Shown here: positions 1 to 64,000 of the stretch, piece by piece
How the letters are laid out: the number at the start of each line of letters is the position of its first letter
Position numbering within the stretch: the first letter of the stretch is position 1
Assembly: GCF_900169065.1 (NCBI RefSeq)
Contig: NZ_FXZB01000007.1
Location: 1-64,000 of the forward strand
DNA from: Brevibacterium aurantiacum
GTDB taxonomy: Bacteria > Actinomycetota > Actinomycetes > Actinomycetales > Brevibacteriaceae
Direction: 5' to 3'
DNA length: 64,000 nucleotides
Translations under genes and position numbers: made by a program
Notes under the pieces: generated by a model
What the model was told of the DNA's origin: nothing
The model's database searches: none
The model's input: the letters and a program-made list of their open reading frames with translations, nothing else

Positions 1-2
1 AT

Positions 3-53
3 GGGCAGACCGAGGTCGACCCGGTCGGGGTGGTGATGCCGCTGACCGCGTGA
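3..53 (+). CDS. 3' end of an unidentified coding sequence (partial)
   Basis: The window opens in a frame that reads GQTEVDPVGVVMPLTA and then stops with TGA. With only 16 codons no family can be named. The composition (GV, DPVG) resembles the end of an ordinary enzyme, but this could be chance reading-through. No gene follows until the convergent amidotransferase ends at 321; I see nothing distinctive between 54 and 320. Confidence 0.3.
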   Translation, partial: GQTEVDPVGVVMPLTA

Positions 54-320
54 TTCGTAGCCCGACCCCGCTGCTTAATACCAAGTTAAAGGAACTACCG
101 AAGAACACCACGAAAAGGGACTTGACCGTCGCGAGCTCTTTTGAGCTTGGGCAATGTGAATTTCACCGTTAGAGCAAAGATCGTTGGAGGAACTTGGGTA
201 TCAACTCCGATGCACAGCAGTGCGTCAGTGGTGAACCTCGCGGTGGTCCCGCTCCTTCTCGGGTGCAATTGACCAAGACTTTGAACAATCGTCGAGGTCT
301 CGTCATGCAGATCGGCCCCC

Positions 321-1121
321 TCAAACCCCCACCACAGTCTCCGCCCCATCCGCCACAGTCAGCCGCATCGCCGTATTCTGCTCGATGAGGTTCCATCCCT
401 TATGGTCCAGTCCTGAGGACGACACGATCATCGCGCCGTCAGCTAAGCGCTGCCAGCTCATCCGGTAGTAGTGGTCCTTATGGTCCAACGGCAGCTCACC
501 GCCCGTGCCCGAGGTGTCGAAGCTCTGATACGGAATCGCCGTTCCCGCGGTCGCGTGGACGACGATCATCTCCTCGGCGCTGAGCACGAGCAGGTTGATC
601 CCCGGATGGTCGAAGTCTGCGCGCAGCATCCGCACGGTCGCGACCGTCGCATCGAACAATGTCTCGCCCTCATCCACGCGTCGAAGTATGAGTGCAAAGA
701 TGATGGCACTGTCTGTGGTCCCGCCGATGCGCTCCACCTCGGCGGACGTGACATATTCGCGCAGTCGGTCGATCGGATGAACGGAGCCGTTGTGAGCAAG
801 AGCAATGTCTGAAGTCAGGAACGGGTGAGTGTTCTCCTCGTGCACGTCCATGCCCGCCGTCGCCATCCGCAGGTGGAAGATTCGACCGATGCTCGTCTCC
901 GCATCAAGTGCATCCGTCAGCTGCGGATCATCGGCACCTTCACGGGGCCTACGGAAGCGCTTGACCACCTCGGCGTCGGTGGGATCAGCACTGATCCACG
1001 CTGTGCCCCACCCGTCGTCGTGCAATCTGCCCAAATCCTGCCACTGCCGGCACTCGTCGGTGCCGATGAGGTCCGCTGCGCTCGCCGGAGTGGGGGAGAT
1101 GTAGCCGAGAAGTCTGCACAT
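321..1121 (-). CDS. class II glutamine amidotransferase
   Basis: This 266-residue protein is a single-domain class II (Ntn-hydrolase) glutamine amidotransferase, which hydrolyses glutamine through an N-terminal cysteine. It begins MCRLLGY, so Cys2 becomes the nucleophile once Met1 is removed. Other family signatures are DDGWGTAW near residue 37, FHLRMAT near 82 and DIALAHNGSVH near 105, which shape the glutamine pocket. The length fits the stand-alone YafJ/EgtC-like group rather than GlmS, PurF or AsnB, which carry a second synthase domain. The acceptor for the ammonia is unknown and no partner gene is adjacent. The ATG has a GGAG ribosome-binding site four bases upstream. The gene diverges from the Fic gene and shares a short AT-rich intergenic region with it. 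Confidence 0.85.
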   Translation of the reverse strand: MCRLLGYISPTPASAADLIGTDECRQWQDLGRLHDDGWGTAWISADPTDAEVVKRFRRPREGADDPQLTDALDAETSIGRIFHLRMATAGMDVHEENTHPFLTSDIALAHNGSVHPIDRLREYVTSAEVERIGGTTDSAIIFALILRRVDEGETLFDATVATVRMLRADFDHPGINLLVLSAEEMIVVHATAGTAIPYQSFDTSGTGGELPLDHKDHYYRMSWQRLADGAMIVSSSGLDHKGWNLIEQNTAMRLTVADGAETVVGV

Positions 1122-1169
1122 GTCTCCAGGCTACGTCCGGTAGATACATCGACTGCGAAGTGTGAATTG

Positions 1170-1210
1170 GTTAGACTATAACTAACAGATAGTTTATTAA
1201 GTGTTAATAA
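1170..1210. promoter_or_regulatory. cluster of three inverted repeats upstream of the Fic gene
   Basis: Three inverted repeats are packed into 41 AT-rich bases. GTTAG/CTAAC lies at 1170-1174 and 1182-1186, AACTA/TAGTT at 1180-1184 and 1190-1194, and TTATTAA/TTAATAA at 1194-1200 and 1204-1210. The last abuts the AAGGAG ribosome-binding site of the Fic gene at about 1209-1214. The layout suggests an operator array. The C-terminal winged helix of the Fic protein is an obvious candidate ligand, but that is inference. Confidence 0.5.
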
Positions 1211-1222
1211 GGAGCTCGCGCA

Positions 1223-2446
1223 ATGACGGTTATCGAGGTCCCGGTACCCTCGCTGGATAGTGAGGAACTGAGTTGGTCACCAGTCAATCCGGACATGCTC
1301 AGCCGTCGGGAGGTTCAGCGCCAGCCTGGTATCTATCGTGCAGCCTTAGTGCCGGAGATCGCTGGGTGGGAGGTGCATCTTCCGGCTGAAATGCATGCTG
1401 ACGTCGACGATGCCACCGGAGCTTTGGCGCGGGTCGACGGATTCGCAGCAGGAAAACTGGGTGCAGGTGATCGCATCGGCAGCCCTATGCCGGCAATTCT
1501 GCTGCGGACCGAGAGCGCATCCAGCTCTCAAATCGAGCAGCTGACAACATCGGCTCTTCAGCTTGCACTTGCCGCCATCGACGAGACGACGAAGGCTAAT
1601 GCCACAACCGTTCTGGGCAACGTGCATGCCATGGAGACTGCGATCGGAGTGTCGGGTGAGATTTCGCTCCAGTCGATTCTCGACATGCACCGGGCTCTGC
1701 TGAAGAGTGATCGGATGATGGCTTCCGAAGCAGGACGGTTCCGTGAACAGCAAGTGTGGATCGGGCCGGGGGGAAGCGGGCCGTTGCTCGCCGATTTTGT
1801 ACCGCCGGCGCACCGTCGGATTCCACCTGCCATGGAAGATCTCGTCGAATTCATCGCGCGAGAAGATCTTCCCGTGCTGGTACAAGCCGCCGTCGCACAT
1901 GCGCAGTTCGAGACCATCCACCCGTTCGCCGACGGTAACGGCAAAACCGGCCGAGCTCTGGTGCACGCAATTCTCAAGGAGAAGGGGCTTGTCACCACTT
2001 CGGTGATACCGATCTCGGCGGGACTGCTCACGGACATCGGTGCGTACTTCGCCGCGCTCGGTGCATTTCGCTCCGGTGATGCAGGACCGATCATTGCTCA
2101 GTTCACTCGTGCTGCACGGTTTGCCAGCCATACGGGCAGACAGCTTATGGACGAGCTGCTCACCATGCTGCATGAGATGGAGCAGGCGCTGGCAGGGGTG
2201 AGGCGCGACTCGTCAACATGGACATTGCTGCCCACGCTGATTGCGCAGCCAGTGGTCAATCTCAGCTTCGTCGCCGCCGAACTGGGGACCAACCAGGTGA
2301 CGGCGTTGCGTGCGATCGACACATTGGTCGATCGTGGCATTCTTCTCGAGGCAACCGGACGTAGAAGGAACCGCGTCTGGCGGCAGCCGGGTGTACTCAG
2401 TGTTCTCGACGCTTTCGCGGACAGTGCGCGACGAAGCGGGCGATGA
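1223..2446 (+). CDS. Fic family protein with C-terminal winged helix
   Basis: Fic enzymes transfer AMP or a related nucleotide from a nucleotide donor to a protein hydroxyl. The core motif HPFADGNGKTGR is at residues 233-244, with the catalytic His233 and phosphate-binding GNG; the usual GNGR is GNGK here. An (S/T)xxxE-type inhibitory motif, SSSQIEQ, lies at about 100-106, placing it in the class with an N-terminal inhibitory helix, although Gln follows the Glu where Gly or Asn is usual. The C-terminal part, about 335-400, looks like a winged helix (VNLSFVAAELGTN, then VTALRAIDTLVDRGIL). The 407-residue length is typical of Fic/DUF4172-like bacterial proteins. ATG 1223 has an AAGGAG site nine bases upstream. 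The macro-domain gene follows after 13 bases, so the two are probably cotranscribed. The target is unknown. Confidence 0.9.
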   Translation: MTVIEVPVPSLDSEELSWSPVNPDMLSRREVQRQPGIYRAALVPEIAGWEVHLPAEMHADVDDATGALARVDGFAAGKLGAGDRIGSPMPAILLRTESASSSQIEQLTTSALQLALAAIDETTKANATTVLGNVHAMETAIGVSGEISLQSILDMHRALLKSDRMMASEAGRFREQQVWIGPGGSGPLLADFVPPAHRRIPPAMEDLVEFIAREDLPVLVQAAVAHAQFETIHPFADGNGKTGRALVHAILKEKGLVTTSVIPISAGLLTDIGAYFAALGAFRSGDAGPIIAQFTRAARFASHTGRQLMDELLTMLHEMEQALAGVRRDSSTWTLLPTLIAQPVVNLSFVAAELGTNQVTALRAIDTLVDRGILLEATGRRRNRVWRQPGVLSVLDAFADSARRSGR

Positions 2447-2459
2447 CTAGACTCGAACC

Positions 2460-2993
2460 ATGAAGATCACGGTACTCGAGGGAGACATCACCGAGGCCTC
2501 CGTGGACGCGATCGTCAACGCCGCGAACTCAAGCCTGCTGGGCGGTGGCGGTGTCGACGGAGCCATCCACAAGGCAGCCGGACCCGAACTGCTCGAAGCC
2601 TGCCGCGAAGTCCGCCGCACCAGTCACCCGCGTGGACTTTCTGCCGGCCAAGCCGTCGCAACAGACGCCGGTGCACTCAAAGCCAGGTGGGTCATCCACA
2701 CCGTCGGACCGAACCGTCATCAGGGTGAGGCCGATCCTGAGGTGCTCGAGTCCTGCTTCGAATCGAGCCTCAACTTAGCCGTTGAACTCGGCGCCGCCTC
2801 GGTGGCCTTCCCGGCTATCGGCGGGGGAGTCTACGGATGGTCGGCCAGGGACGTCGCCGAGGCGGCCCATTCCGTCATCGTCGACGGCCGGGAACATGGA
2901 CGCTGGGAGTCGATTCGCGAGGTCAATTTCGTCCTCTTCAGCGATTCGATGACGAGCGTGTTCTGCCAGGTCTTCGACCACGACCAATGGTGA
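2460..2993 (+). CDS. macro domain protein, probable ADP-ribose deacylase/hydrolase
   Basis: This is a stand-alone macro domain of 177 residues. Macro domains of this type bind ADP-ribose and often hydrolyse O-acetyl-ADP-ribose or mono-ADP-ribosyl groups on protein or nucleic acid. The protein starts MKITVLEGDITEASVDAIV, followed by NAANSSLLGGGGVDGAIHKA, which holds the asparagines and glycine loop of the YmdB/MacroD active site. The phosphate-binding loop FPAIGGGVYGW sits near 120. Its start is 13 bases after the Fic stop. The pairing of a protein nucleotidyltransferase with a nucleotide-binding hydrolase may be functional, but macro genes are also common on their own. No DarT-like toxin is nearby. 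Confidence 0.9.
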   Translation: MKITVLEGDITEASVDAIVNAANSSLLGGGGVDGAIHKAAGPELLEACREVRRTSHPRGLSAGQAVATDAGALKARWVIHTVGPNRHQGEADPEVLESCFESSLNLAVELGAASVAFPAIGGGVYGWSARDVAEAAHSVIVDGREHGRWESIREVNFVLFSDSMTSVFCQVFDHDQW

Positions 2994-3015
2994 TGGCTGT
3001 GGTTATCCTGGACGT

Positions 3016-3354
3016 ATGGGTGCAAGCTATGAAGAGACGATGACCGTCCCCATCGCCGCGGCCGATGTCGGGCAGAGGGCATTCGAGGTGCTGAGGAACC
3101 TACAGGGTGCCGCCGGGTCGATTGCGACCACGCGGCCCGGGGTGCTCAGTGCCTCGTTCAGGGCGACGTGGAGGAGTTGGGGCGAGAAGATCACCGTCCA
3201 CATCGATCAGGCGTCGGACGGCACCGTCGTGCGCATCCGCAGCGCCTGTGCCTTTCCCTTTCAGTTCTTCGACTGGGGAGTGAACAGGGGAAATGTGCAG
3301 CAGATCAGGGCCGGCCTCGAGCCTCCCCACGCACCGGAGGCAGGAAGACCATGA
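3016..3354 (+). CDS. hypothetical protein
   Basis: I do not recognise a family in this 112-residue protein. It has no signal peptide or membrane segment. The middle alternates short predicted strands (VLSASFRATWRSWGEKITVHID, then GTVVRIRSACAFPF), which resembles small proteins of the SRPBCC or DUF1499 kind. It ends with a proline-rich tail and overlaps the following VOC gene by four bases (ATGA), so it is probably translated with it. That overlap and the normal codon bias support a real gene. Confidence 0.6.
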   Translation: MGASYEETMTVPIAAADVGQRAFEVLRNLQGAAGSIATTRPGVLSASFRATWRSWGEKITVHIDQASDGTVVRIRSACAFPFQFFDWGVNRGNVQQIRAGLEPPHAPEAGRP

Positions 3355-3719
3355 AGATCCGCGACGTCATCCCCGACATTCCGGTATCCGACATCGAGGC
3401 ATCCCGAGGATTCTACGAAGACTTCCTCGGCCTGGGCACCGAGGAATTCAACTTGGGCTGGGTGGCCCGCTTCACCTCGGCGGAGACCGGAGCCCACGTC
3501 CAACTCGTCACGAAGGACGCTACCGCTCCCATCACGCCTGTCCTCTCGCTCAAGGTCGACGACATCGATGCCGCCTACGCCGAGGCTGTCGATCGTGGCC
3601 TCGACATCGTCCATCCGCTGACCACCGAGGAATGGGGTGTGACGCGCTTCTTCGTCCGCGACCCCGACGGCAACGCCATCAACATCACCCAACACCGGGC
3701 CACCGAAGATCGGGAATGA
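3351..3719 (+). CDS. VOC family (glyoxalase/bleomycin-resistance fold) protein
   Basis: This 122-residue protein is one vicinal-oxygen-chelate module. It opens MKIRDVIPDIPVSDIEASR, then FYEDFLGLG near residue 22, and closes with VTRFFVRDPDGNAINI, the usual final strand of glyoxalase I and bleomycin-resistance proteins. VOC proteins act as metal-dependent lyases, isomerases or dioxygenases, or bind drugs, and the sequence does not settle which. Metal ligands are not evident, because the usual first-strand His and final Glu are Pro and Asn here, so a binding role is possible. It overlaps the gene before by ATGA and the TPP enzyme gene behind it, forming a four-gene unit. Confidence 0.8.
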   Translation: MKIRDVIPDIPVSDIEASRGFYEDFLGLGTEEFNLGWVARFTSAETGAHVQLVTKDATAPITPVLSLKVDDIDAAYAEAVDRGLDIVHPLTTEEWGVTRFFVRDPDGNAINITQHRATEDRE

Positions 3720-3727
3720 GGAATTCC

Positions 3728-4270
3728 GTGACAACGAAGTCATATACGCAGGCCGTCGCCGATGGGATCTGGGACGCCGGTGCTGACCTCATCGGCTACG
3801 TTCCCTCGGTCACCATCGCTCCTGTCATCGACCATCTGGTCTCCGCCGACGGTGGCAGTGCCGGAATCTCAGAGCGAGTGAAGCCGCTCTCCCGCGAGGA
3901 GGAAGCGATCGGAGTCCTCGGTGCCCTGCCCTTGGCCGGAAAGTTCGGGGCGATCGTCATGCAGGACAACGGCTTCGGCAACAGTCTCACGGCTCTGACG
4001 ACGTTCTCGCTGTCCTATCATCTGCCGCTGCTCATCTTCGCCAATACCCGTGGCGGCCCGAGGGAGTACAACTCGATGATTCATTCGATCAGCCAGCCGA
4101 TGCCTGCGATTCTGCGCACTGCGGGACTTCAGGTTCTCGAGCTCGATCGTCGTTCATCGTCCGAGGATTGGGAGCAGACCGTCGCCGAGGCGGGTGTTCA
4201 CGCTCGTATGACCTATCGTCCCGTCGTTGTCCTCGGCTCCTTCTGGAACACCGATGGGAAGGTGGCCTGA
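3728..4270 (+). CDS. comD: TPP-dependent decarboxylase alpha subunit, sulfopyruvate/phosphonopyruvate decarboxylase-like
   Basis: The protein of about 180 residues is the N-terminal (PYR) half of a two-subunit thiamine-diphosphate decarboxylase. It matches the alpha subunit of sulfopyruvate decarboxylase (ComD) in size and in order of motifs: GADLIGYVPS near the start, LSREEEAIGVLGALPLAGK with the conserved Glu that activates TPP, and QDNGFGNSLTALTTF. GTG 3728 is chosen because GAGGA lies six bases upstream; ATG 3716, overlapping the VOC stop, is an alternative giving four extra residues. The beta subunit follows directly. Substrates could be sulfopyruvate, phosphonopyruvate or another 3-substituted pyruvate. 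The methanogen coenzyme M pathway is not expected here, so the symbol marks homology only. Confidence 0.7.
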   Translation: MTTKSYTQAVADGIWDAGADLIGYVPSVTIAPVIDHLVSADGGSAGISERVKPLSREEEAIGVLGALPLAGKFGAIVMQDNGFGNSLTALTTFSLSYHLPLLIFANTRGGPREYNSMIHSISQPMPAILRTAGLQVLELDRRSSSEDWEQTVAEAGVHARMTYRPVVVLGSFWNTDGKVA

Positions 4271-4271
4271 G

Positions 4272-4862
4272 ATGAAGCGCATCGAAGCACTCGAGGTCCT
4301 CAACGGCCTGACCGCCGAATTGGCGGTCGTCGTGACGTGCGCGGCGACGAGCCGTGAACTGGCCTCCGTGGAGAACCGGGACAACCACTTCTACGTCCTC
4401 GACTCGATGGGCCTCGTCGGTTCCATCACCACCGGTCTCGCCCTGGCAGCCAAGGACTCGGACCTGCCCAAGGTCATCGGGCTCGAAGGCGACGGATCCC
4501 TGCTGATGAACCCGAATGTGCTGCCCACCGGAGGATTCCTCGGAGCCGAGAAGCTGTTCCTCGTCCTCCTCGACAACCAGGTGTACGGATCGACTGCAGG
4601 CCTGCCGACCTATTCCTCACGCGTCGATCTGGGCAAACTCGCCGAAGCCGCGGGCTGGACGGTCGGCCGAGCCGAAGACACAGCTCAGCTGCGCGACGAA
4701 TTCGATCGCCTGTTGACGACGACCGGGCCGACGCTGCTGCATGTGAGCATCGAGGCAGGCAATGCCGCCGATATCCCCAAGCTCCTCGTCGACCCGGTCG
4801 TCCTCGCCCACCGCTTCCAATCGTGGCTGACGGCGAGGTTAGAACCTCACACCGCCGTGTAG
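4272..4862 (+). CDS. comE: TPP-dependent decarboxylase beta subunit, sulfopyruvate/phosphonopyruvate decarboxylase-like
   Basis: This 196-residue protein is the C-terminal (PP) half of the same TPP enzyme. The TPP/Mg motif runs from GLEGDGSLLMNPNVLPTGG near residue 75 to LVLLDNQVYGSTAG, the GDG-N spacing that binds the diphosphate. It begins one base after the alpha-subunit stop, so the two are surely coexpressed. Splitting PYR and PP halves over two genes is typical of ComDE-type sulfopyruvate decarboxylases; phosphonopyruvate decarboxylase is usually one chain. No sulfonate or phosphonate gene is next to it, so the substrate is open. Confidence 0.7.
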   Translation: MKRIEALEVLNGLTAELAVVVTCAATSRELASVENRDNHFYVLDSMGLVGSITTGLALAAKDSDLPKVIGLEGDGSLLMNPNVLPTGGFLGAEKLFLVLLDNQVYGSTAGLPTYSSRVDLGKLAEAAGWTVGRAEDTAQLRDEFDRLLTTTGPTLLHVSIEAGNAADIPKLLVDPVVLAHRFQSWLTARLEPHTAV

Positions 4863-4921
4863 CTGCCGTCGCCTGCTCCGTCCCTTGTCACTGCCGTCCT
4901 CCGGTGGTTGAATGGGTAGAA

Positions 4922-4946
4922 AGTGATTGCCAAACGCAATCACTTG
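4922..4946. promoter_or_regulatory. perfect 10-bp inverted repeat upstream of the RibD-like reductase
   Basis: The arms AAGTGATTGC (4922-4931) and GCAATCACTT (4937-4946) are perfect reverse complements around a five-base centre, CAAAC. The repeat ends seven bases before the AAGGAGGA ribosome-binding site of the next gene and lies about 60 bases after the TPP enzyme stop. There is no T-run, so I favour an operator for a dimeric repressor over a terminator. Confidence 0.6.
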
Positions 4947-4962
4947 TGCTCAAGGAGGAGCG

Positions 4963-5541
4963 ATGGCAAGAGTCACATGGGGTTTCACAGCATCACTCGA
5001 CGGGTTCATCACCGGCCCGAATCACGATATGTCCTGGATGTCCGGTCTCGGGTCGCTCGCCGATGGAACCGTGGAGGATCTCGCCTCCCAGGTCGCCGTC
5101 ATCATCTCCGGGCGCCGTGGCTATGACGCAGCGAAGGCACAGGCAGCCGAGCGCGACGAACTGACCTCCGAGGCCTACGGCGGAGCGTGGGACGGCACCG
5201 AGTTCATCCTCACCCACCGCCCCGAGGAGCTCGCCGAGGACACGACGATCACAGCCTTGAACTGCTCCATCGCCGAGGTGGTCGATCGGGCCCGGGCCAT
5301 CGCCGGTGATCGAGACATCCAGATCATCAGCGCCGACATCGGTCGGCAGGCGCTCGAGGTCGATCTCATCGACGAGATGCAGGTCTTCGTCGCGCCCATC
5401 TTCCTCGGCGAAGGCACGAGGGTCTTCGACGTGCCCGGTGGCAGGCGCGTCTATTGGGAGCTGGCTGAGGAAGACGATGCGAACAAGGGTGCCTGGTTCC
5501 GCAGGTTCCGTCCGCGACGCCAGCAGGATCTCACGCCATAA
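4963..5541 (+). CDS. dihydrofolate reductase family protein (RibD C-terminal domain)
   Basis: The 192-residue product has the RibD C-terminal/DHFR fold of NADPH-dependent reductases. It begins MARVTWGFTASLDGFITGPN, the typical first strand of this family (S-x-D-G-x-I/A), then has VAVIISGRRGYD near 45 and FVAPIFLGEGTRVF near 148. Members of this group are common in actinobacteria, rarely characterised, and are usually neither true DHFR nor riboflavin enzymes. ATG 4963 is fixed by a strong AAGGAGGA site two to nine bases upstream. The upstream open frame to 4927 is not needed. A perfect inverted repeat just before the ribosome-binding site suggests local repression. Confidence 0.85.
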   Translation: MARVTWGFTASLDGFITGPNHDMSWMSGLGSLADGTVEDLASQVAVIISGRRGYDAAKAQAAERDELTSEAYGGAWDGTEFILTHRPEELAEDTTITALNCSIAEVVDRARAIAGDRDIQIISADIGRQALEVDLIDEMQVFVAPIFLGEGTRVFDVPGGRRVYWELAEEDDANKGAWFRRFRPRRQQDLTP

Positions 5542-5544
5542 GGC

Positions 5545-6285
5545 TCACTCGGACTGGTTGCTCAGCTCCCAGAGGATGCGCAGCGCCTCGTCATCGAAGT
5601 CTTCGCTGGCGGTGTTGGGCTCGCTGTCGTGGACCTCGGCGTGCAGCTGCTCCATCTTGCGATCGAGCTGGCCGGCCACCTCGGCGGCCTGAGTGAGTTC
5701 ATCAACCAGCCGATCGGGGACTTCACCTGCGAACTTGTAGTGGATCTTGTGTTCCAGGCTGGCCCAGAAGTCCATGGCGATGGTGCGGATCTGAACCTCA
5801 CAGATGACCGGGGTCCGTCCCTGGCTGAGGAAGACGGGCACCTCGAGGATCGCGTGCAGGCTCTTGTATCCGTTGGGCTTCGGATCGGCGATGTAGTCCT
5901 TGATCTCCACGACCCGAACATCGTCCTGCGCAGTCAGCATCTCCAGGACCTGGTAGGTGTCTGCGATGAAGCTGCAGGTGATGCGGATGCCCGCGATGTC
6001 GGTGATGTTCGCGCGGATGACCTCGATGTCGAGCGGGAGCCCTCGCCGATTGACCTTCTCGAGCAGACTCCGCGGCGACTTCACCCGTGAGGTGATGTGC
6101 TCGATCGGGTTGTAACTGTGAGCGTGCTCGGACTCCTCACGCAGAATGGAGATCTTGGTCAGCAGCTCGTTGATGACGAAGCGGTGCTCCATGATCAGCT
6201 GAGAGAAATCCTGCCGCAGGGCGCGCACGCTTGCCACCTGGCCAGGGGACAGCGCCAAGCTCGAGGGGTGCTGGTGTCGGCTCAT
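5545..6285 (-). CDS. small alarmone synthetase (GTP pyrophosphokinase family)
   Basis: This 246-residue protein has a RelA/SpoT synthetase domain without the HD hydrolase, TGS or ACT domains, so it is a small alarmone synthetase of the RelQ/RelP kind that transfers pyrophosphate from ATP to GTP or GDP. The motifs are in order: RVKSPRSLLEK near 67, DIAGIRITCSF near 93 with the catalytic acidic region, KPNGYKSLHAILEVP near 136 for nucleotide binding, and EVQIRTIAMDFWASLEHKIHYK near 165. The C-terminal tail is acidic. GGAGG lies four bases before ATG. The gene is convergent with the reductase gene, the two stops being three bases apart. Regulation is presumably transcriptional, because no regulatory domain is attached. 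Confidence 0.9.
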   Translation of the reverse strand: MSRHQHPSSLALSPGQVASVRALRQDFSQLIMEHRFVINELLTKISILREESEHAHSYNPIEHITSRVKSPRSLLEKVNRRGLPLDIEVIRANITDIAGIRITCSFIADTYQVLEMLTAQDDVRVVEIKDYIADPKPNGYKSLHAILEVPVFLSQGRTPVICEVQIRTIAMDFWASLEHKIHYKFAGEVPDRLVDELTQAAEVAGQLDRKMEQLHAEVHDSEPNTASEDFDDEALRILWELSNQSE

Positions 6286-6398
6286 GATCCTCCGTGAGTG
6301 GCGTGGGCGGTGCCCTGCAAGTTTATCCCCGCCCGTCCCGGCCCGTCCCCGCGGCGCTCGCCCTACCGTGTGTCAGTGCCTCGGCGTACCGTAAGACC

Positions 6399-6662
6399 AT
6401 GTGCAGGAACATCAGAACCCTTCATAACTTCGAACCCCTCGCGACCTCGGACGAAGTGCACGCCGCAGCGCTGCAGTACGTGCGCAAGATCGCGGGCACA
6501 ACGAAGCCCTCCCAAGCCAATGCCGCCGCATTCGAGGCAGCCGTTGAGGAGATCGCCCACACGACTCAGCATCTCCTCGACGCCTTGGTGACCACGGCAC
6601 CACCGAAGAACCGTGAGGTCGAGGCTGAGAAGCGACGAGCCAGATATGAGGCCCGTGCATGA
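6399..6662 (+). CDS. DUF2277 family protein
   Basis: The 87-residue protein begins MCRNIRTLHNFEP and has AALQYVRKIAGTTKPSQAN in the middle, then an LLDALVTTAPPKNREVEAEK tail. This is the DUF2277 pattern, found mostly in actinobacteria and of unknown function. The conserved Cys2, Asn and repeated basic residues hint at nucleic-acid or metal binding, which is not tested. I chose ATG 6399 because it gives the canonical MCRNI start; the frame is open upstream to 6294. Its stop overlaps the next gene by ATGA. Confidence 0.85.
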   Translation: MCRNIRTLHNFEPLATSDEVHAAALQYVRKIAGTTKPSQANAAAFEAAVEEIAHTTQHLLDALVTTAPPKNREVEAEKRRARYEARA

Positions 6663-7045
6663 CGATCCTCGGGCTCATCCTCGCCGGGCTGGCAGCGGCC
6701 CTGCGCGTCTTCATCTTCTATCTGGAGTCGATTGCCTGGACGGGCCCGCGTGCTCGTGCGACATTCGGAACCAGTGAAGAGGATGCTGCTGCCACGAAGT
6801 CCATGGCTTTCAATCAGGGCTTCTACAATCTCTTCCTCGCCCTCGCGGTCTTCATCGGCATCATCGTCTGCCTCGCCGGTGCACCGACGGTCGGCCTCAC
6901 GCTCGTCTTCACCGGAGTCGGATCGATGCTCGCAGCGGCACTCGTGCTCGTGGCTTCGTCACCCGACCTTGCCTCCTCGGCGATCAAGCAGGGCCTGCTG
7001 CCTCTGCTGGCGGTCGTGTCTCTGCTCATCGGCATCGCCGTCTGA
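6659..7045 (+). CDS. DUF1304 family membrane protein
   Basis: This 128-residue protein has four predicted membrane helices, at about 1-23, 52-72, 76-97 and 106-127, with a short loop carrying ESIAWTGPRARATFGTS near 23-41. That order and the AFNQGFYNLFLA segment identify DUF1304, an uncharacterised family of small inner-membrane proteins. It is translationally coupled to the DUF2277 gene by a four-base overlap. The downstream neighbour is the convergent IclR gene. Confidence 0.85.
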   Translation: MTILGLILAGLAAALRVFIFYLESIAWTGPRARATFGTSEEDAAATKSMAFNQGFYNLFLALAVFIGIIVCLAGAPTVGLTLVFTGVGSMLAAALVLVASSPDLASSAIKQGLLPLLAVVSLLIGIAV

Positions 7046-7082
7046 CGAACGGGGAGCCTGACACGTGAGGAGCCCGGCCCGA

Positions 7083-7856
7083 TCAATCCATCACTGATTT
7101 CCCCTGCGCCTCGAGGTCCTTCGTGATCCCCGCCGAGGCGGTGCGCAGGGCCTGCATGATCGCCGGCCCACCCACATGGTGTTCGGAGTCGACGACGACT
7201 CCGAGGCCCGCGATCGTCAGTCCGGTGCCGTCGAAGACGGGCACCGCGATTCCCGTGGTGCCGTCATCGATATGGCCGACGAGCTCCGCGTAGTGGTAGG
7301 TCCGGATCGTGGCGAGTATCTTGCGCAGCACGGCCGGATCGGTCGTCGTCTTCTCGGTGATCGCGGCCAGCGGGCCGCGCAGATAGGCCTCGCGCACATG
7401 TTTCGGAGCGTGAGCGAGGAGCACCAGCCCACATGAGGAGGCATGGGCGGGAAGTCTCCCGGCCGTCTTCGAACGGTGGACGACGGCGGTCGGCTTCGAC
7501 ATCCTCTCGATGATGAGGACCTCGCGTTCGCGCAGGATCCCCAGCTGGGTGTTCTCGCCGACGAAATCGTGGACGGCCATCATATGAGGTCGGGCGAGGG
7601 TGGCCAGGTCGACGGCGTCGGAGGCGCGATTCGACAGCTCCCACATTCCTACGCCGATGCGCAGCCGCCCATTGGGGTCACGCTGCAGCAGATTGTGCCG
7701 CATCATGTCGTTGATCAGCCGGTAGGCCGTGGACTTCGGCAAGGCTGCTCGCTCGGAGAGCTCCTCGGTGCTCAGGCTCTGATGATCGGGGTCGAAGGAG
7801 CCGAGGACCCGGACCAGCCGATCGATCATGGAATCGCCCGATTGAGAGTTCGCCAT
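7083..7856 (-). CDS. IclR family transcriptional regulator
   Basis: The 257-residue protein has an N-terminal winged helix (residues about 8-70, with LSTEELSERAALPKSTAYRLIND) and a C-terminal IclR effector domain (about 80-250). IclR proteins bind small acids such as aromatic compounds and switch adjacent catabolic genes. It diverges from the aldehyde dehydrogenase, transporter and tautomerase operon at 8078-11997 across 221 bases, so it is the likely regulator of that operon. A weak inverted repeat, ATTC/GAAT, lies at 7886-7898 in the shared region. No SD-like sequence is obvious for its ATG. Confidence 0.9.
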   Translation of the reverse strand: MANSQSGDSMIDRLVRVLGSFDPDHQSLSTEELSERAALPKSTAYRLINDMMRHNLLQRDPNGRLRIGVGMWELSNRASDAVDLATLARPHMMAVHDFVGENTQLGILREREVLIIERMSKPTAVVHRSKTAGRLPAHASSCGLVLLAHAPKHVREAYLRGPLAAITEKTTTDPAVLRKILATIRTYHYAELVGHIDDGTTGIAVPVFDGTGLTIAGLGVVVDSEHHVGGPAIMQALRTASAGITKDLEAQGKSVMD

Positions 7857-8077
7857 AACCGCAATCGTAGCCCCGGGCGACTCGAATTCTCAATGAATGG
7901 ACCCGCGATGGCTTCTCGTGGTCCGCATCACTATTGTGGCCGATAGGCGTGACATCGCCGTGCATCAGCTGTGCCCGAATCGGTCGACCTCAAGGGAGCG
8001 GCAGCCAGCGGCCGGTGAGCGCGGGACGAGACGACCACAGTCACAACCCGACCAGCGAAGGAACAGGGACGAACGAC

Positions 8078-9541
8078 ATGAGCGAGAACAGTTTCCTCGG
8101 CACCCAGTGGCACGAGAAGATCTTCACCGGCACCTGGACGAACGGCGCCGACGAGTCCTATGACGTCATCGAACCGGCAACGGGGGAGACCCTGGGCCGC
8201 ATGGGCGCTGCGAACGCCGAAGATGTGAATACGGCCGCCACTCGTGCTGCCGCCGCGCAGAAGGAATGGGCGAAGACGCCACCTGCCGAACGCGCCGCCG
8301 TCCTCCGCCGGGCCGGTGCGCTGTGGGCCGAGCACGCCGAGGAGCTCTCGGACTGGATCGTCCGCGAATCCGGTGGCATCCCCGCCAAGGCAGGTCTCGA
8401 AGTCAGCTCCGCAGAGCAGATCTGCTACGAATCCTCCGCCCTGCCCAGCCACCCCAAGGGGCAGGTCCTGACCTCGAACGAGCCTCGCTGGTCGTTCGCC
8501 CGCCGAGTGCCAGCCGGAGTCGTCTCCGTCATCGCACCGTTCAACTTCCCCCCTCATCCTCTCCATCCGTTCGGTCGCCCCGCGCTGGCCCTGGGCAATG
8601 CGGTCCTGCTCAAGCCGGACCCACGCACCGCGGTCTGCGGCGGTGTGAGCCTGGCCCGCATCTTCGCCGAGGCTGGCCTGCCCGAGGGACTCCTGCAGGT
8701 GCTGCCCGGTGGCCGGGAAGCCGGCGAAGCAGTCGTCGCAGCGCCCGAGGTCTCCGTCATCTCCTTCACCGGATCAACTGCCGCCGGGCGCAAGGTCGGC
8801 GAAGCCGCCGGACGCCTCCTCAAGCGCTGCCACCTGGAACTGGGTGGAAACAATGCACTCGTCGTCCTTCCGGGGGCAGAGGTCGGCCCGGCCACCTCGG
8901 CGGGGGCATTCGGTTCCTTCATGCACCAGGGACAGATCTGCATGACCACCGGCCGCCACCTCGTCCACGATTCCATCTACGACGAGTACGTCGAACAGCT
9001 GGCCGAACGTGCCCGGAACCTGCCTGTGGGCAATCCCGCCACCGAGGAGGTCGCGCTGGGGCCGATCATCGACGACAAACAGCGGACGAACATCCGCGAC
9101 ATCATCGACAAGTCCCAAGCCGATGGGGCACGACTCGTTGCCGGGGGCACCGGCGAGGGCGCCTTCGTGCCGCCGACGGTGCTCGCGGATCTGAGCCCGT
9201 CGAACCCGGCCTGGACGCAGGAGATCTTCGGACCGGTGGCGCCCGTGAGCCGCTTCTCGACTCTCGAGGAGGCCGCGGAACTGGTCAACGCCAGCGAATA
9301 CGGGCTGTCCGTGGGCATCCTCGGCGATGTGGGCATGGCCATCGAATTGGCCGATCTCGTCGATTCCGGCAAGGTCCACATCAATGAGCAGACCGTCTCC
9401 GATGAGGCGAACGTGCCCTTCGGCGGCACGAAGGACTCCGGCAACGGATCCCGCTTCGGTGGGGCAGAGGCCAATATCGAGGCCTTCACCGAAACCCAGT
9501 GGGTCACGATGCGCTCGCAGATCGCCCCATACCCCTTCTGA
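8078..9541 (+). CDS. NAD(P)-dependent aldehyde dehydrogenase, benzaldehyde/vanillin type
   Basis: The 487-residue protein belongs to the aldehyde dehydrogenase superfamily. The catalytic cysteine is Cys288 in GQICMTTGRH and the general base is Glu254 in CHLELGGNNALVV. The substrate-binding region VIAPFNFPPHPLHPFGRPA differs from fatty aldehyde and betaine enzymes and resembles benzaldehyde/vanillin dehydrogenases. It would oxidise an aromatic or other non-polar aldehyde to the acid, which matches the aromatic-acid transporter that follows 48 bases later. ATG 8078 gives MSENSFLGTQWHEKIF; AAGGAA is farther upstream than usual (about 16 bases), so the start is good but not certain. The open frame back to 7934 runs into the promoter region. 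Confidence 0.9.
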   Translation: MSENSFLGTQWHEKIFTGTWTNGADESYDVIEPATGETLGRMGAANAEDVNTAATRAAAAQKEWAKTPPAERAAVLRRAGALWAEHAEELSDWIVRESGGIPAKAGLEVSSAEQICYESSALPSHPKGQVLTSNEPRWSFARRVPAGVVSVIAPFNFPPHPLHPFGRPALALGNAVLLKPDPRTAVCGGVSLARIFAEAGLPEGLLQVLPGGREAGEAVVAAPEVSVISFTGSTAAGRKVGEAAGRLLKRCHLELGGNNALVVLPGAEVGPATSAGAFGSFMHQGQICMTTGRHLVHDSIYDEYVEQLAERARNLPVGNPATEEVALGPIIDDKQRTNIRDIIDKSQADGARLVAGGTGEGAFVPPTVLADLSPSNPAWTQEIFGPVAPVSRFSTLEEAAELVNASEYGLSVGILGDVGMAIELADLVDSGKVHINEQTVSDEANVPFGGTKDSGNGSRFGGAEANIEAFTETQWVTMRSQIAPYPF

Positions 9542-9589
9542 TTCCTCTACCTACCGACTACTCGAACACCTGAACGACCGGAGACACTG

Positions 9590-10828
9590 ATGTCCACACC
9601 TGCCGCATCCACTGGGGCTGCCACCACAGCTCGCGCGACCGATACTCGTTGGCCCGCGATCCTGTGCTGGCTGGCCGTCGCCCTCGAGGGCTTCGACCTC
9701 GTCGTGCTCGGGGCCGTGATCCCCGAGCTCCTGGCGACCAACGCCATCGGCTTCACCCCCGAGGCCGCGACCCTTGTCGCGACTCTGAGCCTGGTGGGTG
9801 TGGGCCTCGGTGCTGCGGCAGTGGGGCCGATCGCCGATCGCTTCGGTCGCCGCTACACGATCATCTTCTGCGTGCTCTTCTTCTCCATCTTCACGATTCT
9901 CGTTGCGTTCTCTCCCAACGTCGCCCTGTTCACCACCTTCCGGTTCATCGCCGGATTGGCTCTGGGCGCCGTGATGCCCGGCTGCCTGGCCTACATCAGC
10001 GAGCACAACAAGTCAGGCAAGACCGGCAAGGCGACGACACTGACGATGACCGGCTACCACGCCGGTGCCGTGGCGATCTCCCTGCTCGCCGTCTTCTACT
10101 CCCACAACTGGCACCTGCTCTTCATCGCCGGCGGCGTCGCCGGACTCGTGCTCGTCCCACTGCTGTGGTGGAAGCTGCCGGAATCCCAGGAATTCGTCGA
10201 AGCCCAAAGCTCGACGACCGCGGCCCCGAAGACCGGCATGGCAGGACTGTTCGTCGGCCGGTTCAAACTGGTCACGATCGGCGTCTGGGCCGCCAGCTTC
10301 ATGGGTCTGCTGCTCGTCTATGGACTCAATACCTGGCTGCCGAAGATCATGGCCGATGCGGGCTATGAGGTCTCCGACTCCCTCGTCATGCTCTTCGTGA
10401 TGAACATCGGCGCTGTCGTCGGACTCGTTATCGCCGGCTGGTTGGCGGACAAGCACGGCACCAAACCGATCGTGCTCATGTGGTTCCTACTAGCGGCCGT
10501 GTTCCTCGCGGCGCTGAGCATCCCGATGACCAGCCAGATACTGCTCAACATCGCCGTCTTCATCACCGGTGTCTTCGTCTTCTCCGCCCAGGTCCTCGTC
10601 TACGCGTTCGTCTCAGCGATCTACCCGCCCACCGCACGCGGAACGGCACTGGGCATGGCCTCGGCCGTCGGTCGCCTCGGCGCCATCGTCGGTCCGTTCA
10701 TCACCGGCACCCTGGTCACCGCGGGCATCGCCTACCCGTGGGGCTTCTACCTCTTCGCCGTCGTCGCCGTCCTCGGCTTCGCCGCGATGGTCATCGTTCC
10801 GAAGGCCGTGGACCACGCCGGCCGATGA
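9590..10828 (+). CDS. MFS transporter, aromatic acid:H+ symporter family
   Basis: This 412-residue protein has 12 predicted membrane segments. It begins with a hydrophilic stretch, then WPAILCWLAVALEGFDLVVL, the first-helix signature of the aromatic acid:proton symporters (PcaK, BenK, GalT) with the conserved Asp. The loop after helix 2 has GPIADRFGRRY, the MFS motif. It probably imports an aromatic carboxylate for the adjoining enzymes. The next gene overlaps its stop by four bases (ATGA). Closest alternatives are transporters for hydroxybenzoate, gallate or similar acids; the substrate cannot be read from sequence. Confidence 0.88.
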   Translation: MSTPAASTGAATTARATDTRWPAILCWLAVALEGFDLVVLGAVIPELLATNAIGFTPEAATLVATLSLVGVGLGAAAVGPIADRFGRRYTIIFCVLFFSIFTILVAFSPNVALFTTFRFIAGLALGAVMPGCLAYISEHNKSGKTGKATTLTMTGYHAGAVAISLLAVFYSHNWHLLFIAGGVAGLVLVPLLWWKLPESQEFVEAQSSTTAAPKTGMAGLFVGRFKLVTIGVWAASFMGLLLVYGLNTWLPKIMADAGYEVSDSLVMLFVMNIGAVVGLVIAGWLADKHGTKPIVLMWFLLAAVFLAALSIPMTSQILLNIAVFITGVFVFSAQVLVYAFVSAIYPPTARGTALGMASAVGRLGAIVGPFITGTLVTAGIAYPWGFYLFAVVAVLGFAAMVIVPKAVDHAGR

Positions 10829-11997
10829 CTCACTGGATCGATGCCGCATTCGTTCGCGGAGGCACGAGCAAGGGACTCTACTTCCGTGCCGATGCCCTGC
10901 CCGAGCTGGACACTGCGCCGGCCCCGGGAACCGACGGGGACACCTCGGCGTGGGATGCGATCTTCTGTTCCGCGCTCGGCTCCCCGGATGCCTTCGGCCG
11001 TCAGCTTGATGGCATGGGCGGAGGGATCTCCTCGCTGTCGAAGGTGATGGTCGTGTCCGCATCAACGCGGGCAGGCGTCGACCTCGACTACACCTTCGGT
11101 CAGGTCTCCGTCGCCGAGGCGGTCGTGGACTACTCCGGCAACTGCGGAAATCTGTCCTCGGGTGTCGTGCCCTTCGCACTGCTGACCGAGATCATCTCCG
11201 CAGCCGACGGGTGGCACGTCTTCCGCCTCTACAACACGAACACCGGCAAGCTCGTCGACGTCGGCCTCACCGTCGTCGACGGTCAGGCTGCGGTCGCAGG
11301 AGACTTCGAACTCACCGGTGTCAGCGGGACTGGGGCACCGATCGAACTCATCTACCCCGATCCGGCAGGCAGCCGCACCTCGGGGGTTCTGCCCTCGGGA
11401 GTGGCGTCGGAATCGATCGATGTCGATGGACGCATGTTCAACGTCTCCATGGTCGATGCGGCGCTGCCCGTTGTCATCGTTCCCTCTTCGGCGATCAGTC
11501 TCAACGGTGATGAGTCTCCGGAGTCCATCGACGCCAATCGTCCCTCGATGCTGATGATCGAGGAGCTGCGGCGCAAAGCAGCGGTGCGGATGGGGTTGTG
11601 CGAGACGCCCGAGGCCGCTCCGCAGGTCGTGCCCAAGGTTGCGGTCGTGACCTCACAGAAGCCGACGACCTTGCTCGACGGCACCAGCTTGGGTGCGAGC
11701 GATTCCGATATCGTCGTCCGAATGATCTCGATGGGCCAGACACACAAAGCGGTACCGGGTACTGGAGCCATGTGCCTGGCCGCGGCCGCGCAGATCCCCG
11801 GCACCATCGTCCACGGCATCATCGCCCGTTCCGAACATTCGGTGCCCGGCCCCGAGGTCCGCCTCGGCACACCTTCGGGAGTCGTCACCGCCTCCGCGGT
11901 TTGGGATGAGAAGGCGAAGACCGTGACGGCGACCTCCCTGTTCCGCACCGCACGGGTGCTCATGGTCGGGAAGGTCGCCGTGGAGATCCGAAACTGA
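10825..11997 (+). CDS. PrpF family isomerase, 4-oxalomesaconate tautomerase-like
   Basis: This 390-residue protein belongs to the PrpF/GalD family with a diaminopimelate-epimerase-like fold. It begins MTHWIDAAFVRGGTSKGLYF, typical of the family. Lys73 in SSLSKVMVV and Cys107 in SGNCGN fall at the positions known for the catalytic pair of Shewanella PrpF. Family members isomerise 2-methylaconitate (propionate use) or tautomerise 4-oxalomesaconate (gallate and protocatechuate 4,5-cleavage). No methylcitrate genes are here, and the operon has an aromatic transporter and an aldehyde dehydrogenase, so the GalD-like role is favoured by context only. It is coupled to the transporter gene and ends in a strong hairpin. 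Confidence 0.82.
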   Translation: MTHWIDAAFVRGGTSKGLYFRADALPELDTAPAPGTDGDTSAWDAIFCSALGSPDAFGRQLDGMGGGISSLSKVMVVSASTRAGVDLDYTFGQVSVAEAVVDYSGNCGNLSSGVVPFALLTEIISAADGWHVFRLYNTNTGKLVDVGLTVVDGQAAVAGDFELTGVSGTGAPIELIYPDPAGSRTSGVLPSGVASESIDVDGRMFNVSMVDAALPVVIVPSSAISLNGDESPESIDANRPSMLMIEELRRKAAVRMGLCETPEAAPQVVPKVAVVTSQKPTTLLDGTSLGASDSDIVVRMISMGQTHKAVPGTGAMCLAAAAQIPGTIVHGIIARSEHSVPGPEVRLGTPSGVVTASAVWDEKAKTVTATSLFRTARVLMVGKVAVEIRN

Positions 11998-12045
11998 GGG
12001 AGGAGAATGTCGATTCTGATCGCAGAAACGACGTTCTCCTCCCTC
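11996..12045. terminator. long terminator-like hairpin between convergent genes
   Basis: GAGGGAGGAGAA (11996-12007) pairs perfectly with TTCTCCTCCCTC (12034-12045). The stem extends inward through TGTCG/CGACG with one G-U pair, and TTCTG/CAGAA (12014-12018 and 12023-12027) forms the tip. The stem starts inside the PrpF-like stop codon. There is no T-run on either side, so it may stop transcription by structure alone or stabilise the 3' end. Confidence 0.65.
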
Positions 12046-12089
12046 ACAATTGGTGACCCCGCTGGCAAACGGCCCGCTGACTCCGCAGA

Positions 12090-14987
12090 CTAGCTGCGTC
12101 CTCCCAGCTTGCGTCGCCGCACGATGACTACGATGCTCGCGCCGATGACGAGCAGTCCGGCCGCAATCGACATCATCAGCGTCGGATCGACACCCGTACG
12201 AGGCAAGTCACCGCCAGCATTGCTGTCCGAGCCGGCGTCATCCTCAGAACCACCGGAACCTGCAGCCGAGTCCGAGGAACCGCCGGCGTCTGCGCCCGCA
12301 GTCGACGAGCTGTTCGAACCGCTCGACGAGTCACTCGAAGCGCTGTCAGAAGCGGCATCCGCATTCACTGCGTCGGCATTGCTCGACGAGTCAGCGGTGT
12401 CCGACGAGTCGGAATCCGCGCTCACAGAAGCATCCGAGTTAGCACCTGCGCCGGCCTCAGCGTCAGCCTCGGTTCCATCAGCCTCAGCCTCTCCACCATC
12501 AACCCCGGCCTCCTCGGTTCCATCCGTGTCTTCTGGTTCGAAGAGTCCAACGACCACAGGGTCGTGATCGGAGGCGCGGAACTGATCCGGGGCGTAGAAG
12601 TCGCCTGCGTTGTAGTTGAAGCGGCTGTATTCGAGTGCCAGTGCTTCGACCGAATTGATGTTCCAGACATCTGCGCCGGTGATAGCGTCGAAGGAGCTCG
12701 ACGGCAGCTCGGCCTGAGCACCCGAACCGCCCGAGGAGTCCAGCGCCAGCACATGGTCGAGGCTGCCGGTGCGGGATTTGAACACGTAGGTCGACTTGTC
12801 CGTCTTCTCGGATGCGACATCCTTGAACCCGGCTTCGTAGAAGACCTGCATCGGGTCCTCCTGCGTGTAGGCGTTGAAGTCACCGAGCAGGTAGACGAAG
12901 TCGGAGTCCGCTGCCTCCTTCTGCTCCCCGGCGAAGTCCACGAGCGACGTCGCCTGCTTCACCCGGTCCGCATTCGAGGCACCCTGGCCGTCGCCGCTGT
13001 CCTCATTGCCCGGGCCTGAGCCCGAACCCTTGGACTTGAAGTGGTTCGAGATCGTCACGAAGGTCTTGTCCGTATCGGCCTCACCGAACTCGTCCTTCGG
13101 TGCGAAAGCCTGTGAAAGGGGTTCACGTGCGTTCGAGAACGCGGCCTCGTCGTCAAGGATCGTCGAATCCTTCTGCGGGGCCACCTCGGCGGGCTGATAG
13201 ATCAAGGCCGTGCGGATGACGTCCTCATCCGCGGGAACATCGGCGGGGGAGGGAACGAAGTCCCACTTGTCGGTGCCGGCAGCCTCGTTGAGGCGCTCGA
13301 CCAGAGTCTCAAGAGCGTCATCGCGGTCCTTGTCGAACGCGGCAGAGTTCTCGATCTCCATGAGGGAGACCACCGAGGTGTCGAGCTTGTTGATGGCCGA
13401 GACGATCTTCGTCTCCTGGCGCTTGAGGCTCTCTGCGTTGGCAGCTCCGCGGGCATCGCAGCCGCCGCGAACCGTGATCGGGTTGCCCCCGCGGTCCTCA
13501 TAGTAGTCACAGCCGGAGAGCTGATCGCCGGTCGTCGTGAAGTAGTTGAGGACGTTGAAGCTGGCCATGCTGACCTGCCCGCCGACGGCCTCCGGAGCCT
13601 CTGTGCGGGTGTCGGAGAAACTCGCCGGCTGAATCGCGTCGGCGTTGTCCCCGGTCAGACGCGTCGTGGGCTGGAAGCGCCACTTCTCATGGTCGAAGCC
13701 CAACACCACGGGAGAGGTCATCGTGGCGCTCGCACCGACACGCACAGGGGCGTCGTTTGAGACGTAGGGCAGAGGAACGTCCTTGTCGTTCTGCAGGTAG
13801 TTCACCGTCGCACCGTCGTCGAGGACGACCTCGCGCTCGAGGTTCTCGGCCTCGACGGCTTTGGCCTCATCGCTGTCGGGGCGGGCGACGTCGGTGGGCT
13901 GGGGGAGGGTGCCCTCACCGGTGGCCAGGACGACCTCGCCGTAGGTGTTCGTGTTGTAGTTGTCGGTCACGGTCATCTCACCGCTGGGCTGCAGGAGCAT
14001 GCCCTCGAGCGCCTCACGTGCGGCAGCCTCGGTGGGTAACGCGTCCTCGACGGGTTTGACCGCCTCGGCAGGCTCATCCAGGACTGTCATCCCTGTGCTG
14101 CTGACGGAGATCTGGGTCTGACCGTAGCGCTCTGAGACCGCGCCGGTGAGTTCGAGGTGATCGCCGATGCTGATGTCGTTGACCGAGTCGGGGGAGTAGA
14201 CGAAGACACCGTCCGAGGCTCCGGGGGTCTCGTCCTCGGCTCCGCCGGTTCCCGGCGTCTGCACGTGGTAGCCGTTCAACCCGCCGGTCGGGTAAGCAGC
14301 GGTGACGACACCCTGTGTCTTGACGGTGGTGCCAGCCAGGGGGCTCTCCTCGCCGGTGCCCTGAATGTCGGCAATCGGGGTGACGTCCTCGGGGGCGGGA
14401 TCATCGCCGCCGCCGTCACCGGGAAGCGCGTCGGGGGTCGGGGCTGCGGACGACCAGGTGCCGTTCACGAGCTGGATCGACTGCCCGCCTGCGGCAGTGG
14501 CACCCGTGGGTTCGGCATCCTCGCCGACAACAGCCTCGGGGGTGTTCGTGTTCGCCTTGCCGGTGACTCCCTTGCCTCCGACGACCCCGCCGATCTGGGC
14601 GAATGAGACGAGCGTGCCGTCATCGTCGATGGCATAGGCGCTCGAGCCGTAGTCGCCGTCAGCGGCGGACCCTGACTTCACGGAGTTCGTGATGGGAACC
14701 TCGACCGCCAGCGCGCCGGAGTCGCCGACGGTCGTGCCCACGGGAACAGTTGTCGTATTCTCTTCGGCCTGAACGCTGCCGCCGCGAGTCACAGATCCGA
14801 AGGTCCATCCCGAGACGTCGGTGCCCGGTTCGGCCGCGATCTCGATGAAGTCGGTGTCGAGCGTGTAGCCGATCTCGCTGATGTGGGGATCTTCGGCAGC
14901 GGCTGCCGGTGTTGCCGGAAGGGTGAGGCCGATCGCCGCGACGAGGCTGAGCGCCGCGCACGAGGAGGCCGTCTTGGAGACTGTCAT
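12090..14987 (-). CDS. ExeM/NucH family extracellular endonuclease, LPXTG-anchored
   Basis: The 965-residue product is a secreted nuclease tethered to the cell wall. Start ATG 14987 is favoured by GAAAGG eight bases upstream and by the signal peptide that follows (positively charged, hydrophobic core, then AAAA cleavage region near 30). An N-terminal beta domain of lamin-tail type (DPHISEIGYTLDTDFIEI) and an OB-fold-like region precede the endonuclease/exonuclease/phosphatase domain at about 472-815, with MASFNVLNYF, GDFNAYTQEDP near 701 and the catalytic SDHDPVVVG near 806. A long Ser/Asp/Ala/Glu-rich spacer leads to LPRTG at 928-932, a membrane helix and a basic tail. It likely degrades extracellular DNA for nutrients. 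No sortase gene is in the window. Confidence 0.9.
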   Translation of the reverse strand: MTVSKTASSCAALSLVAAIGLTLPATPAAAAEDPHISEIGYTLDTDFIEIAAEPGTDVSGWTFGSVTRGGSVQAEENTTTVPVGTTVGDSGALAVEVPITNSVKSGSAADGDYGSSAYAIDDDGTLVSFAQIGGVVGGKGVTGKANTNTPEAVVGEDAEPTGATAAGGQSIQLVNGTWSSAAPTPDALPGDGGGDDPAPEDVTPIADIQGTGEESPLAGTTVKTQGVVTAAYPTGGLNGYHVQTPGTGGAEDETPGASDGVFVYSPDSVNDISIGDHLELTGAVSERYGQTQISVSSTGMTVLDEPAEAVKPVEDALPTEAAAREALEGMLLQPSGEMTVTDNYNTNTYGEVVLATGEGTLPQPTDVARPDSDEAKAVEAENLEREVVLDDGATVNYLQNDKDVPLPYVSNDAPVRVGASATMTSPVVLGFDHEKWRFQPTTRLTGDNADAIQPASFSDTRTEAPEAVGGQVSMASFNVLNYFTTTGDQLSGCDYYEDRGGNPITVRGGCDARGAANAESLKRQETKIVSAINKLDTSVVSLMEIENSAAFDKDRDDALETLVERLNEAAGTDKWDFVPSPADVPADEDVIRTALIYQPAEVAPQKDSTILDDEAAFSNAREPLSQAFAPKDEFGEADTDKTFVTISNHFKSKGSGSGPGNEDSGDGQGASNADRVKQATSLVDFAGEQKEAADSDFVYLLGDFNAYTQEDPMQVFYEAGFKDVASEKTDKSTYVFKSRTGSLDHVLALDSSGGSGAQAELPSSSFDAITGADVWNINSVEALALEYSRFNYNAGDFYAPDQFRASDHDPVVVGLFEPEDTDGTEEAGVDGGEAEADGTEADAEAGAGANSDASVSADSDSSDTADSSSNADAVNADAASDSASSDSSSGSNSSSTAGADAGGSSDSAAGSGGSEDDAGSDSNAGGDLPRTGVDPTLMMSIAAGLLVIGASIVVIVRRRKLGGRS

Positions 14988-15186
14988 GGGAGCCTTTCGG
15001 AGTTTGAGCACCGTGGGAGATGACGGCGCAGACGCATGCACACTATCCGTTGTCGGGGCGTCATCGGTGACGACCTTGTGAATACGATGTGAACTGACTG
15101 TACTATGCCTCACTGGCACTGAGGCCAGCACTGAGACTGAAAGATCTAGACTGATGGCGAACCATCAATCTGCAGGGAGGCAGAAG

Positions 15187-16371
15187 ATGCGTGTGCTGAT
15201 CGTCGGTGCCGGAATCGCCGGCTCCACGCTGGCTTACTGGCTGCAGCGAGCAGGACATGAGCTCACTCTTCTCGAGCGTTCACATGATCTGCGCCGAGGT
15301 GGGTACCTCATCGACTTCTGGGGCACTGGATTCGATGTGGCAGAGCGGATGGGCCTTGTGCCCAGGCTGCGCCGAGAGGGATACGACCTCACAGAGGTCC
15401 GCGACGTCGCATCAGACGGGCACTCGGTCGCGTCGCTTGATCCCCAGCGTATTGCCGCGGGAGCCAGCGGCCGATATGTCAGCATTCTTCGATCTGATCT
15501 CGCCGCCGCGATCTATGACAGCCTCGACGGCGGAGTCGAGACGATCTTCGGAGACACCGTCACCCGGCTGATGGAGGGCGAACGGAGCGTCAGCGTCGAG
15601 TTCGACCACGCCGCCCCACGCGAATTCGACCTCGTCGTCGGTGCCGACGGGCTGCACTCACAGGTTCGGAAGCTGGCCTTCGGTGCAGAGTCCAACTTCG
15701 AGCGCGACCTTGGGATCGCGGTCGCCGCATTCGACGTCACGGGCTACCGTCCACGAGACGAACTCGTCGCCGTCATGCATGCCGAGGTCGGATTTCAGGC
15801 GATCCGCGTCGCGCTGCGAGACGACATAACTATGTTCATGCTCACCTTCCGACATCACGGCCCGGTGCCCGTCGACGATGTCAGCGCCCAACAGGAGCTG
15901 CTGCGCACAAGTCTGGCCGACGCGGGGTGGGAGATCCCAGAGATCCTGCGCCAGTTGCCGCGGGCACGGACGCTCTACCTCGACCGGGCGAGCCAGATCA
16001 GGATGCCCACGTGGACCAGCGGCAGAGTCGCACTGATCGGCGATGCCGCAGCGAGCCCGTCATTGCTGGCGGGTCAGGGTTCGGCATTGGCGATGGTCGA
16101 AGCGTATGTGCTGGCGGCCGAATTGGCTGCCACACCGGGGGACCATCGCCGAGCCTTCGACGCATACGAACGTCGGCTGACGCCGATGATAGCCAGCAAG
16201 CAGGACGCGGCCCATGGGCTCGGAATCGTCTTCGCTCCAGCGAATCGCCGCGACCTGCTGCTGCTGCGCTCGGTCGGAATGAAACTCATGAACATCCGAC
16301 CGCTGGCCGGTTTGATGCTGGGGCGCAGTCTGCGGGACCAGGCCGGCCTTCCCACGTGGCCGGGCCGCTGA
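15187..16371 (+). CDS. FAD-dependent monooxygenase
   Basis: This 394-residue protein belongs to the single-component, class A flavin monooxygenases. The N-terminal dinucleotide motif is MRVLIVGAGIAGSTLAYWLQ, the middle DG motif is LVVGADGLHSQVRKLAF, and the second FAD motif is RVALIGDAAASPSLLAGQG. It resembles TetX- and PHBH-like hydroxylases that use NAD(P)H and oxygen, but the substrate cannot be told from sequence. ATG 15187 is preferred because GGGAGG lies six bases upstream; the frame is open back to 15154. It stands alone, diverging from the nuclease gene and convergent with the phosphodiesterase gene. A CGCTGA/TCAGCG hairpin at 16366-16381 overlaps its stop. Confidence 0.85.
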   Translation: MRVLIVGAGIAGSTLAYWLQRAGHELTLLERSHDLRRGGYLIDFWGTGFDVAERMGLVPRLRREGYDLTEVRDVASDGHSVASLDPQRIAAGASGRYVSILRSDLAAAIYDSLDGGVETIFGDTVTRLMEGERSVSVEFDHAAPREFDLVVGADGLHSQVRKLAFGAESNFERDLGIAVAAFDVTGYRPRDELVAVMHAEVGFQAIRVALRDDITMFMLTFRHHGPVPVDDVSAQQELLRTSLADAGWEIPEILRQLPRARTLYLDRASQIRMPTWTSGRVALIGDAAASPSLLAGQGSALAMVEAYVLAAELAATPGDHRRAFDAYERRLTPMIASKQDAAHGLGIVFAPANRRDLLLLRSVGMKLMNIRPLAGLMLGRSLRDQAGLPTWPGR

Positions 16372-16430
16372 GGCTTCAGCGTATGTACACGATCGACGGA
16401 GTGGCACGCGCCGATCGCGCAGGGAACCGC

Positions 16431-17345
16431 TCAGGCCGGGAAAGTGAACCGTGTTTCGACGAGCTGATGATCGGACGGGAAACGGTTCTGCCGCTGGTTC
16501 GGGATGAGTTCGCAGCGTCCGCCGACATCGACGAAGCCGTCTTCGATCAGACCTTCGGCGCTGCAGCCACGCATCACACTGTCGACGACGTCGAGGCCGC
16601 GCGAGAAGATGAAGTCGATCCGATCACGGGGCTCGGCACCGTCGGCGCGGCCCGGTTCGGGCTTCTCCTGATGACCGGCGTGGGTGAGCGGCTCGATCGG
16701 AGACCATGTATCGGCCGGAGAGGCGACAGGGTCAGAGTGCACCGCGCGGAAGGTGTCGGTGAACCCGGCCGCCAGCAGTGCGTCGGGCGAGCGCCACGCG
16801 ATATCGGGTCGATCAGTGCGCGCCGACCAGTCCCCGGTGGACGGGGTATTGAAATCACCGCAGATGACGACGGGCAGATCGGCCTGACCGTCCTGGCCGC
16901 AGATACGGTCGGTCTCAGACAGGATCTCTTCGATCTGCTCGAGGCGTGGTGCCTCCTCGGCATCGGCGACGTCCTGTCCTTCCCCCTGCAGAGCTCGGTA
17001 GACCGCATAGGGGTACGGCGCGAGGTGGACGGACCAGACGAGTATCTGCGGCGAGTCCGGCAGCGGACGCACGAGTGCTGCCTGGGCATAGGGCAGCGTG
17101 CTGGTTTCCACCACCGTCAGCTGTCCGGAACTGAGCACAGCCGTGTCCCATCCCCGCTGCGCATGGTCTGCGAGGATCTTCGGTGCCAGGTTCTCTGCGG
17201 CGCTGCCCCAGCATTCCTGCAGCGCCAGAACGTCTGCTGGGAACTGCGCAGCGATCGCGTACTGCTTCTCTTGGCCGAAGTCGACTTCGCGGCCGCCGTA
17301 CCAGACGTTCCACGTCTGCAGGGTGAATGTGGTCGAAGTGGGCAT
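16431..17345 (-). CDS. endonuclease/exonuclease/phosphatase family protein
   Basis: The 304-residue protein is a single EEP domain with no signal peptide. Motifs are TLQTWNVWYGGR at the start, ADVLALQECWG near 36 with the metal-binding Glu, VVICGDFNTPS near 165, and FPSDHQLVETRF at the end with the catalytic Asp-His. EEP enzymes cleave phosphodiester or phosphomonoester bonds in nucleic acids, phospholipids or inositol phosphates. It is the last gene of the ABC transport operon, nine bases after the HAD gene, so a cytoplasmic role in breaking down an imported organophosphate is plausible. Confidence 0.85.
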   Translation of the reverse strand: MPTSTTFTLQTWNVWYGGREVDFGQEKQYAIAAQFPADVLALQECWGSAAENLAPKILADHAQRGWDTAVLSSGQLTVVETSTLPYAQAALVRPLPDSPQILVWSVHLAPYPYAVYRALQGEGQDVADAEEAPRLEQIEEILSETDRICGQDGQADLPVVICGDFNTPSTGDWSARTDRPDIAWRSPDALLAAGFTDTFRAVHSDPVASPADTWSPIEPLTHAGHQEKPEPGRADGAEPRDRIDFIFSRGLDVVDSVMRGCSAEGLIEDGFVDVGGRCELIPNQRQNRFPSDHQLVETRFTFPA

Positions 17346-17354
17346 GGCATCTCC

Positions 17355-18035
17355 TCAATGCTCGGTGTCGATGAGCAGCGAACGGGTTCGGGGATCGAAA
17401 CGCAGCTGCGCGAAGTGGCGCAATCGCACCTCGCCTGCCAGCTCGATGCTGGGATCGTTGTTGACTCCGATCACCGTGCATCCGGCCGTGTGCGCTGCTT
17501 GTGACCCGACCGGTGAGTCCTCGAAGGCGACCACCGTCGAGGCGGAGAGCCCGAGCCGTCGAGCAGCCAGAAGGTAGGGGTCCGGTGCCGGTTTGCCCTG
17601 GTCGACGTCGTCGATCGTGATGATGGCGTCGAAGAAGTCGAGCATTCCGGCACGTTCGAGGAGTCCGCGGACGTCCTCGCCTCGACCGTTGCTGGCCACA
17701 GCTATCGGAATGGTCCCTGACAATGAGGCCACGAGTTCGGGAGCGCCGGGCATGGGAGCGGCGACGTGCTCGAGGGCGGCGCTGTAGGCGCGGTCGACCT
17801 CGCCTGCCGTCGGCGGTCGGACATCGCCGGGCGAGCCGGGTGCCTCGTGAATGCGCTGAAGTCGGGCCACAGCCTCGTCCGAGGTGAGTCCGCGCAGGTC
17901 CTCGGGCGAGAGGCCACTGGCGGACATCGATGTCAGGTAACCGGCCATGAGGTCGATCCAGGGGGCTTCGGAGTCGACGAGGATGCCGTCGCAGTCGAAG
18001 ACGGCACCGGAGAATCCGGTGATGGAGTCGCTCAT
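17355..18035 (-). CDS. HAD family hydrolase, beta-phosphoglucomutase-like subfamily
   Basis: The 226-residue protein is a HAD phosphatase. Motif I is AVFDCDGILVDSE at about 11-23, with the nucleophilic Asp; the usual FDxDG has Cys in the middle. Motif II is IAVASNGR near 112, the Lys/Asp region is DDVDQGKPAPDPYLLAA near 142, and motif III is VVAFEDSPVGSQAA near 170. The cap is helical, between motifs I and II, as in phosphoglucomutase, phosphoglycolate phosphatase and sugar phosphatases. It overlaps the ATP-binding gene by ATGA, so it is made with the transporter. It could be a phosphatase or a phosphonoacetaldehyde-hydrolase analogue, but the phosphonatase Schiff-base lysine is not evident. 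Confidence 0.85.
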   Translation of the reverse strand: MSDSITGFSGAVFDCDGILVDSEAPWIDLMAGYLTSMSASGLSPEDLRGLTSDEAVARLQRIHEAPGSPGDVRPPTAGEVDRAYSAALEHVAAPMPGAPELVASLSGTIPIAVASNGRGEDVRGLLERAGMLDFFDAIITIDDVDQGKPAPDPYLLAARRLGLSASTVVAFEDSPVGSQAAHTAGCTVIGVNNDPSIELAGEVRLRHFAQLRFDPRTRSLLIDTEH

Positions 18036-19135
18036 GCGGGGACTCCTTCGGCGTCGGCGTCGTTCCGGTCCAGGCGCAGCGCGGGTTCAGCGGTGACCGA
18101 GGCATCGATGCGCATGCCGGGTTGCAAGTCATCGGCGTCGACCGAGGCCAGGGAGGCCGCCCACCGCGCCTTGTGGTCTCCGGGCAGCCCGAGGTGGACC
18201 ATTGTGCGCTCGCCGGTGTAGGTGCTGTGCTTGACCTCGAGGAAGCCGTCCGCGGCAGAAGTGATCGACAGGTTCTCGGGACGGACGAAAACGGTGTGAT
18301 CCGGTGCGGGCTCGATGGGAAGACGGTCGCGAATCGTCCAGTCTTGGCCCACGGCGAATTCGTTGATCGAGCCGACGAACCGGGCGACGAAGGCAGTGGC
18401 CGGAGACGAATACACCTCGTGCGGGGCGGAGTACTGCTCGATCCTGCCGTCGTTCATCACCGCCACGCGGTCGGCGATCGCCAGAGCCTCTCCCTGGTCA
18501 TGGGTGATGAAGACCGTCGTCGTGCCCAGCGCCTGCTGCACTCGACGAATCTCATCACGCAGCGAGGAGCGGACCGAAGCGTCGAGTGCGGATAGCGGCT
18601 CGTCGAGCAGCAGGACCTTCGGCTGAGTGGCCAGCGCGCGGGCCAGAGCGACACGCTGCTGCTGCCCGCCAGAAAGCTGATGCGGGAAGCGGGCGCCCAT
18701 TCCGGTCAGGCCGCAGATCTCGAGGAGCTCCTCGGTGCGTCGACGGCGTGCTCCGGCGTCGACCTTGCGGATCCGCAGGCCGTATTCGATGTTGTCGCTG
18801 ACCCCGAGATTGGGGAACAGGCTGTAGCTCTGGAACACCATGCCCATGTCGCGGCTGTTGGGTGGCAGCTTGAGGACGGATTCGCCGCCGACGAGGACAT
18901 CTCCTCCGTTGACCGGTTCGAAACCGGCGAGGATGCGCAAGGTTGTCGTCTTGCCGCAGCCGGACGGTCCGAGGAAGCTGACCATGCTGCCCGCTTCGAT
19001 GTCGATGTTGAAGTCGTTGAGCACCTCGGTGCCGCCGTAGGACTTGTTGACGTGTTCGAAGCGCACGGCTTCGGGCTCATCTGTGTGTTCGATGCCCGAT
19101 CGTGATGGGCGAGGGCGGTTATCCGCAGTGGTCAT
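18032..19135 (-). CDS. ABC transporter ATP-binding protein, spermidine/iron/phosphonate (CUT1-MOI type)
   Basis: This 367-residue ATPase has Walker A GPSGCGKTTT near 54-63, Q-loop VFQSYSLFPNLGV, signature LSGGQQQRVALARAL near 150, Walker B LLLDEPLSALD and a switch His in FITHDQGEA. The extra 130 C-terminal residues form the TOBE/OB domain (HTVFVRPENLSITSA), typical of PotA, FbpC and PhnT. It supplies energy for the two permeases encoded upstream. It overlaps the permease gene by ATGA and is followed, with another ATGA overlap, by the HAD hydrolase. Confidence 0.92.
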   Translation of the reverse strand: MTTADNRPRPSRSGIEHTDEPEAVRFEHVNKSYGGTEVLNDFNIDIEAGSMVSFLGPSGCGKTTTLRILAGFEPVNGGDVLVGGESVLKLPPNSRDMGMVFQSYSLFPNLGVSDNIEYGLRIRKVDAGARRRRTEELLEICGLTGMGARFPHQLSGGQQQRVALARALATQPKVLLLDEPLSALDASVRSSLRDEIRRVQQALGTTTVFITHDQGEALAIADRVAVMNDGRIEQYSAPHEVYSSPATAFVARFVGSINEFAVGQDWTIRDRLPIEPAPDHTVFVRPENLSITSAADGFLEVKHSTYTGERTMVHLGLPGDHKARWAASLASVDADDLQPGMRIDASVTAEPALRLDRNDADAEGVPA

Positions 19136-20052
19136 GGGGTCTCGTCGTCCTTTCGAAAAGCACCGGCGGCCTGGGAGACGGCCGGTTCATCGGCTTCGGG
19201 CTCATCGTGCTCGCTGACAGCGCTCGGTCGATGGCCGAAGCGCGAGGCGCTCACGGTGGCGGCAGCCAGCAGCAGCCATGTGGTGAGGTTGAGCAGCACG
19301 GACAGGGTGATCGAACCGCGGAAGTTCGTGCTTGAGAGTGTATTGAGGAATACCGGCAGGGTGTTGATCGACAGAGTCGCGGCCACCGTGTACTCCGCAA
19401 TGGACAGGGCGAAGGTGAAGAAGACCGAGAACATCACCGGTCCTCGGATGTTGGGAATGATGACCCGCCGCAGTGTGGTCCCGAGCCCGGCGCCGAGGAT
19501 CGATGAGGACTCGAAGAGCGTGCGCAGCGGCAGGGTGGACAGCCCCGCGTCGATCGATCGGAATGTGAAGGGCAGGCACAGGATGACGTAGGTGCCGACG
19601 AGCACGAGCGGCAGATCCTGCGACTGCAGCATCGTATTCAGCTGCATGCCGAGGCTGCCCCGGCCCTGAGCCGCCAGGCTGCGCAGCACTGCTGAGAGTC
19701 CGGCGACGATCGCGATGGCCGGCACGACCAGAGGCAGGGTGCACAGGATGCTGAGCACCGACCGCAGCCGAGGCGCCCAGAGGTGGACGGCGACAACTGC
19801 AGGAACCAGCGTGACCACGAGGATGACGGCAGCGAGCACGGACACGACGAGGCTGCGCATGAGCGGGGCCACGATCTTTCCGGAGTCGGCCAGGCCGGTG
19901 AGCCCGGACGTGGTGAAGCTGCCGTCGGCGCGGAAGAACGAATATATCAGCGAGCTCAGCAGCGGAGTAAGGATGAAGATCGCCAGCGCCGCGAGCGGCA
20001 GCCACGCCAAGAATCTCTTCATCCGCGGGGAGCTGTTCAGGTGTTCAGCCAC
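19132..20052 (-). CDS. ABC transporter permease
   Basis: The 306-residue inner-membrane protein has about six helices and the EAA loop (SSILGAGLGTTLRRVIIPNI near 190) that contacts the ATPase. It is the second permease of the pair. The GTG start at 20052 overlaps the end of the first permease by 16 bases and has GAGGAG eight bases upstream. The C-terminal tail is acidic and hydrophilic. Family relatives transport iron, putrescine, thiamine or 2-aminoethylphosphonate. Confidence 0.88.
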   Translation of the reverse strand: MAEHLNSSPRMKRFLAWLPLAALAIFILTPLLSSLIYSFFRADGSFTTSGLTGLADSGKIVAPLMRSLVVSVLAAVILVVTLVPAVVAVHLWAPRLRSVLSILCTLPLVVPAIAIVAGLSAVLRSLAAQGRGSLGMQLNTMLQSQDLPLVLVGTYVILCLPFTFRSIDAGLSTLPLRTLFESSSILGAGLGTTLRRVIIPNIRGPVMFSVFFTFALSIAEYTVAATLSINTLPVFLNTLSSTNFRGSITLSVLLNLTTWLLLAAATVSASRFGHRPSAVSEHDEPEADEPAVSQAAGAFRKDDETP

Positions 20053-20966
20053 TTGGCGCTCCTCTTCATCAATGCGTTGTAGGCGATGAGGACGATCACG
20101 GCGATCGCTCCCGTCGTCACGCCCAGGGCCATCGCCACTCCTTCTCCGCCGGTGGCCGCAGAACCGGCGAGCTGGCCGGCGATCTCGAGCGGGATGAGGG
20201 GGAAGCCTCCCGTGCCGATGAGCACTGCTGCCGAGGCGTGGGTGCCGAAGGCGGAACCGAACATGAGCAGCCAGGCACCCAGCAGGGCGGGAGTGATCAC
20301 AGGCAGTCCGACACGGCGCCAGAAGGTCACGCTGGTGCCGCCCAACGACGTGTTGGCCTCACGCCACTGCTGTCTGAGCGAGACGAAGCTGGGAAGCGTG
20401 AGAAGGATCATCGTGGGGATGAGGAAGTACTGGTACATGAGGATCAGACCCTTGACGCTGTAGAGCGTGAAGGTCGAATCGACCGCCGTGATCAGCGCGG
20501 TGAAGTATCCGGTGTTGCCGACCGCGACGATGAAGGAGAACGCCAGAGGAACGCCTCCGTCGTTGGCCAGCACGCTGGAGATCACGGCGGTGATGGAGTC
20601 GACGATCTTCGACTTCACGGTCGAGATCGCCCAGGCGCAGAGACCGCCGAAGATCGCGGCCACGGTGGCGGCGGTGAACGACAGGAGGAGGCTGTTGCCC
20701 AGGGCCATCGAACGCGATCCCGAGCCCAGCGCGGTGAAGTTGTCGAGGCCGAAGGTCTTCGTGCCGGGTTCGCTGCCGGGAACGAGGAGCGAGGTCGCCA
20801 CCATTCCGCCGATCGGGATCACGAAGAACAGCACGATGATGACCGCGATCGGTGCCAGGGCCGTCCAGGCCGGTGAGAGGGCTCGCCTGCGCCGTGGGCC
20901 GGCCGGAGCAGGTTCTGCTTCGGCCGGCCCAGCGGTGCGGGGCAGCGACTGTGGAACTGAGGTCAT
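20037..20966 (-). CDS. ABC transporter permease
   Basis: This 309-residue permease has a proline-rich cytoplasmic start followed by six helices and an EAA-type loop (ANTSLGGTSVTFWRRVGLPVITPALL near 215). It pairs with the next permease. Its ATG overlaps the stop of the binding-protein gene by four bases. Together with binding protein and ATPase it forms a complete importer of the iron/polyamine/phosphonate type. Confidence 0.88.
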   Translation of the reverse strand: MTSVPQSLPRTAGPAEAEPAPAGPRRRRALSPAWTALAPIAVIIVLFFVIPIGGMVATSLLVPGSEPGTKTFGLDNFTALGSGSRSMALGNSLLLSFTAATVAAIFGGLCAWAISTVKSKIVDSITAVISSVLANDGGVPLAFSFIVAVGNTGYFTALITAVDSTFTLYSVKGLILMYQYFLIPTMILLTLPSFVSLRQQWREANTSLGGTSVTFWRRVGLPVITPALLGAWLLMFGSAFGTHASAAVLIGTGGFPLIPLEIAGQLAGSAATGGEGVAMALGVTTGAIAVIVLIAYNALMKRSAKWLNT

Positions 20967-22102
20967 CCGATGGCTTTCGCCCAGTTGTCAGCCAGGACCT
21001 TCTGCTGCGAATCCCGCTGTTCCTGAGTCGGCTGCGGCGCCGTCTGGTCGACCGCATCATCGAGCAGCTTCGACAGTGCATCGTCGTCGACGGTGTGGGC
21101 TTCGACCATGGCGTCGAGGCGACCGGGCAAGACGTAGCCTTCGAGCAGCAGGTTCTGTCCCTCGTCGCTGAAGACGAATTCCTGCCACAGGCGTGCAACC
21201 GCTGGGTGTGGTGCATCATCGTTGATCGATGCCGCGTAGTAGGAGGCGACGGTGCCGTCGGACGGGATGGAGATCGACATGTCCACCCCACCGTCAGCAA
21301 GGTCGTCCGCCCACTGCAGGAGCAGGTAGTCCCAGTTGACGGCAATCGGCGTCTCACCGGTCTCGAACGTTCCGGCCTCGGCCTCTGTCGGTACGAGGTT
21401 GCCCTTGTCCGAGAGCTCGGCGAAGTAGTCGATGCCCGGCTGAATGTCGTCGAGCGAGCCGTCGTTGGCCAGGGACGCGGCGACGACGGCCATGAAGCCG
21501 GCTTCGCCAGTCGTCGGGTTGCCGCGCATGGCGACCTTGCCCTTGTACTCGGGCTCGAGTAGCTCGGCGAAGCTCTTCGGGCACTTCTTCACGGTTTCGG
21601 AGTCACAGCCGATGGCCATGGTCCCGCCGAGGTGGTTGAACCAGGTGCCGTCCGGTGCCTTCATGTTCTCGGGGATGTCATCGGCGGTCTCGGGATAGTA
21701 TTCGGCGAGCAGGCCCTCCTCTGCGGCGTCGACGGCGAAGGATTCGCCGGTGTCGAGGTAGTCGAGAGAGGTTTCCTGCCCCTGCCTGTTCTTGACCGCG
21801 TTGATGAGGTCTTGGCTCGCGCCGGTCGAGGTGTCGTTGTCGATCTCGATGTCGTACTTCTCCGAGAACGCGTCGAGCAGCCCGCCGTAGTTGGCCCAGT
21901 CGGGGTAGAGGCCCATGACATTGAGTGATCCCTCCGCCTGAGCAGCCTCGACGAGAGCGTCCATGCCCCCGCCGTCTTCGACCGACGTCGCCGATCGCCA
22001 ATTGGCCGATTCCTCGGACTCGGCGCTGTCACCGCAGCCGGACAGGGCGGCCAGAGCGCCCACTGCGAGGGCAGCCGTGAGCTTTCGTGTGTGTTTGAGC
22101 AT
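20963..22102 (-). CDS. ABC transporter substrate-binding lipoprotein
   Basis: The 379-residue protein starts with a lipoprotein signal (MLKHTRKL, hydrophobic core, lipobox LSGC near residue 20), so it would be anchored outside the membrane. The mature part is a periplasmic-binding fold of the extracellular solute-binding group 1/6 type: LNVMGLYPDWANYGGLLDAF near the start and GETPIAVNWDYLLLQW near 235. These proteins bind polyamines, iron, thiamine or phosphonates. ATG 22102 is used because AAAGGCGAG lies upstream and the lipobox fits; the frame runs to 22150. It is the first gene of a six-gene operon with a GntR regulator divergent from it. Confidence 0.88.
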   Translation of the reverse strand: MLKHTRKLTAALAVGALAALSGCGDSAESEESANWRSATSVEDGGGMDALVEAAQAEGSLNVMGLYPDWANYGGLLDAFSEKYDIEIDNDTSTGASQDLINAVKNRQGQETSLDYLDTGESFAVDAAEEGLLAEYYPETADDIPENMKAPDGTWFNHLGGTMAIGCDSETVKKCPKSFAELLEPEYKGKVAMRGNPTTGEAGFMAVVAASLANDGSLDDIQPGIDYFAELSDKGNLVPTEAEAGTFETGETPIAVNWDYLLLQWADDLADGGVDMSISIPSDGTVASYYAASINDDAPHPAVARLWQEFVFSDEGQNLLLEGYVLPGRLDAMVEAHTVDDDALSKLLDDAVDQTAPQPTQEQRDSQQKVLADNWAKAIG

Positions 22103-22208
22103 CGTCGTACTCGCCTTTCGGACTTGTGCGCAAGCGCATTGTGTTCTCATTCGAAGTGCTTCGATCCATCCCCACGATAGGGGACAGATGGAAGATAGAC
22201 AACCTAGA

Positions 22209-22218
22209 TCACTAGTGA
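22209..22218. promoter_or_regulatory. palindromic operator, site 1
   Basis: TCACTAGTGA is a perfect 10-bp palindrome. The same core occurs in site 2 at 22240-22251, with the centres 32 bases apart, about three helical turns. It lies in the intergenic region between the ABC operon and its divergent GntR regulator gene. Confidence 0.7.
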
Positions 22219-22239
22219 GGTTCTAAGAGTAGAATAATC

Positions 22240-22251
22240 CTCACTAGTGAG
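22240..22251. promoter_or_regulatory. palindromic operator, site 2
   Basis: CTCACTAGTGAG is a perfect 12-bp palindrome, two bases longer than the core shared with site 1. The rest of the 22103-22441 intergenic stretch is otherwise ordinary; between the two sites lies AAGAGTAGAATAATCC, which may hold a promoter -10 box. The pair is best explained as binding sites of the GntR/UTRA protein at 22442. Confidence 0.7.
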
Positions 22252-22441
22252 CCTAACCGCGAAAATTCCGTGCGTATGAACTCTGCCGGGCTGCTCACAG
22301 CGTCGAGACAAGGTGACGGTGACGCTCCAGTGCGTGCGGCCATCGCCAGCTCGGAGCTTGCGGTAGCGTAGGTGCACGGCACTGACAGCAGTGCTGAGCG
22401 TGCTGGCTCTATTGGGAATACATCATGGGAGGACTGAAGGC

Positions 22442-23233
22442 GTGACCGAGTCGCAACTGCAGCCGTCTGGATCCGGCGGAGCGCGGTACGAGCAGATCGC
22501 GGAGCAGATACGCGAATCGATTCGCACGGGGGCACGGCAGGTGGGTCAGAGCCTCGAATCCGAAGCAGCTCTGGCCTCCGAGTACGAAGTCGCACCGGGC
22601 ACGGTGCGCGAAGCGCTGCGACTGCTGGTCAGCGAGGGAACCGTGGGAGGTCGGCGCGGAGCTCGCAAGATGGTGCTGCGCAGGCCTCGGCCGGCGGCAG
22701 TGGCTGAGGAGTTCCGCAGCTTCGCTCAGTGGGCCAGCGCGCACGGGCGGACCCCGGGCGGCCAGGTCATCGAGCAGCGCTGGCGCATTGCGGGGGATGA
22801 GACGGCCGCGGCACTCAAAGTCGATCCTCGTGCCCGTGTGCTGCGGGTTCTTCGTGTGCGTCTACTCGACGGCGAGAAGGTCATGGTCGAACGGACGAGC
22901 TACCCCGAGGATCTCGGCGACTTGGTCGAGAAGGTTCCCAACGATGCAGCCTCGGTCAGTCGCAGCCTCGCCCAGCAGTACGGGATCGTCTTCGCCGGTG
23001 CTGATCACGTCTTCTCGGCGACCGTCTGCGGTCAGCAGGATGCAGACCTGCTGGGGGTTGCACGCGGACGACCGCTGCTGCGCCACCTGCGCCGCAGCCG
23101 CGACAGCGCGGGGCGGCCGTTGGAGATATCCGAAGACCGCTATCTGGCCAACATCCTGTCCGTGGCGATGTCGAACGGTCGCAATGTCAACCCGATCAGC
23201 TGGCTGACTGCCGACGAACCGAACTGGTTCTGA
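22442..23233 (+). CDS. GntR family transcriptional regulator, HutC/UTRA subfamily
   Basis: This 263-residue protein has an N-terminal GntR winged helix (residues about 10-75: YEQIAEQIRESIRTG, ALASEYEVAPGTVREALRLL) and a C-terminal UTRA ligand domain (about 90-250). HutC-type regulators bind sugars, phosphosugars, histidine derivatives or phosphonates (PhnF). GTG 22442 is selected for the GGGAGGA site eight bases upstream; the frame upstream to 22391 has no better start. It faces the ABC transporter operon, with two palindromes between, so it probably represses that operon and may respond to the imported compound. A hairpin follows the gene. Confidence 0.88.
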   Translation: MTESQLQPSGSGGARYEQIAEQIRESIRTGARQVGQSLESEAALASEYEVAPGTVREALRLLVSEGTVGGRRGARKMVLRRPRPAAVAEEFRSFAQWASAHGRTPGGQVIEQRWRIAGDETAAALKVDPRARVLRVLRVRLLDGEKVMVERTSYPEDLGDLVEKVPNDAASVSRSLAQQYGIVFAGADHVFSATVCGQQDADLLGVARGRPLLRHLRRSRDSAGRPLEISEDRYLANILSVAMSNGRNVNPISWLTADEPNWF

Positions 23234-23262
23234 TTTCGTCGCCGACACCCGAACAGCAGACA

Positions 23263-23299
23263 GCGGCTCGGACACCTCGATCCGAGGTATCAGAGCCGC
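23263..23299. terminator. terminator-like hairpin between GntR gene and putA
   Basis: GCGGCTC (23263-23269) pairs with GAGCCGC (23293-23299), and inside it ACCTCG (23274-23279) pairs with CGAGGT (23283-23288) around a three-base loop. A four-base internal bulge lies on each side. No T-run follows. It sits between two convergent genes and may serve both. Confidence 0.5.
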
Positions 23300-23345
23300 C
23301 GTCCGCCAACCGATCGGCTGGGTCAGAGCCAGCAGGTCGGCTGGG

Positions 23346-26300
23346 TCAGGCCTTGAGCTCGGCCGCCAGCTCGTGGAAGTCCCGACTGGGGTTGCCGAAG
23401 CGGTGCAGGGTCATCGACACTGCCTGCTCCTGCACGTAGTACCGCATCTCCACCCGCGCCGAGGAGGTCACCGGTTCATCGATGACCGCAACTTCGGGGC
23501 GTGGTGCGGTGGCCGCCAGCAGCTCAGGTTCCTGCGGTCCGAGCACGCGGATGCGGGCACCGACGGAGTCGTCGTAGCGTCCTTCGCCGACCATGTCGGC
23601 AAAGACCGTGGCGGACTCGGTGCGAGCCGCAACCCCGGCGTTCGTCGCCGCAATCTTCACCTCGGAGGCGACGTCCTCGGCGATGGACAGCTGCACCGTT
23701 GATCCGACGGATTTCGCCGCATGCAGCGAGCGCTCCAGGTCGAACACCGTAGTCGTCGAGATCACCCGCAGTGTGACCGGACGGGGCCGGTAGCGGAAGA
23801 TGTTGGCCTCTGACTGCAGGCCCGTGTGATCCTTCGCCGCGCCGAACTCCCGCGCCAGCCAACGTTCGTCGTCGGCCTTGGCCAGTTCCAGGTTCTGGCT
23901 TGCGTCAGTGGCGCCTGGCAGTGTGGAGGGATCGTCGGTGTAGTGGCCGAAGAGCATGAGGTAGTTCGGGCCACCGGCCTTCGAGCCGAGCCCGACGGAG
24001 GACTGCTTCCAGCCGCCGAAGGACTGGCGCCGAACGATTGCACCGGTGATGCCGCGGTTGACGTAGGCGTTGCCGACCTGGACATGGTCGAGCCAGGTGC
24101 GCACCTCCTCGGGGTCGAGGGAGTGGATGCCGCCGGTGAGGCCGAAGTCCACATCATTCTGGAACTCGATGGCCTCGTCGAGGTCGCGGGCGTGCATGAG
24201 ACCGAGCACCGGACCGAACACCTCGGTGAGGTGGAAGAAGGATCCCGGCTTGACGCCGTCCTTGATTCCCGGGCTCCACAGCCGGCCCGTGTCATCGAGC
24301 TGCTGAGGCTCGAGCAGCCAGGACTCACCCGGTTCGAGGGAGGTCAGGGCCCGTTCGAGCTTGTCGGCGGGATCCTCGGTCAGCGGTCCCATGGTTGCCG
24401 ACATGTTCGCAGGCCAGTCGACGACCATCGACGAGGCGGCATCGATGAGCTGGCGCCGGTAGCGCTCCGAATCATAGGTTGAGCCCACCATGATGCCCAG
24501 CGAGGCGGCCGAGCACTTCTGACCGGCATGGCCGAAAGCGGAGTACACGAGGTCGGCAACAGCCAGGTCCCGGTCCGCCGCAGGAGTGATGAGCAGGGCG
24601 TTCTTGCCGGAGGTCTCGGCATTGACGTGCAGGTCAGGACGGAAGGACTTGAACAGAGCGGCCGTCTCGGAGGCACCCGTGAGGATGACACGGTCGACAT
24701 CCGGATGGGCGACGAGGTGACGGCTGAGGTCACGGTCGGACGGGGTGCACAGCTGCAGCACGTCCTTCGGAACGCCGGCTTGCCACAGGCAGTCGATGAT
24801 GAGTGCCGAGCAGTGCTGGGTGGGGTTCGAGGGCTTGTGGATCACGGCCGAACCTGCGGCCAAAGCTGCCACGGTGCCACCGGTGGGGATGGCGATGGGG
24901 AAGTTCCACGGCGGGGTGACGACGACCATCTCATCGGGGACGAAGCTCGCCCCCTCGAGGGTCTCCAGCTCCGCGGCGTTGAGAGCGTAGTAGCGGATGA
25001 AGTCGATGGCTTCGGAGATCTCCGGATCGGACTGCGAGGGCATCTTGCCCACCTCGGCGGCCTCGACGGCGATGAACTCACCGCGGCGTGCGGCGAAGAT
25101 CTCGGCCGCACGGTGGAGGATCTCGCCACGTCCGGCAGCACCGAGCTCGCGCCAGGCCTTCGCCGCCTTACGACCGCCGGCGATCATCTCATCGAGCTGC
25201 GCTGCCGAATCGACCTTCGGCGTCTTCGGGCGGTCGTCGAGGTATCCGGGAGCGGTCGCCTCGGCGATGATGGCCTTGACCCACTTCTGGTTCGCGGGCA
25301 GCGAGGGATCGGTGTCGGGCTCATTGAAGAATTCGGTCGGTGCCGTGCCCGGGACATCGCGTTCGGCCGCACGGTTCTGCCCACGGTTGGGCATGGGAGC
25401 GGAATCGCCGTCTGTCGCGAGAATGTCTTCGAGCTGCCGGACGGAGTCCTCGAAGCGGTTGGCCTCGCGGACGAAGACGTCGTTGCCGTTGGCCAGGTCG
25501 AAGATGCCCGACATGAAGTTCTCGGACGAGGAATTCTCCTCGAGCCTGCGCACGAGGTAGGAGATGGCGACGTCGAATTCCTTCGGGTGCACGGCCGGGA
25601 CATAGAGGAGAAGGTCTCCGACGTCCTCCGTCACTGCGGCGGCCTGTTCCGAGGCCATGCCCTGCAGCATCTCGAACTCCACCCGGTTCGTGACCTCACG
25701 GTCGACGGACAGGTGGTGGGCGAAGGCGATGTCGAAGAGGTTGTGGCCGGCCACGCCGATGCGCAGCCCCTTCATCCGCTCGGGCGTGAAGAGCCAATGG
25801 AGGACGCGCTTGTAGTTCGCGTCGGTGGACTGCTTCGAGTCGCACGTGGTGGCGGGCCAGCCGGCGATCTCCGCGTGGACGGTCTCCATCGCCAGGTTCG
25901 CGCCCTTGACGAGGCGAACCTTGATTCCGACCCCGCCATCGGCGACGCGTTCGTTGGCGAATTCGCTCAGGCGCTGCACGGCCCCCAGGGCATCGGGCTG
26001 GTAGCCCTGGATCACGATTCCGGCCTCGAGGTTCTTGAACTCGGGTTCGGCGAGCAGGCGAGTGAAGACCGCGATCGTGAGCTCGAGGTCCCGGTACTCC
26101 TCCATGTCGAGGTTGACGAACTTGGACCCGGTCGGTGCCTTCGCCGCCTGCTGGTAGAGCGGGCGCAGGCGTTCGACGACGTAGTCGACGGTGTCGTCGA
26201 AGGCCCACATCGAGATCTGAGAAGCGACGGAGGAGACCTTGACGGAGACGTAGTCGACGTCCTCGCGCGCCAGCAGGCGGTGGGTCTCTTCGAGGTGATG

Positions 26301-26780
26301 ATCGGCTTCGCCATCACCGAGGACAGCCTCGCCGAGGAGATTGATGTTGAGCCGGTGCCCGTCGGCGGTCAACGTGGAGACGGCCTTGCCGAACTGCTTG
26401 TCGCGGGCATCGACGACCATGTGCCCGACCATCTGGCGCAGGCGGGTGCGAGCAGCGGGGACGACGACCTGCGGCGCGATCTTGGCCAATGCCGCACCGG
26501 CCTTGATCTGGGCACGGTCGAGTGCGGACATCGTCTCGGGAGCGAGTTTGCCGACCTCGGCCAGGGCATCGGCGGCGGCGTGCACGTCATCGGTGCGCAC
26601 GACCCGATCGACGAATCCGACGGTGAAGTCGAGTCCGTTGGGGTCCGAGAGCACCGCCGAGAGGCGTTCGGCAGCAGGGTTCTTCGCAGTGGTCTTGCTC
26701 GTTGCCACGCGCAGCCATTTGCGGACGGTGTCGATGGAGCGACTGGTGAGCTGATCGAGATCAGAATCTGTGTGCAACAA
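23346..26780 (-). CDS. putA: bifunctional proline dehydrogenase / 1-pyrroline-5-carboxylate dehydrogenase
   Basis: PutA oxidises proline to glutamate in two steps: FAD-linked proline dehydrogenase, then NAD-linked glutamate-semialdehyde dehydrogenase. The PRODH barrel occupies about residues 50-440 (VSVKVSSVASQIS, NLDMEEYRDLELTI, GIKVRLVKGANLAME, GVAGHNLFDIAFAH). The aldehyde dehydrogenase domain spans about 510-1010 (TPPWNFPIAIPTGG, ETSGKNALLI, catalytic Cys756 in GHAGQKCSAASL). I place the start at TTG 26780 because AAGGAA lies seven bases upstream and the resulting 1144 residues match actinobacterial PutA; the longer frame to 27053 overlaps the divergent gene. It lacks the N-terminal DNA-binding domain of the E. 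coli protein, so it is not expected to repress itself. A dedicated regulator is divergent. Confidence 0.93.
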   Translation of the reverse strand: MLHTDSDLDQLTSRSIDTVRKWLRVATSKTTAKNPAAERLSAVLSDPNGLDFTVGFVDRVVRTDDVHAAADALAEVGKLAPETMSALDRAQIKAGAALAKIAPQVVVPAARTRLRQMVGHMVVDARDKQFGKAVSTLTADGHRLNINLLGEAVLGDGEADHHLEETHRLLAREDVDYVSVKVSSVASQISMWAFDDTVDYVVERLRPLYQQAAKAPTGSKFVNLDMEEYRDLELTIAVFTRLLAEPEFKNLEAGIVIQGYQPDALGAVQRLSEFANERVADGGVGIKVRLVKGANLAMETVHAEIAGWPATTCDSKQSTDANYKRVLHWLFTPERMKGLRIGVAGHNLFDIAFAHHLSVDREVTNRVEFEMLQGMASEQAAAVTEDVGDLLLYVPAVHPKEFDVAISYLVRRLEENSSSENFMSGIFDLANGNDVFVREANRFEDSVRQLEDILATDGDSAPMPNRGQNRAAERDVPGTAPTEFFNEPDTDPSLPANQKWVKAIIAEATAPGYLDDRPKTPKVDSAAQLDEMIAGGRKAAKAWRELGAAGRGEILHRAAEIFAARRGEFIAVEAAEVGKMPSQSDPEISEAIDFIRYYALNAAELETLEGASFVPDEMVVVTPPWNFPIAIPTGGTVAALAAGSAVIHKPSNPTQHCSALIIDCLWQAGVPKDVLQLCTPSDRDLSRHLVAHPDVDRVILTGASETAALFKSFRPDLHVNAETSGKNALLITPAADRDLAVADLVYSAFGHAGQKCSAASLGIMVGSTYDSERYRRQLIDAASSMVVDWPANMSATMGPLTEDPADKLERALTSLEPGESWLLEPQQLDDTGRLWSPGIKDGVKPGSFFHLTEVFGPVLGLMHARDLDEAIEFQNDVDFGLTGGIHSLDPEEVRTWLDHVQVGNAYVNRGITGAIVRRQSFGGWKQSSVGLGSKAGGPNYLMLFGHYTDDPSTLPGATDASQNLELAKADDERWLAREFGAAKDHTGLQSEANIFRYRPRPVTLRVISTTTVFDLERSLHAAKSVGSTVQLSIAEDVASEVKIAATNAGVAARTESATVFADMVGEGRYDDSVGARIRVLGPQEPELLAATAPRPEVAVIDEPVTSSARVEMRYYVQEQAVSMTLHRFGNPSRDFHELAAELKA

Positions 26781-26938
26781 CTGCTCGTTCCTTTTCTGTT
26801 GGACGAACTCTGGGTGAGTCTGGCTGGGCTCTGTGCCGAGTGTTCCCGCGTCGTCGTTGACCTTTGACGGGATCGTTGAGATCAGTATGCGCCGGAGCAA
26901 ATGCGGAGTGAAGGGTTCGCGACTCATCGCAGACATTG

Positions 26939-26959
26939 TTGAGTCAGAAGTAATAGAAT
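26939..26959 (+). promoter_or_regulatory. repeat element and -10 box before the putA regulator gene
   Basis: TTGAGTCAGAAGTAAT (26939-26954) recurs with one mismatch, in inverted orientation, at 27824-27839 inside the regulator gene. It overlaps TAGAAT (26954-26959), a good -10 box that ends four bases before GTG 26963 and seven before ATG 26966. No ribosome-binding site precedes these starts, so the regulator message is probably leaderless. Confidence 0.5.
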
Positions 26960-26962
26960 AGA

Positions 26963-28546
26963 GTGATGTATTCCTCAGAGATGCGCCGTGCCGCTGTCGC
27001 CGGGACGGCCTCATCCTCCATCGCCGAGGTGGCTGCGCAGTTCGGCGTCTCACCGTCGAGTCTGCGTCGGTGGATGTTGCGATCCGATCTCGAGGATCGC
27101 CCGCGCAGCGGCCGCCCGCAGATCCAGAGCACGGCAGATCAGGTCGTCGAGGCCTTGGTGAGCACGGCAGGGGCGAGGATCTCGGGGAAGGACTATTCGA
27201 CCCGGGCGCTGGCCGAGGCCACCGGTCTGAGCCAGAGCATCGTATCTCGCGCGATGAGGGGAATGACGGTGCCGCGGGATCAGGTGCGCGGCGGCGACGA
27301 GATCACCGTTGTGGCAGGAGGATTCCCCCTGGTCATCATCGGCATTCGCGCTGCCGATCAGCGAGGCGGCGATGATAGCGCTGGCAGTGGTGGCGACGGG
27401 GGTGGAGGCTCGAGCGCAGTCTCAGCACGACGAGTTCAGCGCCGCATCGCCGGCATCGTGGCCGCCCTGCGTTCGGCCGGGGTTAAACACTGGCCGCAGC
27501 GCTTCGACAGTGAGCACCGCCAGACCGATGCCTCGGCGATGCTCGAGCTGCTTCAGGCTGGAGGTCAGCGGGAGTGCTTCCTCGTCTTTGATCCTCACAA
27601 GGAGACAAGCGGAGGGGTGGCTGAGAGTCCAGACACGGCAGAGAGCGCGGCCATCGCAGTCCATCGCGACTTCGCGGAATTCCTCGACGCCGCCAAATCT
27701 GCTCTTGCCACGTGCCGCGACGTACCCGGTTCCCTGCTCGACATGCTCGCCGCCCGAGTGCGCCACGGTTTCGAGGGGGTCATGTGGAAGGAGGCGAGCC
27801 ACAACGATGCTCAGAGAAGTTCCATTAGTTCTGACTCAATGGAGATCTCTTCGTGGTTGCCGAAGGAGACGCGATCCATCACCGAGCACCTGGCGATCGC
27901 CCTGCGTGAGGAGATCATCGACTCCGGATACGAGCCTGGAGACCGAATCAATCCGCGTCTCCTGTCACGACGGATGCAGGTGCCTCGGTCGTCGGTGGAT
28001 GCCGCACTGCGGCGCATGGTCGATGACAAACTCCTCGACGGTTCCCGTGGCGGAACGCGGATTCCGCTGATCACCACCCTCGACGTCCTCGACCTCTACG
28101 CCGGACGCATGGCAGTGGGCGAGGTGCTCCTGCGGTCCCTGGCACTGCGGCCCAAGCGCTACTTCGTGCCCGTGCAGCTGGCGCTGCGGCAGGTGGAGGC
28201 ATCGGCGGCCACGAAGAGCGGAATCGACGTCGAAGACGCGGACCTCCACTTCCAGCAGGAACTGGCCCGAGCCTCCGGACTGCGGCAGAGCACCCGCGCC
28301 TTCGAAGCCCTGACTCTGCGTCTGCGCCTGTTCATCTCGGTCCTGCAGCTCGACTACTCACCAGCCAGCGATCGTATTCTCATCGATGACCGTGCGATCT
28401 TCAAGGCGCTGTCGCTGGGGGACGCCGACACCGCTGTGAGCGCCTGGCGGGGCAAAGTCGACAACGCGGTCAGGCACATGGCCGGACTCTTTGCTCGCCG
28501 CCGGTTCGACCAGGACCTCTGGGCACAGCTGACACGGAGCGGATGA
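26963..28546 (+). CDS. two-part regulator: homeodomain-like HTH region fused to GntR/FCD regulator
   Basis: This 527-residue open frame joins two regulator-like parts. Residues about 1-95 carry a homeodomain-like HTH (SIAEVAAQFGVSPSSLRRWM) followed by a second HTH-like segment (STRALAEATGLSQSIVSRAM). A Gly-rich linker near 140-155 leads to a region without clear homology (about 160-290). Residues from about 293 form a complete GntR winged helix plus FCD ligand domain (HLAIALREEIIDSGY, RLLSRRMQVPRSSVDAALRRM). ATG 27839, in frame, would give a 235-residue stand-alone GntR protein, and an inverted copy of the promoter element ends exactly there. The gene diverges from putA, so it likely controls proline catabolism. 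Whether it acts as one chain or two is open. Confidence 0.8.
   Translation: MMYSSEMRRAAVAGTASSSIAEVAAQFGVSPSSLRRWMLRSDLEDRPRSGRPQIQSTADQVVEALVSTAGARISGKDYSTRALAEATGLSQSIVSRAMRGMTVPRDQVRGGDEITVVAGGFPLVIIGIRAADQRGGDDSAGSGGDGGGGSSAVSARRVQRRIAGIVAALRSAGVKHWPQRFDSEHRQTDASAMLELLQAGGQRECFLVFDPHKETSGGVAESPDTAESAAIAVHRDFAEFLDAAKSALATCRDVPGSLLDMLAARVRHGFEGVMWKEASHNDAQRSSISSDSMEISSWLPKETRSITEHLAIALREEIIDSGYEPGDRINPRLLSRRMQVPRSSVDAALRRMVDDKLLDGSRGGTRIPLITTLDVLDLYAGRMAVGEVLLRSLALRPKRYFVPVQLALRQVEASAATKSGIDVEDADLHFQQELARASGLRQSTRAFEALTLRLRLFISVLQLDYSPASDRILIDDRAIFKALSLGDADTAVSAWRGKVDNAVRHMAGLFARRRFDQDLWAQLTRSG
27824..27839 (-). repeat. inverted internal copy of the putA-regulator promoter element
   Basis: ATTAGTTCTGACTCAA reads TTGAGTCAGAACTAAT on the minus strand and matches the element at 26939-26954 in 15 of 16 positions. 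It lies inside the regulator frame and ends on the first base of an in-frame ATG (27839) that could start the GntR/FCD part alone. Confidence 0.5.
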
Positions 28547-28550
28547 ACAC

Positions 28551-28576
28551 ACCCGCCGGACAACCTCGGCGAGGGT
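28551..28576. terminator. terminator-like hairpin after the putA regulator gene
   Basis: ACCCGCCG pairs with CGGCGAGGGT, with a two-base bulge and an eight-base loop. It begins four bases after the regulator stop. No T-run follows. Confidence 0.35.
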
Positions 28577-28582
28577 GACTGG

Positions 28583-28588
28583 TATAAA
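28583..28588 (+). promoter_or_regulatory. -10 box of the uridine kinase gene
   Basis: TATAAA lies 53 bases before GTG 28641. I find no convincing -35 box at the right distance. The leader contains GAAAGGGA near 28623-28630 as the ribosome-binding site. Confidence 0.35.
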
Positions 28589-28640
28589 TTTGGGGAAAGT
28601 CAGTGCTGGAGTTCGCAGAGTCGAAAGGGATAGTTGAACC

Positions 28641-29252
28641 GTGGAGACCTTGATTGTAGGCGTAGCCGGGGGCACCGGCAGCGGAAAGACGACCCTGACG
28701 CAGGCGCTGCTGGACAAGTGCGCGGGCCCGCCATCAGTACTGTTCCACGACAACTACTATCGGCGCCGGGACGAGCTGACCTACGAGGAGCGGGAGAAGG
28801 TCAACTACGACGACCTCGATGCCTTCGACAACGACCTCTTCGTCGAACACCTGCGCGCTCTGCGGTCTTCGCAGTCGGTGGAGAGTCCCGTCTACGACTT
28901 CTCGATCCACAACCGCAGCGATCGCACGACCCTCGTCGAGCCTTCACCGGTGATCATCGTCGAGGGTATCCTCATCTTCGCAGAACCCAGGATCTGCGAG
29001 CTGCTCGACATCAAGCTCTTCGTCGACACGGACGCCGACGTTCGTCTGCTGCGACGGATCAAGCGTGACGTGGTCGAGCGGGGACGCACGCTGCAGTCGG
29101 TCGAGGACCAGTACATCGGCACCGTCAAGCCGATGCATGAACTCTATGTCGAGCCCTCGAAGCGCAACGCAGACATCATCATCCCTGATGGCGGGCACAA
29201 TATCGTGGCCATGGACATGGTCCTCAACCGGATTCAGAGGGACGTCGGCTAG
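28641..29252 (+). CDS. udk: uridine kinase
   Basis: This 203-residue P-loop kinase phosphorylates uridine or cytidine in pyrimidine salvage. The Walker A motif is GVAGGTGSGKTT near 7-18. The uridine kinase signature follows: FHDNYYRRRDELTYEER, NYDDLDAFDNDLFVEHL, PVYDFSIHNRSDRT and VIIVEGILIFAEPRI, with the lid arginines in RLLRRIKRDVVERGR. Length and motif order fit Udk rather than phosphoribulokinase. The GTG start has GAAAGGGA about ten bases upstream. It stands alone, with a TATAAA box in front; upp, another pyrimidine salvage gene, lies far away at 51481. Confidence 0.92.
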   Translation: METLIVGVAGGTGSGKTTLTQALLDKCAGPPSVLFHDNYYRRRDELTYEEREKVNYDDLDAFDNDLFVEHLRALRSSQSVESPVYDFSIHNRSDRTTLVEPSPVIIVEGILIFAEPRICELLDIKLFVDTDADVRLLRRIKRDVVERGRTLQSVEDQYIGTVKPMHELYVEPSKRNADIIIPDGGHNIVAMDMVLNRIQRDVG

Positions 29253-29305
29253 TATCCCGCGTGGTCGGGAAATCTCGTGTCAGTGGCGACTCGTAGTGTG
29301 TTGGT

Positions 29306-31027
29306 ATGGACGCGATACCCGTTCCGGAGGCTCCACCGGCGGATCATGATCTCATCGCCGAGATCGACCGCTTCGCTTCCATGCTGCGCGGCACCGCTAC
29401 TGCGGTGACCGAGTCCGCTGCGCTCGCTCGCATCGGCGCCCTCGAGTCCCTTAAGGCAACGATCGCCTCCGTGCAGTCGACCGAGGCTGTGGCCTTCGAG
29501 GCGGCGCGCCGGCGTCGCGATGCGCTCAACCAGGTCCCGGACCGCGACTGCGGCACTCACGCCGCCGAGGAGATCGCCTTGGCGAAGAAAGTCTCACCGG
29601 GAACCGGCCGGAAGTTCCTCTCCACTTCGCGAGCAATCGTCGGCGAACTGCCCAACACCTTCAAGGCTCTGTCCTCGGGAGACATCTCCGAAGACAAAGC
29701 CCGCATCATGGTCGACGAGACCGCATGCCTGCCGACCGCCGACCGCCGCAAGGTCGACTCTCGAATGAAATCGAGCCTGGAGCCGTCCGGTCTGCGGAGT
29801 CTGCGGACCGAAGCGCGAGCCCTGGCAGAAGAGATGAACGACGAAGCAGCTGCCGAACGAGTGAAGAAGGCAACGGCCAATCGGCGTGTGACGATGACCC
29901 CGCTCGAGGACGGGATGGGACGTGTGTCTGCGATTCTGCCCATCCAGCAGGCAGTCGCAGTCTACGAAGGACTGCGAGAGAAAGCAGATTCAGCGCTGGC
30001 AGCCGGGACGGCGAAGGGGCGCAGGCACAATCAGCTCATGGCAGACACCCTTGTCGAGCGACTCACCGGACAGGCCGGCGCCGAGGCGGTTCCGACCGAA
30101 GTCCACCTGGTCATCGAGGCGGAATCCCTGTTCTCCGACGGCATGGTCCCCGCATGGCTGCCAGGATTCGGCCCCCTGCCTGCCAAGACGGCCCGCAGCT
30201 TCATCGCCGCAAATGAGGCGGAGATCTTCATCCGCCGCATGTTCACCCAGGTCACCGACGGTCAGCTGGTGGGCATGGAATCACGCTCCCGGACCTTTAC
30301 CGGACGGCTCAGGCAGATGGTCGTCTATCGTGATGACGTGTGCCGGACGCCGTGGTGCGATGCCAGGATCAAGCACGCCGACCACGCCGAGGGATACGCA
30401 TCCGGGGGAGCGACCTCGTGGGAGAACAGCTCGGGACTGTGCGCAGCCTGCAACTATGCCAAGGAACATCCGGGGTGGAAGCACGAGGCCACGGCCCAAG
30501 GCCTGAAGGTCACCACGCCGAGCGGCCTCGACTACGAAACGGCGACACCTCCGTTCGTCAGACGAATGAAATACCCACGACCCGGTACTGCACCACCGGA
30601 TGCGAACGCCGCCGACGATTGGCGGCTGCAACTTGCTGGGTTGCTCGAACCGCAGAGAGACCCACCTGAGGCTGATTCTGATTCCGATTCGGAATCGGGC
30701 GACGTCGACGGCCGTGAGATAGAGCTGCCGTACCTTCCGATCTCGGCATCGGATGCCAGGAAGTTCGTGGACGCGAAGCCGGAAGAAGATCCTGTAGCGG
30801 AGCCGGCGGCCGAGCCCGAGTCGGCGCCTGCAGGGGAGAGCCTCGAGTGCGAGATCGCCGAGGTGGTCGACCCTCTGCTCATTCCGCCGACGGTAAGTCT
30901 TCGCTACCGTCCCCGGTCCCGTAGACCTGGCCGATCTCTGTCCTCCGGCCGACGGCGTGTGCCAGCGGCTTCGACGGGCAGCGCAGTCGAGGAAGGTCTG
31001 CGCGAGGGAATGCTCGACGCCGGGTGA
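29306..31027 (+). CDS. DUF222 and HNH endonuclease domain protein
   Basis: The 573-residue protein has the actinobacterial DUF222 region over about 20-320, mostly helical, followed by an HNH nuclease motif at about 346-395 (CRTPWCDARIKHADH then NSSGLCAACNYAKEHPGW), with paired cysteines to hold zinc. The C-terminal part is acidic and disordered (DSDSDSESGDVDG). Such genes occur in many copies in actinobacterial genomes, similar to the 13E12 repeat family of Mycobacterium; their role is unknown and an origin from mobile elements is suspected. No repeat or intron borders are visible here, so it appears to be a resident gene. Confidence 0.85.
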   Translation: MDAIPVPEAPPADHDLIAEIDRFASMLRGTATAVTESAALARIGALESLKATIASVQSTEAVAFEAARRRRDALNQVPDRDCGTHAAEEIALAKKVSPGTGRKFLSTSRAIVGELPNTFKALSSGDISEDKARIMVDETACLPTADRRKVDSRMKSSLEPSGLRSLRTEARALAEEMNDEAAAERVKKATANRRVTMTPLEDGMGRVSAILPIQQAVAVYEGLREKADSALAAGTAKGRRHNQLMADTLVERLTGQAGAEAVPTEVHLVIEAESLFSDGMVPAWLPGFGPLPAKTARSFIAANEAEIFIRRMFTQVTDGQLVGMESRSRTFTGRLRQMVVYRDDVCRTPWCDARIKHADHAEGYASGGATSWENSSGLCAACNYAKEHPGWKHEATAQGLKVTTPSGLDYETATPPFVRRMKYPRPGTAPPDANAADDWRLQLAGLLEPQRDPPEADSDSDSESGDVDGREIELPYLPISASDARKFVDAKPEEDPVAEPAAEPESAPAGESLECEIAEVVDPLLIPPTVSLRYRPRSRRPGRSLSSGRRRVPAASTGSAVEEGLREGMLDAG

Positions 31028-31089
31028 CGTGCTGAGACTGCAACAAATCCGACACGGCTGACACCACGATCTGCCTCAAGATTCTGAGT

Positions 31090-31608
31090 ATGAACGTTGA
31101 CGATGACAGCTCTCATGGACCTTCCGACCGAACAAGGCACCTGCGCCGGATCGCGAGTCTCCTGCCGCTGGCCACTGTCGCCGCGTGGGTGATCACGATC
31201 TTCGTGCCCATCCTCGACAGCGGCAACAATGACGGGCCGAGGATCAGGATCACGTCGCTGGGGGAGGACCCGTTCGAACCGGCGACCGCTGTTCCAGGAT
31301 TCTTCGCAGTCTGGCTGTTAGTGGTCGTCTTCTCGATCCTGCCTCTGCTCTTCGGGATCTCGCGCTGGTGGTCCGGTGCGGCGATGGTCATCGCCGCACT
31401 CCTCATCATCATTCTCGTCTTCGCCGCGCTCAACCCGCCGTCTCTGTTGTGGGACGGTCAGACTCCTGATGGGATGCCGACAGGTGGCATGGAAGTCGCA
31501 CTTCCCGACTTCGGCTTCTTCATAAGTTTGGTGGGAGCTTTAGCGCTTGGCGCAGCGGGGAGCGCCGGATGGTCTGCTGACAGATCTCGTCCGAGGCGAC
31601 AGCCGTGA
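31090..31608 (+). CDS. four-helix membrane protein, one copy of a repeated module
   Basis: The 172-residue protein has four predicted membrane helices. The extracytoplasmic loops carry FVPILDSGNNDGP, RITSLGEDPF and PPSLLWDGQTPDGMPTGGMEVALPDFGF. The same module occurs twice in the next protein, so three tandem copies are encoded here. I do not recognise a family. The stop overlaps the next start (GTGA), so the two proteins are made together and probably associate. An acidic, basic-rich N-terminal segment of 20 residues would be cytoplasmic. Confidence 0.7.
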   Translation: MNVDDDSSHGPSDRTRHLRRIASLLPLATVAAWVITIFVPILDSGNNDGPRIRITSLGEDPFEPATAVPGFFAVWLLVVVFSILPLLFGISRWWSGAAMVIAALLIIILVFAALNPPSLLWDGQTPDGMPTGGMEVALPDFGFFISLVGALALGAAGSAGWSADRSRPRRQP

Positions 31609-32657
31609 GTGCGCGCAAGACTGCAAAGAGTCGCCCACGCCAACGACCAGATGGGCGGAAGGCCCGAATCGTTGCGAGGCTGTTGCCGATTCTGGCGTTG
31701 TGCGCGTGGGTGGTCACGCTTTGGGTACCGGTCCTCGACAGCTCGCTCAACAGTCTGCACACCAAAGAGTCCACGAGGATCGTCGTCACCTCGTTGGGTG
31801 ATGTTCCCCGCGACCTCAGCGACCTCGATCCCAAATTCGTCATCATCTGGAGCTGCCTGCTCGCCTGTGTGATCTCGGCATGGCTCGTCGACCGTCTGCG
31901 GATCTGGGCGTGGGCCACGGTCTGTCTCGGCGTCGCAGTCCTGGCCTTGCTGATCAACTTGATGGCCGAGCCTCCGACGCTGATGTGGGATGGCCAGGAC
32001 AGCAGCGGACGGTGGATCGGCGGGATGGAAGTCGCTTCTCCTGTCTGGGGAGCCGCATTATGGGCGGTCGGGGGCTTGGCCCTGATCGCCGCGGGGATCT
32101 GCGGCCTCATCGGAGAACGTCAGCGGTCGTCTGAACGTATCCGCCAAGACGCCCGCAGCCGGCTCGTCGCTCGCCAGCACCGAACTCTGGCCGACGGCGC
32201 TGCGCGGCTGCTGCCGCTGATGAGTTTGGCTTCGTGGATCGTGATGATCTGGGTGCCCATCATGGACAACCAGGCGACGGATGAAGAGGGTGTCACACTC
32301 ACATCCTTGGGACTCAACACAACCGGCCTGGTCGATATGAGCCCCGGTGTCCTGTTTGCGTGGACTTTTGTCATCCTCAGCGCGGCAGTCGGGCTGAGCA
32401 TGGATCCACCAACGTGGTGGTCAGCAATCGTCGTAGCGTTCGGCGTGAGCCTGTACTTTATGCTGTACGGAATCCTGGCGTATCCGCCGACCGTCCGGTG
32501 GAGAGGCGAAACGGCGTCCGGAGAATCGATCAGCGCCAACATCGTCGGCTTCCCGGCGGCGGGAGTGAGCTTTTGGGCGTTGGGGAGCATCACACTGATC
32601 GTCGCCGGCATCAGTGGACTCATCGCCCAACGACAACGCCGACGTCTCTTCAGGTGA
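31605..32657 (+). CDS. eight-helix membrane protein with two repeated modules
   Basis: The 350-residue protein contains two copies of the four-helix module of the preceding gene, at about 22-170 and 195-345. Each copy has the pattern LLP(I/L)...W(V/I)..WVP(V/I)(L/M)D, then TSLG, an outer W-rich helix, then PPT with a Trp (PPTLMWDGQDSSGRWIGGMEVA; PPTVRWRGETASGES), and a last helix ending in GLI. A basic cytoplasmic linker joins them. The function is unknown. The second copy has diverged most and lost the GGMEVA end. It begins with GTG in a four-base overlap with the preceding gene. Confidence 0.7.
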   Translation: MSARKTAKSRPRQRPDGRKARIVARLLPILALCAWVVTLWVPVLDSSLNSLHTKESTRIVVTSLGDVPRDLSDLDPKFVIIWSCLLACVISAWLVDRLRIWAWATVCLGVAVLALLINLMAEPPTLMWDGQDSSGRWIGGMEVASPVWGAALWAVGGLALIAAGICGLIGERQRSSERIRQDARSRLVARQHRTLADGAARLLPLMSLASWIVMIWVPIMDNQATDEEGVTLTSLGLNTTGLVDMSPGVLFAWTFVILSAAVGLSMDPPTWWSAIVVAFGVSLYFMLYGILAYPPTVRWRGETASGESISANIVGFPAAGVSFWALGSITLIVAGISGLIAQRQRRRLFR

Positions 32658-32682
32658 GGCATTCACACACTGCTGAGACGTC
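32641..32682. terminator. terminator-like hairpin after the membrane-module operon
   Basis: GACGTCTC (32641-32648) pairs with GAGACGTC (32675-32682), and inside it CAGGTGA can pair with TCAC-ACA-CTG around GGCAT. The stem starts in the last codons of the eight-helix protein and spans its stop. A second small inverted repeat follows at 32698-32739. No T-run is present. Confidence 0.5.
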
Positions 32683-32697
32683 GGCGTCAACGGAACC

Positions 32698-32739
32698 GAC
32701 TCGTCACTAGAACAGACCAGTGACTAGAACCTACGAGTC
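32698..32739. terminator. nested inverted repeats at the end of the hydroxylase gene
   Basis: GACTC (32698-32702) pairs with GAGTC (32735-32739) and inside it GTCACT (32703-32708) pairs with AGTGAC (32719-32724). The sequence also holds two near-identical copies of a CACTAGAAC-type word. It overlaps the stop of the minus-strand hydroxylase and may terminate that transcript. Confidence 0.4.
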
Positions 32740-34639
32740 ACTGTTCGGAGACGAACACTCCGTCGAAGAAGCTGCCGATCTCGTCATGGGCATCCAAGGG
32801 GAAGATGCCCGAGACGTACTGATCGGGACGGACCACGACCACAGCGCCGTCACGGCTGATGCCGCGCTCCTCGAAGATGTCCTCACCGTCGAGAGTTGCG
32901 TAGATCTTCTCCACATACTCAAGGTCGAACTCGCCGACGTGCGGGCGGAAGACCGTCGGCACATCCGGGAAGGAGAACTCGGTGTGACCCTGTTGGTAGA
33001 TGACGCTGAGCTCGAGGAGACTGTCGAGGTCCTCGCCTGCACGGCGGTACTTGACCAACGGCGAGGCCGGGTCGGCATTGAGCCAGTCGGCCAGCTCGGT
33101 GACCTTTGACGAGGTGGCATCAGTCGGTGACGGAGCATCGGCGAAGACATAGACGCGCCAGCGGCCGTCTGCCCGCGCCCGATGGCCGAGGTGGATGTAG
33201 TTGGCGTCGCAGTTGCGCTGAACCCTGGCCGACTTGAACCGTTTGCCCACGGGGAAGCCGGTGGCCAGCTCCTGGTGTGCGGTGGACGCGGTGATCATCG
33301 ACTCGGTGTACTCGGTCATGAACCCTGCGGGGAACTCAGCTGTCTTGACGTAGAAGTCCTGCAGGTAGGTCTCGTCGGGCAGCTCCTCCTGCGGAGTGGC
33401 CATCAGCGTCGACCATTCCTTGTCGAAGTCGATGAGGTTCTTCGCCGTGACCTGACGCTCTGCGGAGTAGGTCCGCAGCAGCTCCTGCGAGGAACGTCCG
33501 GACAGCACCTGGCCGAGCTTCCACGAGATGTTGAACCCGTCCTGCATCGACACGTTCATGCCCTGACCGGCCTTCGCCGAGTGCGTGTGGCAGGCGTCGC
33601 CGGTGATGAACACGCGTGGGCAGGGTGATCCGGGAGTGGTGTCATCGGTGTCGTCGAAGGCGTCGGTGAGTCGGTGCCCGACCTCGTAGACGCTGTGCCA
33701 GGCGACGTTCTTCACGTCGATGCTGTAGGGCTTGATGATGGCGTTTGCGCGATCGATGATCTCGTCGACGCTGGTCTGCCGCACCTTGCGTGCGTCATCC
33801 TCGGGGACTTCGCCGAGGTCGACGTACATGCGGAACAGGTGCCCGCCCTCGCGGGGGATGTGAAGGATGTTGCCGTGTTTGGAGGAGATGGCGCACTTAT
33901 TGCGAATATCGGGGAAGTCGGAGTTTGCGAGCACGTCCATGACGCCCCAGGCGTGATTGGCCTGGTCACCGGTCATCGTGCGACCGATCGACTTGCGCAC
34001 GCCCGAACGGGCTCCGTCGCAGCCGACGACATAACCGGCGCGGATGGTGCGTTCCTCACCCGCGCGCTCGCCGGTGGTATAGCGGACGGTGACGCTGACT
34101 GGATGCTTCGACGCAGAGTCCTCGTCGATCGTGAGATCGACGAACTCGATGCCGTAGTCGGGCTCGATGCGCCCGGGGGACTGCTTGGCGAACTGGGCGA
34201 AGTAGTCGAGGACTCGGGCCTGGTTGACGATGAGGTGCGGGAACTCGCTGATTCCGGTCTCATCATCCTTCGGCCGTCCCGTGCGGATGATGTGCTCGGG
34301 ATTTGCCGGGTCCGGGTTCCAGAAGGACATGTCGATGATGTGATAACCCTCGCGGATGATCTCCTCGGCGAATCCGAACGCCTGGAACGTCTCGACCGAG
34401 CGTGCCTGAATGCCATCGGCCTGTCCGATGACCAGGCGCGAGTCCCGCTTCTCGATGAGTCGGGTGTTCACCCCTGGGTACTGTGACAGCTGAGCTGCGG
34501 CGACCATCCCTGCCGGTCCGCTGCCGACGATGAGGACATCGACCTCATCGGGCAGATCAGCGGGACGATCGATTCCGTAACCTGCTGCAGCTTCGATCCG
34601 CGGGTCTGCGGACACATAGCCGTGCTGGTGAAAATGCAT
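32738..34639 (-). CDS. FAD-dependent aromatic hydroxylase, phenol 2-monooxygenase / 3-hydroxybenzoate 4-monooxygenase type
   Basis: This 633-residue enzyme has the architecture of class A phenol hydroxylases: FAD domain, substrate domain and a C-terminal thioredoxin-like domain (from about 450). Motifs are VDVLIVGSGPAGMVAAAQL near 34, GYVVGCDGARSGVRKSIG near 203 and RVFITGDACHTHSAKAGQG near 340. Length and motifs match 3-hydroxybenzoate 4-monooxygenase (MobA) and phenol 2-monooxygenase. Its position beside the homoprotocatechuate meta-cleavage genes and a shared 13-bp motif in front suggest that it makes homoprotocatechuate from a hydroxyphenylacetate, in place of the two-component HpaBC that is absent here. 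The upstream motif TCATATACGATCT at 34690-34702 is shared with the hpa operon. Confidence 0.82.
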   Translation of the reverse strand: MHFHQHGYVSADPRIEAAAGYGIDRPADLPDEVDVLIVGSGPAGMVAAAQLSQYPGVNTRLIEKRDSRLVIGQADGIQARSVETFQAFGFAEEIIREGYHIIDMSFWNPDPANPEHIIRTGRPKDDETGISEFPHLIVNQARVLDYFAQFAKQSPGRIEPDYGIEFVDLTIDEDSASKHPVSVTVRYTTGERAGEERTIRAGYVVGCDGARSGVRKSIGRTMTGDQANHAWGVMDVLANSDFPDIRNKCAISSKHGNILHIPREGGHLFRMYVDLGEVPEDDARKVRQTSVDEIIDRANAIIKPYSIDVKNVAWHSVYEVGHRLTDAFDDTDDTTPGSPCPRVFITGDACHTHSAKAGQGMNVSMQDGFNISWKLGQVLSGRSSQELLRTYSAERQVTAKNLIDFDKEWSTLMATPQEELPDETYLQDFYVKTAEFPAGFMTEYTESMITASTAHQELATGFPVGKRFKSARVQRNCDANYIHLGHRARADGRWRVYVFADAPSPTDATSSKVTELADWLNADPASPLVKYRRAGEDLDSLLELSVIYQQGHTEFSFPDVPTVFRPHVGEFDLEYVEKIYATLDGEDIFEERGISRDGAVVVVRPDQYVSGIFPLDAHDEIGSFFDGVFVSEQ

Positions 34640-34689
34640 GTCAACCTCCGGTTCATCACACGTCTTCGTGACTTCTCAATATTAGCAGT

Positions 34690-34702
34690 TCATATACGAT
34701 CT
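34690..34702. promoter_or_regulatory. hpa-locus motif, copy 1 (before the hydroxylase)
   Basis: TCATATACGATCT, 13 bases, is identical to the copy at 36184-36196. It lies 51 bases before the hydroxylase start. Its core ATCATATACGAT is close to palindromic (ATC...GAT), as expected of a GntR/FCD operator. Confidence 0.6.
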
Positions 34703-34718
34703 AGTGTTACTCAGGTCA

Positions 34719-36056
34719 TCATGACCGCACGCCTATGATCGGGATCACAGACTGTTCTTCCTCGTGAGCGGGTCCGAGAGGGATGCCTGAACGGTCGCGC
34801 AGGGCCAGTGTGGCGGCCAACGAGACGAGGGTGACGAGCGCCAGGTAGATGGCCACCGAGGTGGTCGTGCCGGTGGCCGACACCAGGGCCTTCGCGATCG
34901 TCGGTGCGAAGGCACCGCCGAGGATCGACCCGATCGCGTAGGACACCGAAACCCCCGAGAAGCGCACGCTGGAGGGGAAGAGCTCGGCATACATCGACGG
35001 CTGCTGCCCGTAGGTGAACCCGAGCCCGACAGTCAGAATGACGAGGCCGAGGAAGAGCATCCAGATGCTGCCGGTGTTGACCAGGGGGAAGAGGGAGAAG
35101 ATGCCGATGAGCAGCAGCATCCAGCCCAGCAGGTAAGTATTCTTCCGCCCGATCTTGTCCGACACCGCACCGGCGACGATCGTGAAGATCAGCCATGACA
35201 CCGCGGAGGCGGAGACCGCCCAGAGCACCGGACCGCGCTCGAGTCCGATCGGGCCGGCAGGGTCCGTGGCGTAGTTCTGGATGTAGCCGCCGGTGGTCAT
35301 GTAGCCGGCGGCGTTGTTGCCCACGAAGACCAGCGAGGCCAGGATGACGAGGAGCCAGTGGCTCTTGAAGAGCTTGCCCAGCGGGTTGGCAACCTGCTCC
35401 TTGCGCTCGGCGATCTCGTGGAAGACGGGGGACTCCTCGACTCCGCGGCGAATCCAGTATCCGACCGCGACGAGCAGGATCGAGAGGAAGAACGGCACTC
35501 GCCAGCCCCACTCGAGGAAGGCGTCGCCGGGAGCGATCGCCGTCATCAGGGCGAGCACGCCGGAGGAGAGGATGAGGCCGATGGAGACGCCGATCTGCGG
35601 GAAGGATCCACGCAGCCCGCGGTGCTTGACCTCCGCGTGTTCGACGGCTAAGAGGACGGCTCCGCCCCATTCGCCGCCGGCCGAGATGCCCTGGATGATG
35701 CGCAGGAGGATGAGGAGGAGAGGTGCTGCGATTCCGATCGACTCGTAGGTCGGCAGGAAGCCGATCAGGGCTGTGGCTGCGCCCATTGCGATGAGGGTGA
35801 TGATGAGGACGACTCGGCGCCCCAGCTTGTCGCCGTAGTGGCCGGCGAGGAAAGCGCCCAGGGGGCGAAACAGGAAGCTGATGCCCACGGTGGCGAAGGC
35901 GACCATGGTCGACAGCGTCGAACCCAGGGGGCCGAAGAAGAGCTGGTTGAAGATCAGCCCCGAGGCCGCCGCATAGAGGAAGTAGTCATACCACTCGATG
36001 CTGGTGCCGACGACGGTCGCGAATGCCACCCTGCCTTGGGTGTGCTGTTTACTCAC
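34719..36056 (-). CDS. MFS transporter, metabolite:H+ symporter (MHS) family
   Basis: This 445-residue protein has 12 predicted helices. The N-terminal FATVVGTSIEWYDYFLYAAAS is the hallmark of the MHS family (ShiA, ProP, PcaT), followed by GHYGDKLGRR, the MFS motif, and RIIQGISAGGEWGGAVLL. It probably carries a hydroxyphenylacetate or a similar organic acid into the cell. I choose GTG 36056 for the AGGAGT site five bases upstream; the frame continues to 36104. It is divergent from the hpa operon and upstream of the hydroxylase on the same strand. Confidence 0.88.
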   Translation of the reverse strand: MSKQHTQGRVAFATVVGTSIEWYDYFLYAAASGLIFNQLFFGPLGSTLSTMVAFATVGISFLFRPLGAFLAGHYGDKLGRRVVLIITLIAMGAATALIGFLPTYESIGIAAPLLLILLRIIQGISAGGEWGGAVLLAVEHAEVKHRGLRGSFPQIGVSIGLILSSGVLALMTAIAPGDAFLEWGWRVPFFLSILLVAVGYWIRRGVEESPVFHEIAERKEQVANPLGKLFKSHWLLVILASLVFVGNNAAGYMTTGGYIQNYATDPAGPIGLERGPVLWAVSASAVSWLIFTIVAGAVSDKIGRKNTYLLGWMLLLIGIFSLFPLVNTGSIWMLFLGLVILTVGLGFTYGQQPSMYAELFPSSVRFSGVSVSYAIGSILGGAFAPTIAKALVSATGTTTSVAIYLALVTLVSLAATLALRDRSGIPLGPAHEEEQSVIPIIGVRS

Positions 36057-36183
36057 TATGACTCCTGTGTCGCATTGAGACTGCTGCGTTAGTGCTGTCG
36101 TCACATGGGTCAGAGATCGCAGCGCAGGAACGCTGACGTGACCTCAATCATGTGACGCGGACTACTTGTTCTCCGGGACCGTA

Positions 36184-36196
36184 TCATATACGATCT
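36184..36196. promoter_or_regulatory. hpa-locus motif, copy 2 (before the hpa operon)
   Basis: TCATATACGATCT is identical to the copy at 34690-34702. It lies between the MHS transporter and the FAH-RraA gene, 35 bases before the latter, so it could control both directions. Here the motif is preceded by GTA, giving GTATCATATACGATCT, a fuller palindrome. Confidence 0.65.
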
Positions 36197-36230
36197 GGGT
36201 GAAAGCCAATCGAAATGAGGTGTGAGATCG

Positions 36231-37712
36231 ATGTCGACTCCAGCTGGTCTTCCAGCCCGTCCGGGCAAGATCATTGCCGTCCATGTGGCCTACGAGTCGC
36301 GTTCTGCTCAGCGCGGCAAACGGCCGGCCCAGCCGTCCTACTTCCTCAAGGCCACCAGTTCCCTGGCCGCATCGGGAGATGCGATCGAGCGTCCGGCCGG
36401 AACCTCGCTGCTCGCCTTCGAAGGTGAGATCGCCATCGTCATCGGCACCGCGGCCCGCTGGGTCAGCGCCGACGAGGCCTGGTCCTATGTCGAAGGCGTG
36501 ACCGCATCCAACGACTTCGGCCTCTACGACATCAAGGCCCCCGACAAGGGGTCGAATCTGCGATCGAAGAGCCGCGACGGCTACACGCCGATGGGCCCCA
36601 ACATCATCCCCGCCGCCGAGGCGGACCCCCAGTCACTGCGCATCCGCACCTGGGTCAACGGCGAGGTCAAGCAGGACGACGGCACGAGTGCCGCGCAGCT
36701 GATCTTCCCCCTGACCCAGATCGTCGCCGATCTCAGCCAGCACATGACCCTAGAACCCGGTGATGTCATCCTCACCGGCACCCCCGCGGGATCGAGCGTC
36801 GTCGCTCCCGGGAACACGGTCGAGGTCGAGGTCAGCGCCACCTCGGCGAGCACCGGAGCAGAACTGAGCTCGGGTCGCCTCGTCACGAACGTCGTCGAGG
36901 GCGCGGGCGAATTCGATCCGAAGCTGGGCAGCACACCGGCCGTGACCGAAGCACTGCAGGCCGATGCCTGGGGATCGCGGGAGGAAGCCGGTCTGGCACC
37001 GGAGGAATCGGCCGCCAACCCGTTGAGCGAAGACCTCCGGGCCAAGCTCACCGAGGCTCCGACTGCTGGTCTCTCCGCGCAGCTGCGCGGGCGCGGACTC
37101 AACAATGTCGTCATCGAAGGCGTCTCACCCCTCGTGCCCGGCTCGAAGGTCGTCGGCACGGCGAAGACACTGCGCTTCGTGCCCAACCGTGAGGACCTGT
37201 TCAAGTCCCACGGCGGCGGGTACAACGCCCAGAAGCGGGCATTCGACACCCTGCGCTCCGGTGAGGTCGTCGTCATCGAAGCCCGCGGGGAAGCCGGCTC
37301 GGGAACTCTGGGAGACGTGCTCGCGCTGCGGGCCAAGGCTCAGGGCGCGACCGGCGTCATCACTGATGGGGGAGTCCGCGACTCCGCCGAGGTGGCCGGC
37401 ATCCTTCCCGTGTTCGCGACGGCGAAGAACCCTGCCGTACTCGGCCGCAAGCATGTCCCATGGGAATCAGACGTGGCCGTGGCCTGCGGAAACGCGACTG
37501 TTCTGCCCGGTGACGTGATCGTCGGAGACGACGACGGAGTCATCGTCATCCCACGTGACCTCGTCGAGGAAGTCGTCGATGCGGCGCTGGCCAAGGAGAT
37601 CGAGGACGGATGGGTGGCCGAGCAGGTTGCTGCCGGCAACCCGATCGAGTCGCTGTTCCCACCCAAGGGCGAATGGAAAGAGAAGTTCGAAGCCTGGAAA
37701 GCCGCGCGATGA
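36231..37712 (+). CDS. FAH-family isomerase/decarboxylase fused to an RraA-like domain (HpaG-like)
   Basis: This 493-residue protein joins two enzyme domains. Residues about 15-240 form a fumarylacetoacetate hydrolase fold: YFLKATSSLAAS, FEGEIAIVIG with the metal Glu residues, SNDFGLYDIKAPDKGSN, and DVILTGTPAGSSVVAPG. This is the HpaG type, homoprotocatechuate isomerase/decarboxylase. Residues about 265-480 form an RraA-like fold (SAQLRGRGLNNVVIEGV, LGDVLALRAKAQGATGVIT, DGGVRDS, PGDVIVGDDDGVIVIP) of the hydroxymethyloxoglutarate aldolase/oxaloacetate decarboxylase family. ATG 36231 follows GAGG by ten bases. HpaG of E. coli has two FAH repeats for decarboxylation and isomerisation; here the second is replaced by RraA. 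The GntR gene overlaps its stop by ATGA. Confidence 0.85.
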   Translation: MSTPAGLPARPGKIIAVHVAYESRSAQRGKRPAQPSYFLKATSSLAASGDAIERPAGTSLLAFEGEIAIVIGTAARWVSADEAWSYVEGVTASNDFGLYDIKAPDKGSNLRSKSRDGYTPMGPNIIPAAEADPQSLRIRTWVNGEVKQDDGTSAAQLIFPLTQIVADLSQHMTLEPGDVILTGTPAGSSVVAPGNTVEVEVSATSASTGAELSSGRLVTNVVEGAGEFDPKLGSTPAVTEALQADAWGSREEAGLAPEESAANPLSEDLRAKLTEAPTAGLSAQLRGRGLNNVVIEGVSPLVPGSKVVGTAKTLRFVPNREDLFKSHGGGYNAQKRAFDTLRSGEVVVIEARGEAGSGTLGDVLALRAKAQGATGVITDGGVRDSAEVAGILPVFATAKNPAVLGRKHVPWESDVAVACGNATVLPGDVIVGDDDGVIVIPRDLVEEVVDAALAKEIEDGWVAEQVAAGNPIESLFPPKGEWKEKFEAWKAAR

Positions 37713-38446
37713 CCTCGGCTGGAACAGTTGACGCACCGATGGAGCCGAATTCGCTGAGCAAGGCGGAGACGGCTTACCGCTGGATCCGAAAGTGCATCGC
37801 GGATCAGACCTTCGAGCCCGGACACAAGCTGGTGTTGGCTCAGATCGCCCTCGAGCTCGACACCTCCGTCGTCCCGGTCAGGGAGGCTATCCGCCGGCTC
37901 GAAGCAGACGGACTCGTCACCTTCGAACGCAATGTCGGGGCCCGGGTCGCCATGGTCGACCAGAGCTCCTACACACAGTCGATGGAGGCCGTGGCGATCC
38001 TCGAAGGAGCCGCGACCGCACAGGCTCTTGAATTCCTGGGAGAGCATGACCTCGCCGAGGCGGATGAGATCAATGAGCGCATGCGTGACCTGCTCACCGA
38101 CTTCGACCCCACCGAGTTCACCCGGCTCAACCACGAATTCCATGCGGCACTGTTCCGACGGTGCCCGAACGAACGACTGCACTCCTTGGTCGCCGTCGAA
38201 TGGGACCGACTAGCCCACCTGCGCAACTCGACCTTCTCCTTCGTGCCCGAACGGGCACGCGGATCGGTCGACGAGCACGCCAGGATCGTCGCACTCATCC
38301 GAGCCCGCGCCTCGGCGGAGGAGATCGAACGGGTCGTGAGGAATCACCGCTCAACGACGCTGGCCAGCTACCAAGAAGCCCAAGCCAAAACCACCGAGAC
38401 CCCTGCAAGCACAGGAAACATCGACAGAGAAGAGGACAAGTCATGA
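37709..38446 (+). CDS. GntR family transcriptional regulator, FCD subfamily
   Basis: The 245-residue protein has a GntR winged helix at about 17-85 (AYRWIRKCIADQTFEPGHKLV, VVPVREAIRRLEADGLV) and an all-helical FCD domain at about 95-230 (LNHEFHAALFRRCPN, DEHARIVALI), which binds carboxylate ligands with a metal. It overlaps both neighbours by four bases, so it is made with the hpa enzymes and probably controls their own operon. The two TCATATACGATCT motifs are its likely targets. Confidence 0.88.
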   Translation: MTSAGTVDAPMEPNSLSKAETAYRWIRKCIADQTFEPGHKLVLAQIALELDTSVVPVREAIRRLEADGLVTFERNVGARVAMVDQSSYTQSMEAVAILEGAATAQALEFLGEHDLAEADEINERMRDLLTDFDPTEFTRLNHEFHAALFRRCPNERLHSLVAVEWDRLAHLRNSTFSFVPERARGSVDEHARIVALIRARASAEEIERVVRNHRSTTLASYQEAQAKTTETPASTGNIDREEDKS

Positions 38447-39948
38447 CCGAGTCCACTGCAGCTCCAGCGAACCTGCCGGAGAAGATCCGTCACTACATCA
38501 ACGGCGAATTCGTCGATTCGATCGACGGTGAGGAGTTCGACGTCATCAACCCGGTGACCAACGAGCCCTACATCAAGGCCGCATCGGGTAAGAAGGCCGA
38601 CATCGACGCCGCCGTCGCCTCGGCGAAGCAGGCCTTCGACGAAGGCCCATGGTCGACGATGCTCCCACGTGAGCGTGCCCGCGTGCTCAACAAGATCGCC
38701 GATATCGCCGAGACCCGCAGCCAGGAACTGGCCGAGATGGAGTCCTTCGACTCCGGTCTGCCGATCACCCAGGCGAAGGGCCAGGCCAATCGTGCCGCGG
38801 AGAACTTCCGCTTCTTCGCCGACCTCATCGTCGCCCAGGTCGACGACGCGTTCAAGGTTCCCGGCCGCCAGGCCAACTACGTCAACCGCAAGCCCATCGG
38901 TGTCGCCGGACTCATCACCCCGTGGAACACGCCGTTCATGCTCGAGTCGTGGAAGCTGGCTCCGGCGATCGCGACCGGCAACGCCGTCGTGCTCAAGCCT
39001 GCCGAGTTCACCCCGCTCTCAGCGTCACTGTGGCCGGGCATCTTCGAAGAGGCCGGACTGCCCAAGGGCGTGTTCAACATGGTCAACGGCTACGGCGAGG
39101 AGGGCTTCGCCGGAGACTCCCTGGTCAAGCACCCCGACGTCCCGCTGATCTCCTTCACCGGTGAGTCGACGACCGGTCAGACGATCTTCGCCAACGCCGC
39201 TCCCTGGCTCAAGGGCCTGTCGATGGAGCTCGGCGGCAAGTCACCTGCCGTCGTCTTCGCCGATGCCGACCTCGACGCGGCGATCAACGCCACGGTCTTC
39301 GGCGTCTTCTCCCTCAACGGCGAACGCTGCACCGCCGGTTCGCGCATCCTCGTCGAAGAGTCCGTCTACGACGAGTTCGTCGAACGCTACGCCGCTCAGG
39401 CCAAGCGCGTGAAGGTGGGTCTGCCTTCGGATCCCAGCACCGAGGTGGCCGCACTGGTTCACCCCGAGCACTACGAGAAGGTCATGTCCTACGTCGAAAT
39501 CGGCAAGGAAGAGGCTCGCCTCGTCGCTGGCGGCGGCCGCCCCGAAGGCTTCGACACCGGCAACTTCGTGGAACCGACCGTCTTCGCCGACGTCGCACCG
39601 GATGCGCGGATCTTCCAGGAGGAGATCTTCGGCCCCGTCGTCGCGATCACACCCTTCAAATCAGACGAAGAGGCGCTGCAGCTGGCCAACAACACGAAGT
39701 ACGGTCTGGCCGCCTACATCTGGACCTCAGACCTCAAGCGGGCGCACAACTTCTCGCAGGCCGTCGAATCCGGAATGGTGTGGCTGAACTCGAACAACGT
39801 CCGTGACCTGCGCACTCCCTTCGGCGGTGTCAAGGCATCGGGCCTCGGTCACGAGGGCGGCTACCGGTCGATCGACTTTTACACGGAGCAGCAGTCCGTG
39901 CACATCAACCTCGGCGAGGTCCACAACCCAGTCTTCGGGAAGCAGTGA
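38443..39948 (+). CDS. hpaE: 5-carboxymethyl-2-hydroxymuconate semialdehyde dehydrogenase
   Basis: HpaE oxidises the semialdehyde formed by ring cleavage of homoprotocatechuate. The 501-residue aldehyde dehydrogenase has GLITPWNTPFMLESWKLAPA near 165, the base Glu in SMELGGKSPAVVF near 262 and catalytic Cys296 in GERCTAGSRI. Position between the GntR regulator and the ring-cleavage enzyme, and strong similarity of motifs to HpaE, set the substrate. The ATG overlaps the GntR stop by four bases. NAD is the expected acceptor. Confidence 0.9.
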   Translation: MTESTAAPANLPEKIRHYINGEFVDSIDGEEFDVINPVTNEPYIKAASGKKADIDAAVASAKQAFDEGPWSTMLPRERARVLNKIADIAETRSQELAEMESFDSGLPITQAKGQANRAAENFRFFADLIVAQVDDAFKVPGRQANYVNRKPIGVAGLITPWNTPFMLESWKLAPAIATGNAVVLKPAEFTPLSASLWPGIFEEAGLPKGVFNMVNGYGEEGFAGDSLVKHPDVPLISFTGESTTGQTIFANAAPWLKGLSMELGGKSPAVVFADADLDAAINATVFGVFSLNGERCTAGSRILVEESVYDEFVERYAAQAKRVKVGLPSDPSTEVAALVHPEHYEKVMSYVEIGKEEARLVAGGGRPEGFDTGNFVEPTVFADVAPDARIFQEEIFGPVVAITPFKSDEEALQLANNTKYGLAAYIWTSDLKRAHNFSQAVESGMVWLNSNNVRDLRTPFGGVKASGLGHEGGYRSIDFYTEQQSVHINLGEVHNPVFGKQ

Positions 39949-39959
39949 GAGGAAAACAC

Positions 39960-41072
39960 ATGTCCCAAACAATCCCAGTCCCATCAGTTCCGGCACCGGA
40001 CATTCTGCGATGCGCCTACATGGAGCTCGTCGTCACCGATCTGAAGAAGTCGCGTGACTTCTACGTCGATGTGCTCGACCTCCAGGTCACCGAAGAAGAC
40101 GAAAACACCGTCTACCTGCGGTCGATGGAGGAGTTCATCCACCACAACCTCATCCTCCGCCAGGGTCCGATTGCCGCGGTGGCCGCATTCTCCTACCGCG
40201 TGCGCAGCCCCGAAGACGTCGACGCCGCCGAGGCCTACTACCGTGAGCTCGGCTGCCCGGTTGTGCGGAAGAAGGAAGGATTCGTCGCCGGCATCGGTGA
40301 TTCGGTGCGCGTGCAGGATCCCCTCGGCTTCCCCTACGAATTCTTCTACGAGGTCGACCACGTCGAACGTCTGGCCTGGCGCTACGACCTCTATTCCCCG
40401 GGCGCGCTCGTGCGCATCGACCACTTCAACCAGGTCACCCCGGACGTGCCGAAGGCCGTGAACTACATGGAGAACCTGGGCTTCCGCGTCACCGAGGACA
40501 TCCAGGACGACGAAGGCACCGTCTACGCGGCGTGGATGCGCCGCAAGCCCACCGTGCATGACACGGCGATGACCGGTGGCGACGGACCACGCATGCACCA
40601 CGTCGCCTTCGCCACGCACGAGAAGCACAACATCCTCGCCATCTGCGACAAGCTCGGTGCGCTGCGCCTCTCCGACGCGATCGAACGCGGACCGGGCCGC
40701 CACGGTGTCTCGAACGCCTTCTACCTCTATCTGCGCGACCCCGACGGTCACCGGATCGAGATCTACACGCAGGACTACTACACCGGCGACCCCGACAACC
40801 CACGCGTGACCTGGGATGTCCACGACAACCAGCGTCGTGACTGGTGGGGCAACCCGGTCGTTCCGTCCTGGTACACCGACGCTTCCACGGTCCTCGACCT
40901 CGAGGGCAACCCGGTGTCGCTGACGCAGCGCACCGACGACTCCGAAATGGACGTCACGATCGGCGCCGACGGGTTCTCCTACACTCGCCGTGAGGACGCC
41001 GAAAGCGACTTCGGGGCACATTCGGGTGCTGACGACGGAGAAGACGAGTTCAAACTGGGCCACCAGCTCTGA
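39960..41072 (+). CDS. hpaD: homoprotocatechuate (3,4-dihydroxyphenylacetate) 2,3-dioxygenase
   Basis: This extradiol dioxygenase opens the ring of 3,4-dihydroxyphenylacetate with oxygen. The 370-residue protein has two VOC modules per half and closely follows the Brevibacterium fuscum enzyme in length and numbering. Metal ligands are His155 (LVRIDHFNQVT), His214 (RMHHVAF) and Glu267 (HRIEIYTQDYY). The second-sphere His200 (TVHDTAM), Arg243 and Tyr257 are also in place. The conserved PAPDILRCAY start and the C-terminal WGNPVVPSWYT region match too. ATG 39960 lies nine bases after a GAGAGGAA-type site. It would use Fe(II), or Mn(II) in some relatives, which sequence alone does not decide. Confidence 0.95.
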   Translation: MSQTIPVPSVPAPDILRCAYMELVVTDLKKSRDFYVDVLDLQVTEEDENTVYLRSMEEFIHHNLILRQGPIAAVAAFSYRVRSPEDVDAAEAYYRELGCPVVRKKEGFVAGIGDSVRVQDPLGFPYEFFYEVDHVERLAWRYDLYSPGALVRIDHFNQVTPDVPKAVNYMENLGFRVTEDIQDDEGTVYAAWMRRKPTVHDTAMTGGDGPRMHHVAFATHEKHNILAICDKLGALRLSDAIERGPGRHGVSNAFYLYLRDPDGHRIEIYTQDYYTGDPDNPRVTWDVHDNQRRDWWGNPVVPSWYTDASTVLDLEGNPVSLTQRTDDSEMDVTIGADGFSYTRREDAESDFGAHSGADDGEDEFKLGHQL

Positions 41073-41084
41073 GGAGACGTGCAC

Positions 41085-41870
41085 ATGCTCGATGAGACAA
41101 CGATCGCGGCCATCGCCGACGATCTGGCGAATGCGGAGAAGAACCGGTCGAAGATCGGTCTGCTCACGGCCAAATACCCCGACATGACCGTCGAGGACTC
41201 CTACGCCGTGCAGGACGAATGGCGTCGCCGAGGTGAGGCATCAGGTCGCAGGCTGATCGGTCATAAGATCGGTCTGACCTCGAAGCCGATGCAGCAGGCG
41301 ACGGGGATCAGCGAGCCCGACTACGGTGCGATCTTCGCCGACCAGGTCTATGACACCGGTTCGGTCATCGACCACTCGCAGTATTCGGGCGTGCGCGTCG
41401 AGGTCGAACTCGCCTTCGTGCTCAAGGACGAGCTGCGCGGGCCCGACATCAGCCTCATCGATGTCCTGCGCGCCACCGAGTACGTGGTGCCGGCGCTCGA
41501 GGTGCTGTCGTCTCGGATCGAGATGGAGGGCCGGACCATCGTCGATACGATCTCGGACAACGCTGCGCTGGGGGCCATGGTCCTCGGCGGACGTCCGGTG
41601 GCAGTCGACGCGGTTGATCTGCGCCGCGTCGGTGCGCTGCTCTACCGCAATGAGTCGATCGAGGATTCCGGGCTTGCCGCGGCAGTCCTCGACCACCCAG
41701 CCCGCGGCATCGTGTGGTTGGCGAACAAGCTCGCCGAACACGGCGATGTCCTCCAGGCTGGCGAGACCGTGCTGGCAGGGTCCTTCACCCGCCCCATGTG
41801 GGTCAGCCCGGGCGACACCGTCCATGCCGACTACGGAGATCTGGGAGTCATCACATGCCGTTTCAAGTAG
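41085..41870 (+). CDS. hpaH: 2-oxo-hept-4-ene-1,7-dioate hydratase
   Basis: The 261-residue protein belongs to the 4-oxalocrotonate decarboxylase/hydratase family. HpaH adds water to 2-oxohept-4-ene-1,7-dioate. Features are IGHKIGLTSKPMQQATG near 55 and the metal-binding Glu-rich strand VRVEVELAFVLKDEL near 99, then EYVVPALEVL and NAALGAMVLG. GTG 41079 is an alternative start, but GAGGAG sits eight bases before ATG 41085. The end overlaps the next gene by 16 bases. Order in the operon, HpaG-E-D-H-I, matches the pathway. Confidence 0.9.
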   Translation: MLDETTIAAIADDLANAEKNRSKIGLLTAKYPDMTVEDSYAVQDEWRRRGEASGRRLIGHKIGLTSKPMQQATGISEPDYGAIFADQVYDTGSVIDHSQYSGVRVEVELAFVLKDELRGPDISLIDVLRATEYVVPALEVLSSRIEMEGRTIVDTISDNAALGAMVLGGRPVAVDAVDLRRVGALLYRNESIEDSGLAAAVLDHPARGIVWLANKLAEHGDVLQAGETVLAGSFTRPMWVSPGDTVHADYGDLGVITCRFK

Positions 41871-42643
41871 ATCTGCCGCAGACGTTCACTCAGCGTGTGG
41901 CGAAGCTGGGTGCGGGGGAGCATCTGGCCGGAATGTGGGTCTGCTCCGGCTCGCCGGTGGCCGCGGAGATCGCCGCGGCCTCGGGGATGCAGTGGGTGCT
42001 CATCGACGCCGAGCATTCGCCCATCGACCTGCAGATCACGACCAGCCTGCTCCAGGCGATGAACGGATACCCCGCGACCCCTGTCGTGCGGGTACCCGTC
42101 AACGATCAGGTGCTCATCAAGCAGTACCTCGACCTCGGCGCGCAGAACCTGCTCGTGCCGATGATCGATACCCCTGCCGACGCCGAGGCGGCCGTGCGTT
42201 CCGTCTACTACCCACCGCGCGGTGTGCGCGGGGTGGGATCGGCCCTGGCACGGGCCTCCCGGTGGAACGCAGTGCCGAACTACCTGGATCGGGCCGAAGA
42301 ATTTGTGTCTCTGACCGTGCAGATCGAGTCGGCCACCGCAGTCGACAATGCAGCGGAGATCGCTGCGGTCGACGGTGTCGACGCGGTCTTCGTCGGGCCC
42401 TCCGACCTGGCGGCATCGATGGGTCTCCTCGGGCAGCAGACGCACCCGGACGTCACCGATGCGGTGCTGCGGACCTTCGACGCGGTCAAGGCTGCCGGCA
42501 AGCTCGTCGGCGTCAATGCCTTCGACCCGGACCAGGCCCGGAAGTACCTCGACGCAGGTGCCTCGTTCGTCCTCGTCGGTGCCGACGTCGGCCTGATGAT
42601 GAACGGTGCCCGCGCCTGGGCGAAGACGTGGGTGCAGGACTGA
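41855..42643 (+). CDS. hpaI: 4-hydroxy-2-oxoheptanedioate aldolase
   Basis: HpaI cleaves 4-hydroxy-2-oxoheptane-1,7-dioate to pyruvate and succinic semialdehyde. The 262-residue class II (metal-dependent) aldolase shows VLIDAEHSPIDLQ with the catalytic His, PVVRVPVND with the Arg, VQIESATAV with the metal Glu and VFVGPSDLAASMG with the metal Asp. The fold matches GarL/HpaI family proteins, and the operon context selects the HpaI function. It overlaps hpaH by 16 bases and is followed by a strong terminator. The succinic semialdehyde enzyme is not in the window. Confidence 0.92.
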   Translation: MPFQVDLPQTFTQRVAKLGAGEHLAGMWVCSGSPVAAEIAAASGMQWVLIDAEHSPIDLQITTSLLQAMNGYPATPVVRVPVNDQVLIKQYLDLGAQNLLVPMIDTPADAEAAVRSVYYPPRGVRGVGSALARASRWNAVPNYLDRAEEFVSLTVQIESATAVDNAAEIAAVDGVDAVFVGPSDLAASMGLLGQQTHPDVTDAVLRTFDAVKAAGKLVGVNAFDPDQARKYLDAGASFVLVGADVGLMMNGARAWAKTWVQD

Positions 42644-42670
42644 TCGACGGCTGAGCTGCTGCTTAACAGC

Positions 42671-42711
42671 ACGGCGCTGGCACCTACTTAATACGGTGCC
42701 AGCGCCGTTTT
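42671..42711 (+). terminator. rho-independent terminator of the hpa operon
   Basis: ACGGCGCTGGCACC (42671-42684) and GGTGCCAGCGCCGT (42695-42708) form a perfect 14-bp stem with a ten-base loop, followed by TTTT. It ends the hpa operon, and the stop of the convergent DUF6194 gene lies at the base of the loop. Confidence 0.9.
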
Positions 42712-43172
42712 GCATCTGCATGAGCTTGCTCGAGCAGGCTGACGATAACTGCCAGTGAGTCCCGACTCGGGGTGACGACGGCGATCCACCCCTGTGCCCG
42801 ATACACCGGATGCGGAATCACCGTATCGGTGGCAGCGAAGTCCCAGACGCTGCCGGAAGCAGTGCCGGTGCCCGAAACGTCGCGGCTCAGGCGCGGCTCC
42901 TCACCGGTGAGTAAGACGAATCGGTGCCGGCCGACATGGATGTTCAGACGCCAGCGACCCGCCCGATCCAGTTCGGAGAGCGCATCGTCCGGGTAGTCCT
43001 TCGTAACAAAGGTGGCGAAGGGCTGGCCTTGTTGGGGAGTCTGGCCATCTGGAGCGTAGTAGAAGAAATGGTCACCCCAAGCGATCTCTGGAAACGGACC
43101 ACCCTCCTCTGGAGCCAACTCCAACACACCTTCGAATTCTCGGGCTCTCTCAAGGTAGTCATGCATACTCAT
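42684..43172 (-). CDS. DUF6194 family protein
   Basis: The 162-residue protein has no signal or membrane helix. The order is PEIAWGDHFFYYAPDG, then QPFATFVTKDYPDDA, RAGRWRLNIHVGRHRF, and a final HPVYRAQGWIAVVTPSR, typical of the DUF6194 family of small cytoplasmic proteins of unknown function (related to luciferase-domain-like and phosphoribosyl-ATP pyrophosphatase-like names in databases). It is convergent with the hpa operon and divergent from the MerR gene. No function can be given. Confidence 0.75.
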   Translation of the reverse strand: MSMHDYLERAREFEGVLELAPEEGGPFPEIAWGDHFFYYAPDGQTPQQGQPFATFVTKDYPDDALSELDRAGRWRLNIHVGRHRFVLLTGEEPRLSRDVSGTGTASGSVWDFAATDTVIPHPVYRAQGWIAVVTPSRDSLAVIVSLLEQAHADAKRRWHRIK

Positions 43173-43245
43173 GCTTGAAGTATGAACCTGAAGTGCTTAT
43201 GTCGGGTTAGTGGGTCTTCGGGCAGGTGATTGAGAGCGAGAGACG

Positions 43246-43968
43246 ATGAGAACCTCGAAGTTGGCGGAGGTCAGCGGGTATTCCGTGCAGCAGATCCGTC
43301 AGTTGGAAAGCCTCAGAGTGATTCCCGCCGCCACACGGCTGCCCAACGGATATCGGTGCTTCTCGTCACTTCACCTCAGTGCGCTTCTCGCCTACCGTGA
43401 GCTTGCCAGTGCAGTGGGACCGGTGCTTGCTCGAGATGTGATGTCCAAGGTCCAGCATCTGCCTCTCATCGAGTCAGCGGCACTCATCAGCGGACTCGGG
43501 TATTCCCTCGAAGAAGAACGCAGACAGGTAGTCGCAGCTAAGACGGCATTGACCTCGATTCGCAAAGAGACTGAGACCGAGATCGCCGTTGCGGAACGAG
43601 GATCGTCTGCACGCGAGTCGATGACCATCACCGAGCTCTCGCAGGCCCTCGGCGTGCCGCCTTCGACCCTGCGGTTCTGGGAGAAGGAGGGGCTGGTGAG
43701 TCCCGATCGAGTGGAAGCTCGATCCCAGACTGCCCGGGTCTATCGGGCAACGGCCATACGGGACGCCAGGATCACAGCGGCGCTGCGGGCAGGCGGTTAT
43801 CGGATACCCGAGGTCGTGGAAGCGATCGGGGCACTGCACGACCTCGGTGATGCGAGCCGATCTCTGGCGGCTCTTGACGAACGGCTGGAGGCGGTGGCCC
43901 GGCGGACGCTGGCCCTGTTCCGGGCCGGAAGCGTCCTGGCCGACTTGGTCGACCTGGGCCACCGCTGA
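43246..43968 (+). CDS. MerR-type regulator with two winged helix-turn-helix domains
   Basis: This 240-residue protein has two MerR-like DNA-binding domains. The first, residues 1-75, is MRTSKLAEVSGYSVQQIRQLESLRVI with the following NGYR.F wing. The second, about 128-195, is MTITELSQALGVPPSTLRFWEKEGLV followed by ARVYRATAIRDARI. Between them lies a helical segment. Common MerR proteins have a single such domain and dimerise to bend DNA; here one chain may supply both. There is no effector domain or metal-binding cysteine, so a signal cannot be guessed. Its target may be its own promoter or a neighbour. Confidence 0.8.
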   Translation: MRTSKLAEVSGYSVQQIRQLESLRVIPAATRLPNGYRCFSSLHLSALLAYRELASAVGPVLARDVMSKVQHLPLIESAALISGLGYSLEEERRQVVAAKTALTSIRKETETEIAVAERGSSARESMTITELSQALGVPPSTLRFWEKEGLVSPDRVEARSQTARVYRATAIRDARITAALRAGGYRIPEVVEAIGALHDLGDASRSLAALDERLEAVARRTLALFRAGSVLADLVDLGHR

Positions 43969-43991
43969 TCCTTTTCAGTTGCTGACTCTCC

Positions 43992-45950
43992 TCACTCTCC
44001 GTTTCGACGGCTGCCGGTGATGATCAGAGCCGTGGCTCCGAGGCCGATGAGGAAGATTCCGGCTCCGATGAGCATTCCGTTGCCCGTGGTTCCTGTCCGC
44101 GGCAGCTGGGCCGGTGGAGCAGGGGCCGCAGGTGTGTCCGCGACCGGTTCGACCGGGGGCTCTGGTTCGGCTGGAGGCGCCGGTGGTGTCGGTGCCTCCG
44201 GTGGTGCTGGCGGCGCTGGCGGCGTGGTGGGCTCTTCAGGTGGGGTCGAGGGCTGCTCCGGTGGCGTCGGTTCTGGCGGTGCCGGGGGAGTGGAAGGTTC
44301 CTCGGGTGGCCTGTGCACGGTTTCGGCGGGAATACCCCATTCGCTCGTCCACGTCAGGTGATCGTCATTGCCCTGGATCGTGGTCACATAGGTGACCCAG
44401 CCGACGGGCATGTCGATGGTCTCTGAAGTCACTGTCGCGGTGCCGTTCTCGTCCCCGATGACGGTGATGTCCTGGGAGTGGATCTCTTCTCCGCTGATGT
44501 CCTTCGACTGTTCGGGTTCGGACTCCGTGTGATAGGCCGTCATCGTGATCACTGCCTCACCACCCGGGCGCAGACCGTTGACCGTGACTTCGTCGTGGAC
44601 GGAGGTGACATCGAGGACCGCCTCCGTCTCGGCACTGGGGGCCCACGGAACAAAGCCGGTCTCTCGAGGTTGACCGTGGCTGCCCTTCCATTCCTTCGTG
44701 GACTTGTCACCGGCAATCGTTTCGGTGAAGTACATCCACCCGTGAAAGTCCTCAGGGACTGTGATCGCTTCTGATCGGTGCGTACCGTTGCCGACGTTCT
44801 CCGAGGTCACCTCGGCGATCACCTCGGCGTCGTCGTTCTTCTTCCCGAGCTCGGGTGTCGAGCCCGTCTGCCACAGCTCGTGCTCGACGGTGACCGTGTG
44901 GTCACCGACTAAGCCGGAGACCGTGAACGTGTCCGTGATGGAATCGCCGGGCTCGGGAGTCTGATCGGAGATTTCGGTGGACACACGAGGCTGGGAGACC
45001 AGATCGATCTTCGCCTTGGCAGAGACCTCGACTGGTTCGTCCGGAGTGATCACTCGCTGCACCCGCTTGGTCTTCTGGGGCTCATAGAGCAGGACGGTCT
45101 CTGGTGCGAGGCTGGCCGAAGCCTTGGCTGTGACAGTGCCGGGTGCCTCAGGCTTGATGACGGTGACGACGGGTTCGGCTTCGCTGGTCAGAGTTGTCGG
45201 TGCGTCCGTGGATCCGCTGACGTCGAGCTTGATGGGAACGCCGGGCACCGCGTTGCCGGAGGCGCTGGTCAGGGACACCGAGAGCGAGAGGTCACCAGTT
45301 GTGGGGAGCTGGGCCTTCTTATTCTCATCCTTGTCGTCGTCGACTCGTGCGAAATCACCGTCGCCGGGGGCATCCTTGCCGTACGGCTCGAGCACCGGCA
45401 TGTCCAGGACTGGGGTCAGGGTGACGTCGAGGGTATACGGGCCCGCGAGCTTCTTCGACTCGGCGCTGATCTTCGAGAACTGCTTCGCTGCCCCCTTGAA
45501 CTTCTTCCCCAGATCACCTGGCTTCTGCGGCGGTACCTTGTGATCGTGTGGGATCGTCTCATCCAGTCGCGCCAGCGCACTCAAGGCGGCTTGCACATCG
45601 GCCGATTTGGACCCGGAGTACTCGTGCAGCGCCCATGCCGTCTGCGCCGTGGTGATCTTCTCCGGTTTTGCACCCGTGAAGTATTTGGGCAGGGGCGACT
45701 GTTTGCCGGCATCGATGCAGTACGCCTGCGTGCCCTTGAACGTTCGGTAGGAGCCGTACCAGGTCTTGCCCTGCGGCGCGTGATGCCAGATGCCGGGACC
45801 ATAGGCCTCGCTGGCCTTGAGCATCGGCACTTCGCCGAGCGAGGCGGGCGGCCCCTGAGCCATGGCCGGCCCGAATCCGATGAGTGAGGCCAGAGCCAGG
45901 ACCATGAAGAGGAGAGCTGAGCGGAGTGTGAAGCGTCTGCGAGTAGTCAT
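43992..45950 (-). CDS. cell-wall-anchored surface protein with thioester domain, LPXTG
   Basis: The 652-residue product has a signal peptide (TRRRFTLRSALLFMVLALASL, cleaved near AMAQG) and an N-terminal thioester-type domain: YCIDAGK near 75, holding the cysteine, and TTAQTAWALHEYSG near 95, with the glutamine that would form the Cys-Gln bond. Two immunoglobulin-like repeats (VSGLVGDHTVTVEHELW and VNGLRPGGEAVITMTAYH) follow at about 330-430 and 440-530. A Pro/Glu-rich stalk leads to LPRTG at 616-620, a membrane helix and a basic tail. Such proteins are surface adhesins that can covalently bind host or matrix molecules. ATG 45950 is chosen for the signal peptide; an upstream GTG at 46013 is possible. 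No sortase lies nearby. Confidence 0.82.
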   Translation of the reverse strand: MTTRRRFTLRSALLFMVLALASLIGFGPAMAQGPPASLGEVPMLKASEAYGPGIWHHAPQGKTWYGSYRTFKGTQAYCIDAGKQSPLPKYFTGAKPEKITTAQTAWALHEYSGSKSADVQAALSALARLDETIPHDHKVPPQKPGDLGKKFKGAAKQFSKISAESKKLAGPYTLDVTLTPVLDMPVLEPYGKDAPGDGDFARVDDDKDENKKAQLPTTGDLSLSVSLTSASGNAVPGVPIKLDVSGSTDAPTTLTSEAEPVVTVIKPEAPGTVTAKASASLAPETVLLYEPQKTKRVQRVITPDEPVEVSAKAKIDLVSQPRVSTEISDQTPEPGDSITDTFTVSGLVGDHTVTVEHELWQTGSTPELGKKNDDAEVIAEVTSENVGNGTHRSEAITVPEDFHGWMYFTETIAGDKSTKEWKGSHGQPRETGFVPWAPSAETEAVLDVTSVHDEVTVNGLRPGGEAVITMTAYHTESEPEQSKDISGEEIHSQDITVIGDENGTATVTSETIDMPVGWVTYVTTIQGNDDHLTWTSEWGIPAETVHRPPEEPSTPPAPPEPTPPEQPSTPPEEPTTPPAPPAPPEAPTPPAPPAEPEPPVEPVADTPAAPAPPAQLPRTGTTGNGMLIGAGIFLIGLGATALIITGSRRNGE

Positions 45951-46334
45951 ACCCTGATTCCACGGCGAGGGGGTCGAGCCTGACCAGGGCAGAAAATCTG
46001 CCTGTGAATTCACCCCGGCCCGTCCACAGGGAAACGAACATCAGTCGATGTCGACTGCAGTGTGGCTGTGGACAGACAGTCGAGTCAGCTGGTTTGCATC
46101 GTCCCAGTTCACGGCAGGTATCGTTGTGATCGATCGGGTGCCGACCGATGTTCTCGCTGATGTCCCTCGCCGAGGTGGTCCTGCGAGTGGTGATTCGTCC
46201 ACAGGGCGGCGAACGTGAGTCGGCCGTCGAAAGTCAGAGACTGTTGCGGTACGGCAACACCATTCTGGGTCTGGCGTCAGCATTGGACCGTAAACTTGGC
46301 ACAGCGGTGTACTCCACACGAAGAAGGACGATAT

Positions 46335-48128
46335 ATGTCGGATCAGGCGGGCCCCGGAAGCGGCCCCGACTCGCAGCAGAACGCGCACTCGGGCAATCCA
46401 ATGCCTCCGCGCGCGCAACCGCCTCGGGTCGCCGACCCCCGGAACCCTGCTGTTTCGCCTCAGCAGGGAATGCCGCCCCAAGGGCCCCCGATGCAGCAAG
46501 GACAGATGCCGCCGCAGGGACAGGGACAGATGCCGCAGCAGCGTCCTCCTATGCAGCAGGGGCCTCCCATGCAACAGAGGCCGCCGCAACAGGGACCACC
46601 AATGCAGGGGCCCCCGATGCAACAGGGACCTCCGCCACAGCGCCCGAACAACGACCGATTTCGGCCTCGTCCGCAGCAGCCTGGCCCCGGGACACAGAGG
46701 CCCGGACCCGGAACACAGGGACCCGGACCGCAGCAGCCGCCTCGGCAGATTCCTCAGCCGGGGATGAACCCTGCCTCCCGAGGCCAGGGCAACCCCCACC
46801 TCGGCGGCCCAGTGAATCAGCCACCGATGAGCCAGCCACCGATGCACGGCCAGCCGCCGATGCAGCGACGCGTCTACGAGCAGGCGCGGTTCGCGCCGAC
46901 CGTGACTCAGGAGATGCGCGTCCGGGCACATATGCAGGCGCCTCAGCAGGTGGTCTCGGAGACTCCGTGGACCGGGGCTGTGCGCCAATCTCAGCCGGAG
47001 GAAGAGCCCGGGTCGACCGCCAACATCATCCGTCTGGTCATCGCCATCCTCGCGGTGGTCGGCCTGTTCGTCGGTCTCTTGATCCTTGCCCTCATCGGGG
47101 GACTGAGCTTCGGCGTCAGGCTCTTCGCCTTGGTCGCGCTCTCGGCGCTTCCACTGATCGGAATCATCGCCTACGTGCTCTGGCTCGATCGCTGGAAGCC
47201 CCAGCCGAAGATCATCCTCGGCCTGTGCCTCCTCTGGGGTGCCGTCGCTGCCGTCATCCTCACACTCGTGTTCTCCATCGTCGGCCAGGTCGCACTCTTC
47301 TTCGCGGGTGTCGGTGCTCTGCCCGATGCCTACGGTGCCGTCGTCGAGGCTCCGGTCGTCGAGGAGACGACGAAGACTGTGCTGCTCGTCGTCATCGTTC
47401 TCGCCGCTCGCCGCCACTTCGAAGGCCCTCTCGACGGACTCGTCTACGGTGCCCTCATCGGCGCGGGCTTCGCCTTCACCGAAAACGTCCTCTACCTCGG
47501 CGGAGCCTGGGAACAGAGCGGCGAGAATCTTCTGCAGACATTCGTCATGCGTTGCGTACTCTCACCACTGCTGCACACGACGTTCTCCACCTGTGCTGGC
47601 GTGACGATCGGCTTCGCCGCCCGCAAGTGGCAGTGGTGGGCGATCATCCTGATGTGGCTTCCCGGTCTGTTGGTCGGAATGCTTCTGCACGCGTTGTGGA
47701 ACGGCACCATGACCGCGCTCAGCCATTTCCCTGCGATCGTGTCGATCGTCGGTCTCATCATCCTCAGCACCATTCTCACGACCTTGTGGATTGTCCTCGG
47801 GCTGCTCCTGCGCAGCAGCGAACGCCTGCACACGCAGAACATGCTCGGTGACTACGCGAACACAGGATGGCTCACCCATTCCGAGGTCGACATGCTGGCC
47901 ACGTGGAAGGGTCGTAAGTTCGGCAAGCGCTGGGCCGACAGCTTCCCCGGCGGCAAGGAGGAGATGCGCACCATGATCCGTACGTCTGGAGATCTCTCGA
48001 CGACTCGGATGCGACTTCTGGCCGGAGTCGGCGGCCAGAAGGAACGCGATATCGAGAGCTTTCAGCTGAAGAAGTTCTCCTCCGCCCGCGATCGTCTTCT
48101 CGCCGCCTCGAGAAGCGTGGTCCGCTGA
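46335..48128 (+). CDS. PrsW family intramembrane metalloprotease with Pro/Gln-rich N-terminus
   Basis: The 597-residue protein begins with about 200 residues of Pro/Gln/Gly/Met-rich, repeat-like sequence predicted to be disordered and cytoplasmic. From about 230 it has eight or more membrane helices of the PrsW (CAAX/Abi-related) family. Conserved residues are EAPVVEETTK near 337-346 with the paired Glu, AGFAFTENVLYLGG near 376 with Glu, LSPLLHTTF near 410 with His, and LLHALWNGT near 453 with His. PrsW of Bacillus cleaves anti-sigma factors; the target here is unknown. AAGGA precedes ATG 46335 by six bases. The MarP-like gene follows after five bases, so the two are cotranscribed. Confidence 0.88.
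   Translation: MSDQAGPGSGPDSQQNAHSGNPMPPRAQPPRVADPRNPAVSPQQGMPPQGPPMQQGQMPPQGQGQMPQQRPPMQQGPPMQQRPPQQGPPMQGPPMQQGPPPQRPNNDRFRPRPQQPGPGTQRPGPGTQGPGPQQPPRQIPQPGMNPASRGQGNPHLGGPVNQPPMSQPPMHGQPPMQRRVYEQARFAPTVTQEMRVRAHMQAPQQVVSETPWTGAVRQSQPEEEPGSTANIIRLVIAILAVVGLFVGLLILALIGGLSFGVRLFALVALSALPLIGIIAYVLWLDRWKPQPKIILGLCLLWGAVAAVILTLVFSIVGQVALFFAGVGALPDAYGAVVEAPVVEETTKTVLLVVIVLAARRHFEGPLDGLVYGALIGAGFAFTENVLYLGGAWEQSGENLLQTFVMRCVLSPLLHTTFSTCAGVTIGFAARKWQWWAIILMWLPGLLVGMLLHALWNGTMTALSHFPAIVSIVGLIILSTILTTLWIVLGLLLRSSERLHTQNMLGDYANTGWLTHSEVDMLATWKGRKFGKRWADSFPGGKEEMRTMIRTSGDLSTTRMRLLAGVGGQKERDIESFQLKKFSSARDRLLAASRSVVR
46486..46650 (+). repeat. Pro/Gln-rich degenerate repeat in the PrsW gene
   Basis: Short units coding GPPMQQ, MPPQGQ and similar recur in an irregular tandem of about 55 codons. 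The DNA repeats CCxCCxATGCAGCAG-like words. This is why the opposite strand also has long open frames. Such low-complexity regions change length easily. Confidence 0.7.
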
Positions 48129-48133
48129 CTCCC

Positions 48134-49324
48134 GTGGCACTCGTCGACGTCATCATCATCGTCCTGGGGATCGCTGCGCTCTTCTCCGGGTTCCGCCAGG
48201 GGTTCATCATCGGCCTCGGCACAGCCGCCGGCTTCGTGGTCGGCTGGATCGTCGGTCGGCTGCTCTCGCCGCTGGTCGAGAGCCTGAGCGAAGGCACCCA
48301 GGCCATGGAGAACCCGGGCGTCGTCACTCTTCTCGCATCGATGCCGCTCGTTCTCAGCGTCCTGTTCGCCTTCTCCGGCAACGGGGTCGGCGCGTGGATC
48401 AAACGATCCATGGACTCAGAACTCGGGCAGGGCATCGACTCGATCGGCGGCACGGTCACCGCCGGCGTTGTCTATGTCCTCGTCATCTGGCTGGCGGCAG
48501 GTTTCATCCGCACCACTCCGTGGGTCGAACCGAACCGGTGGGTTGCCGACTCATCGGTCATCGCAGCCTTCGACCAGACGATCCCGTACTCTTCACAGAA
48601 CGCGCTGGGCGATATCTCCAAGGGTCTCAAAGCCACAGGGTTCCCGCAGGTCTTCGCCGGTCAGGCGGAACAGATCCGTGGAGTCGGCGAACCCGACTCC
48701 GCGATGGTCGACGTCGGCCGCGGCGTCGAGGAATCGGTCGTCAAGATCACGACCGCCGCGACTACCTGCCCGGCAGGATCCGGAGGTTCAGGATTCGTCT
48801 ACAGCGACGGGCTCATCGCCACCAATGCTCACGTCGTGGCCGGTTCGACTGAGCTCGCCGTCCAAGTCGGCGGCAAGGGCCGGCCCTACTCCGCCGAGGT
48901 GGTGGAATTCGATCCCGAAGCCGACGTGGCCGTCCTGCGGGTTCCAGACCTCGACGCTCCGGCCCTGGACTTCGGCAATGCGCTGGGACCAGGAGATGAC
49001 TCCGTGGTCGCCGGCTTCCCGCAGAATGGGCCCTACACGATTTCTCCCTCGCGAGTGCGCGAGAAGATCGACGCCCGCGGCCTCGACATCTACGATTCGA
49101 ATTCCGTGGTGCGCGAGGTGTATTCGGTCCGCGGCATCGTTCGCGAAGGAAACTCGGGCGGTCCGCTGCTTGATGACAATGGAGACGTCGTCGGGATGGT
49201 CTTCGCCCGGTCCGCCACCGATGACGAGACCGGATATGCCCTCACCCGCGCGGAGATCAGCGATGAACTGCAGGCGGGTGCCCAGAGCCAAACCCCGCAG
49301 CCGACGGGCCAGTGCACCGGTTGA
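48134..49324 (+). CDS. marP: MarP family membrane serine protease (CvpA domain plus trypsin domain)
   Basis: The 396-residue protein has a CvpA-like membrane domain with about four helices (residues 1-120; ALVDVIIIVLGIAALFSGFRQGF) and a trypsin-like domain outside the membrane at about 195-385. The catalytic triad is His233 (TNAHVV), Asp264 (DPEADVAVL) and Ser341 (GNSGGP). The same layout occurs in mycobacterial MarP, needed for acid and oxidative stress resistance through cleavage of peptidoglycan hydrolases. Its GTG start is five bases after the PrsW stop. Two cysteines in the protease domain (TTCPAGSGG and the final QCTG) could form a disulfide. Confidence 0.88.
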   Translation: MALVDVIIIVLGIAALFSGFRQGFIIGLGTAAGFVVGWIVGRLLSPLVESLSEGTQAMENPGVVTLLASMPLVLSVLFAFSGNGVGAWIKRSMDSELGQGIDSIGGTVTAGVVYVLVIWLAAGFIRTTPWVEPNRWVADSSVIAAFDQTIPYSSQNALGDISKGLKATGFPQVFAGQAEQIRGVGEPDSAMVDVGRGVEESVVKITTAATTCPAGSGGSGFVYSDGLIATNAHVVAGSTELAVQVGGKGRPYSAEVVEFDPEADVAVLRVPDLDAPALDFGNALGPGDDSVVAGFPQNGPYTISPSRVREKIDARGLDIYDSNSVVREVYSVRGIVREGNSGGPLLDDNGDVVGMVFARSATDDETGYALTRAEISDELQAGAQSQTPQPTGQCTG

Positions 49325-49342
49325 GGCAGTGCACCGGCTGAG
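49310..49342. repeat. 16-bp direct repeat at the end of the MarP gene
   Basis: CAGTGCACCGGTTGAG (49310-49325) and CAGTGCACCGGCTGAG (49327-49342) differ at one base and are 17 bases apart. The first copy contains the MarP stop codon, the second duplicates it just behind. This looks like a small tandem duplication in the 3' region between convergent genes. Confidence 0.5.
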
Positions 49343-49346
49343 CCGG

Positions 49347-50288
49347 CTACTTCAGGTCGAGCCCGGCCACGACTGCACGGTGGTCGCTTGAGCCGCGATC
49401 GAGAACCTCATCTGAGGTGGCGTCGAACCCGCGGTAGAGGACATGGTCGAGCCGGGTGACGGGGAAACGAGCAGGCCAGGTGAAGCCGAATCCACCGCCG
49501 GCTTCGACCCGAGTGTCCTCCAGTGGGGGAGAGAGGGTCGAGAAGTTGGTGTCCGTCGTGGCGGTGTTGAAGTCACCGGCGACGATGACGTGCTCGGCCT
49601 CATCGGTTTCGACTTCTGTGGCCAATCGGCGGATCGCCGCATTGCGCATGGCCTCATGGCCGGGGCGCACCGAAGGCATGTGCACGGAGTAGAACCTGAT
49701 GTCGCCATGGTCTGTGGACACTGTGGTGGCGAAGGCGCGCGGCCACTGCAGTCCCAGGTCCACCTCTTCGGGCTCGGACATCGGCCATTTCGACCACACC
49801 CCGATCGTGTCGACGACCCGCGAATGCTCGAACGAGGAATCGAGTTCCTTGTGGATGATCTTGCCCGACAGTGACTCCAGCTCCTGGATCGTGACGATGT
49901 CCGGGTCGGCATCGACGAGGCTTTGCGCCGCCGCTGTGGGTTCAGGCAGTCTGGCACCCACATTGTGTGTGGCGACAGTGAGATCAGCTCCGCCGCTGTC
50001 TCCGGCAGGAATCACCGCGGATCCGAACATCGAGGCCCAGACCACTGTCGGCACCAGGAAGCCGATCGCTGAGAGCACCGAGAAGCGGATGAGGAACATG
50101 AGCAGCACGAGGGCCAGGAAGACTCCCGTCCACGGCAGGATGCTCTCGATGAGCAGCGCAATACCCATCCTGGCGGGCAGCAGGTGGTGGAGCAGGAGAA
50201 ACGCCGCATAGGCTACGCCGAAGATCAGCGCAGTGATCCCCTTGGCCGGGCTATGCGTTTTTCTGGGGTGAGGATATTCCTGGTTCAT
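49347..50288 (-). CDS. membrane-anchored endonuclease/exonuclease/phosphatase family protein
   Basis: The 313-residue protein has three membrane helices in the first 95 residues, followed by an EEP domain. The motifs are VATHNVGARLP near 105, DIVTIQELESLSG near 133 with the metal Glu, VIVAGDFNTATTD near 223 and GSSDHRAVVAGLDLK at the end with the Asp-His pair. The catalytic part is probably outside the membrane. Substrates could be nucleic acids or phospholipids. It is convergent with MarP. No ribosome-binding site precedes ATG 50288, but TAAGAT lies 15 bases before it, so the message may be leaderless. Confidence 0.83.
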   Translation of the reverse strand: MNQEYPHPRKTHSPAKGITALIFGVAYAAFLLLHHLLPARMGIALLIESILPWTGVFLALVLLMFLIRFSVLSAIGFLVPTVVWASMFGSAVIPAGDSGGADLTVATHNVGARLPEPTAAAQSLVDADPDIVTIQELESLSGKIIHKELDSSFEHSRVVDTIGVWSKWPMSEPEEVDLGLQWPRAFATTVSTDHGDIRFYSVHMPSVRPGHEAMRNAAIRRLATEVETDEAEHVIVAGDFNTATTDTNFSTLSPPLEDTRVEAGGGFGFTWPARFPVTRLDHVLYRGFDATSDEVLDRGSSDHRAVVAGLDLK

Positions 50289-50370
50289 CGATTAAGAATC
50301 TTAACCGCTGAGTCTGTCCTCATGCTGGGTACATCATGCGACGTGTCTCACTTGCACCCGAAAACGACGT

Positions 50371-51198
50371 TCACCGGTGGGCCGTGGCCGACCACACGGT
50401 GACATCTGGGTGTGTGTCGTAGCGGTAGCCGGAGCCCCGCATCGTGCGAATCACCGAGGAGTACTCACCCAAACGCCTGCGCAGGCGTCGGATATGCACA
50501 TCGACAGTCCTCTCATCAGGAACTTCGCCGCCCGACCAGACGGCTGTGATGAGTTCCTCGCGAGGCAGCGTGGAGTCGGCATGGGAGACGAGAGTCGCCA
50601 GGAGGTCGAACTCCTTGGTGGTGACATCGATGAGATCGCCGTCGATGCGAACCTCGCGTCGAGGGATGTCGATGCGCAGGCGCTCGGCAGTCCTGTTCTG
50701 GAAGTTCCCATCGAATCGGGAGCCGAATCCACCGGTGGGTGCGGCCTCGCCGACACCCGACTCAGCCTCGCGGCGCAGGGCCGGAGGGTGGACGCGGTTG
50801 GGGATGCGCGAGCGCACAGGACCGTGAGTTCCCGCCGGGGTGCCTGTGGCTGCGGGGGAGCCGTTGGCTACGGCACGAACGGCGTCGATGTCGTTGCCGC
50901 GGCCTTCAGGAGCCAGCGCGATGACCGCCTGGGTCTCAGCCTGGGAGGCCAATTCCTTGGCGTAGGCCTGCAGCTCACCTGCGATGGCGGAGAGATTCGT
51001 GCCATCGGCGGCTGCCTTTGACTCATCGAGACCGATGTAGACGATGATTCCGCGCGCTGCCTTCGGTGAGGGCACGACACCGGCGGGACCGAAGGTATGG
51101 GGCGGGTTCTGCGGATCTACTGCACTCAACCGGGCTCCTGCGCGACGGATGGCAGCTGCGCTGCGTGGATGTGCGTACGCTGGTTCTGGATTCGACAT
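50371..51198 (-). CDS. orphan regulator with OmpR/PhoB-type winged helix, no receiver domain
   Basis: The 275-residue protein carries a C-terminal OmpR-type DNA-binding domain at about 175-265 (REVRIDGDLIDVTTKEFDLLATLVSH, then DERTVDVHIRRLRRRLGEYSSVIRTMRGSGYRY). The N-terminal half lacks the Asp phosphorylation pocket of receivers; it has a small alpha/beta segment (ARGIIVYIGLDESKAAA, TQAVIALAPEGRGND) and a Pro/Gly-rich linker of about 50 residues. It is therefore not a classical response regulator and no histidine kinase is near. An AAAGGA site lies upstream of ATG 51198. The signal it senses is unknown. Confidence 0.82.
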   Translation of the reverse strand: MSNPEPAYAHPRSAAAIRRAGARLSAVDPQNPPHTFGPAGVVPSPKAARGIIVYIGLDESKAAADGTNLSAIAGELQAYAKELASQAETQAVIALAPEGRGNDIDAVRAVANGSPAATGTPAGTHGPVRSRIPNRVHPPALRREAESGVGEAAPTGGFGSRFDGNFQNRTAERLRIDIPRREVRIDGDLIDVTTKEFDLLATLVSHADSTLPREELITAVWSGGEVPDERTVDVHIRRLRRRLGEYSSVIRTMRGSGYRYDTHPDVTVWSATAHR

Positions 51199-51429
51199 GG
51201 CTGTCCTTTGCTTCGACCCGAAGGGCCGTTGTGACTGAATGAGTCCGCTGCGGAGTCTGCGTGTACTCGTTCGAGGCCGGACAGCGGAGAGACGGTCACC
51301 GACAACGAACGCAGGGCATACACATGCCTGCGGGGCACATTCGCGTCGAGTGAGTCGTAGAAGTCATAGCTTCATTATTTGTCACAAAACTCGCCGGTTG
51401 CAAAGGAAAGCCTGAAAATGAGACGAGTG

Positions 51430-51470
51430 TGACGAAATATGACGCCGAATTCTTCGTCATCCGGCGTCAT
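51430..51470. terminator. interlocked inverted repeats downstream of upp
   Basis: ATGACGCCG (51439-51447) pairs with CGGCGTCAT (51462-51470) around 14 bases, and TGACGAA (51430-51436) pairs with TTCGTCA (51453-51459). The two stems interlock (order A-B-A'-B'), so they can form either one alone or an H-type pseudoknot. The nine-bp stem starts 11 bases after the upp stop on the minus strand and may be its terminator. Further toward 51199 the 230-base region is AT-variable with a TTGCAA and AATAAT pair that could be the promoter of the orphan regulator. Confidence 0.45.
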
Positions 51471-51480
51471 CCAGCCTGAG

Positions 51481-52119
51481 TCAGTCGACGATTCCGTACA
51501 TTCGGTCACCGGCATCGCCGAGCCCGGGGACGATGTAGCCCTTCTCGTTGAGCTTCTCATCCAGTGCTGCCGTGTAGATTTCGACGTTCGCGGACTGTGC
51601 GTAGTCCTTCTCGATTCGCTCGACGCCTTCCGGGGCACTGACGAGGCAGACCGCGGTGACATCCCTCGCGCCTCGGGCCAGGAGGAAGTCGATGGCCATG
51701 GCCAAGGTTCCGCCCGTGGCCAGCATCGGATCGACGACGAAGATCTGGCGACCGCTGAGGTCATCGGGCAGACGATCTGCATAGGCACTGGGCTCAAATG
51801 TCTCCTCATCGCGGACCATCCCCAGGAAGCCCACCTCGGCGGTGGGGAGGATGCGCAGCATTCCATCGAGCATGCCCAGGCCCGCGCGCAGAATCGGGAC
51901 GACGACCGGGCGCGGTTCGGCCAGGCGGGTGCCGGTGAACGTAGTGACCGGCGTCGTGATCTCCTTGTCCTCGATCGCCACCGAACGGGTGGCCTCGTAA
52001 GCGAGAAGCATCACGAGCTCTTCGGTGAGCTGGCGGAAGCGGGCGGAGTCGGTGCTCTGGTCACGCAGGACGCTGAGTTTGTGGGCGATGAGCGGGTGAT
52101 CGGCTACATGAAGGCGCAT
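51481..52119 (-). CDS. upp: uracil phosphoribosyltransferase
   Basis: Upp makes UMP from uracil and PRPP in pyrimidine salvage. The 212-residue protein has [19 protein letters not shown] near 77, and the PRPP loop [18 protein letters not shown] near 126, both typical of the family, then [14 protein letters not shown] at the C-terminus, the uracil-binding end. ATG 52119 gives the standard [15 protein letters not shown] start. The longer open frame to 52827 overlaps the divergent gene and is not used. No SD is seen; TACCAT 15 bases upstream may be a -10 box of a leaderless message. It is divergent from the tadA-associated gene. Confidence 0.93.
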
Positions 52120-52197
52120 AGGAGAAATGGTACGGAACTTTTCATCTTCGCGCGTGGAGCTGTGGTGAAAGGTCGCCCGAAGCGTCACAATGGAGGC

Positions 52198-52746
52198 ATG
52201 TCCTACTTCACTGAGATCCTTGCCGAAACAAGCGATGGTTTTCGTGCGCTCGATGTCGATGTTCGGGATGCCTCCGATCTCGACAGCCTTGTCGAGATGA
52301 TGCAGGCCGCCGGGTCGGAAGACGGCGAATCGGTCGCGGTCATCGAGCACGAGGACGAATGGTTCGGCCTCGTGCGAGTCTGCACGGACAACGAGATCCG
52401 CGTCTTCCTGTCCGACCTGCGTGCCGTCGAGCTCAGCCCCTTCGCGGTTATATTCGCCGACTTCCTCGATTCGCAGCCCGATGCCTATGAAGCCGAACCC
52501 GAAGAGGAATTCGGTCTCGAAGAGGAACCTGCTGGCGACGACGAAGACGAGGACGAAGAAGTCGAGATGCTCGAGTTCGACGCCGATGCCGAATGGGGCG
52601 GCGACGCCGAAATCTACGCCGACCGCGGGGTCCTTGCCGCCGACCTCATCGAACAGGTGGAGAAGTACCGTTCGGATCCTGCCCGCGTCGTTGCCCATGT
52701 CGGTGAGACCGTGGGATTCGCCGATCAGCTCCAGGCCGCCCGCTGA
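52198..52746 (+). CDS. tRNA adenosine deaminase-associated protein
   Basis: This 182-residue acidic protein is found in actinobacteria just upstream of tadA. The start is [21 protein letters not shown], with [18 protein letters not shown] in the middle; the region from about 100 is very acidic ([32 protein letters not shown]) and likely disordered. The C-terminal [22 protein letters not shown] is conserved. A role with TadA is inferred from position; activity is unknown. GGAGG sits directly before ATG 52198 with almost no spacing, which is unusual but may be a leaderless-like start. It lies 74 bases before the tadA start. Confidence 0.82.
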
Positions 52747-52820
52747 GCTCACCGGAGGAGGCTTCGTCTGAGCAGGGCGCGGAGCTCGGCTTCGGCGGGC
52801 ACCTGCAATTTCAGGAGTGG

Positions 52821-53285
52821 ATGGCACTCGCCCTCGCCGAGGCGGCCCTGGCCAGCGAGCATGACGACGTTCCCGTCGGTGCCGTTGTCATCGACGGCAA
52901 CGGAGCGGTGATCGGGCGCGGTCACAATCGTCGCGAAGTCGATCAGGATCCACTCGGGCACGCCGAGCTCATGGCCATGCGCAATGCCGCCGAGGTGACC
53001 GGACGGTGGCGCCTCGACGATGCCACCCTTGTCGTCACCCTCGAGCCCTGTGCAATGTGTGCAGGGGCTGTGGTCGGGTCGCGGATTGCGCGAGTCGTCT
53101 ATGGGGCCTTCGATGAGAAGGCCGGAGCCGCCGGTTCGGTCTGGGATCTGCTGCGAGATCGCGCCGCGCTCCACCACCCAGAGGTCTACTCCGGAGTTGC
53201 CGCGAGCAGATGCCGTGAGCTGCTCAGCGAGTTCTTCGCCGCGAAACGGGTGAATCCCGGTGGCCGAAGCACGCCGAGGGAGTGA
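52821..53285 (+). CDS. tadA: tRNA-specific adenosine deaminase (A34 to I34)
   Basis: TadA converts wobble adenosine to inosine in tRNA-Arg. The 154-residue zinc enzyme has [14 protein letters not shown] near 50 with the zinc His and catalytic Glu, and [32 protein letters not shown] near 72 with the two zinc cysteines. ATG 52821 has CAGGAG three bases upstream. The open frame goes on upstream with no usable start codon, so a few N-terminal residues are missing against the family norm; the partner gene precedes it. Confidence 0.92.
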
Positions 53286-53319
53286 GTCGGCACAGTGGCT
53301 CAGGTCACGCCCGCTCGAT

Positions 53320-53349
53320 TTGGACGCCGCCTGGGGCTGACTGTAATGT
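53320..53349 (+). promoter_or_regulatory. tRNA-Ser promoter
   Basis: TTGGAC (53320-53325) and TAATGT (53344-53349) with an 18-base spacer fit a housekeeping promoter. The start of the tRNA is eight bases after the -10 box. Confidence 0.55.
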
Positions 53350-53356
53350 TGTCCGC

Positions 53357-53444
53357 GGTGGCGTGTCCGAGCGGCCGAAGGTGCAACACTCGAAATGTTG
53401 TGTAGGGTAACCCCCTACCGTGGGTTCAAATCCCACCGCCACCG
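53357..53444 (+). tRNA. tRNA-Ser(CGA)
   Basis: The 88-base gene folds into a class II cloverleaf. The acceptor stem GGTGGCG pairs with CGCCACC, with G as discriminator. The anticodon stem CAACA/TGTTG holds the loop CTCGAAA, giving anticodon CGA, which reads UCG. The long variable arm (about TGTAGGGTAACCCCCTACCG) and the T-loop GTTCAAAT are as expected of serine tRNAs. CCA is not encoded. Confidence 0.95.
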
Positions 53445-53451
53445 CGTTTTG

Positions 53452-53498
53452 CCTGAGCCGTGACATCGTTGGGAGACGGTGTCACGGCTCAGGTTTTT
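53452..53498 (+). terminator. rho-independent terminator of tRNA-Ser
   Basis: CCTGAGCCGTGACA (53452-53465) and TGTCACGGCTCAGG (53480-53493) make a perfect 14-bp stem, extended by three inner pairs (one G-U), with an eight-base loop, then TTTTT. It begins seven bases after the tRNA. Confidence 0.93.
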
Positions 53499-53669
53499 CT
53501 GTGCTCGAAGACGAGCGATGACCCTCATTCCTTCCCTCGGCGCCGACTGCGGTCGTGAGCCGCGGACCGCCACCCCGATGGCGGGGGGCAAGCGTGTGGT
53601 TTGCGATGATTGCGTGTGGTCGAGGCGGACGACTTGGCCATGGTCAGCAGCGTAATCAGAGTGTGATCG
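53499..53669. other. non-coding stretch without recognised gene
   Basis: No reading frame here has a recognisable product. The only visible structure is CCGCCA/TGGCGG at 53567-53572 and 53579-53584. The promoter of the purine permease gene starts at 53670. Confidence 0.5.
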
Positions 53670-53698
53670 TTGACACATTATGCAAAACAGACTTAACT
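53670..53698 (+). promoter_or_regulatory. promoter of the purine permease gene
   Basis: TTGACA (53670-53675) is a perfect -35 box. TTAACT (53693-53698), 17 bases on, is a fair -10 box. The composite GGAA-type element follows directly at 53712, just past the expected transcription start, a good place for repression. The leader to ATG 53846 is about 140 bases. Confidence 0.55.
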
Positions 53699-53711
53699 GG
53701 TCAGTCGGAAC

Positions 53712-53737
53712 GGAAGTGTCTTTCCATGATGCGAAAA
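53712..53737 (+). promoter_or_regulatory. composite purine-locus element, copy 1 (purine permease)
   Basis: GGAAG (53712-53716), four bases, TTTCC (53721-53725), seven bases, GAAAA (53733-53737). The half-site order and spacing 5-4-5-7-5 are the same as in the elements at 63149-63174 (minus strand) and 63359-63384. This copy matches the 63359 copy in 19 of 26 positions and has the weakest third half-site. It sits about 15 bases after the -10 box. Confidence 0.55.
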
Positions 53738-53845
53738 GAATTTTCTATTGTGAGAGCAGGCTCCGTTTCTCTGCGCATGTTCAAGGCGCATGGTCGCTGA
53801 CGATGATGTCGGTGACTGATCAAATCGAACAACTTGAGGTGGTCC

Positions 53846-55327
53846 ATGAAAATGGCTGACAACGACCAACAGCGGGACACGAAGACCGCTGACAACAGCA
53901 GCGGGAGTCCCGGTCTGCTCGACAGATTCTTCGAAATCACATCACGTGGGTCCTCGATCAAACAGGAGATCCGCGGAGGCATCGTCGCCTTCGTGGCCAT
54001 GGCCTACATCGTCGTCCTCAACCCGCTCATCCTGGGCGGATCACAGGACGTCGCCGGCAACTCACTCGACTTCGCCCAACTGACCGCCGTCACCGGCCTC
54101 GTCGCCGGTGTCATCACGATCCTCTTCGGCGTCGTCGCGAAGCTTCCCTTCGCGCTCGCCGCGGGACTGGGCATGAACAGCTTCCTGGCAGTCTCCGTGG
54201 TGCAGGAAGTCACCTGGGTCGAAGCCATGGGGCTCGTCATCATCAACGGCATCATCATCGTCGTCCTCGGAGCCACCGGCATCCGGACAGCGATCTTCAA
54301 TGCTGTGCCCCACGCGCTGAAGGTGGCGATCACGGTCGGCATCGGCCTGTTCATCGCATTCATCGGCTTCGTCAACTCCGGCTTCGTCACCCGCACCCCG
54401 GCAGGACCTCCCGTCCAGCTGGGACAGGACGGCTCGATCGCATCGCTGCCGACTCTGGTGTTCGTCGTGGCGCTGATCCTCATCGGCATCCTCGTCGCAC
54501 GCAACATTCCGGGCGGAATCCTCATCGGCATCATCGTGGCTACGATCCTGGCCATGATCATCCAAGCATTTGCGAAGCTGGGCACCGTGGGTGACCCGGT
54601 CAGTCCGGATCCGAGGGGCTGGAACCTCGCCGCGCCTGAGATTCCCGCCCAGGTCGTCGCCTTGCCCGACTTCTCCCTCGTCGGAGCCTTCGACCTGTTC
54701 GGAGCCTTCGAGCGCATCGGTGTCCTCGCGGCCACAATGCTCGTCTTCACCCTGGTGTTCACGAACTTCTTCGACGCCATGGGCACGATGACCGGTCTGG
54801 CCCGCAGCGCCGGTCTGCAGACGAAGGACGGAATGTTCCCCCGCATCCGCGGTGCATTCATCGTCGAAGGCATCGGTGCCGTCGCCGGTGGTGGAGCCTC
54901 CGCCTCGTCGAACACTGTGTTCGTCGACGCGGCAGCCGGCATCGCCGAAGGTGCCCGAACGGGACTCGCCGCCTGCATCACGGGCGTGCTGTTCCTGGTG
55001 TCGATGTTCTTCGCACCGCTCATCGGCGTCATTCCGATGGAGGCCGGCGCCGCGGCGCTCGTCGTCGTCGGCGCCATGATGGTCACACAGATCCGCGAGA
55101 TCGACATGAGTGACTTCAGGACCTCGCTGCCGGTGTTCCTGACCATGGTCACCATGCCGCTGACCTATTCGATCGCCAACGGAATCGGCGTCGGATTCAT
55201 CTCCTGGGCACTCATCCACGCGATGAGCAAGCGCGGCCGGGACGTGCACTGGCTTCTCTGGGTCGTCTCCGCCGGATTCGTTCTGTACTTCGTTCGCGGA
55301 CCGATTTCGGCTATCTTGGGAGGATGA
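53846..55327 (+). CDS. purine permease, NCS2/AzgA type
   Basis: The 493-residue protein has 12 to 14 membrane helices and is of the AzgA-like branch of the NCS2 family, which moves adenine, guanine or hypoxanthine with protons. Features are EIRGGIVAFVAMAYIVVLNPLI near 35, KLPFALAAGLGMNSFLA and, near the end, TNFFDAMGTMTGLARSAGL and GGGASASSNTVFVDAAAGIAEGARTGL, all signatures of the branch. ATG 53846 has GAGGT about five bases upstream. The xanthine dehydrogenase genes follow, and a shared composite operator suggests control with the other purine genes. The substrate is probably guanine or hypoxanthine. Confidence 0.88.
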   Translation: MKMADNDQQRDTKTADNSSGSPGLLDRFFEITSRGSSIKQEIRGGIVAFVAMAYIVVLNPLILGGSQDVAGNSLDFAQLTAVTGLVAGVITILFGVVAKLPFALAAGLGMNSFLAVSVVQEVTWVEAMGLVIINGIIIVVLGATGIRTAIFNAVPHALKVAITVGIGLFIAFIGFVNSGFVTRTPAGPPVQLGQDGSIASLPTLVFVVALILIGILVARNIPGGILIGIIVATILAMIIQAFAKLGTVGDPVSPDPRGWNLAAPEIPAQVVALPDFSLVGAFDLFGAFERIGVLAATMLVFTLVFTNFFDAMGTMTGLARSAGLQTKDGMFPRIRGAFIVEGIGAVAGGGASASSNTVFVDAAAGIAEGARTGLAACITGVLFLVSMFFAPLIGVIPMEAGAAALVVVGAMMVTQIREIDMSDFRTSLPVFLTMVTMPLTYSIANGIGVGFISWALIHAMSKRGRDVHWLLWVVSAGFVLYFVRGPISAILGG

Positions 55328-55432
55328 CGAATATGTCTGAGATCACAGCTTGGTCGAAAGGCCAGATCGCACACGGGTGCTGAGAACGATTGAGTCGACG
55401 GCCGCGGGTGCCAGACCCGTGCCGCGACACCA

Positions 55433-55479
55433 CGTTCTTCGCTGCTGTTCGCATGGATAACCAGAAGTTTCGAAGAACG
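55433..55479. promoter_or_regulatory. 9-bp inverted repeat upstream of xdhA
   Basis: CGTTCTTCG (55433-55441) and CGAAGAACG (55471-55479) are perfect reverse complements, 29 bases apart, in the 212-base gap between the permease and xdhA. The second arm is itself part of TTCGAAGAACGAA. It may be an operator pair or a leader hairpin. It does not resemble the composite GGAA-type element. Confidence 0.4.
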
Positions 55480-55539
55480 AAGCAAATGTTCTAACCATGC
55501 ACTGTGCGCCGCATAGACGAGGCGCAGGAGGTAAGTGCG

Positions 55540-57027
55540 ATGTCTGCTCCGGCAACTCAACGTTCCACCGCCCAGGTTTCAGTGAACTCAGACGTTCACG
55601 AATTCGACGGGCCACCACATACAAATGCTCTCGACTTCCTCCGCGGAGTCGGCCTCACCGCAGCCAAAGAAGGCTGCGCCGAAGGCGAATGCGGGGCCTG
55701 CGCGATCATGGTCGCCCGCCCCGATGCCGATGGCTCAACCCGCTGGACATCGATCAACTCGTGCCTGCTGCCTGCCGCCGCACTCGACGGCCAGGAAGTC
55801 ATCACGGCAGAAGGCCTCGCCGACGGTGAGTCCGTCCACCCCGTCCAGGAAGAGATGGCCGTGCGCGGCGGATCCCAATGCGGATACTGCACCCCCGGCT
55901 TCATCTGCTCGATGGCCGCCGAATACTACCGCCCCGAACGCGCCGACGACGCCGCAGAGGCCACCGCTGACGCAGGCGAGCACGAGCATCACTGCGGTCC
56001 CAACGGCTTCGACATCCACTCCCTGTCCGGCAACCTCTGCCGCTGCACCGGCTACCGCCCCATCCGCGACGCCGCCTACGCACTCGGCCAGCCCGAACCC
56101 GGCGACACGATCGCCCAGCGACAGCAGAACCCGGCACCCGCCTCGGCGAGCACCGACATCCATCGCGCGGACACAGCCACCGGTGAGACCGGACGTTTCC
56201 GTCGCCCCTCCACCCTCGCCGAGGCGCTGGATATCTTGGCGAGCGAACCCGAGGTTCTCGTGGTCGCCGGCGCCACCGACTGGGGTGTGGAGGTCAACAT
56301 CAAGGGGGCACGGGCGAAGTCGATGCTCGCCATCGACCGTCTGCCCGAGCTGCGCGGCATCCGCCGCACTCCCGAGTACATCGAACTCGGTGCCGCTCAC
56401 ACCCTGAGTGAACTCGAACGCGAACTCGCCGGTTCGATCCCGCTGCTGGGCAAGCTGATCCCGCAGTTCGCCTCCCGCCTCATCCGCAACGCCGCCACCA
56501 TCGGCGGCAACCTCGGCACAGGCTCACCCATCGGCGACACCCCGCCGGCACTCCTGGCCCTGGACGCGCAGCTCGTGCTCACCTCGGCGATGGGATCTCG
56601 GGTCGTGGAGCTGGCTGAGTACTTCACCGGCTACCGGCAGACCGTGCGCGAGGCCGGTGAACTCATCACCGCCATCCGCATTCCGCTGCCGCTGGCACCC
56701 ATGACCTCATTCCAGAAGATCGCGAAGCGCCGCTTCGACGACATCTCCTCGGTCGCCATCGGCTACGCGGTCACCGTCGACGGCGGGATCGTGACCAAGG
56801 CCAGACTGGGACTCGGGGGAGTCGCAGCCACCCCGCTGCGCGCCACTGCCACCGAAGCCCAGCTCGAAGGCTCACCCTGGAGCCTCGAAACTGTCCATGC
56901 AGCGGCAGAGACACTGGCCGCAGAAGGCACCCCGATGGATGATCACCGGGCGAGTGCGAAATATCGGACCGCGATGCTGCGGTCCTCATTGGAACGCTTC
57001 TATGCCGAACAGGAGGCAGCACGATGA
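55540..57027 (+). CDS. xdhA: xanthine dehydrogenase small subunit (2Fe-2S and FAD domains)
   Basis: This 495-residue subunit carries the electron transfer centres of xanthine dehydrogenase. The first 2Fe-2S cluster uses GCAEGECGACAIMV near 45, and the second uses QCGYCTPGF near 115 and NLCRCTGYRPI near 168. The gap between these Cys pairs is 49 residues, about 18 more than usual, with an acidic, His-rich insertion (EHEHHCGPNGFDIH). The FAD domain (about 210-495) has VVAGATDWGVEVN, AATIGGNLGTGSPIGD and the family C-terminal. ATG 55540 has a perfect AGGAGGT site seven bases upstream. The molybdenum subunit gene overlaps the stop by ATGA. Confidence 0.93.
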   Translation: MSAPATQRSTAQVSVNSDVHEFDGPPHTNALDFLRGVGLTAAKEGCAEGECGACAIMVARPDADGSTRWTSINSCLLPAAALDGQEVITAEGLADGESVHPVQEEMAVRGGSQCGYCTPGFICSMAAEYYRPERADDAAEATADAGEHEHHCGPNGFDIHSLSGNLCRCTGYRPIRDAAYALGQPEPGDTIAQRQQNPAPASASTDIHRADTATGETGRFRRPSTLAEALDILASEPEVLVVAGATDWGVEVNIKGARAKSMLAIDRLPELRGIRRTPEYIELGAAHTLSELERELAGSIPLLGKLIPQFASRLIRNAATIGGNLGTGSPIGDTPPALLALDAQLVLTSAMGSRVVELAEYFTGYRQTVREAGELITAIRIPLPLAPMTSFQKIAKRRFDDISSVAIGYAVTVDGGIVTKARLGLGGVAATPLRATATEAQLEGSPWSLETVHAAAETLAAEGTPMDDHRASAKYRTAMLRSSLERFYAEQEAAR

Positions 57028-59423
57028 GCCACCTCTCACAGCGACCCACCGACCCCATCGTCGGCGAGTCCCATCACCACGAAAGCGCCTTCGGTCACGT
57101 CACCGGAGCGGCCCTCTACACCGATGACCTCGTGGGACGCCTCGCAGGAGTCCTCCACGCCTATCCCGTGCAGTCCACCCAGGCGCACGCGAAACTGGGC
57201 AAGGTCGACATCGAGCCCGCCTATCAGGTGCCCGGAGTCGTCCGCGTCATCACCGCGGCAGACGTCCCCGGAGTCAACGACCAGGGCGTCAAACACGATG
57301 AGCCGATGCTGCCCGTCGACGAAGTGATGTTCTTCGGCCAGCCCATCGCCTGGGTCCTCGGCACCGACTTGGAGGCGGCGAAGGCCGGAGCCGCGACAGT
57401 GGTCGTGGACTACGAGCCACTGCCCTCGCTGGTCACTGTGCGTGAGGCGATCGATGCGCAGAGCTTCCACGGTGTCCAGCCCGTCATCGACAAGGGTGAC
57501 GCGGACGGCGCCTTCGCCGATGCCGCGCACGTCTTCGAAGGCGAGTTCGAGTTCGCCGGACAGGAGCACTTCTACCTCGAGACCCAGGCCTCACTGGCCC
57601 ACGTCGACGAGAGCGGACAGGTCTTCGTCCAATGCTCGACGCAGCACCCCACCGAGACCCAGGACATCGTCTCCCACGTCCTCGGAGTTCCCGCCCACGA
57701 GGTGACCGTGCAGTGCCTGCGCATGGGCGGCGGCTTCGGCGGCAAGGAAATGCAGCCCCACGGCTACGCCGCACTCGCGGCCCTCGGCGCGAAGCTCACC
57801 GGTCGCCCGGTGCGCCTGCGACTCAACCGCACGCTCGACATCACCATGACCGGCAAGCGCCACGGCTTCCACTCCTCGTGGAAGATCGGCTTCACCGACG
57901 AGGGCAAGATCCTCGCCCTCGACGCGACGCTGACCGCCGACGGCGGGTGGAGCCTCGACCTGTCCGAGCCCGTGCTCACCCGCGCCATGTGCCATATCGA
58001 CAACGCCTACTGGGTGCCCAACATCCGGGTGGCCGGACGCATCGCGAAGTGCAACAAGACTTCACAGACGGCCTTCCGCGGATTCGGCGGACCCCAGGGC
58101 ATGCTCGTGATGGAGGACATCCTCGGCCGAGTCGCCCCGAAACTGGGACTCAGTGTCCGCGAACTGCGCCGCCGCAACTTCTACTCCGCCGGCCAGGACA
58201 CCCCCTACTACCAGCCCGTGCGCCATCCCGAACGGATGGAAGCCGCCTGGGACCAGCTCCTGACCTCCGCCGAGGTGGAGACTCGGGAAGCTGAGATCGC
58301 CGAATTCAATGCCCGGAACGAGAACGTCAAACGCGGGCTCGCTCTGACCCCGGTGAAGTTCGGGATCTCGTTCAACCTCACCGCCTTCAACCAGGGTGGG
58401 GCCCTCGTGCTCGTGTACAAGGACGGTTCCGTCCTCGTCACCCACGGCGGCACCGAAATGGGGCAGGGCCTGCACATGAAGATGCTGCAGGTCGCGGCCA
58501 CCACCCTCGGTGTGCCCCTGTCCACGGTGCGGCTTGCGCCCACGCGCACGGACAAGGTTCCCAACACCTCGGCGACGGCGGCGAGCTCCGGCACCGACCT
58601 CAACGGCGGTGCGGTCAAGGACGCCTGCGAGCAGATTCTGGGCCGCCTGACGCAGGTCGCCGCCGGGATCCTCGGGGCTCCGGCACACGAGGTCAGCGTC
58701 AGCCGCGGCATCGTCAGCGCCCTGTCATCGAAGAAGACGGTGACCTGGGAAGAGCTCATCAATGCCGCCTACTTCCAGCGGATCCAGCTCTCGGCCTCCG
58801 GGTTCTACCGGACCGAGGGACTGCACTGGGACCTGTCGCTGATGACCGGCGAACCCTTCAAGTACTTCGCCTACGGCGCTGCCGCGAGCGAGGTCGAGGT
58901 CAACCGCTTCGACGGCTCCTACCGGCTGCGCCGCGTCGACATCGTCCATGACGTCGGGGACTCGCTCTCACCGCTCATCGACTTGGGCCAGATCGAAGGC
59001 GGCTTCGTCCAGGGCGCCGGGTGGCTGACCTTGGAGGACCTGCGCTGGGACGAATCTGACAAGCCCAGCCGGGGACGCCTGGCGACCCAGGCCGCAAGCA
59101 CGTACAAGATCCCGAGCTTCTCCGAAGCACCCGAGGTCTTCAACGTCTCGCTGCTGGACAAGGCCCACGAAGAGGGCGCGGTCTACGGTTCGAAGGCCGT
59201 GGGTGAACCCCCGCTCATGCTCGCCTTCTCCGTCCGTGAGGCCCTGCGCGATGCCGTGGCCGCCTTCGGTGAGCCAGGCCGATCCGTGCAGCTGAACTCG
59301 CCGGCCACGCCCGAATCCGTGTTCTGGGCCATCGAATCGGTGCGCTCGCCAGTCGCCAGCGATGCTTCCGTGCCTGGTGATGCTGCGCAGGGGAGCCCAG
59401 AAGGCATCAGTGTCCCGTCATGA
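57024..59423 (+). CDS. xdhB: xanthine dehydrogenase molybdenum-binding subunit
   Basis: The 799-residue subunit binds the molybdenum cofactor and oxidises hypoxanthine and xanthine to urate. Typical segments are VTGAALYTDD near 22, GQEHFYLETQ near 180, MGGGFGGKE near 234, AFRGFGGPQGM near 350, GGTEMGQGLHMKMLQ near 475, and VGEPPLMLAFSVREAL near 730, which holds the catalytic Glu. The arrangement is that of bacterial XdhB rather than carbon monoxide dehydrogenase, which has a selenosulfur Cys motif. It overlaps both xdhA and xdhC by four bases. The C-terminal tail after 760 is variable. Confidence 0.95.
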   Translation: MSHLSQRPTDPIVGESHHHESAFGHVTGAALYTDDLVGRLAGVLHAYPVQSTQAHAKLGKVDIEPAYQVPGVVRVITAADVPGVNDQGVKHDEPMLPVDEVMFFGQPIAWVLGTDLEAAKAGAATVVVDYEPLPSLVTVREAIDAQSFHGVQPVIDKGDADGAFADAAHVFEGEFEFAGQEHFYLETQASLAHVDESGQVFVQCSTQHPTETQDIVSHVLGVPAHEVTVQCLRMGGGFGGKEMQPHGYAALAALGAKLTGRPVRLRLNRTLDITMTGKRHGFHSSWKIGFTDEGKILALDATLTADGGWSLDLSEPVLTRAMCHIDNAYWVPNIRVAGRIAKCNKTSQTAFRGFGGPQGMLVMEDILGRVAPKLGLSVRELRRRNFYSAGQDTPYYQPVRHPERMEAAWDQLLTSAEVETREAEIAEFNARNENVKRGLALTPVKFGISFNLTAFNQGGALVLVYKDGSVLVTHGGTEMGQGLHMKMLQVAATTLGVPLSTVRLAPTRTDKVPNTSATAASSGTDLNGGAVKDACEQILGRLTQVAAGILGAPAHEVSVSRGIVSALSSKKTVTWEELINAAYFQRIQLSASGFYRTEGLHWDLSLMTGEPFKYFAYGAAASEVEVNRFDGSYRLRRVDIVHDVGDSLSPLIDLGQIEGGFVQGAGWLTLEDLRWDESDKPSRGRLATQAASTYKIPSFSEAPEVFNVSLLDKAHEEGAVYGSKAVGEPPLMLAFSVREALRDAVAAFGEPGRSVQLNSPATPESVFWAIESVRSPVASDASVPGDAAQGSPEGISVPS

Positions 59424-60208
59424 CCTGGATGGACACAGCAGCCGAGCTTCGCAGGGCTCGAGTGCCGGCCGTCCTCGTCACTCTCGCCTCGGTCCGCGGG
59501 CATGCCCCGCGTGAGGCCGGCGCGAAGCTGATCGTCACCGCCGATGACCTGCATGGGACCATCGGCGGCGGCAATCTCGAGATGACGGCCGTTACTCGAG
59601 CCCGCGAGATCCTCGCGGCCGAGTCGGACTCCGAACCGGAGATGCTCACGCTGCGGCTCAACGACAAGGCACCGGCCAAGTACGGACGTCAGTGCTGCGG
59701 GGGAGAGGTCAGCGTTCTGCTCGAACCGCTGCCCGTTCCCGCCTCGGTGGCGATCTTCGGTGCCGGCAACATCGGACTCGAACTCACCCGGATCCTGGCC
59801 CGCCACGACATCGACGTCCACGTCAGCGACTCCCGTCCCGAGCACCTTGAGGAGCTCGACCGACTGGAGCCGTCAGTGGCGCAGATCCACCGCGAGTTCG
59901 CCGTCGTCGGCGAGGAGGTGCTCGTCGGGCTGCCCGCGGGCGCCCACGTGCTCATCATGACCCACGACCACGCCGAGGATCTCCACCTCTGCGATGCCGC
60001 ACTGACCCGCGGCGACCTCGGCTCCATCGGCCTCATCGGGTCGAGCGCCAAATGGCAGCGCTTTCGGAAGAATCTCGTTGCCGAGGGCCACACACCCGAG
60101 ACCGTCGACACCATCGACTGCCCCATCGGCCTCCCAGACCTGCCCGGCAAGCAGCCAGCGACGATCGCGCTCAGCGTCGCCGCCGACCTCCTGCGCCGCA
60201 TGGGCTGA
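59420..60208 (+). CDS. xdhC: xanthine dehydrogenase accessory protein XdhC
   Basis: XdhC inserts the sulfurated molybdenum cofactor into XdhB. The 262-residue protein has the N-terminal part (VRGHAPREAGAKLIVT, GTIGGGNLEM, and RQCCGGEVSVLLEPL near 92 with two Cys) and a C-terminal Rossmann domain (VAIFGAGNIGLELTRILARHDI near 112, LIGSSAKWQRFRKNL near 200). Coupling to xdhB by four bases and its size fit the family. It lies 44 bases before guaD. Confidence 0.93.
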   Translation: MTWMDTAAELRRARVPAVLVTLASVRGHAPREAGAKLIVTADDLHGTIGGGNLEMTAVTRAREILAAESDSEPEMLTLRLNDKAPAKYGRQCCGGEVSVLLEPLPVPASVAIFGAGNIGLELTRILARHDIDVHVSDSRPEHLEELDRLEPSVAQIHREFAVVGEEVLVGLPAGAHVLIMTHDHAEDLHLCDAALTRGDLGSIGLIGSSAKWQRFRKNLVAEGHTPETVDTIDCPIGLPDLPGKQPATIALSVAADLLRRMG

Positions 60209-60252
60209 GCCTCTCGACAGACCGACTTTTTCACCTTTCAAGGAGTACCCCT

Positions 60253-61539
60253 ATGTTCATCTACCGCGCCCGTGTCTTCGACACACCGACCGACCCCTTC
60301 AGCGGGGGAAGCCTGCGCTCTGAGTCAGACGTCGCACTCGTCGTCGATGACGGACTGATCATCGCCCGCACCGATTTCGCGAGTGCGACCGCGGACCATC
60401 CCGACGCCGAGGTGGTCGACCTCCGTGCTGGTGTCCTCATCCCCGGACTCATCGACACCCACGTCCACTACCCGCAGATCCGTGCCATCGGCTACCTCGG
60501 CAAACCCCTGCTCGACTGGCTCGACCACTGCGCCCTGCCCGAAGAGGCGAAGCTGGGCGATCACGACTATGCCTCGGCCCTGGCCGGCGAGTTCCTCACC
60601 GGACTGACCTCGGCGGGGACCACCTCGGCGATGGTCTTCGGTTCGCACTTCGCCACCGCGATGGACACCTTCTTCACCCAGGCCGCCGAGGTGGGTCTGC
60701 GGATCACATCGGGACTGGTCACCAGCGACACGATCCTCCCGGAACCGCTGCTGACGAGCGTGGAGAGATCCGTGTCCGAGAGCCAGGACCTCATCGATCG
60801 TTGGCATGGGAAGGGCCACCTTCGGTACGCGGTGACTCCGCGCTTCTCGTTCTCCGCCGGTCAGGAGCTGCTGGCGGCCGGCGGGCAGCTGGTGGCCGAC
60901 AACCCGGGCATCTGGGTGACCTCGCACCTCAACGAGAACCGCGACGAGATCGCCGGTGTCGCCGAGAAGTTCCCCGAGGCACTCGACTACCTCGACACCT
61001 ACGATCGGGCCGGCCTGCTCAATCGGCAAACGATCCTGGCCCACAACGTCCACCCGAGCGACCGCGAACTGGCACGGATGGCTGAAGTGGGGGCCGCCTC
61101 GGCGCACTGCCCGACCTCGAACTCGAACCTGGCCAGCGGTTTCTTCCCGCTGCGCCGACACATCGAGGCCGGGGTCCGTGTGGCACTGGGCTCCGACGTG
61201 GGCGCGGGAACCGGATTCTCACTGTTCAAGGAGGGTGTCCAGGCCTACTTCATGCAGCAGCTCGATCCCTCCGGCGGTCTGCCGCTGAGTTCGGCACATC
61301 TGCTGCACCTGGCCACTGCGGCCGGCGCCGAGGCACTGGAACTGAGCGACCAAGTTGGGGACCTGTCCGAGGGCAAGCGCTTCGATGCCGCCTACATCCA
61401 GCCGACCGAGGGTCAGCCCCTGGCCGTGGGGCTTGAGCACGCCAGCAGTGATAACGACGCTCTGGCGAAGATCTTCGCCATGGGGACCCCGGCCGACATC
61501 GCCCAGGTGTGGGTCGACGGTCGGCTCGTCAAGGGCTGA
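60253..61539 (+). CDS. guaD: guanine deaminase
   Basis: GuaD deaminates guanine to xanthine, the substrate of the adjacent dehydrogenase. The 428-residue amidohydrolase has the zinc HxH in LIDTHVHYPQIRAIG near 71-85, AKLGDHDYASALAGEFL, the third zinc His in VTSHLNENRDEIAG near 219, and AHCPTSNSNLASGFF near 288 and ALGSDVGAGTGFSLF near 318 with the catalytic Asp. AAGGAG is seven bases before ATG 60253; the open frame upstream is not used. The product fits the pathway guanine, xanthine, urate. The end is convergent with the permease gene. Confidence 0.93.
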   Translation: MFIYRARVFDTPTDPFSGGSLRSESDVALVVDDGLIIARTDFASATADHPDAEVVDLRAGVLIPGLIDTHVHYPQIRAIGYLGKPLLDWLDHCALPEEAKLGDHDYASALAGEFLTGLTSAGTTSAMVFGSHFATAMDTFFTQAAEVGLRITSGLVTSDTILPEPLLTSVERSVSESQDLIDRWHGKGHLRYAVTPRFSFSAGQELLAAGGQLVADNPGIWVTSHLNENRDEIAGVAEKFPEALDYLDTYDRAGLLNRQTILAHNVHPSDRELARMAEVGAASAHCPTSNSNLASGFFPLRRHIEAGVRVALGSDVGAGTGFSLFKEGVQAYFMQQLDPSGGLPLSSAHLLHLATAAGAEALELSDQVGDLSEGKRFDAAYIQPTEGQPLAVGLEHASSDNDALAKIFAMGTPADIAQVWVDGRLVKG

Positions 61540-61542
61540 GGA

Positions 61543-63117
61543 TCAGCGGTGGTTGTCTGAATCGCTGGTGACCACCTGTTTCACGCTGGCGGTGTCGACG
61601 ATGTCTCCGCAGTCGATCGCGGCTTGGATCTCCTCGGCCTGCTCATCGGGTACGAGCGGGATCTCCTCGCCGTCGCAGTCGACGAACTTCCCATCGATGA
61701 ACTGATCGCCCTCGCGCAGATCCTTGAGGTTCGAGGGCGTGAGGAAGCGTGCCGGTTTCGCGGCGTAGACGGAAGCGTTGGTCGAGTTGCCGAAGCGCAG
61801 CTCGTTGAACAGGAGGTTGAGCAGCACCGCCATGATCGCGGCCGAGGAGATTCCCGAGTGGAAGATCGTCTGCACCCAGGACGGAAAATGCTCGTAGAAG
61901 TCGGGCTTGACCACGGGGACGAGGGCGAAGGCGAGGGACGCGGAGACGATGATGAGGTTCATATTGCCCTCGAACTTCACCTCCTTGAGGTTGCGGATGC
62001 CTGATCCCGACACGGTTCCGAAGAGGATGAAGCCGGCGCCGCCGAGGACGGGCATCGGCACCGCAGCGACGACCTGACCGAGCACGGGCATGAGCCCCAG
62101 GAGGATGAGGATGACGCCGCCCGCGGAGACGACGAAGCGGGAGCGGACTCCTGTCAGCGCCACGAGGCCCACGTTCTGCGCGAAGGCCGATTGGGTGAAG
62201 GAGCCGAAGAAGGGTGCGATGACCGAGGAGGCCATGTCGGCGCGCAGGCCGGCCGCGACCCGCTTCTTGTCGACCGGGGTGCCGATGATCTCGCCGACGG
62301 CCAGCACATCGGCCGCGGTCTCGGTCTTGATGACGAGGATGACGATGAGCATCGACCCGATCGCTGCGAGGTCGAAGGTCGGTGCGCCGAAGGGCAGCAG
62401 ACCCGGGATCGCCACGGGGGCACCCTGCCCGACCTCGGAGAAGTCGGTCATGCCCATGGCGGCACCGATGCCCGTGCCGATGATGAGACCGAGCAGAATC
62501 GACAGCCGCGAGATGGCGGCCGAGCCGACCTTGCTCAGCAGCAGGATGACGGCGAAGGTGATGAAGGCCAGGGCGATGTTCTGCACTGAGCCGTAGTCCG
62601 CAGCGGCCTCATCGTCGCCCATGGCCCAATTGGCGGCCGTCGGGATGAGCGTGAGTCCGATGGCAGTGATGACCACCCCGGTGACCACGGGTGGGAAGAA
62701 GCGGATGATCCGCGCGAAGAACGGGGCGACGACGAAGCCGATGACGCTGGCGACGATGACCGCGCCGAAGATGTCGCTGAGACTGCCGCCGCCGGTGAGA
62801 ATGGCGAGCATCGTCGCGACTCCGGCAAAGGAGACGCCCTGGATGAGCGGCAGCTTCGACCCGACGAGGGGAAAGCCGATGCTCTGGATGAGTGTGGCGA
62901 TGCCGCCGACGAAGAGGCTGGCGGTGACCAGCGCGACGAGCTGATCGCCGTCGACTCCGGCCGCCTTGCCGATGATGAGGGGCACCGCGATGATGCCGCC
63001 GTACATCGTGAGGACATGCTGGAGCCCGTAGGCGAAGAGCTTGGGCACAGGGAGCCACGCGTCTTCGGGTCGCTTGGACCCGGGCGGGAGGGACTTCGTC
63101 GTCGAATTCTCGGTCAT
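61543..63117 (-). CDS. NCS2 family nucleobase:cation symporter, xanthine/urate type
   Basis: The 524-residue membrane protein is of the NAT/NCS2 branch that includes xanthine and uric acid permeases. The 14 helices include VLTMYGGIIAVPLIIG near the start, and the signature QNVGLVALTGVRSRFV near 305 (Q-N-x-G-x4-T-x3-S-R). Its place among purine catabolic genes favours xanthine or urate over uracil. It diverges from the hydroxypyruvate isomerase gene across 306 bases, where two copies of the composite element lie. The C-terminal 60 residues are hydrophilic. Confidence 0.9.
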   Translation of the reverse strand: MTENSTTKSLPPGSKRPEDAWLPVPKLFAYGLQHVLTMYGGIIAVPLIIGKAAGVDGDQLVALVTASLFVGGIATLIQSIGFPLVGSKLPLIQGVSFAGVATMLAILTGGGSLSDIFGAVIVASVIGFVVAPFFARIIRFFPPVVTGVVITAIGLTLIPTAANWAMGDDEAAADYGSVQNIALAFITFAVILLLSKVGSAAISRLSILLGLIIGTGIGAAMGMTDFSEVGQGAPVAIPGLLPFGAPTFDLAAIGSMLIVILVIKTETAADVLAVGEIIGTPVDKKRVAAGLRADMASSVIAPFFGSFTQSAFAQNVGLVALTGVRSRFVVSAGGVILILLGLMPVLGQVVAAVPMPVLGGAGFILFGTVSGSGIRNLKEVKFEGNMNLIIVSASLAFALVPVVKPDFYEHFPSWVQTIFHSGISSAAIMAVLLNLLFNELRFGNSTNASVYAAKPARFLTPSNLKDLREGDQFIDGKFVDCDGEEIPLVPDEQAEEIQAAIDCGDIVDTASVKQVVTSDSDNHR

Positions 63118-63148
63118 ATCTCAGCCTTCCGGAGTAAGCCTCATTACT

Positions 63149-63174
63149 CTTCCGTATCGTGGATTCGATCTTCC
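63149..63174 (-). promoter_or_regulatory. composite purine-locus element, copy 2 (xanthine permease)
   Basis: On the minus strand this reads GGAAG, four bases, AATCC, seven bases (ACGATAC), GGAAG. The spacing 5-4-5-7-5 is that of the other two copies. The core TCCACGATACGGAA matches TCCACAATACGGAA of copy 3 in all but one base. It lies 32 bases before the permease start. Confidence 0.6.
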
Positions 63175-63358
63175 ACAAAGTGTGATCTCCACTACGTTCT
63201 GCCTCTTTTTCTGCGAAGTCAAATAAGGGATTCGGGTAGCTGATTTCGAATTTCGGGGCAAGTTGTCGGCACTCCGCTGCCGTCGAGAATTTCTGAGTAT
63301 TCCGCCTCGGTGGGTTGACCTCGTCTCAGTTGCCTGCCTATGCTTGATTTCATCAAAC

Positions 63359-63384
63359 GGAAATGAGTTTCCACAATACGGAAA
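63359..63384 (+). promoter_or_regulatory. composite purine-locus element, copy 3 (hydroxypyruvate isomerase)
   Basis: GGAAA (63359-63363), TGAG, TTTCC (63368-63372), ACAATAC, GGAAA (63380-63384). The central TTTCC faces the half-sites on both sides, so two overlapping inverted repeats are present. This is the cleanest copy. It ends 39 bases before ATG 63424. The rest of the 63118-63423 intergenic region is AT-rich (near 63190-63260) with no reading frame I can support. Confidence 0.65.
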
Positions 63385-63423
63385 ACATGAATCCACACTC
63401 GCAGCGACGCGAAGGAGAATCCC

Positions 63424-64000
63424 ATGACGACATTCGATTTCACCAATGCCGACAGCTACATCCTCAACTGCTCCACCCTGCTCACCGAGCTGCCCGTGAT
63501 GGAGCGGGCGCAGGCGGCCAAGGATGCCGGCTTCAGCCAGGTCGAGTTCTGGTGGCCCTTCGACGGCAACCCGAGGCCCACCTCGGCGGAGGTCGATGAG
63601 TTCATCGCCTCACTCGACAAGGCCGGAGTCGAACTCAAGGGCCTGAACTTCTGGGCCGGGAACATGGCCGCCGGCGACCGGGGCATGGTCTCGATCAAGG
63701 GCGCCGAGGCCGACTTCGCGGCCAACGTCGACATCGTCGTCGAGATCGGCCGTCGCACCGGCTGCCGCGCCTTCAACGCCCTCTACGGTCTGCGCACCGA
63801 AGGCCAGACGCCCGAAGAGCAGGACGAGGTGGCCGTGGCCAACCTCAAGCTCGCCGCCGACGCCGTGGCCGCCATCGACGGCACCGTGCTCGTCGAACCC
63901 GTCTCCGGAGCCGAGGACTACCCGCTCAAGCGCGCCTCCGACGCCGCCGCGGTGGTCCAGCGGGTCCGTGCTCAGGGCGTTGCCAACATCGCCGTCCTCG
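63424..64000 (+). CDS. hyi: hydroxypyruvate isomerase (partial at window end)
   Basis: The 192 residues visible belong to the xylose-isomerase-like TIM barrel family. The sequence reads TTFDFTNADSYILNCSTLLTE, then AKDAGFSQVEFWWPF near 34 with the catalytic Glu, GLNFWAGNMAAGDRGMVS near 73 and GTVLVEPVSGAEDYPLKRA near 149 with a metal Glu. Hyi converts hydroxypyruvate to tartronate semialdehyde in the glyoxylate route that follows allantoin breakdown. GAAGGAGA is five bases before ATG 63424. The gene runs past the window edge, so the rest of the operon is not seen. It shares a promoter element with the purine permeases. Confidence 0.87.
   Translation, partial: MTTFDFTNADSYILNCSTLLTELPVMERAQAAKDAGFSQVEFWWPFDGNPRPTSAEVDEFIASLDKAGVELKGLNFWAGNMAAGDRGMVSIKGAEADFAANVDIVVEIGRRTGCRAFNALYGLRTEGQTPEEQDEVAVANLKLAADAVAAIDGTVLVEPVSGAEDYPLKRASDAAAVVQRVRAQGVANIAVL

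Follow-up and report, generated by a model that had tools for sequence, protein, structure and literature searches.

In the actinobacterium Streptomyces coelicolor, allantoin and glyoxylate genes are repressed by AllR, an IclR-type protein whose regulon starts at allantoin. Streptomyces AllR responds to allantoate. PcaU controls an aromatic pathway. For 32 groups of the IclR family a three-box operator layout is known, and group 1 has the consensus WTTYCRYW3RYGRAAW, a WTT-11-AAW palindrome (Suvorova and Gelfand 2021, PMC8222616). The same paper cites the three-box operator of PcaU, in which the third box is required for binding. E. coli AllR is described as a glyoxylate-sensitive repressor, and Paracoccus BhcR as an activator of the beta-hydroxyaspartate cycle whose binding is weakened by glyoxylate (PMC11323563). 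Among the matches listed in the open-access literature, nothing on a purine-glyoxylate regulon was found beyond these two papers. The main text of PMC8222616 mentions neither purine nor Brevibacterium, and its supplements may list regulons of related genera.

In the window, i.e. the whole stretch of 64,000 nucleotides that was analysed, from a Brevibacterium close to B. aurantiacum, the preliminary description had placed three elements of three half-sites. Direct reading of the sequence confirmed the elements with their box spacing, each oriented like the gene downstream (Table 1). The three-half-site form held at the purine permease and at pbuX; it did not hold at hyi, where the array has four boxes. 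Operator C consists of two tandem palindromes, 21 bp apart from centre to centre, and lies two bases past the −10 element of hyi. The first box of operator A begins 134 bp ahead of the permease ATG. The pattern GGAAR-N4-WWTCC-N7-GRAA had 4 matches in the window versus a mean of 0.02 expected, and 0 of 100 dinucleotide-preserving shuffles reached 4. These 4 matches are three places, with the hyi array also read on the opposite strand (63348-63372).

Table 1. Features of the purine-glyoxylate cluster; positions without a prefix are those of the window
Feature	Position	Strand	Remarks
Permease operon promoter, probable	53670-53698	+	−35 TTGACA at 53670-53675; −10 at about 53693-53698, by eye
Operator A	53712-53737	+	GGAAGTGTCTTTCCATGATGCGAAAA; GGAAG-N4-TTTCC-N7-GAAAA; before purine permease
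Purine permease (Xan_ur_permease, PF00860)	53846-55327	+	Pfam 120.1 bits; no match in the NCBIfam search; target of operator A
xdhA, xanthine dehydrogenase small subunit	55540-57027	+	TIGR02963 424.8 bits, below cut-off 467; start uncertain, 55504 possible
xdhB, xanthine dehydrogenase molybdopterin subunit	57024-59423	+	TIGR02965 937.2 bits, above cut-off 849.5
xdhC, accessory protein	59420-60208	+	TIGR02964 242.3 bits, above cut-off 161.6
Guanine deaminase, start uncertain	60247-61539	+	TIGR02967 390 bits, above cut-off 375.4, obtained on reading frame 60052-61536
Xanthine permease pbuX	61543-63117	−	TIGR03173 479.8 bits, above cut-off 414.15; target of operator B
Operator B	63149-63174	−	GGAAGATCGAATCCACGATACGGAAG; GGAAG-N4-AATCC-N7-GGAAG; before pbuX
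hyi promoter, probable	63315-63344	+	TTGACC-N18-TATGCT, consensus scan
Operator C, full	63347-63384	+	ATTTC-N7-GGAAA-N4-TTTCC-N7-GGAAA
Operator C, element of the preliminary description	63359-63384	+	GGAAATGAGTTTCCACAATACGGAAA; before hyi
hyi, hydroxypyruvate isomerase-like	63424-64000, cut by window end	+	TIGR03234 219.3 bits, below cut-off 353.45
IclR-family regulator gene	C46:76807-77589	−	13 kb past window end

The operators were compared with the published consensus. Five palindromes of the cluster (53721, 63347, 63368, C46:71749 and C46:77790) fitted WTT-11-AAW with 0 or 1 mismatch, and operator B and the uraD site had more than one. The three-box motif GGAAR-N4-WTTCC-N7-GGAAR was matched 109 times in at least 13 of 15 positions at the 4/7 spacing; 24 other spacings gave 1 to 60 matches each, and the high counts adjoin 4/7. 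The palindrome consensus and the three-box IclR-family motif together supported the earlier assignment to an IclR-type operator style. As described in the main text of PMC8222616, the boxes alternate in direction, one pair being of group 1 and the other of group 2, and tandem palindromes are 18-22 nt apart there and 21 here. PcaU is likened by description only, for its three-box operator. The regulon resembles that of E. coli AllR, an IclR-family protein acting on allantoin and glyoxylate genes including gcl, but takes in purine import and xanthine dehydrogenase, and the AllR operator KTTGGAAWAWTWTTCCAAC, as far as its published description goes, is differently arranged. The site type is already described, and the gene network looks like a new, well-supported example.

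The window pattern was then searched in the genome of 4,147,494 bases, where it had 5 matches, the 4 of the window and C54:106668, and 0 when reversed. A stricter pattern, GGAAANNNNWTTCCNNNATNNGGAAA with at most 3 mismatches, gave 10 matches, 6 in the cluster, versus 2 in the reversed control; matches to it were also seen at C36, C51 and C52. Beyond the window, three more copies were located: C46:71749 (−), 71859 (+) and 77781 (+). The profile R1 was trained on 32 sites from 11 other genomes, which were at most 23/26 identical to any own site. With E ≤ 10 and 150 of 758 candidates scored, R1 gave 7 matches in the own genome, all at six sites inside about 24 kb of the 4.15 Mb (C46:53.7-77.8 kb). 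The R1 search is non-exhaustive, as G018 gave no match though the training set included one of its sites.

The six sites lie ahead of purine permease-xdh-guanine deaminase, of the xanthine permease, of hyi-glxR-gcl-allB (glxR, gcl and allB following hyi outside the window), of glycerate kinase (glxK), of uraD-HIUase-uricase and of malic enzyme-DUF6986-allE. All three targets named earlier, the purine permease, the xanthine/urate permease and hyi, were thus recovered, within six sites in total instead of three. That xdhA is not directly targeted agreed with its best score of 10/15, i.e. it is without an own site. Among the genes picked up by the genome-wide scan that the preliminary description proposed are uraD-uricase, the series hyi-glxR-gcl-allB and the IclR gene; together with the comparison of relatives, the scan bore out a single regulon linking purine uptake to glyoxylate metabolism. 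Judging by the gene order, xdhA and the permease are probably cotranscribed, and guanine deaminase is the probable end of this operon; the operon extents are presumed ones. The basic unit of the sites is TTTCC-N7-GGAAA. A third box stands 4 bp upstream at the permease, pbuX, glxK and uraD, and in its place a complete second palindrome 21 bp off is found at hyi and the malic enzyme, giving four boxes. The arrays may be bound by a dimer of dimers, and the natural series of sites makes the pairing of IclR dimers on alternating boxes directly testable. Among the neighbours of the cluster, aceE was without a convincing site (10-12/15); mqo adjoins the cluster in the same way.

Most relatives with the regulator have sites at these promoters again, and sites were also seen at some distant genes of the pathway. 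Across 19 homologous regions (671,997 bases), 102 of the 109 matches with at least 13/15 positions were ahead of permease, pbuX, hyi, glxK, uraD, urate oxidase, iclR or maeB, versus 1 to 5 in five resampled sets. Chance repeats were considered as an explanation, given the shortness of the boxes and the abundance of TTTC and GAAA in AT-rich intergenic regions. Given this distribution and the excess over expectation in the window, chance was rejected as practically impossible, and the elements are almost certainly real regulatory operators, as predicted. Permease promoters were scored in the own genome and 13 relatives; 14 of these 15 promoters had a same-orientation site with 12-14/15 box positions, and G029 had only 9. 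Of the 8 relatives whose region contains a pbuX match, 5 (G012, G006, G010, G005 and G018) had such a site (12-14/15) ahead of it, and it was absent in G019 (a fragment match), G029 and G036. The outer fourth box at hyi had 4/5 positions in 16 of 17 promoters and 3/5 in G018. Off the main cluster, 29 relatives contained 11 places with R1 matches; 6 of these lie ahead of purine-permease, permease-xdh or hyi-glxR-gcl genes, while a BhcA-like aminotransferase and pyruvate kinase follow 2 others.

The preliminary description had placed the regulator outside the window. An IclR-family gene was indeed found there, divergent from the malic enzyme gene and with the four-box array of the sixth site between both. 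Its product has the domains HTH_IclR (PF09339, 59.1 bits, cut-off 22) and IclR_C (PF01614, 128.6 bits, cut-off 24). The best-scoring NCBIfam model was BhcR (NF045644, 190.9 bits), which stayed below its cut-off of 350, as did the models of AllR (NF007548, 107.9 versus 406) and of the IclR glyoxylate bypass repressor (NF008601, 157.6 versus 380). Among 24 same-genus relatives, R1 (E ≤ 1) had matches in 15 of the 16 that carry the regulator and in 0 of the 8 that lack it; 11 of the 16 had also supplied R1 training sites. Uricase shows the same split, so this co-occurrence cannot separate the regulator from the pathway, and it was dropped as a proof of binding.

The genome has 15 IclR_C matches, 14 besides the regulator, and other palindromes of the same type are at the 5' end of two IclR_C genes (C22:54100, C25:23217). 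The boxes might hence serve a different IclR-type regulator, or an unrelated one, and the neighbouring iclR be a bystander. This is very improbable, as the regulator is located close to hyi, gcl, uricase and allE in all 16 same-genus relatives that have it and the array upstream of the same iclR gene is present across other genera. Upstream of iclR, 62 of 70 loci not labelled Brevibacterium scored at least 16/20, versus 10 of 1400 shuffles. In the other genera, the mean array score was 16.86 with the 8/2 spacing versus 16.49 with 7/4, and 55 versus 62 loci reached 16, which makes the precise borders of the boxes in those genera provisional. The operators are very likely bound by the IclR-family protein encoded at C46:76807-77589. 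For Brevibacterium and related genera, this gives a concrete, testable regulon of purine use with its probable regulator named.

The position of the operators relative to the promoters was analysed in the relatives. In all 14 permease promoters that have an anchored site, TTGA[CT] stood at −42 relative to the first box; the own promoter is one of them and is absent from the list of the consensus scan. At hyi the −35 element begins 43 or 44 bp ahead of the first box in 16/17 promoters, and at uraD 42 to 44 bp ahead of it in 17/18. Pooled, 47 of these 49 promoters have the −35 hexamer 42-44 bp ahead of the first box, which puts the operator just after the −10 element, in a repressor geometry. 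A three- and four-box operator grammar thereby keeps a fixed register relative to several of the promoters. At pbuX the −35 element was at −48 or −49 in 5/6 promoters, and no fixed register was found for glxK (0/15) and maeB (0/16). The usual binding place of an activator is over the −35 element or farther upstream. The same regulator could, with the same operators, still be an activator everywhere or at some promoters, in line with the missing register at glxK and maeB and with the best NCBIfam model, BhcR, a reported activator (PMC11323563). With the first box past the −10 element in those 47 of 49 promoters, this is unlikely. Where the −35 element is clear, the bound regulator would most likely block transcription because of the operator position, and we regard it as a probable repressor.

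The residues of the ligand pocket were compared with E. coli IclR, in which G160, A161, D212, S239 and S241 are described to hold the oxygens of glyoxylate or pyruvate, and a hydrophobic patch of L143, M146, L154 and L220 to contact the methyl group of pyruvate (PMC11323563). G149, D201, S226 and S228 of the regulator correspond to G160, D212, S239 and S241 and were invariant in 11/11 aligned sequences. V150, at the position of A161 (I in BhcR), was likewise invariant in the 11 sequences. The hydrophobic patch was largely changed (Q132, M135, A143, V209), and BhcR is likewise without it (PMC11323563). BhcR is a glyoxylate sensor, and the regulator resembles it in its oxygen-binding residues and its best score; it is unlike it in that this score is below the family cut-off and that BhcR is reported to control the beta-hydroxyaspartate cycle.

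From the sites, their conservation, the promoter geometry, the neighbourhood and the pocket residues, we consider an IclR-type repressor of a purine-glyoxylate regulon, released by glyoxylate, a likely explanation. The protein would bind the six promoters. Purine degradation would lead to a small 2-oxo acid as end product, most likely glyoxylate, that would bind to the C-terminal domain and release the repressor. Purine import, xanthine dehydrogenase, uricase, allantoinase, ureidoglycine aminohydrolase, the gcl-glxR-hyi-glxK route and malic enzyme would then rise together. The inducer could instead be an intermediate, for example allantoate, ureidoglycolate or urate, since the regulon covers the whole pathway, Streptomyces AllR is allantoate-responsive, and the patch and the A161 position differ from E. 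coli IclR. This is possible but rather doubtful, as the four oxygen-binding residues are kept and the presence of malic enzyme and glycerate kinase among the targets points to the disposal of glyoxylate. An inducer of the glyoxylate type is somewhat favoured.

There is a reasonable chance, short of even, that one IclR-type glyoxylate sensor runs every stage from purine import to the entry into central carbon metabolism, that some relatives add pyruvate kinase and an aspartate-glyoxylate aminotransferase-like gene, and that the response depends on whether three or four boxes stand in the fixed register past the −10 element. For DUF6986, no match to a solved structure at E ≤ 0.1 and no paper in the open-access literature were found. 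Its role as the only malate synthase was dropped because two canonical malate synthase matches sit elsewhere in the genome (C41, C38). The regulon assigns this protein, whose function is unknown, to the purine-glyoxylate pathway.

The positions of the three 26-bp elements, placed by the preliminary description at 53712-53737, 63149-63174 (minus strand) and 63359-63384 before the purine permease, the xanthine permease pbuX and the hydroxypyruvate isomerase-like gene hyi, were confirmed by reading the sequence. The pattern GGAAR-N4-WWTCC-N7-GRAA was found four times in the window, where 100 shuffles averaged 0.02, and five times in the genome of 4,147,494 bases (70 contigs), four of them inside the window; the reversed control gave 0. 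One of the four window matches was the hyi array read on the minus strand (63348-63372). The hyi element was therefore correctly located but consists of four boxes instead of three. A whole-genome scan, which had been proposed as a check, was run with GGAAANNNNWTTCCNNNATNNGGAAA at up to 3 mismatches and gave 10 matches, 6 in the cluster and 4 elsewhere, each of the latter at 3 mismatches (reversed control, 2). It revealed further sites before the glycerate kinase gene glxK, before uraD and between iclR and the malic enzyme gene maeB. In terms of known biochemistry, the cluster genes jointly cover purine import, conversion to glyoxylate, and the further steps to glycerate and to malate or pyruvate.

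Gene order, read beyond the window (C46:1-64000) to C46:82400, and new sites on the same contig
Feature	Position	Strand	Remark
Permease (PF00860), xdhA, xdhB, xdhC, guanine deaminase		plus	run 1
Xanthine permease		minus
hyi-like, glxR, gcl, allB		plus	run 2
DUF559 gene			after allB
Glycerate kinase		minus
uraD, hydroxyisourate hydrolase, urate oxidase, aceE		plus	run 3
IclR gene	C46:76807-77589	minus
Malic enzyme, DUF6986, (S)-ureidoglycine aminohydrolase		plus	run 4
Malate:quinone oxidoreductase		minus	last, cut
New site, glycerate kinase upstream region	C46:71749	minus	GGAAANNNNWTTCCNNNATNNGGAAA search, up to 3 mismatches
New site, uraD upstream region	C46:71859	plus	GGAAANNNNWTTCCNNNATNNGGAAA search, up to 3 mismatches
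New site, iclR-malic enzyme gap	C46:77781	plus	GGAAANNNNWTTCCNNNATNNGGAAA search, up to 3 mismatches

A sequence-only profile, R1, was trained on 32 sites from 11 other genomes; neither the own genome nor any of its four closest relatives (G006, G012, G019, G023) contributed sites, and identity between training and own sites was at most 23/26. On the own genome R1 gave 7 matches at E<=10, all at the six cluster sites, in a scan that was non-exhaustive because 150 of the 758 first-pass candidates were scored.

IclR orthologues of at least 70% were present in 16 of 24 same-genus relatives, with others in G029 (68%) and G036 (57%). Among the matches listed, where own-genome records were possibly left out, the closest named regulator was that of Brevibacterium aurantiacum XU54 (97% identity). 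Regions of at least about 36 kb were taken around each orthologue, contig permitting, and the gene order was mostly kept, less so in G018, G029 and G036. The 15-position pattern GGAAR-N4-WTTCC-N7-GGAAR, scored at 13 or above, gave 109 matches in 19 regions (671,997 bases), which are not independent events because many genomes are closely related. Upstream of the permease, pbuX, hyi, glxK, uraD, urate oxidase, iclR or maeB lay 102 of these; 1 was within a gene and 6 were near no mapped gene. Five resampled sets of equal dinucleotide composition gave 3, 5, 3, 1 and 2 matches, and 24 alternative box spacings gave 1 to 60, with the high counts adjoining 4/7. In the regions of G007 (L090/L091) and G008 (L080/L081), no malic enzyme match was found between iclR and the DUF6986 gene; the array upstream of iclR was still there, scoring 12 and 11 of 15.

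Of the 16 same-genus relatives that carry the regulator, 11 of which had contributed training sites, 15 had an R1 match at E<=1; of the 8 that lack it, 0 did, a single match there standing at E 4.84. G018 gave zero matches despite a site of its own in the training set. Regulator, sites and pathway travel together; since uricase shows the identical split (17 of 25 genomes, own included), this co-occurrence does not establish binding by the regulator.

Over 29 relatives, R1 matched at E<=5 in 18, and all 11 off-cluster places were inspected. Six stand before genes that clearly belong to the pathway: in G023, G024 and G005, pbuX or a paralogue of it; in G022, permease-xdhA-xdhB, on a contig other than that of the main cluster; and, in G036, hyi-glxR-gcl-glxK and a xanthine permease, which share the regulator's contig at distances of about 30 and 229 kb. 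Two fit the pathway more loosely. One (G010, L189:4762-4781) lies between a BhcA-like aspartate-glyoxylate aminotransferase gene (432 bits, under the 650 cut-off) and a divergent dicarboxylate carrier gene, which hints at a beta-hydroxyaspartate-type route in that relative; the other (G005, L185:4549-4574) is 58 bp upstream of a pyruvate kinase gene. For three, no link to the pathway was evident: one at a DcuC-type transporter (G005), one on G023:C58 and one on G004:C48.

Among the best 80 loci of a scan of named genomes, 72 (L111-L182) were not labelled Brevibacterium and came from Arthrobacter and allies, Microbacterium, Kocuria, Cryobacterium, Sinomonas, Nesterenkonia and a few other actinobacteria. 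Here R1 matched 68 times at E<=1; 43 of the matches were set against genes, and the other 25 were mostly at coordinates just upstream of iclR. Thirty-two of the 43 precede iclR or maeB (10), hyi (9), uraD (2) or, by about 300-350 bp, urate oxidase (11). Of the remainder, 4 fell within a hyi alignment, 2 upstream of a remote guanine-deaminase-like gene and 5 near none of the genes. A four-box array scoring at least 16/20 within 360 bp upstream of iclR was found in 62 of 70 loci, against 10 of 1400 shuffles, and in 63 of 70 (L154 and L174 left out) with the correct gene starts for L123 and L153. The spacing control was not clean here: the mean was higher for 8/2 (16.86) than for 7/4 (16.49), the loci at 16 or above numbering 55 vs 62, with 0 to 56 for other spacings.

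Promoter register was measured from the first box of each anchored site. TTGA[CT] started at -42 for the permease (14/14), at -43 or -44 for hyi (16/17), at -42 or -43 for uraD (17/18) and at -48 or -49 for pbuX (5/6); none was at a fixed position for glxK (0/15) or maeB (0/16). In the consensus scan, the own hyi promoter (TTGACC-N18-TATGCT, 63315-63344) ended two bases ahead of the array. No plus-strand promoter was listed for the permease, and its -10 was therefore assigned by eye. A tRNA-Ser gene (anticodon cga, window 53357-53445) lies upstream of the permease promoter. The -35 register and the end of the hyi promoter place the operator over the expected transcription start and the bases downstream of it, the usual position for a repressor.

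The core TTTCC-N7-GGAAA agrees with the group 1 consensus WTT-11-AAW (Suvorova and Gelfand, PMC8222616), with 0 mismatches at 63368 and 1 at 53721 and 63347. Eight places in the whole genome fitted with at most 1 mismatch, and 5 of these lay in the cluster (control 0). Two of the three outside (C22:54100-54116 and C25:23217-23233, on other own contigs) each lie at the 5' end of another IclR-type gene and are perhaps that gene's own operator. The third box and its neighbour form a group 2 pair. At hyi and malic enzyme the four boxes make two palindromes 21 bp apart, within the 18-22 nt that PMC8222616 gives for tandem IclR sites; alternating-direction three-box sites are ascribed there to 32 IclR orthologous groups. 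A second element in the iclR-maeB gap, with two boxes GGAAG-N4-TTTCC (the group 2 pair only; L031:15233-15246, in the own region past the window), lies upstream of the four-box array and is perhaps the regulator's own operator. It was seen in 14/14 Brevibacterium malic enzyme promoters listed, once as GGAAT (G018 outside the count).

The regulator passed the IclR-family domain cut-offs and fell below those of the three NCBIfam models AllR, BhcR and IclR. According to the pocket table of PMC11323563, G160, A161, D212, S239 and S241 of IclR bind ligand oxygens. In an alignment to 2o99, hand-numbered with a single offset that suits all five residues, their counterparts were G149, V150, D201, S226 and S228, unchanged in 11 aligned sequences; the hydrophobic patch L143, M146, L154, L220 was replaced by Q132, M135, A143, V209. 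The predicted ligand, which would release the repressor, is a 2-oxo acid of small size, with glyoxylate the likeliest candidate. No paper on this purine-glyoxylate regulon was found in the open-access literature (PMC8222616 supplements and Streptomyces AllR papers outside the search). On these grounds we regard the predicted regulon, for which the comparison of genomes gives strong support, as a further example of a site layout already described for IclR groups.

The DUF6986 protein (L031:16755-18125, C46:79254-80624) matched PF22484 with 528 bits and, weakly, HpcH/HpaI aldolase; no solved structural relative and no paper in the open-access literature were found. Its gene stands between those for malic enzyme and ureidoglycine aminohydrolase and was present in 18/18 related regions, and this position points to a possible part in the metabolism of glyoxylate or ureidoglycolate.
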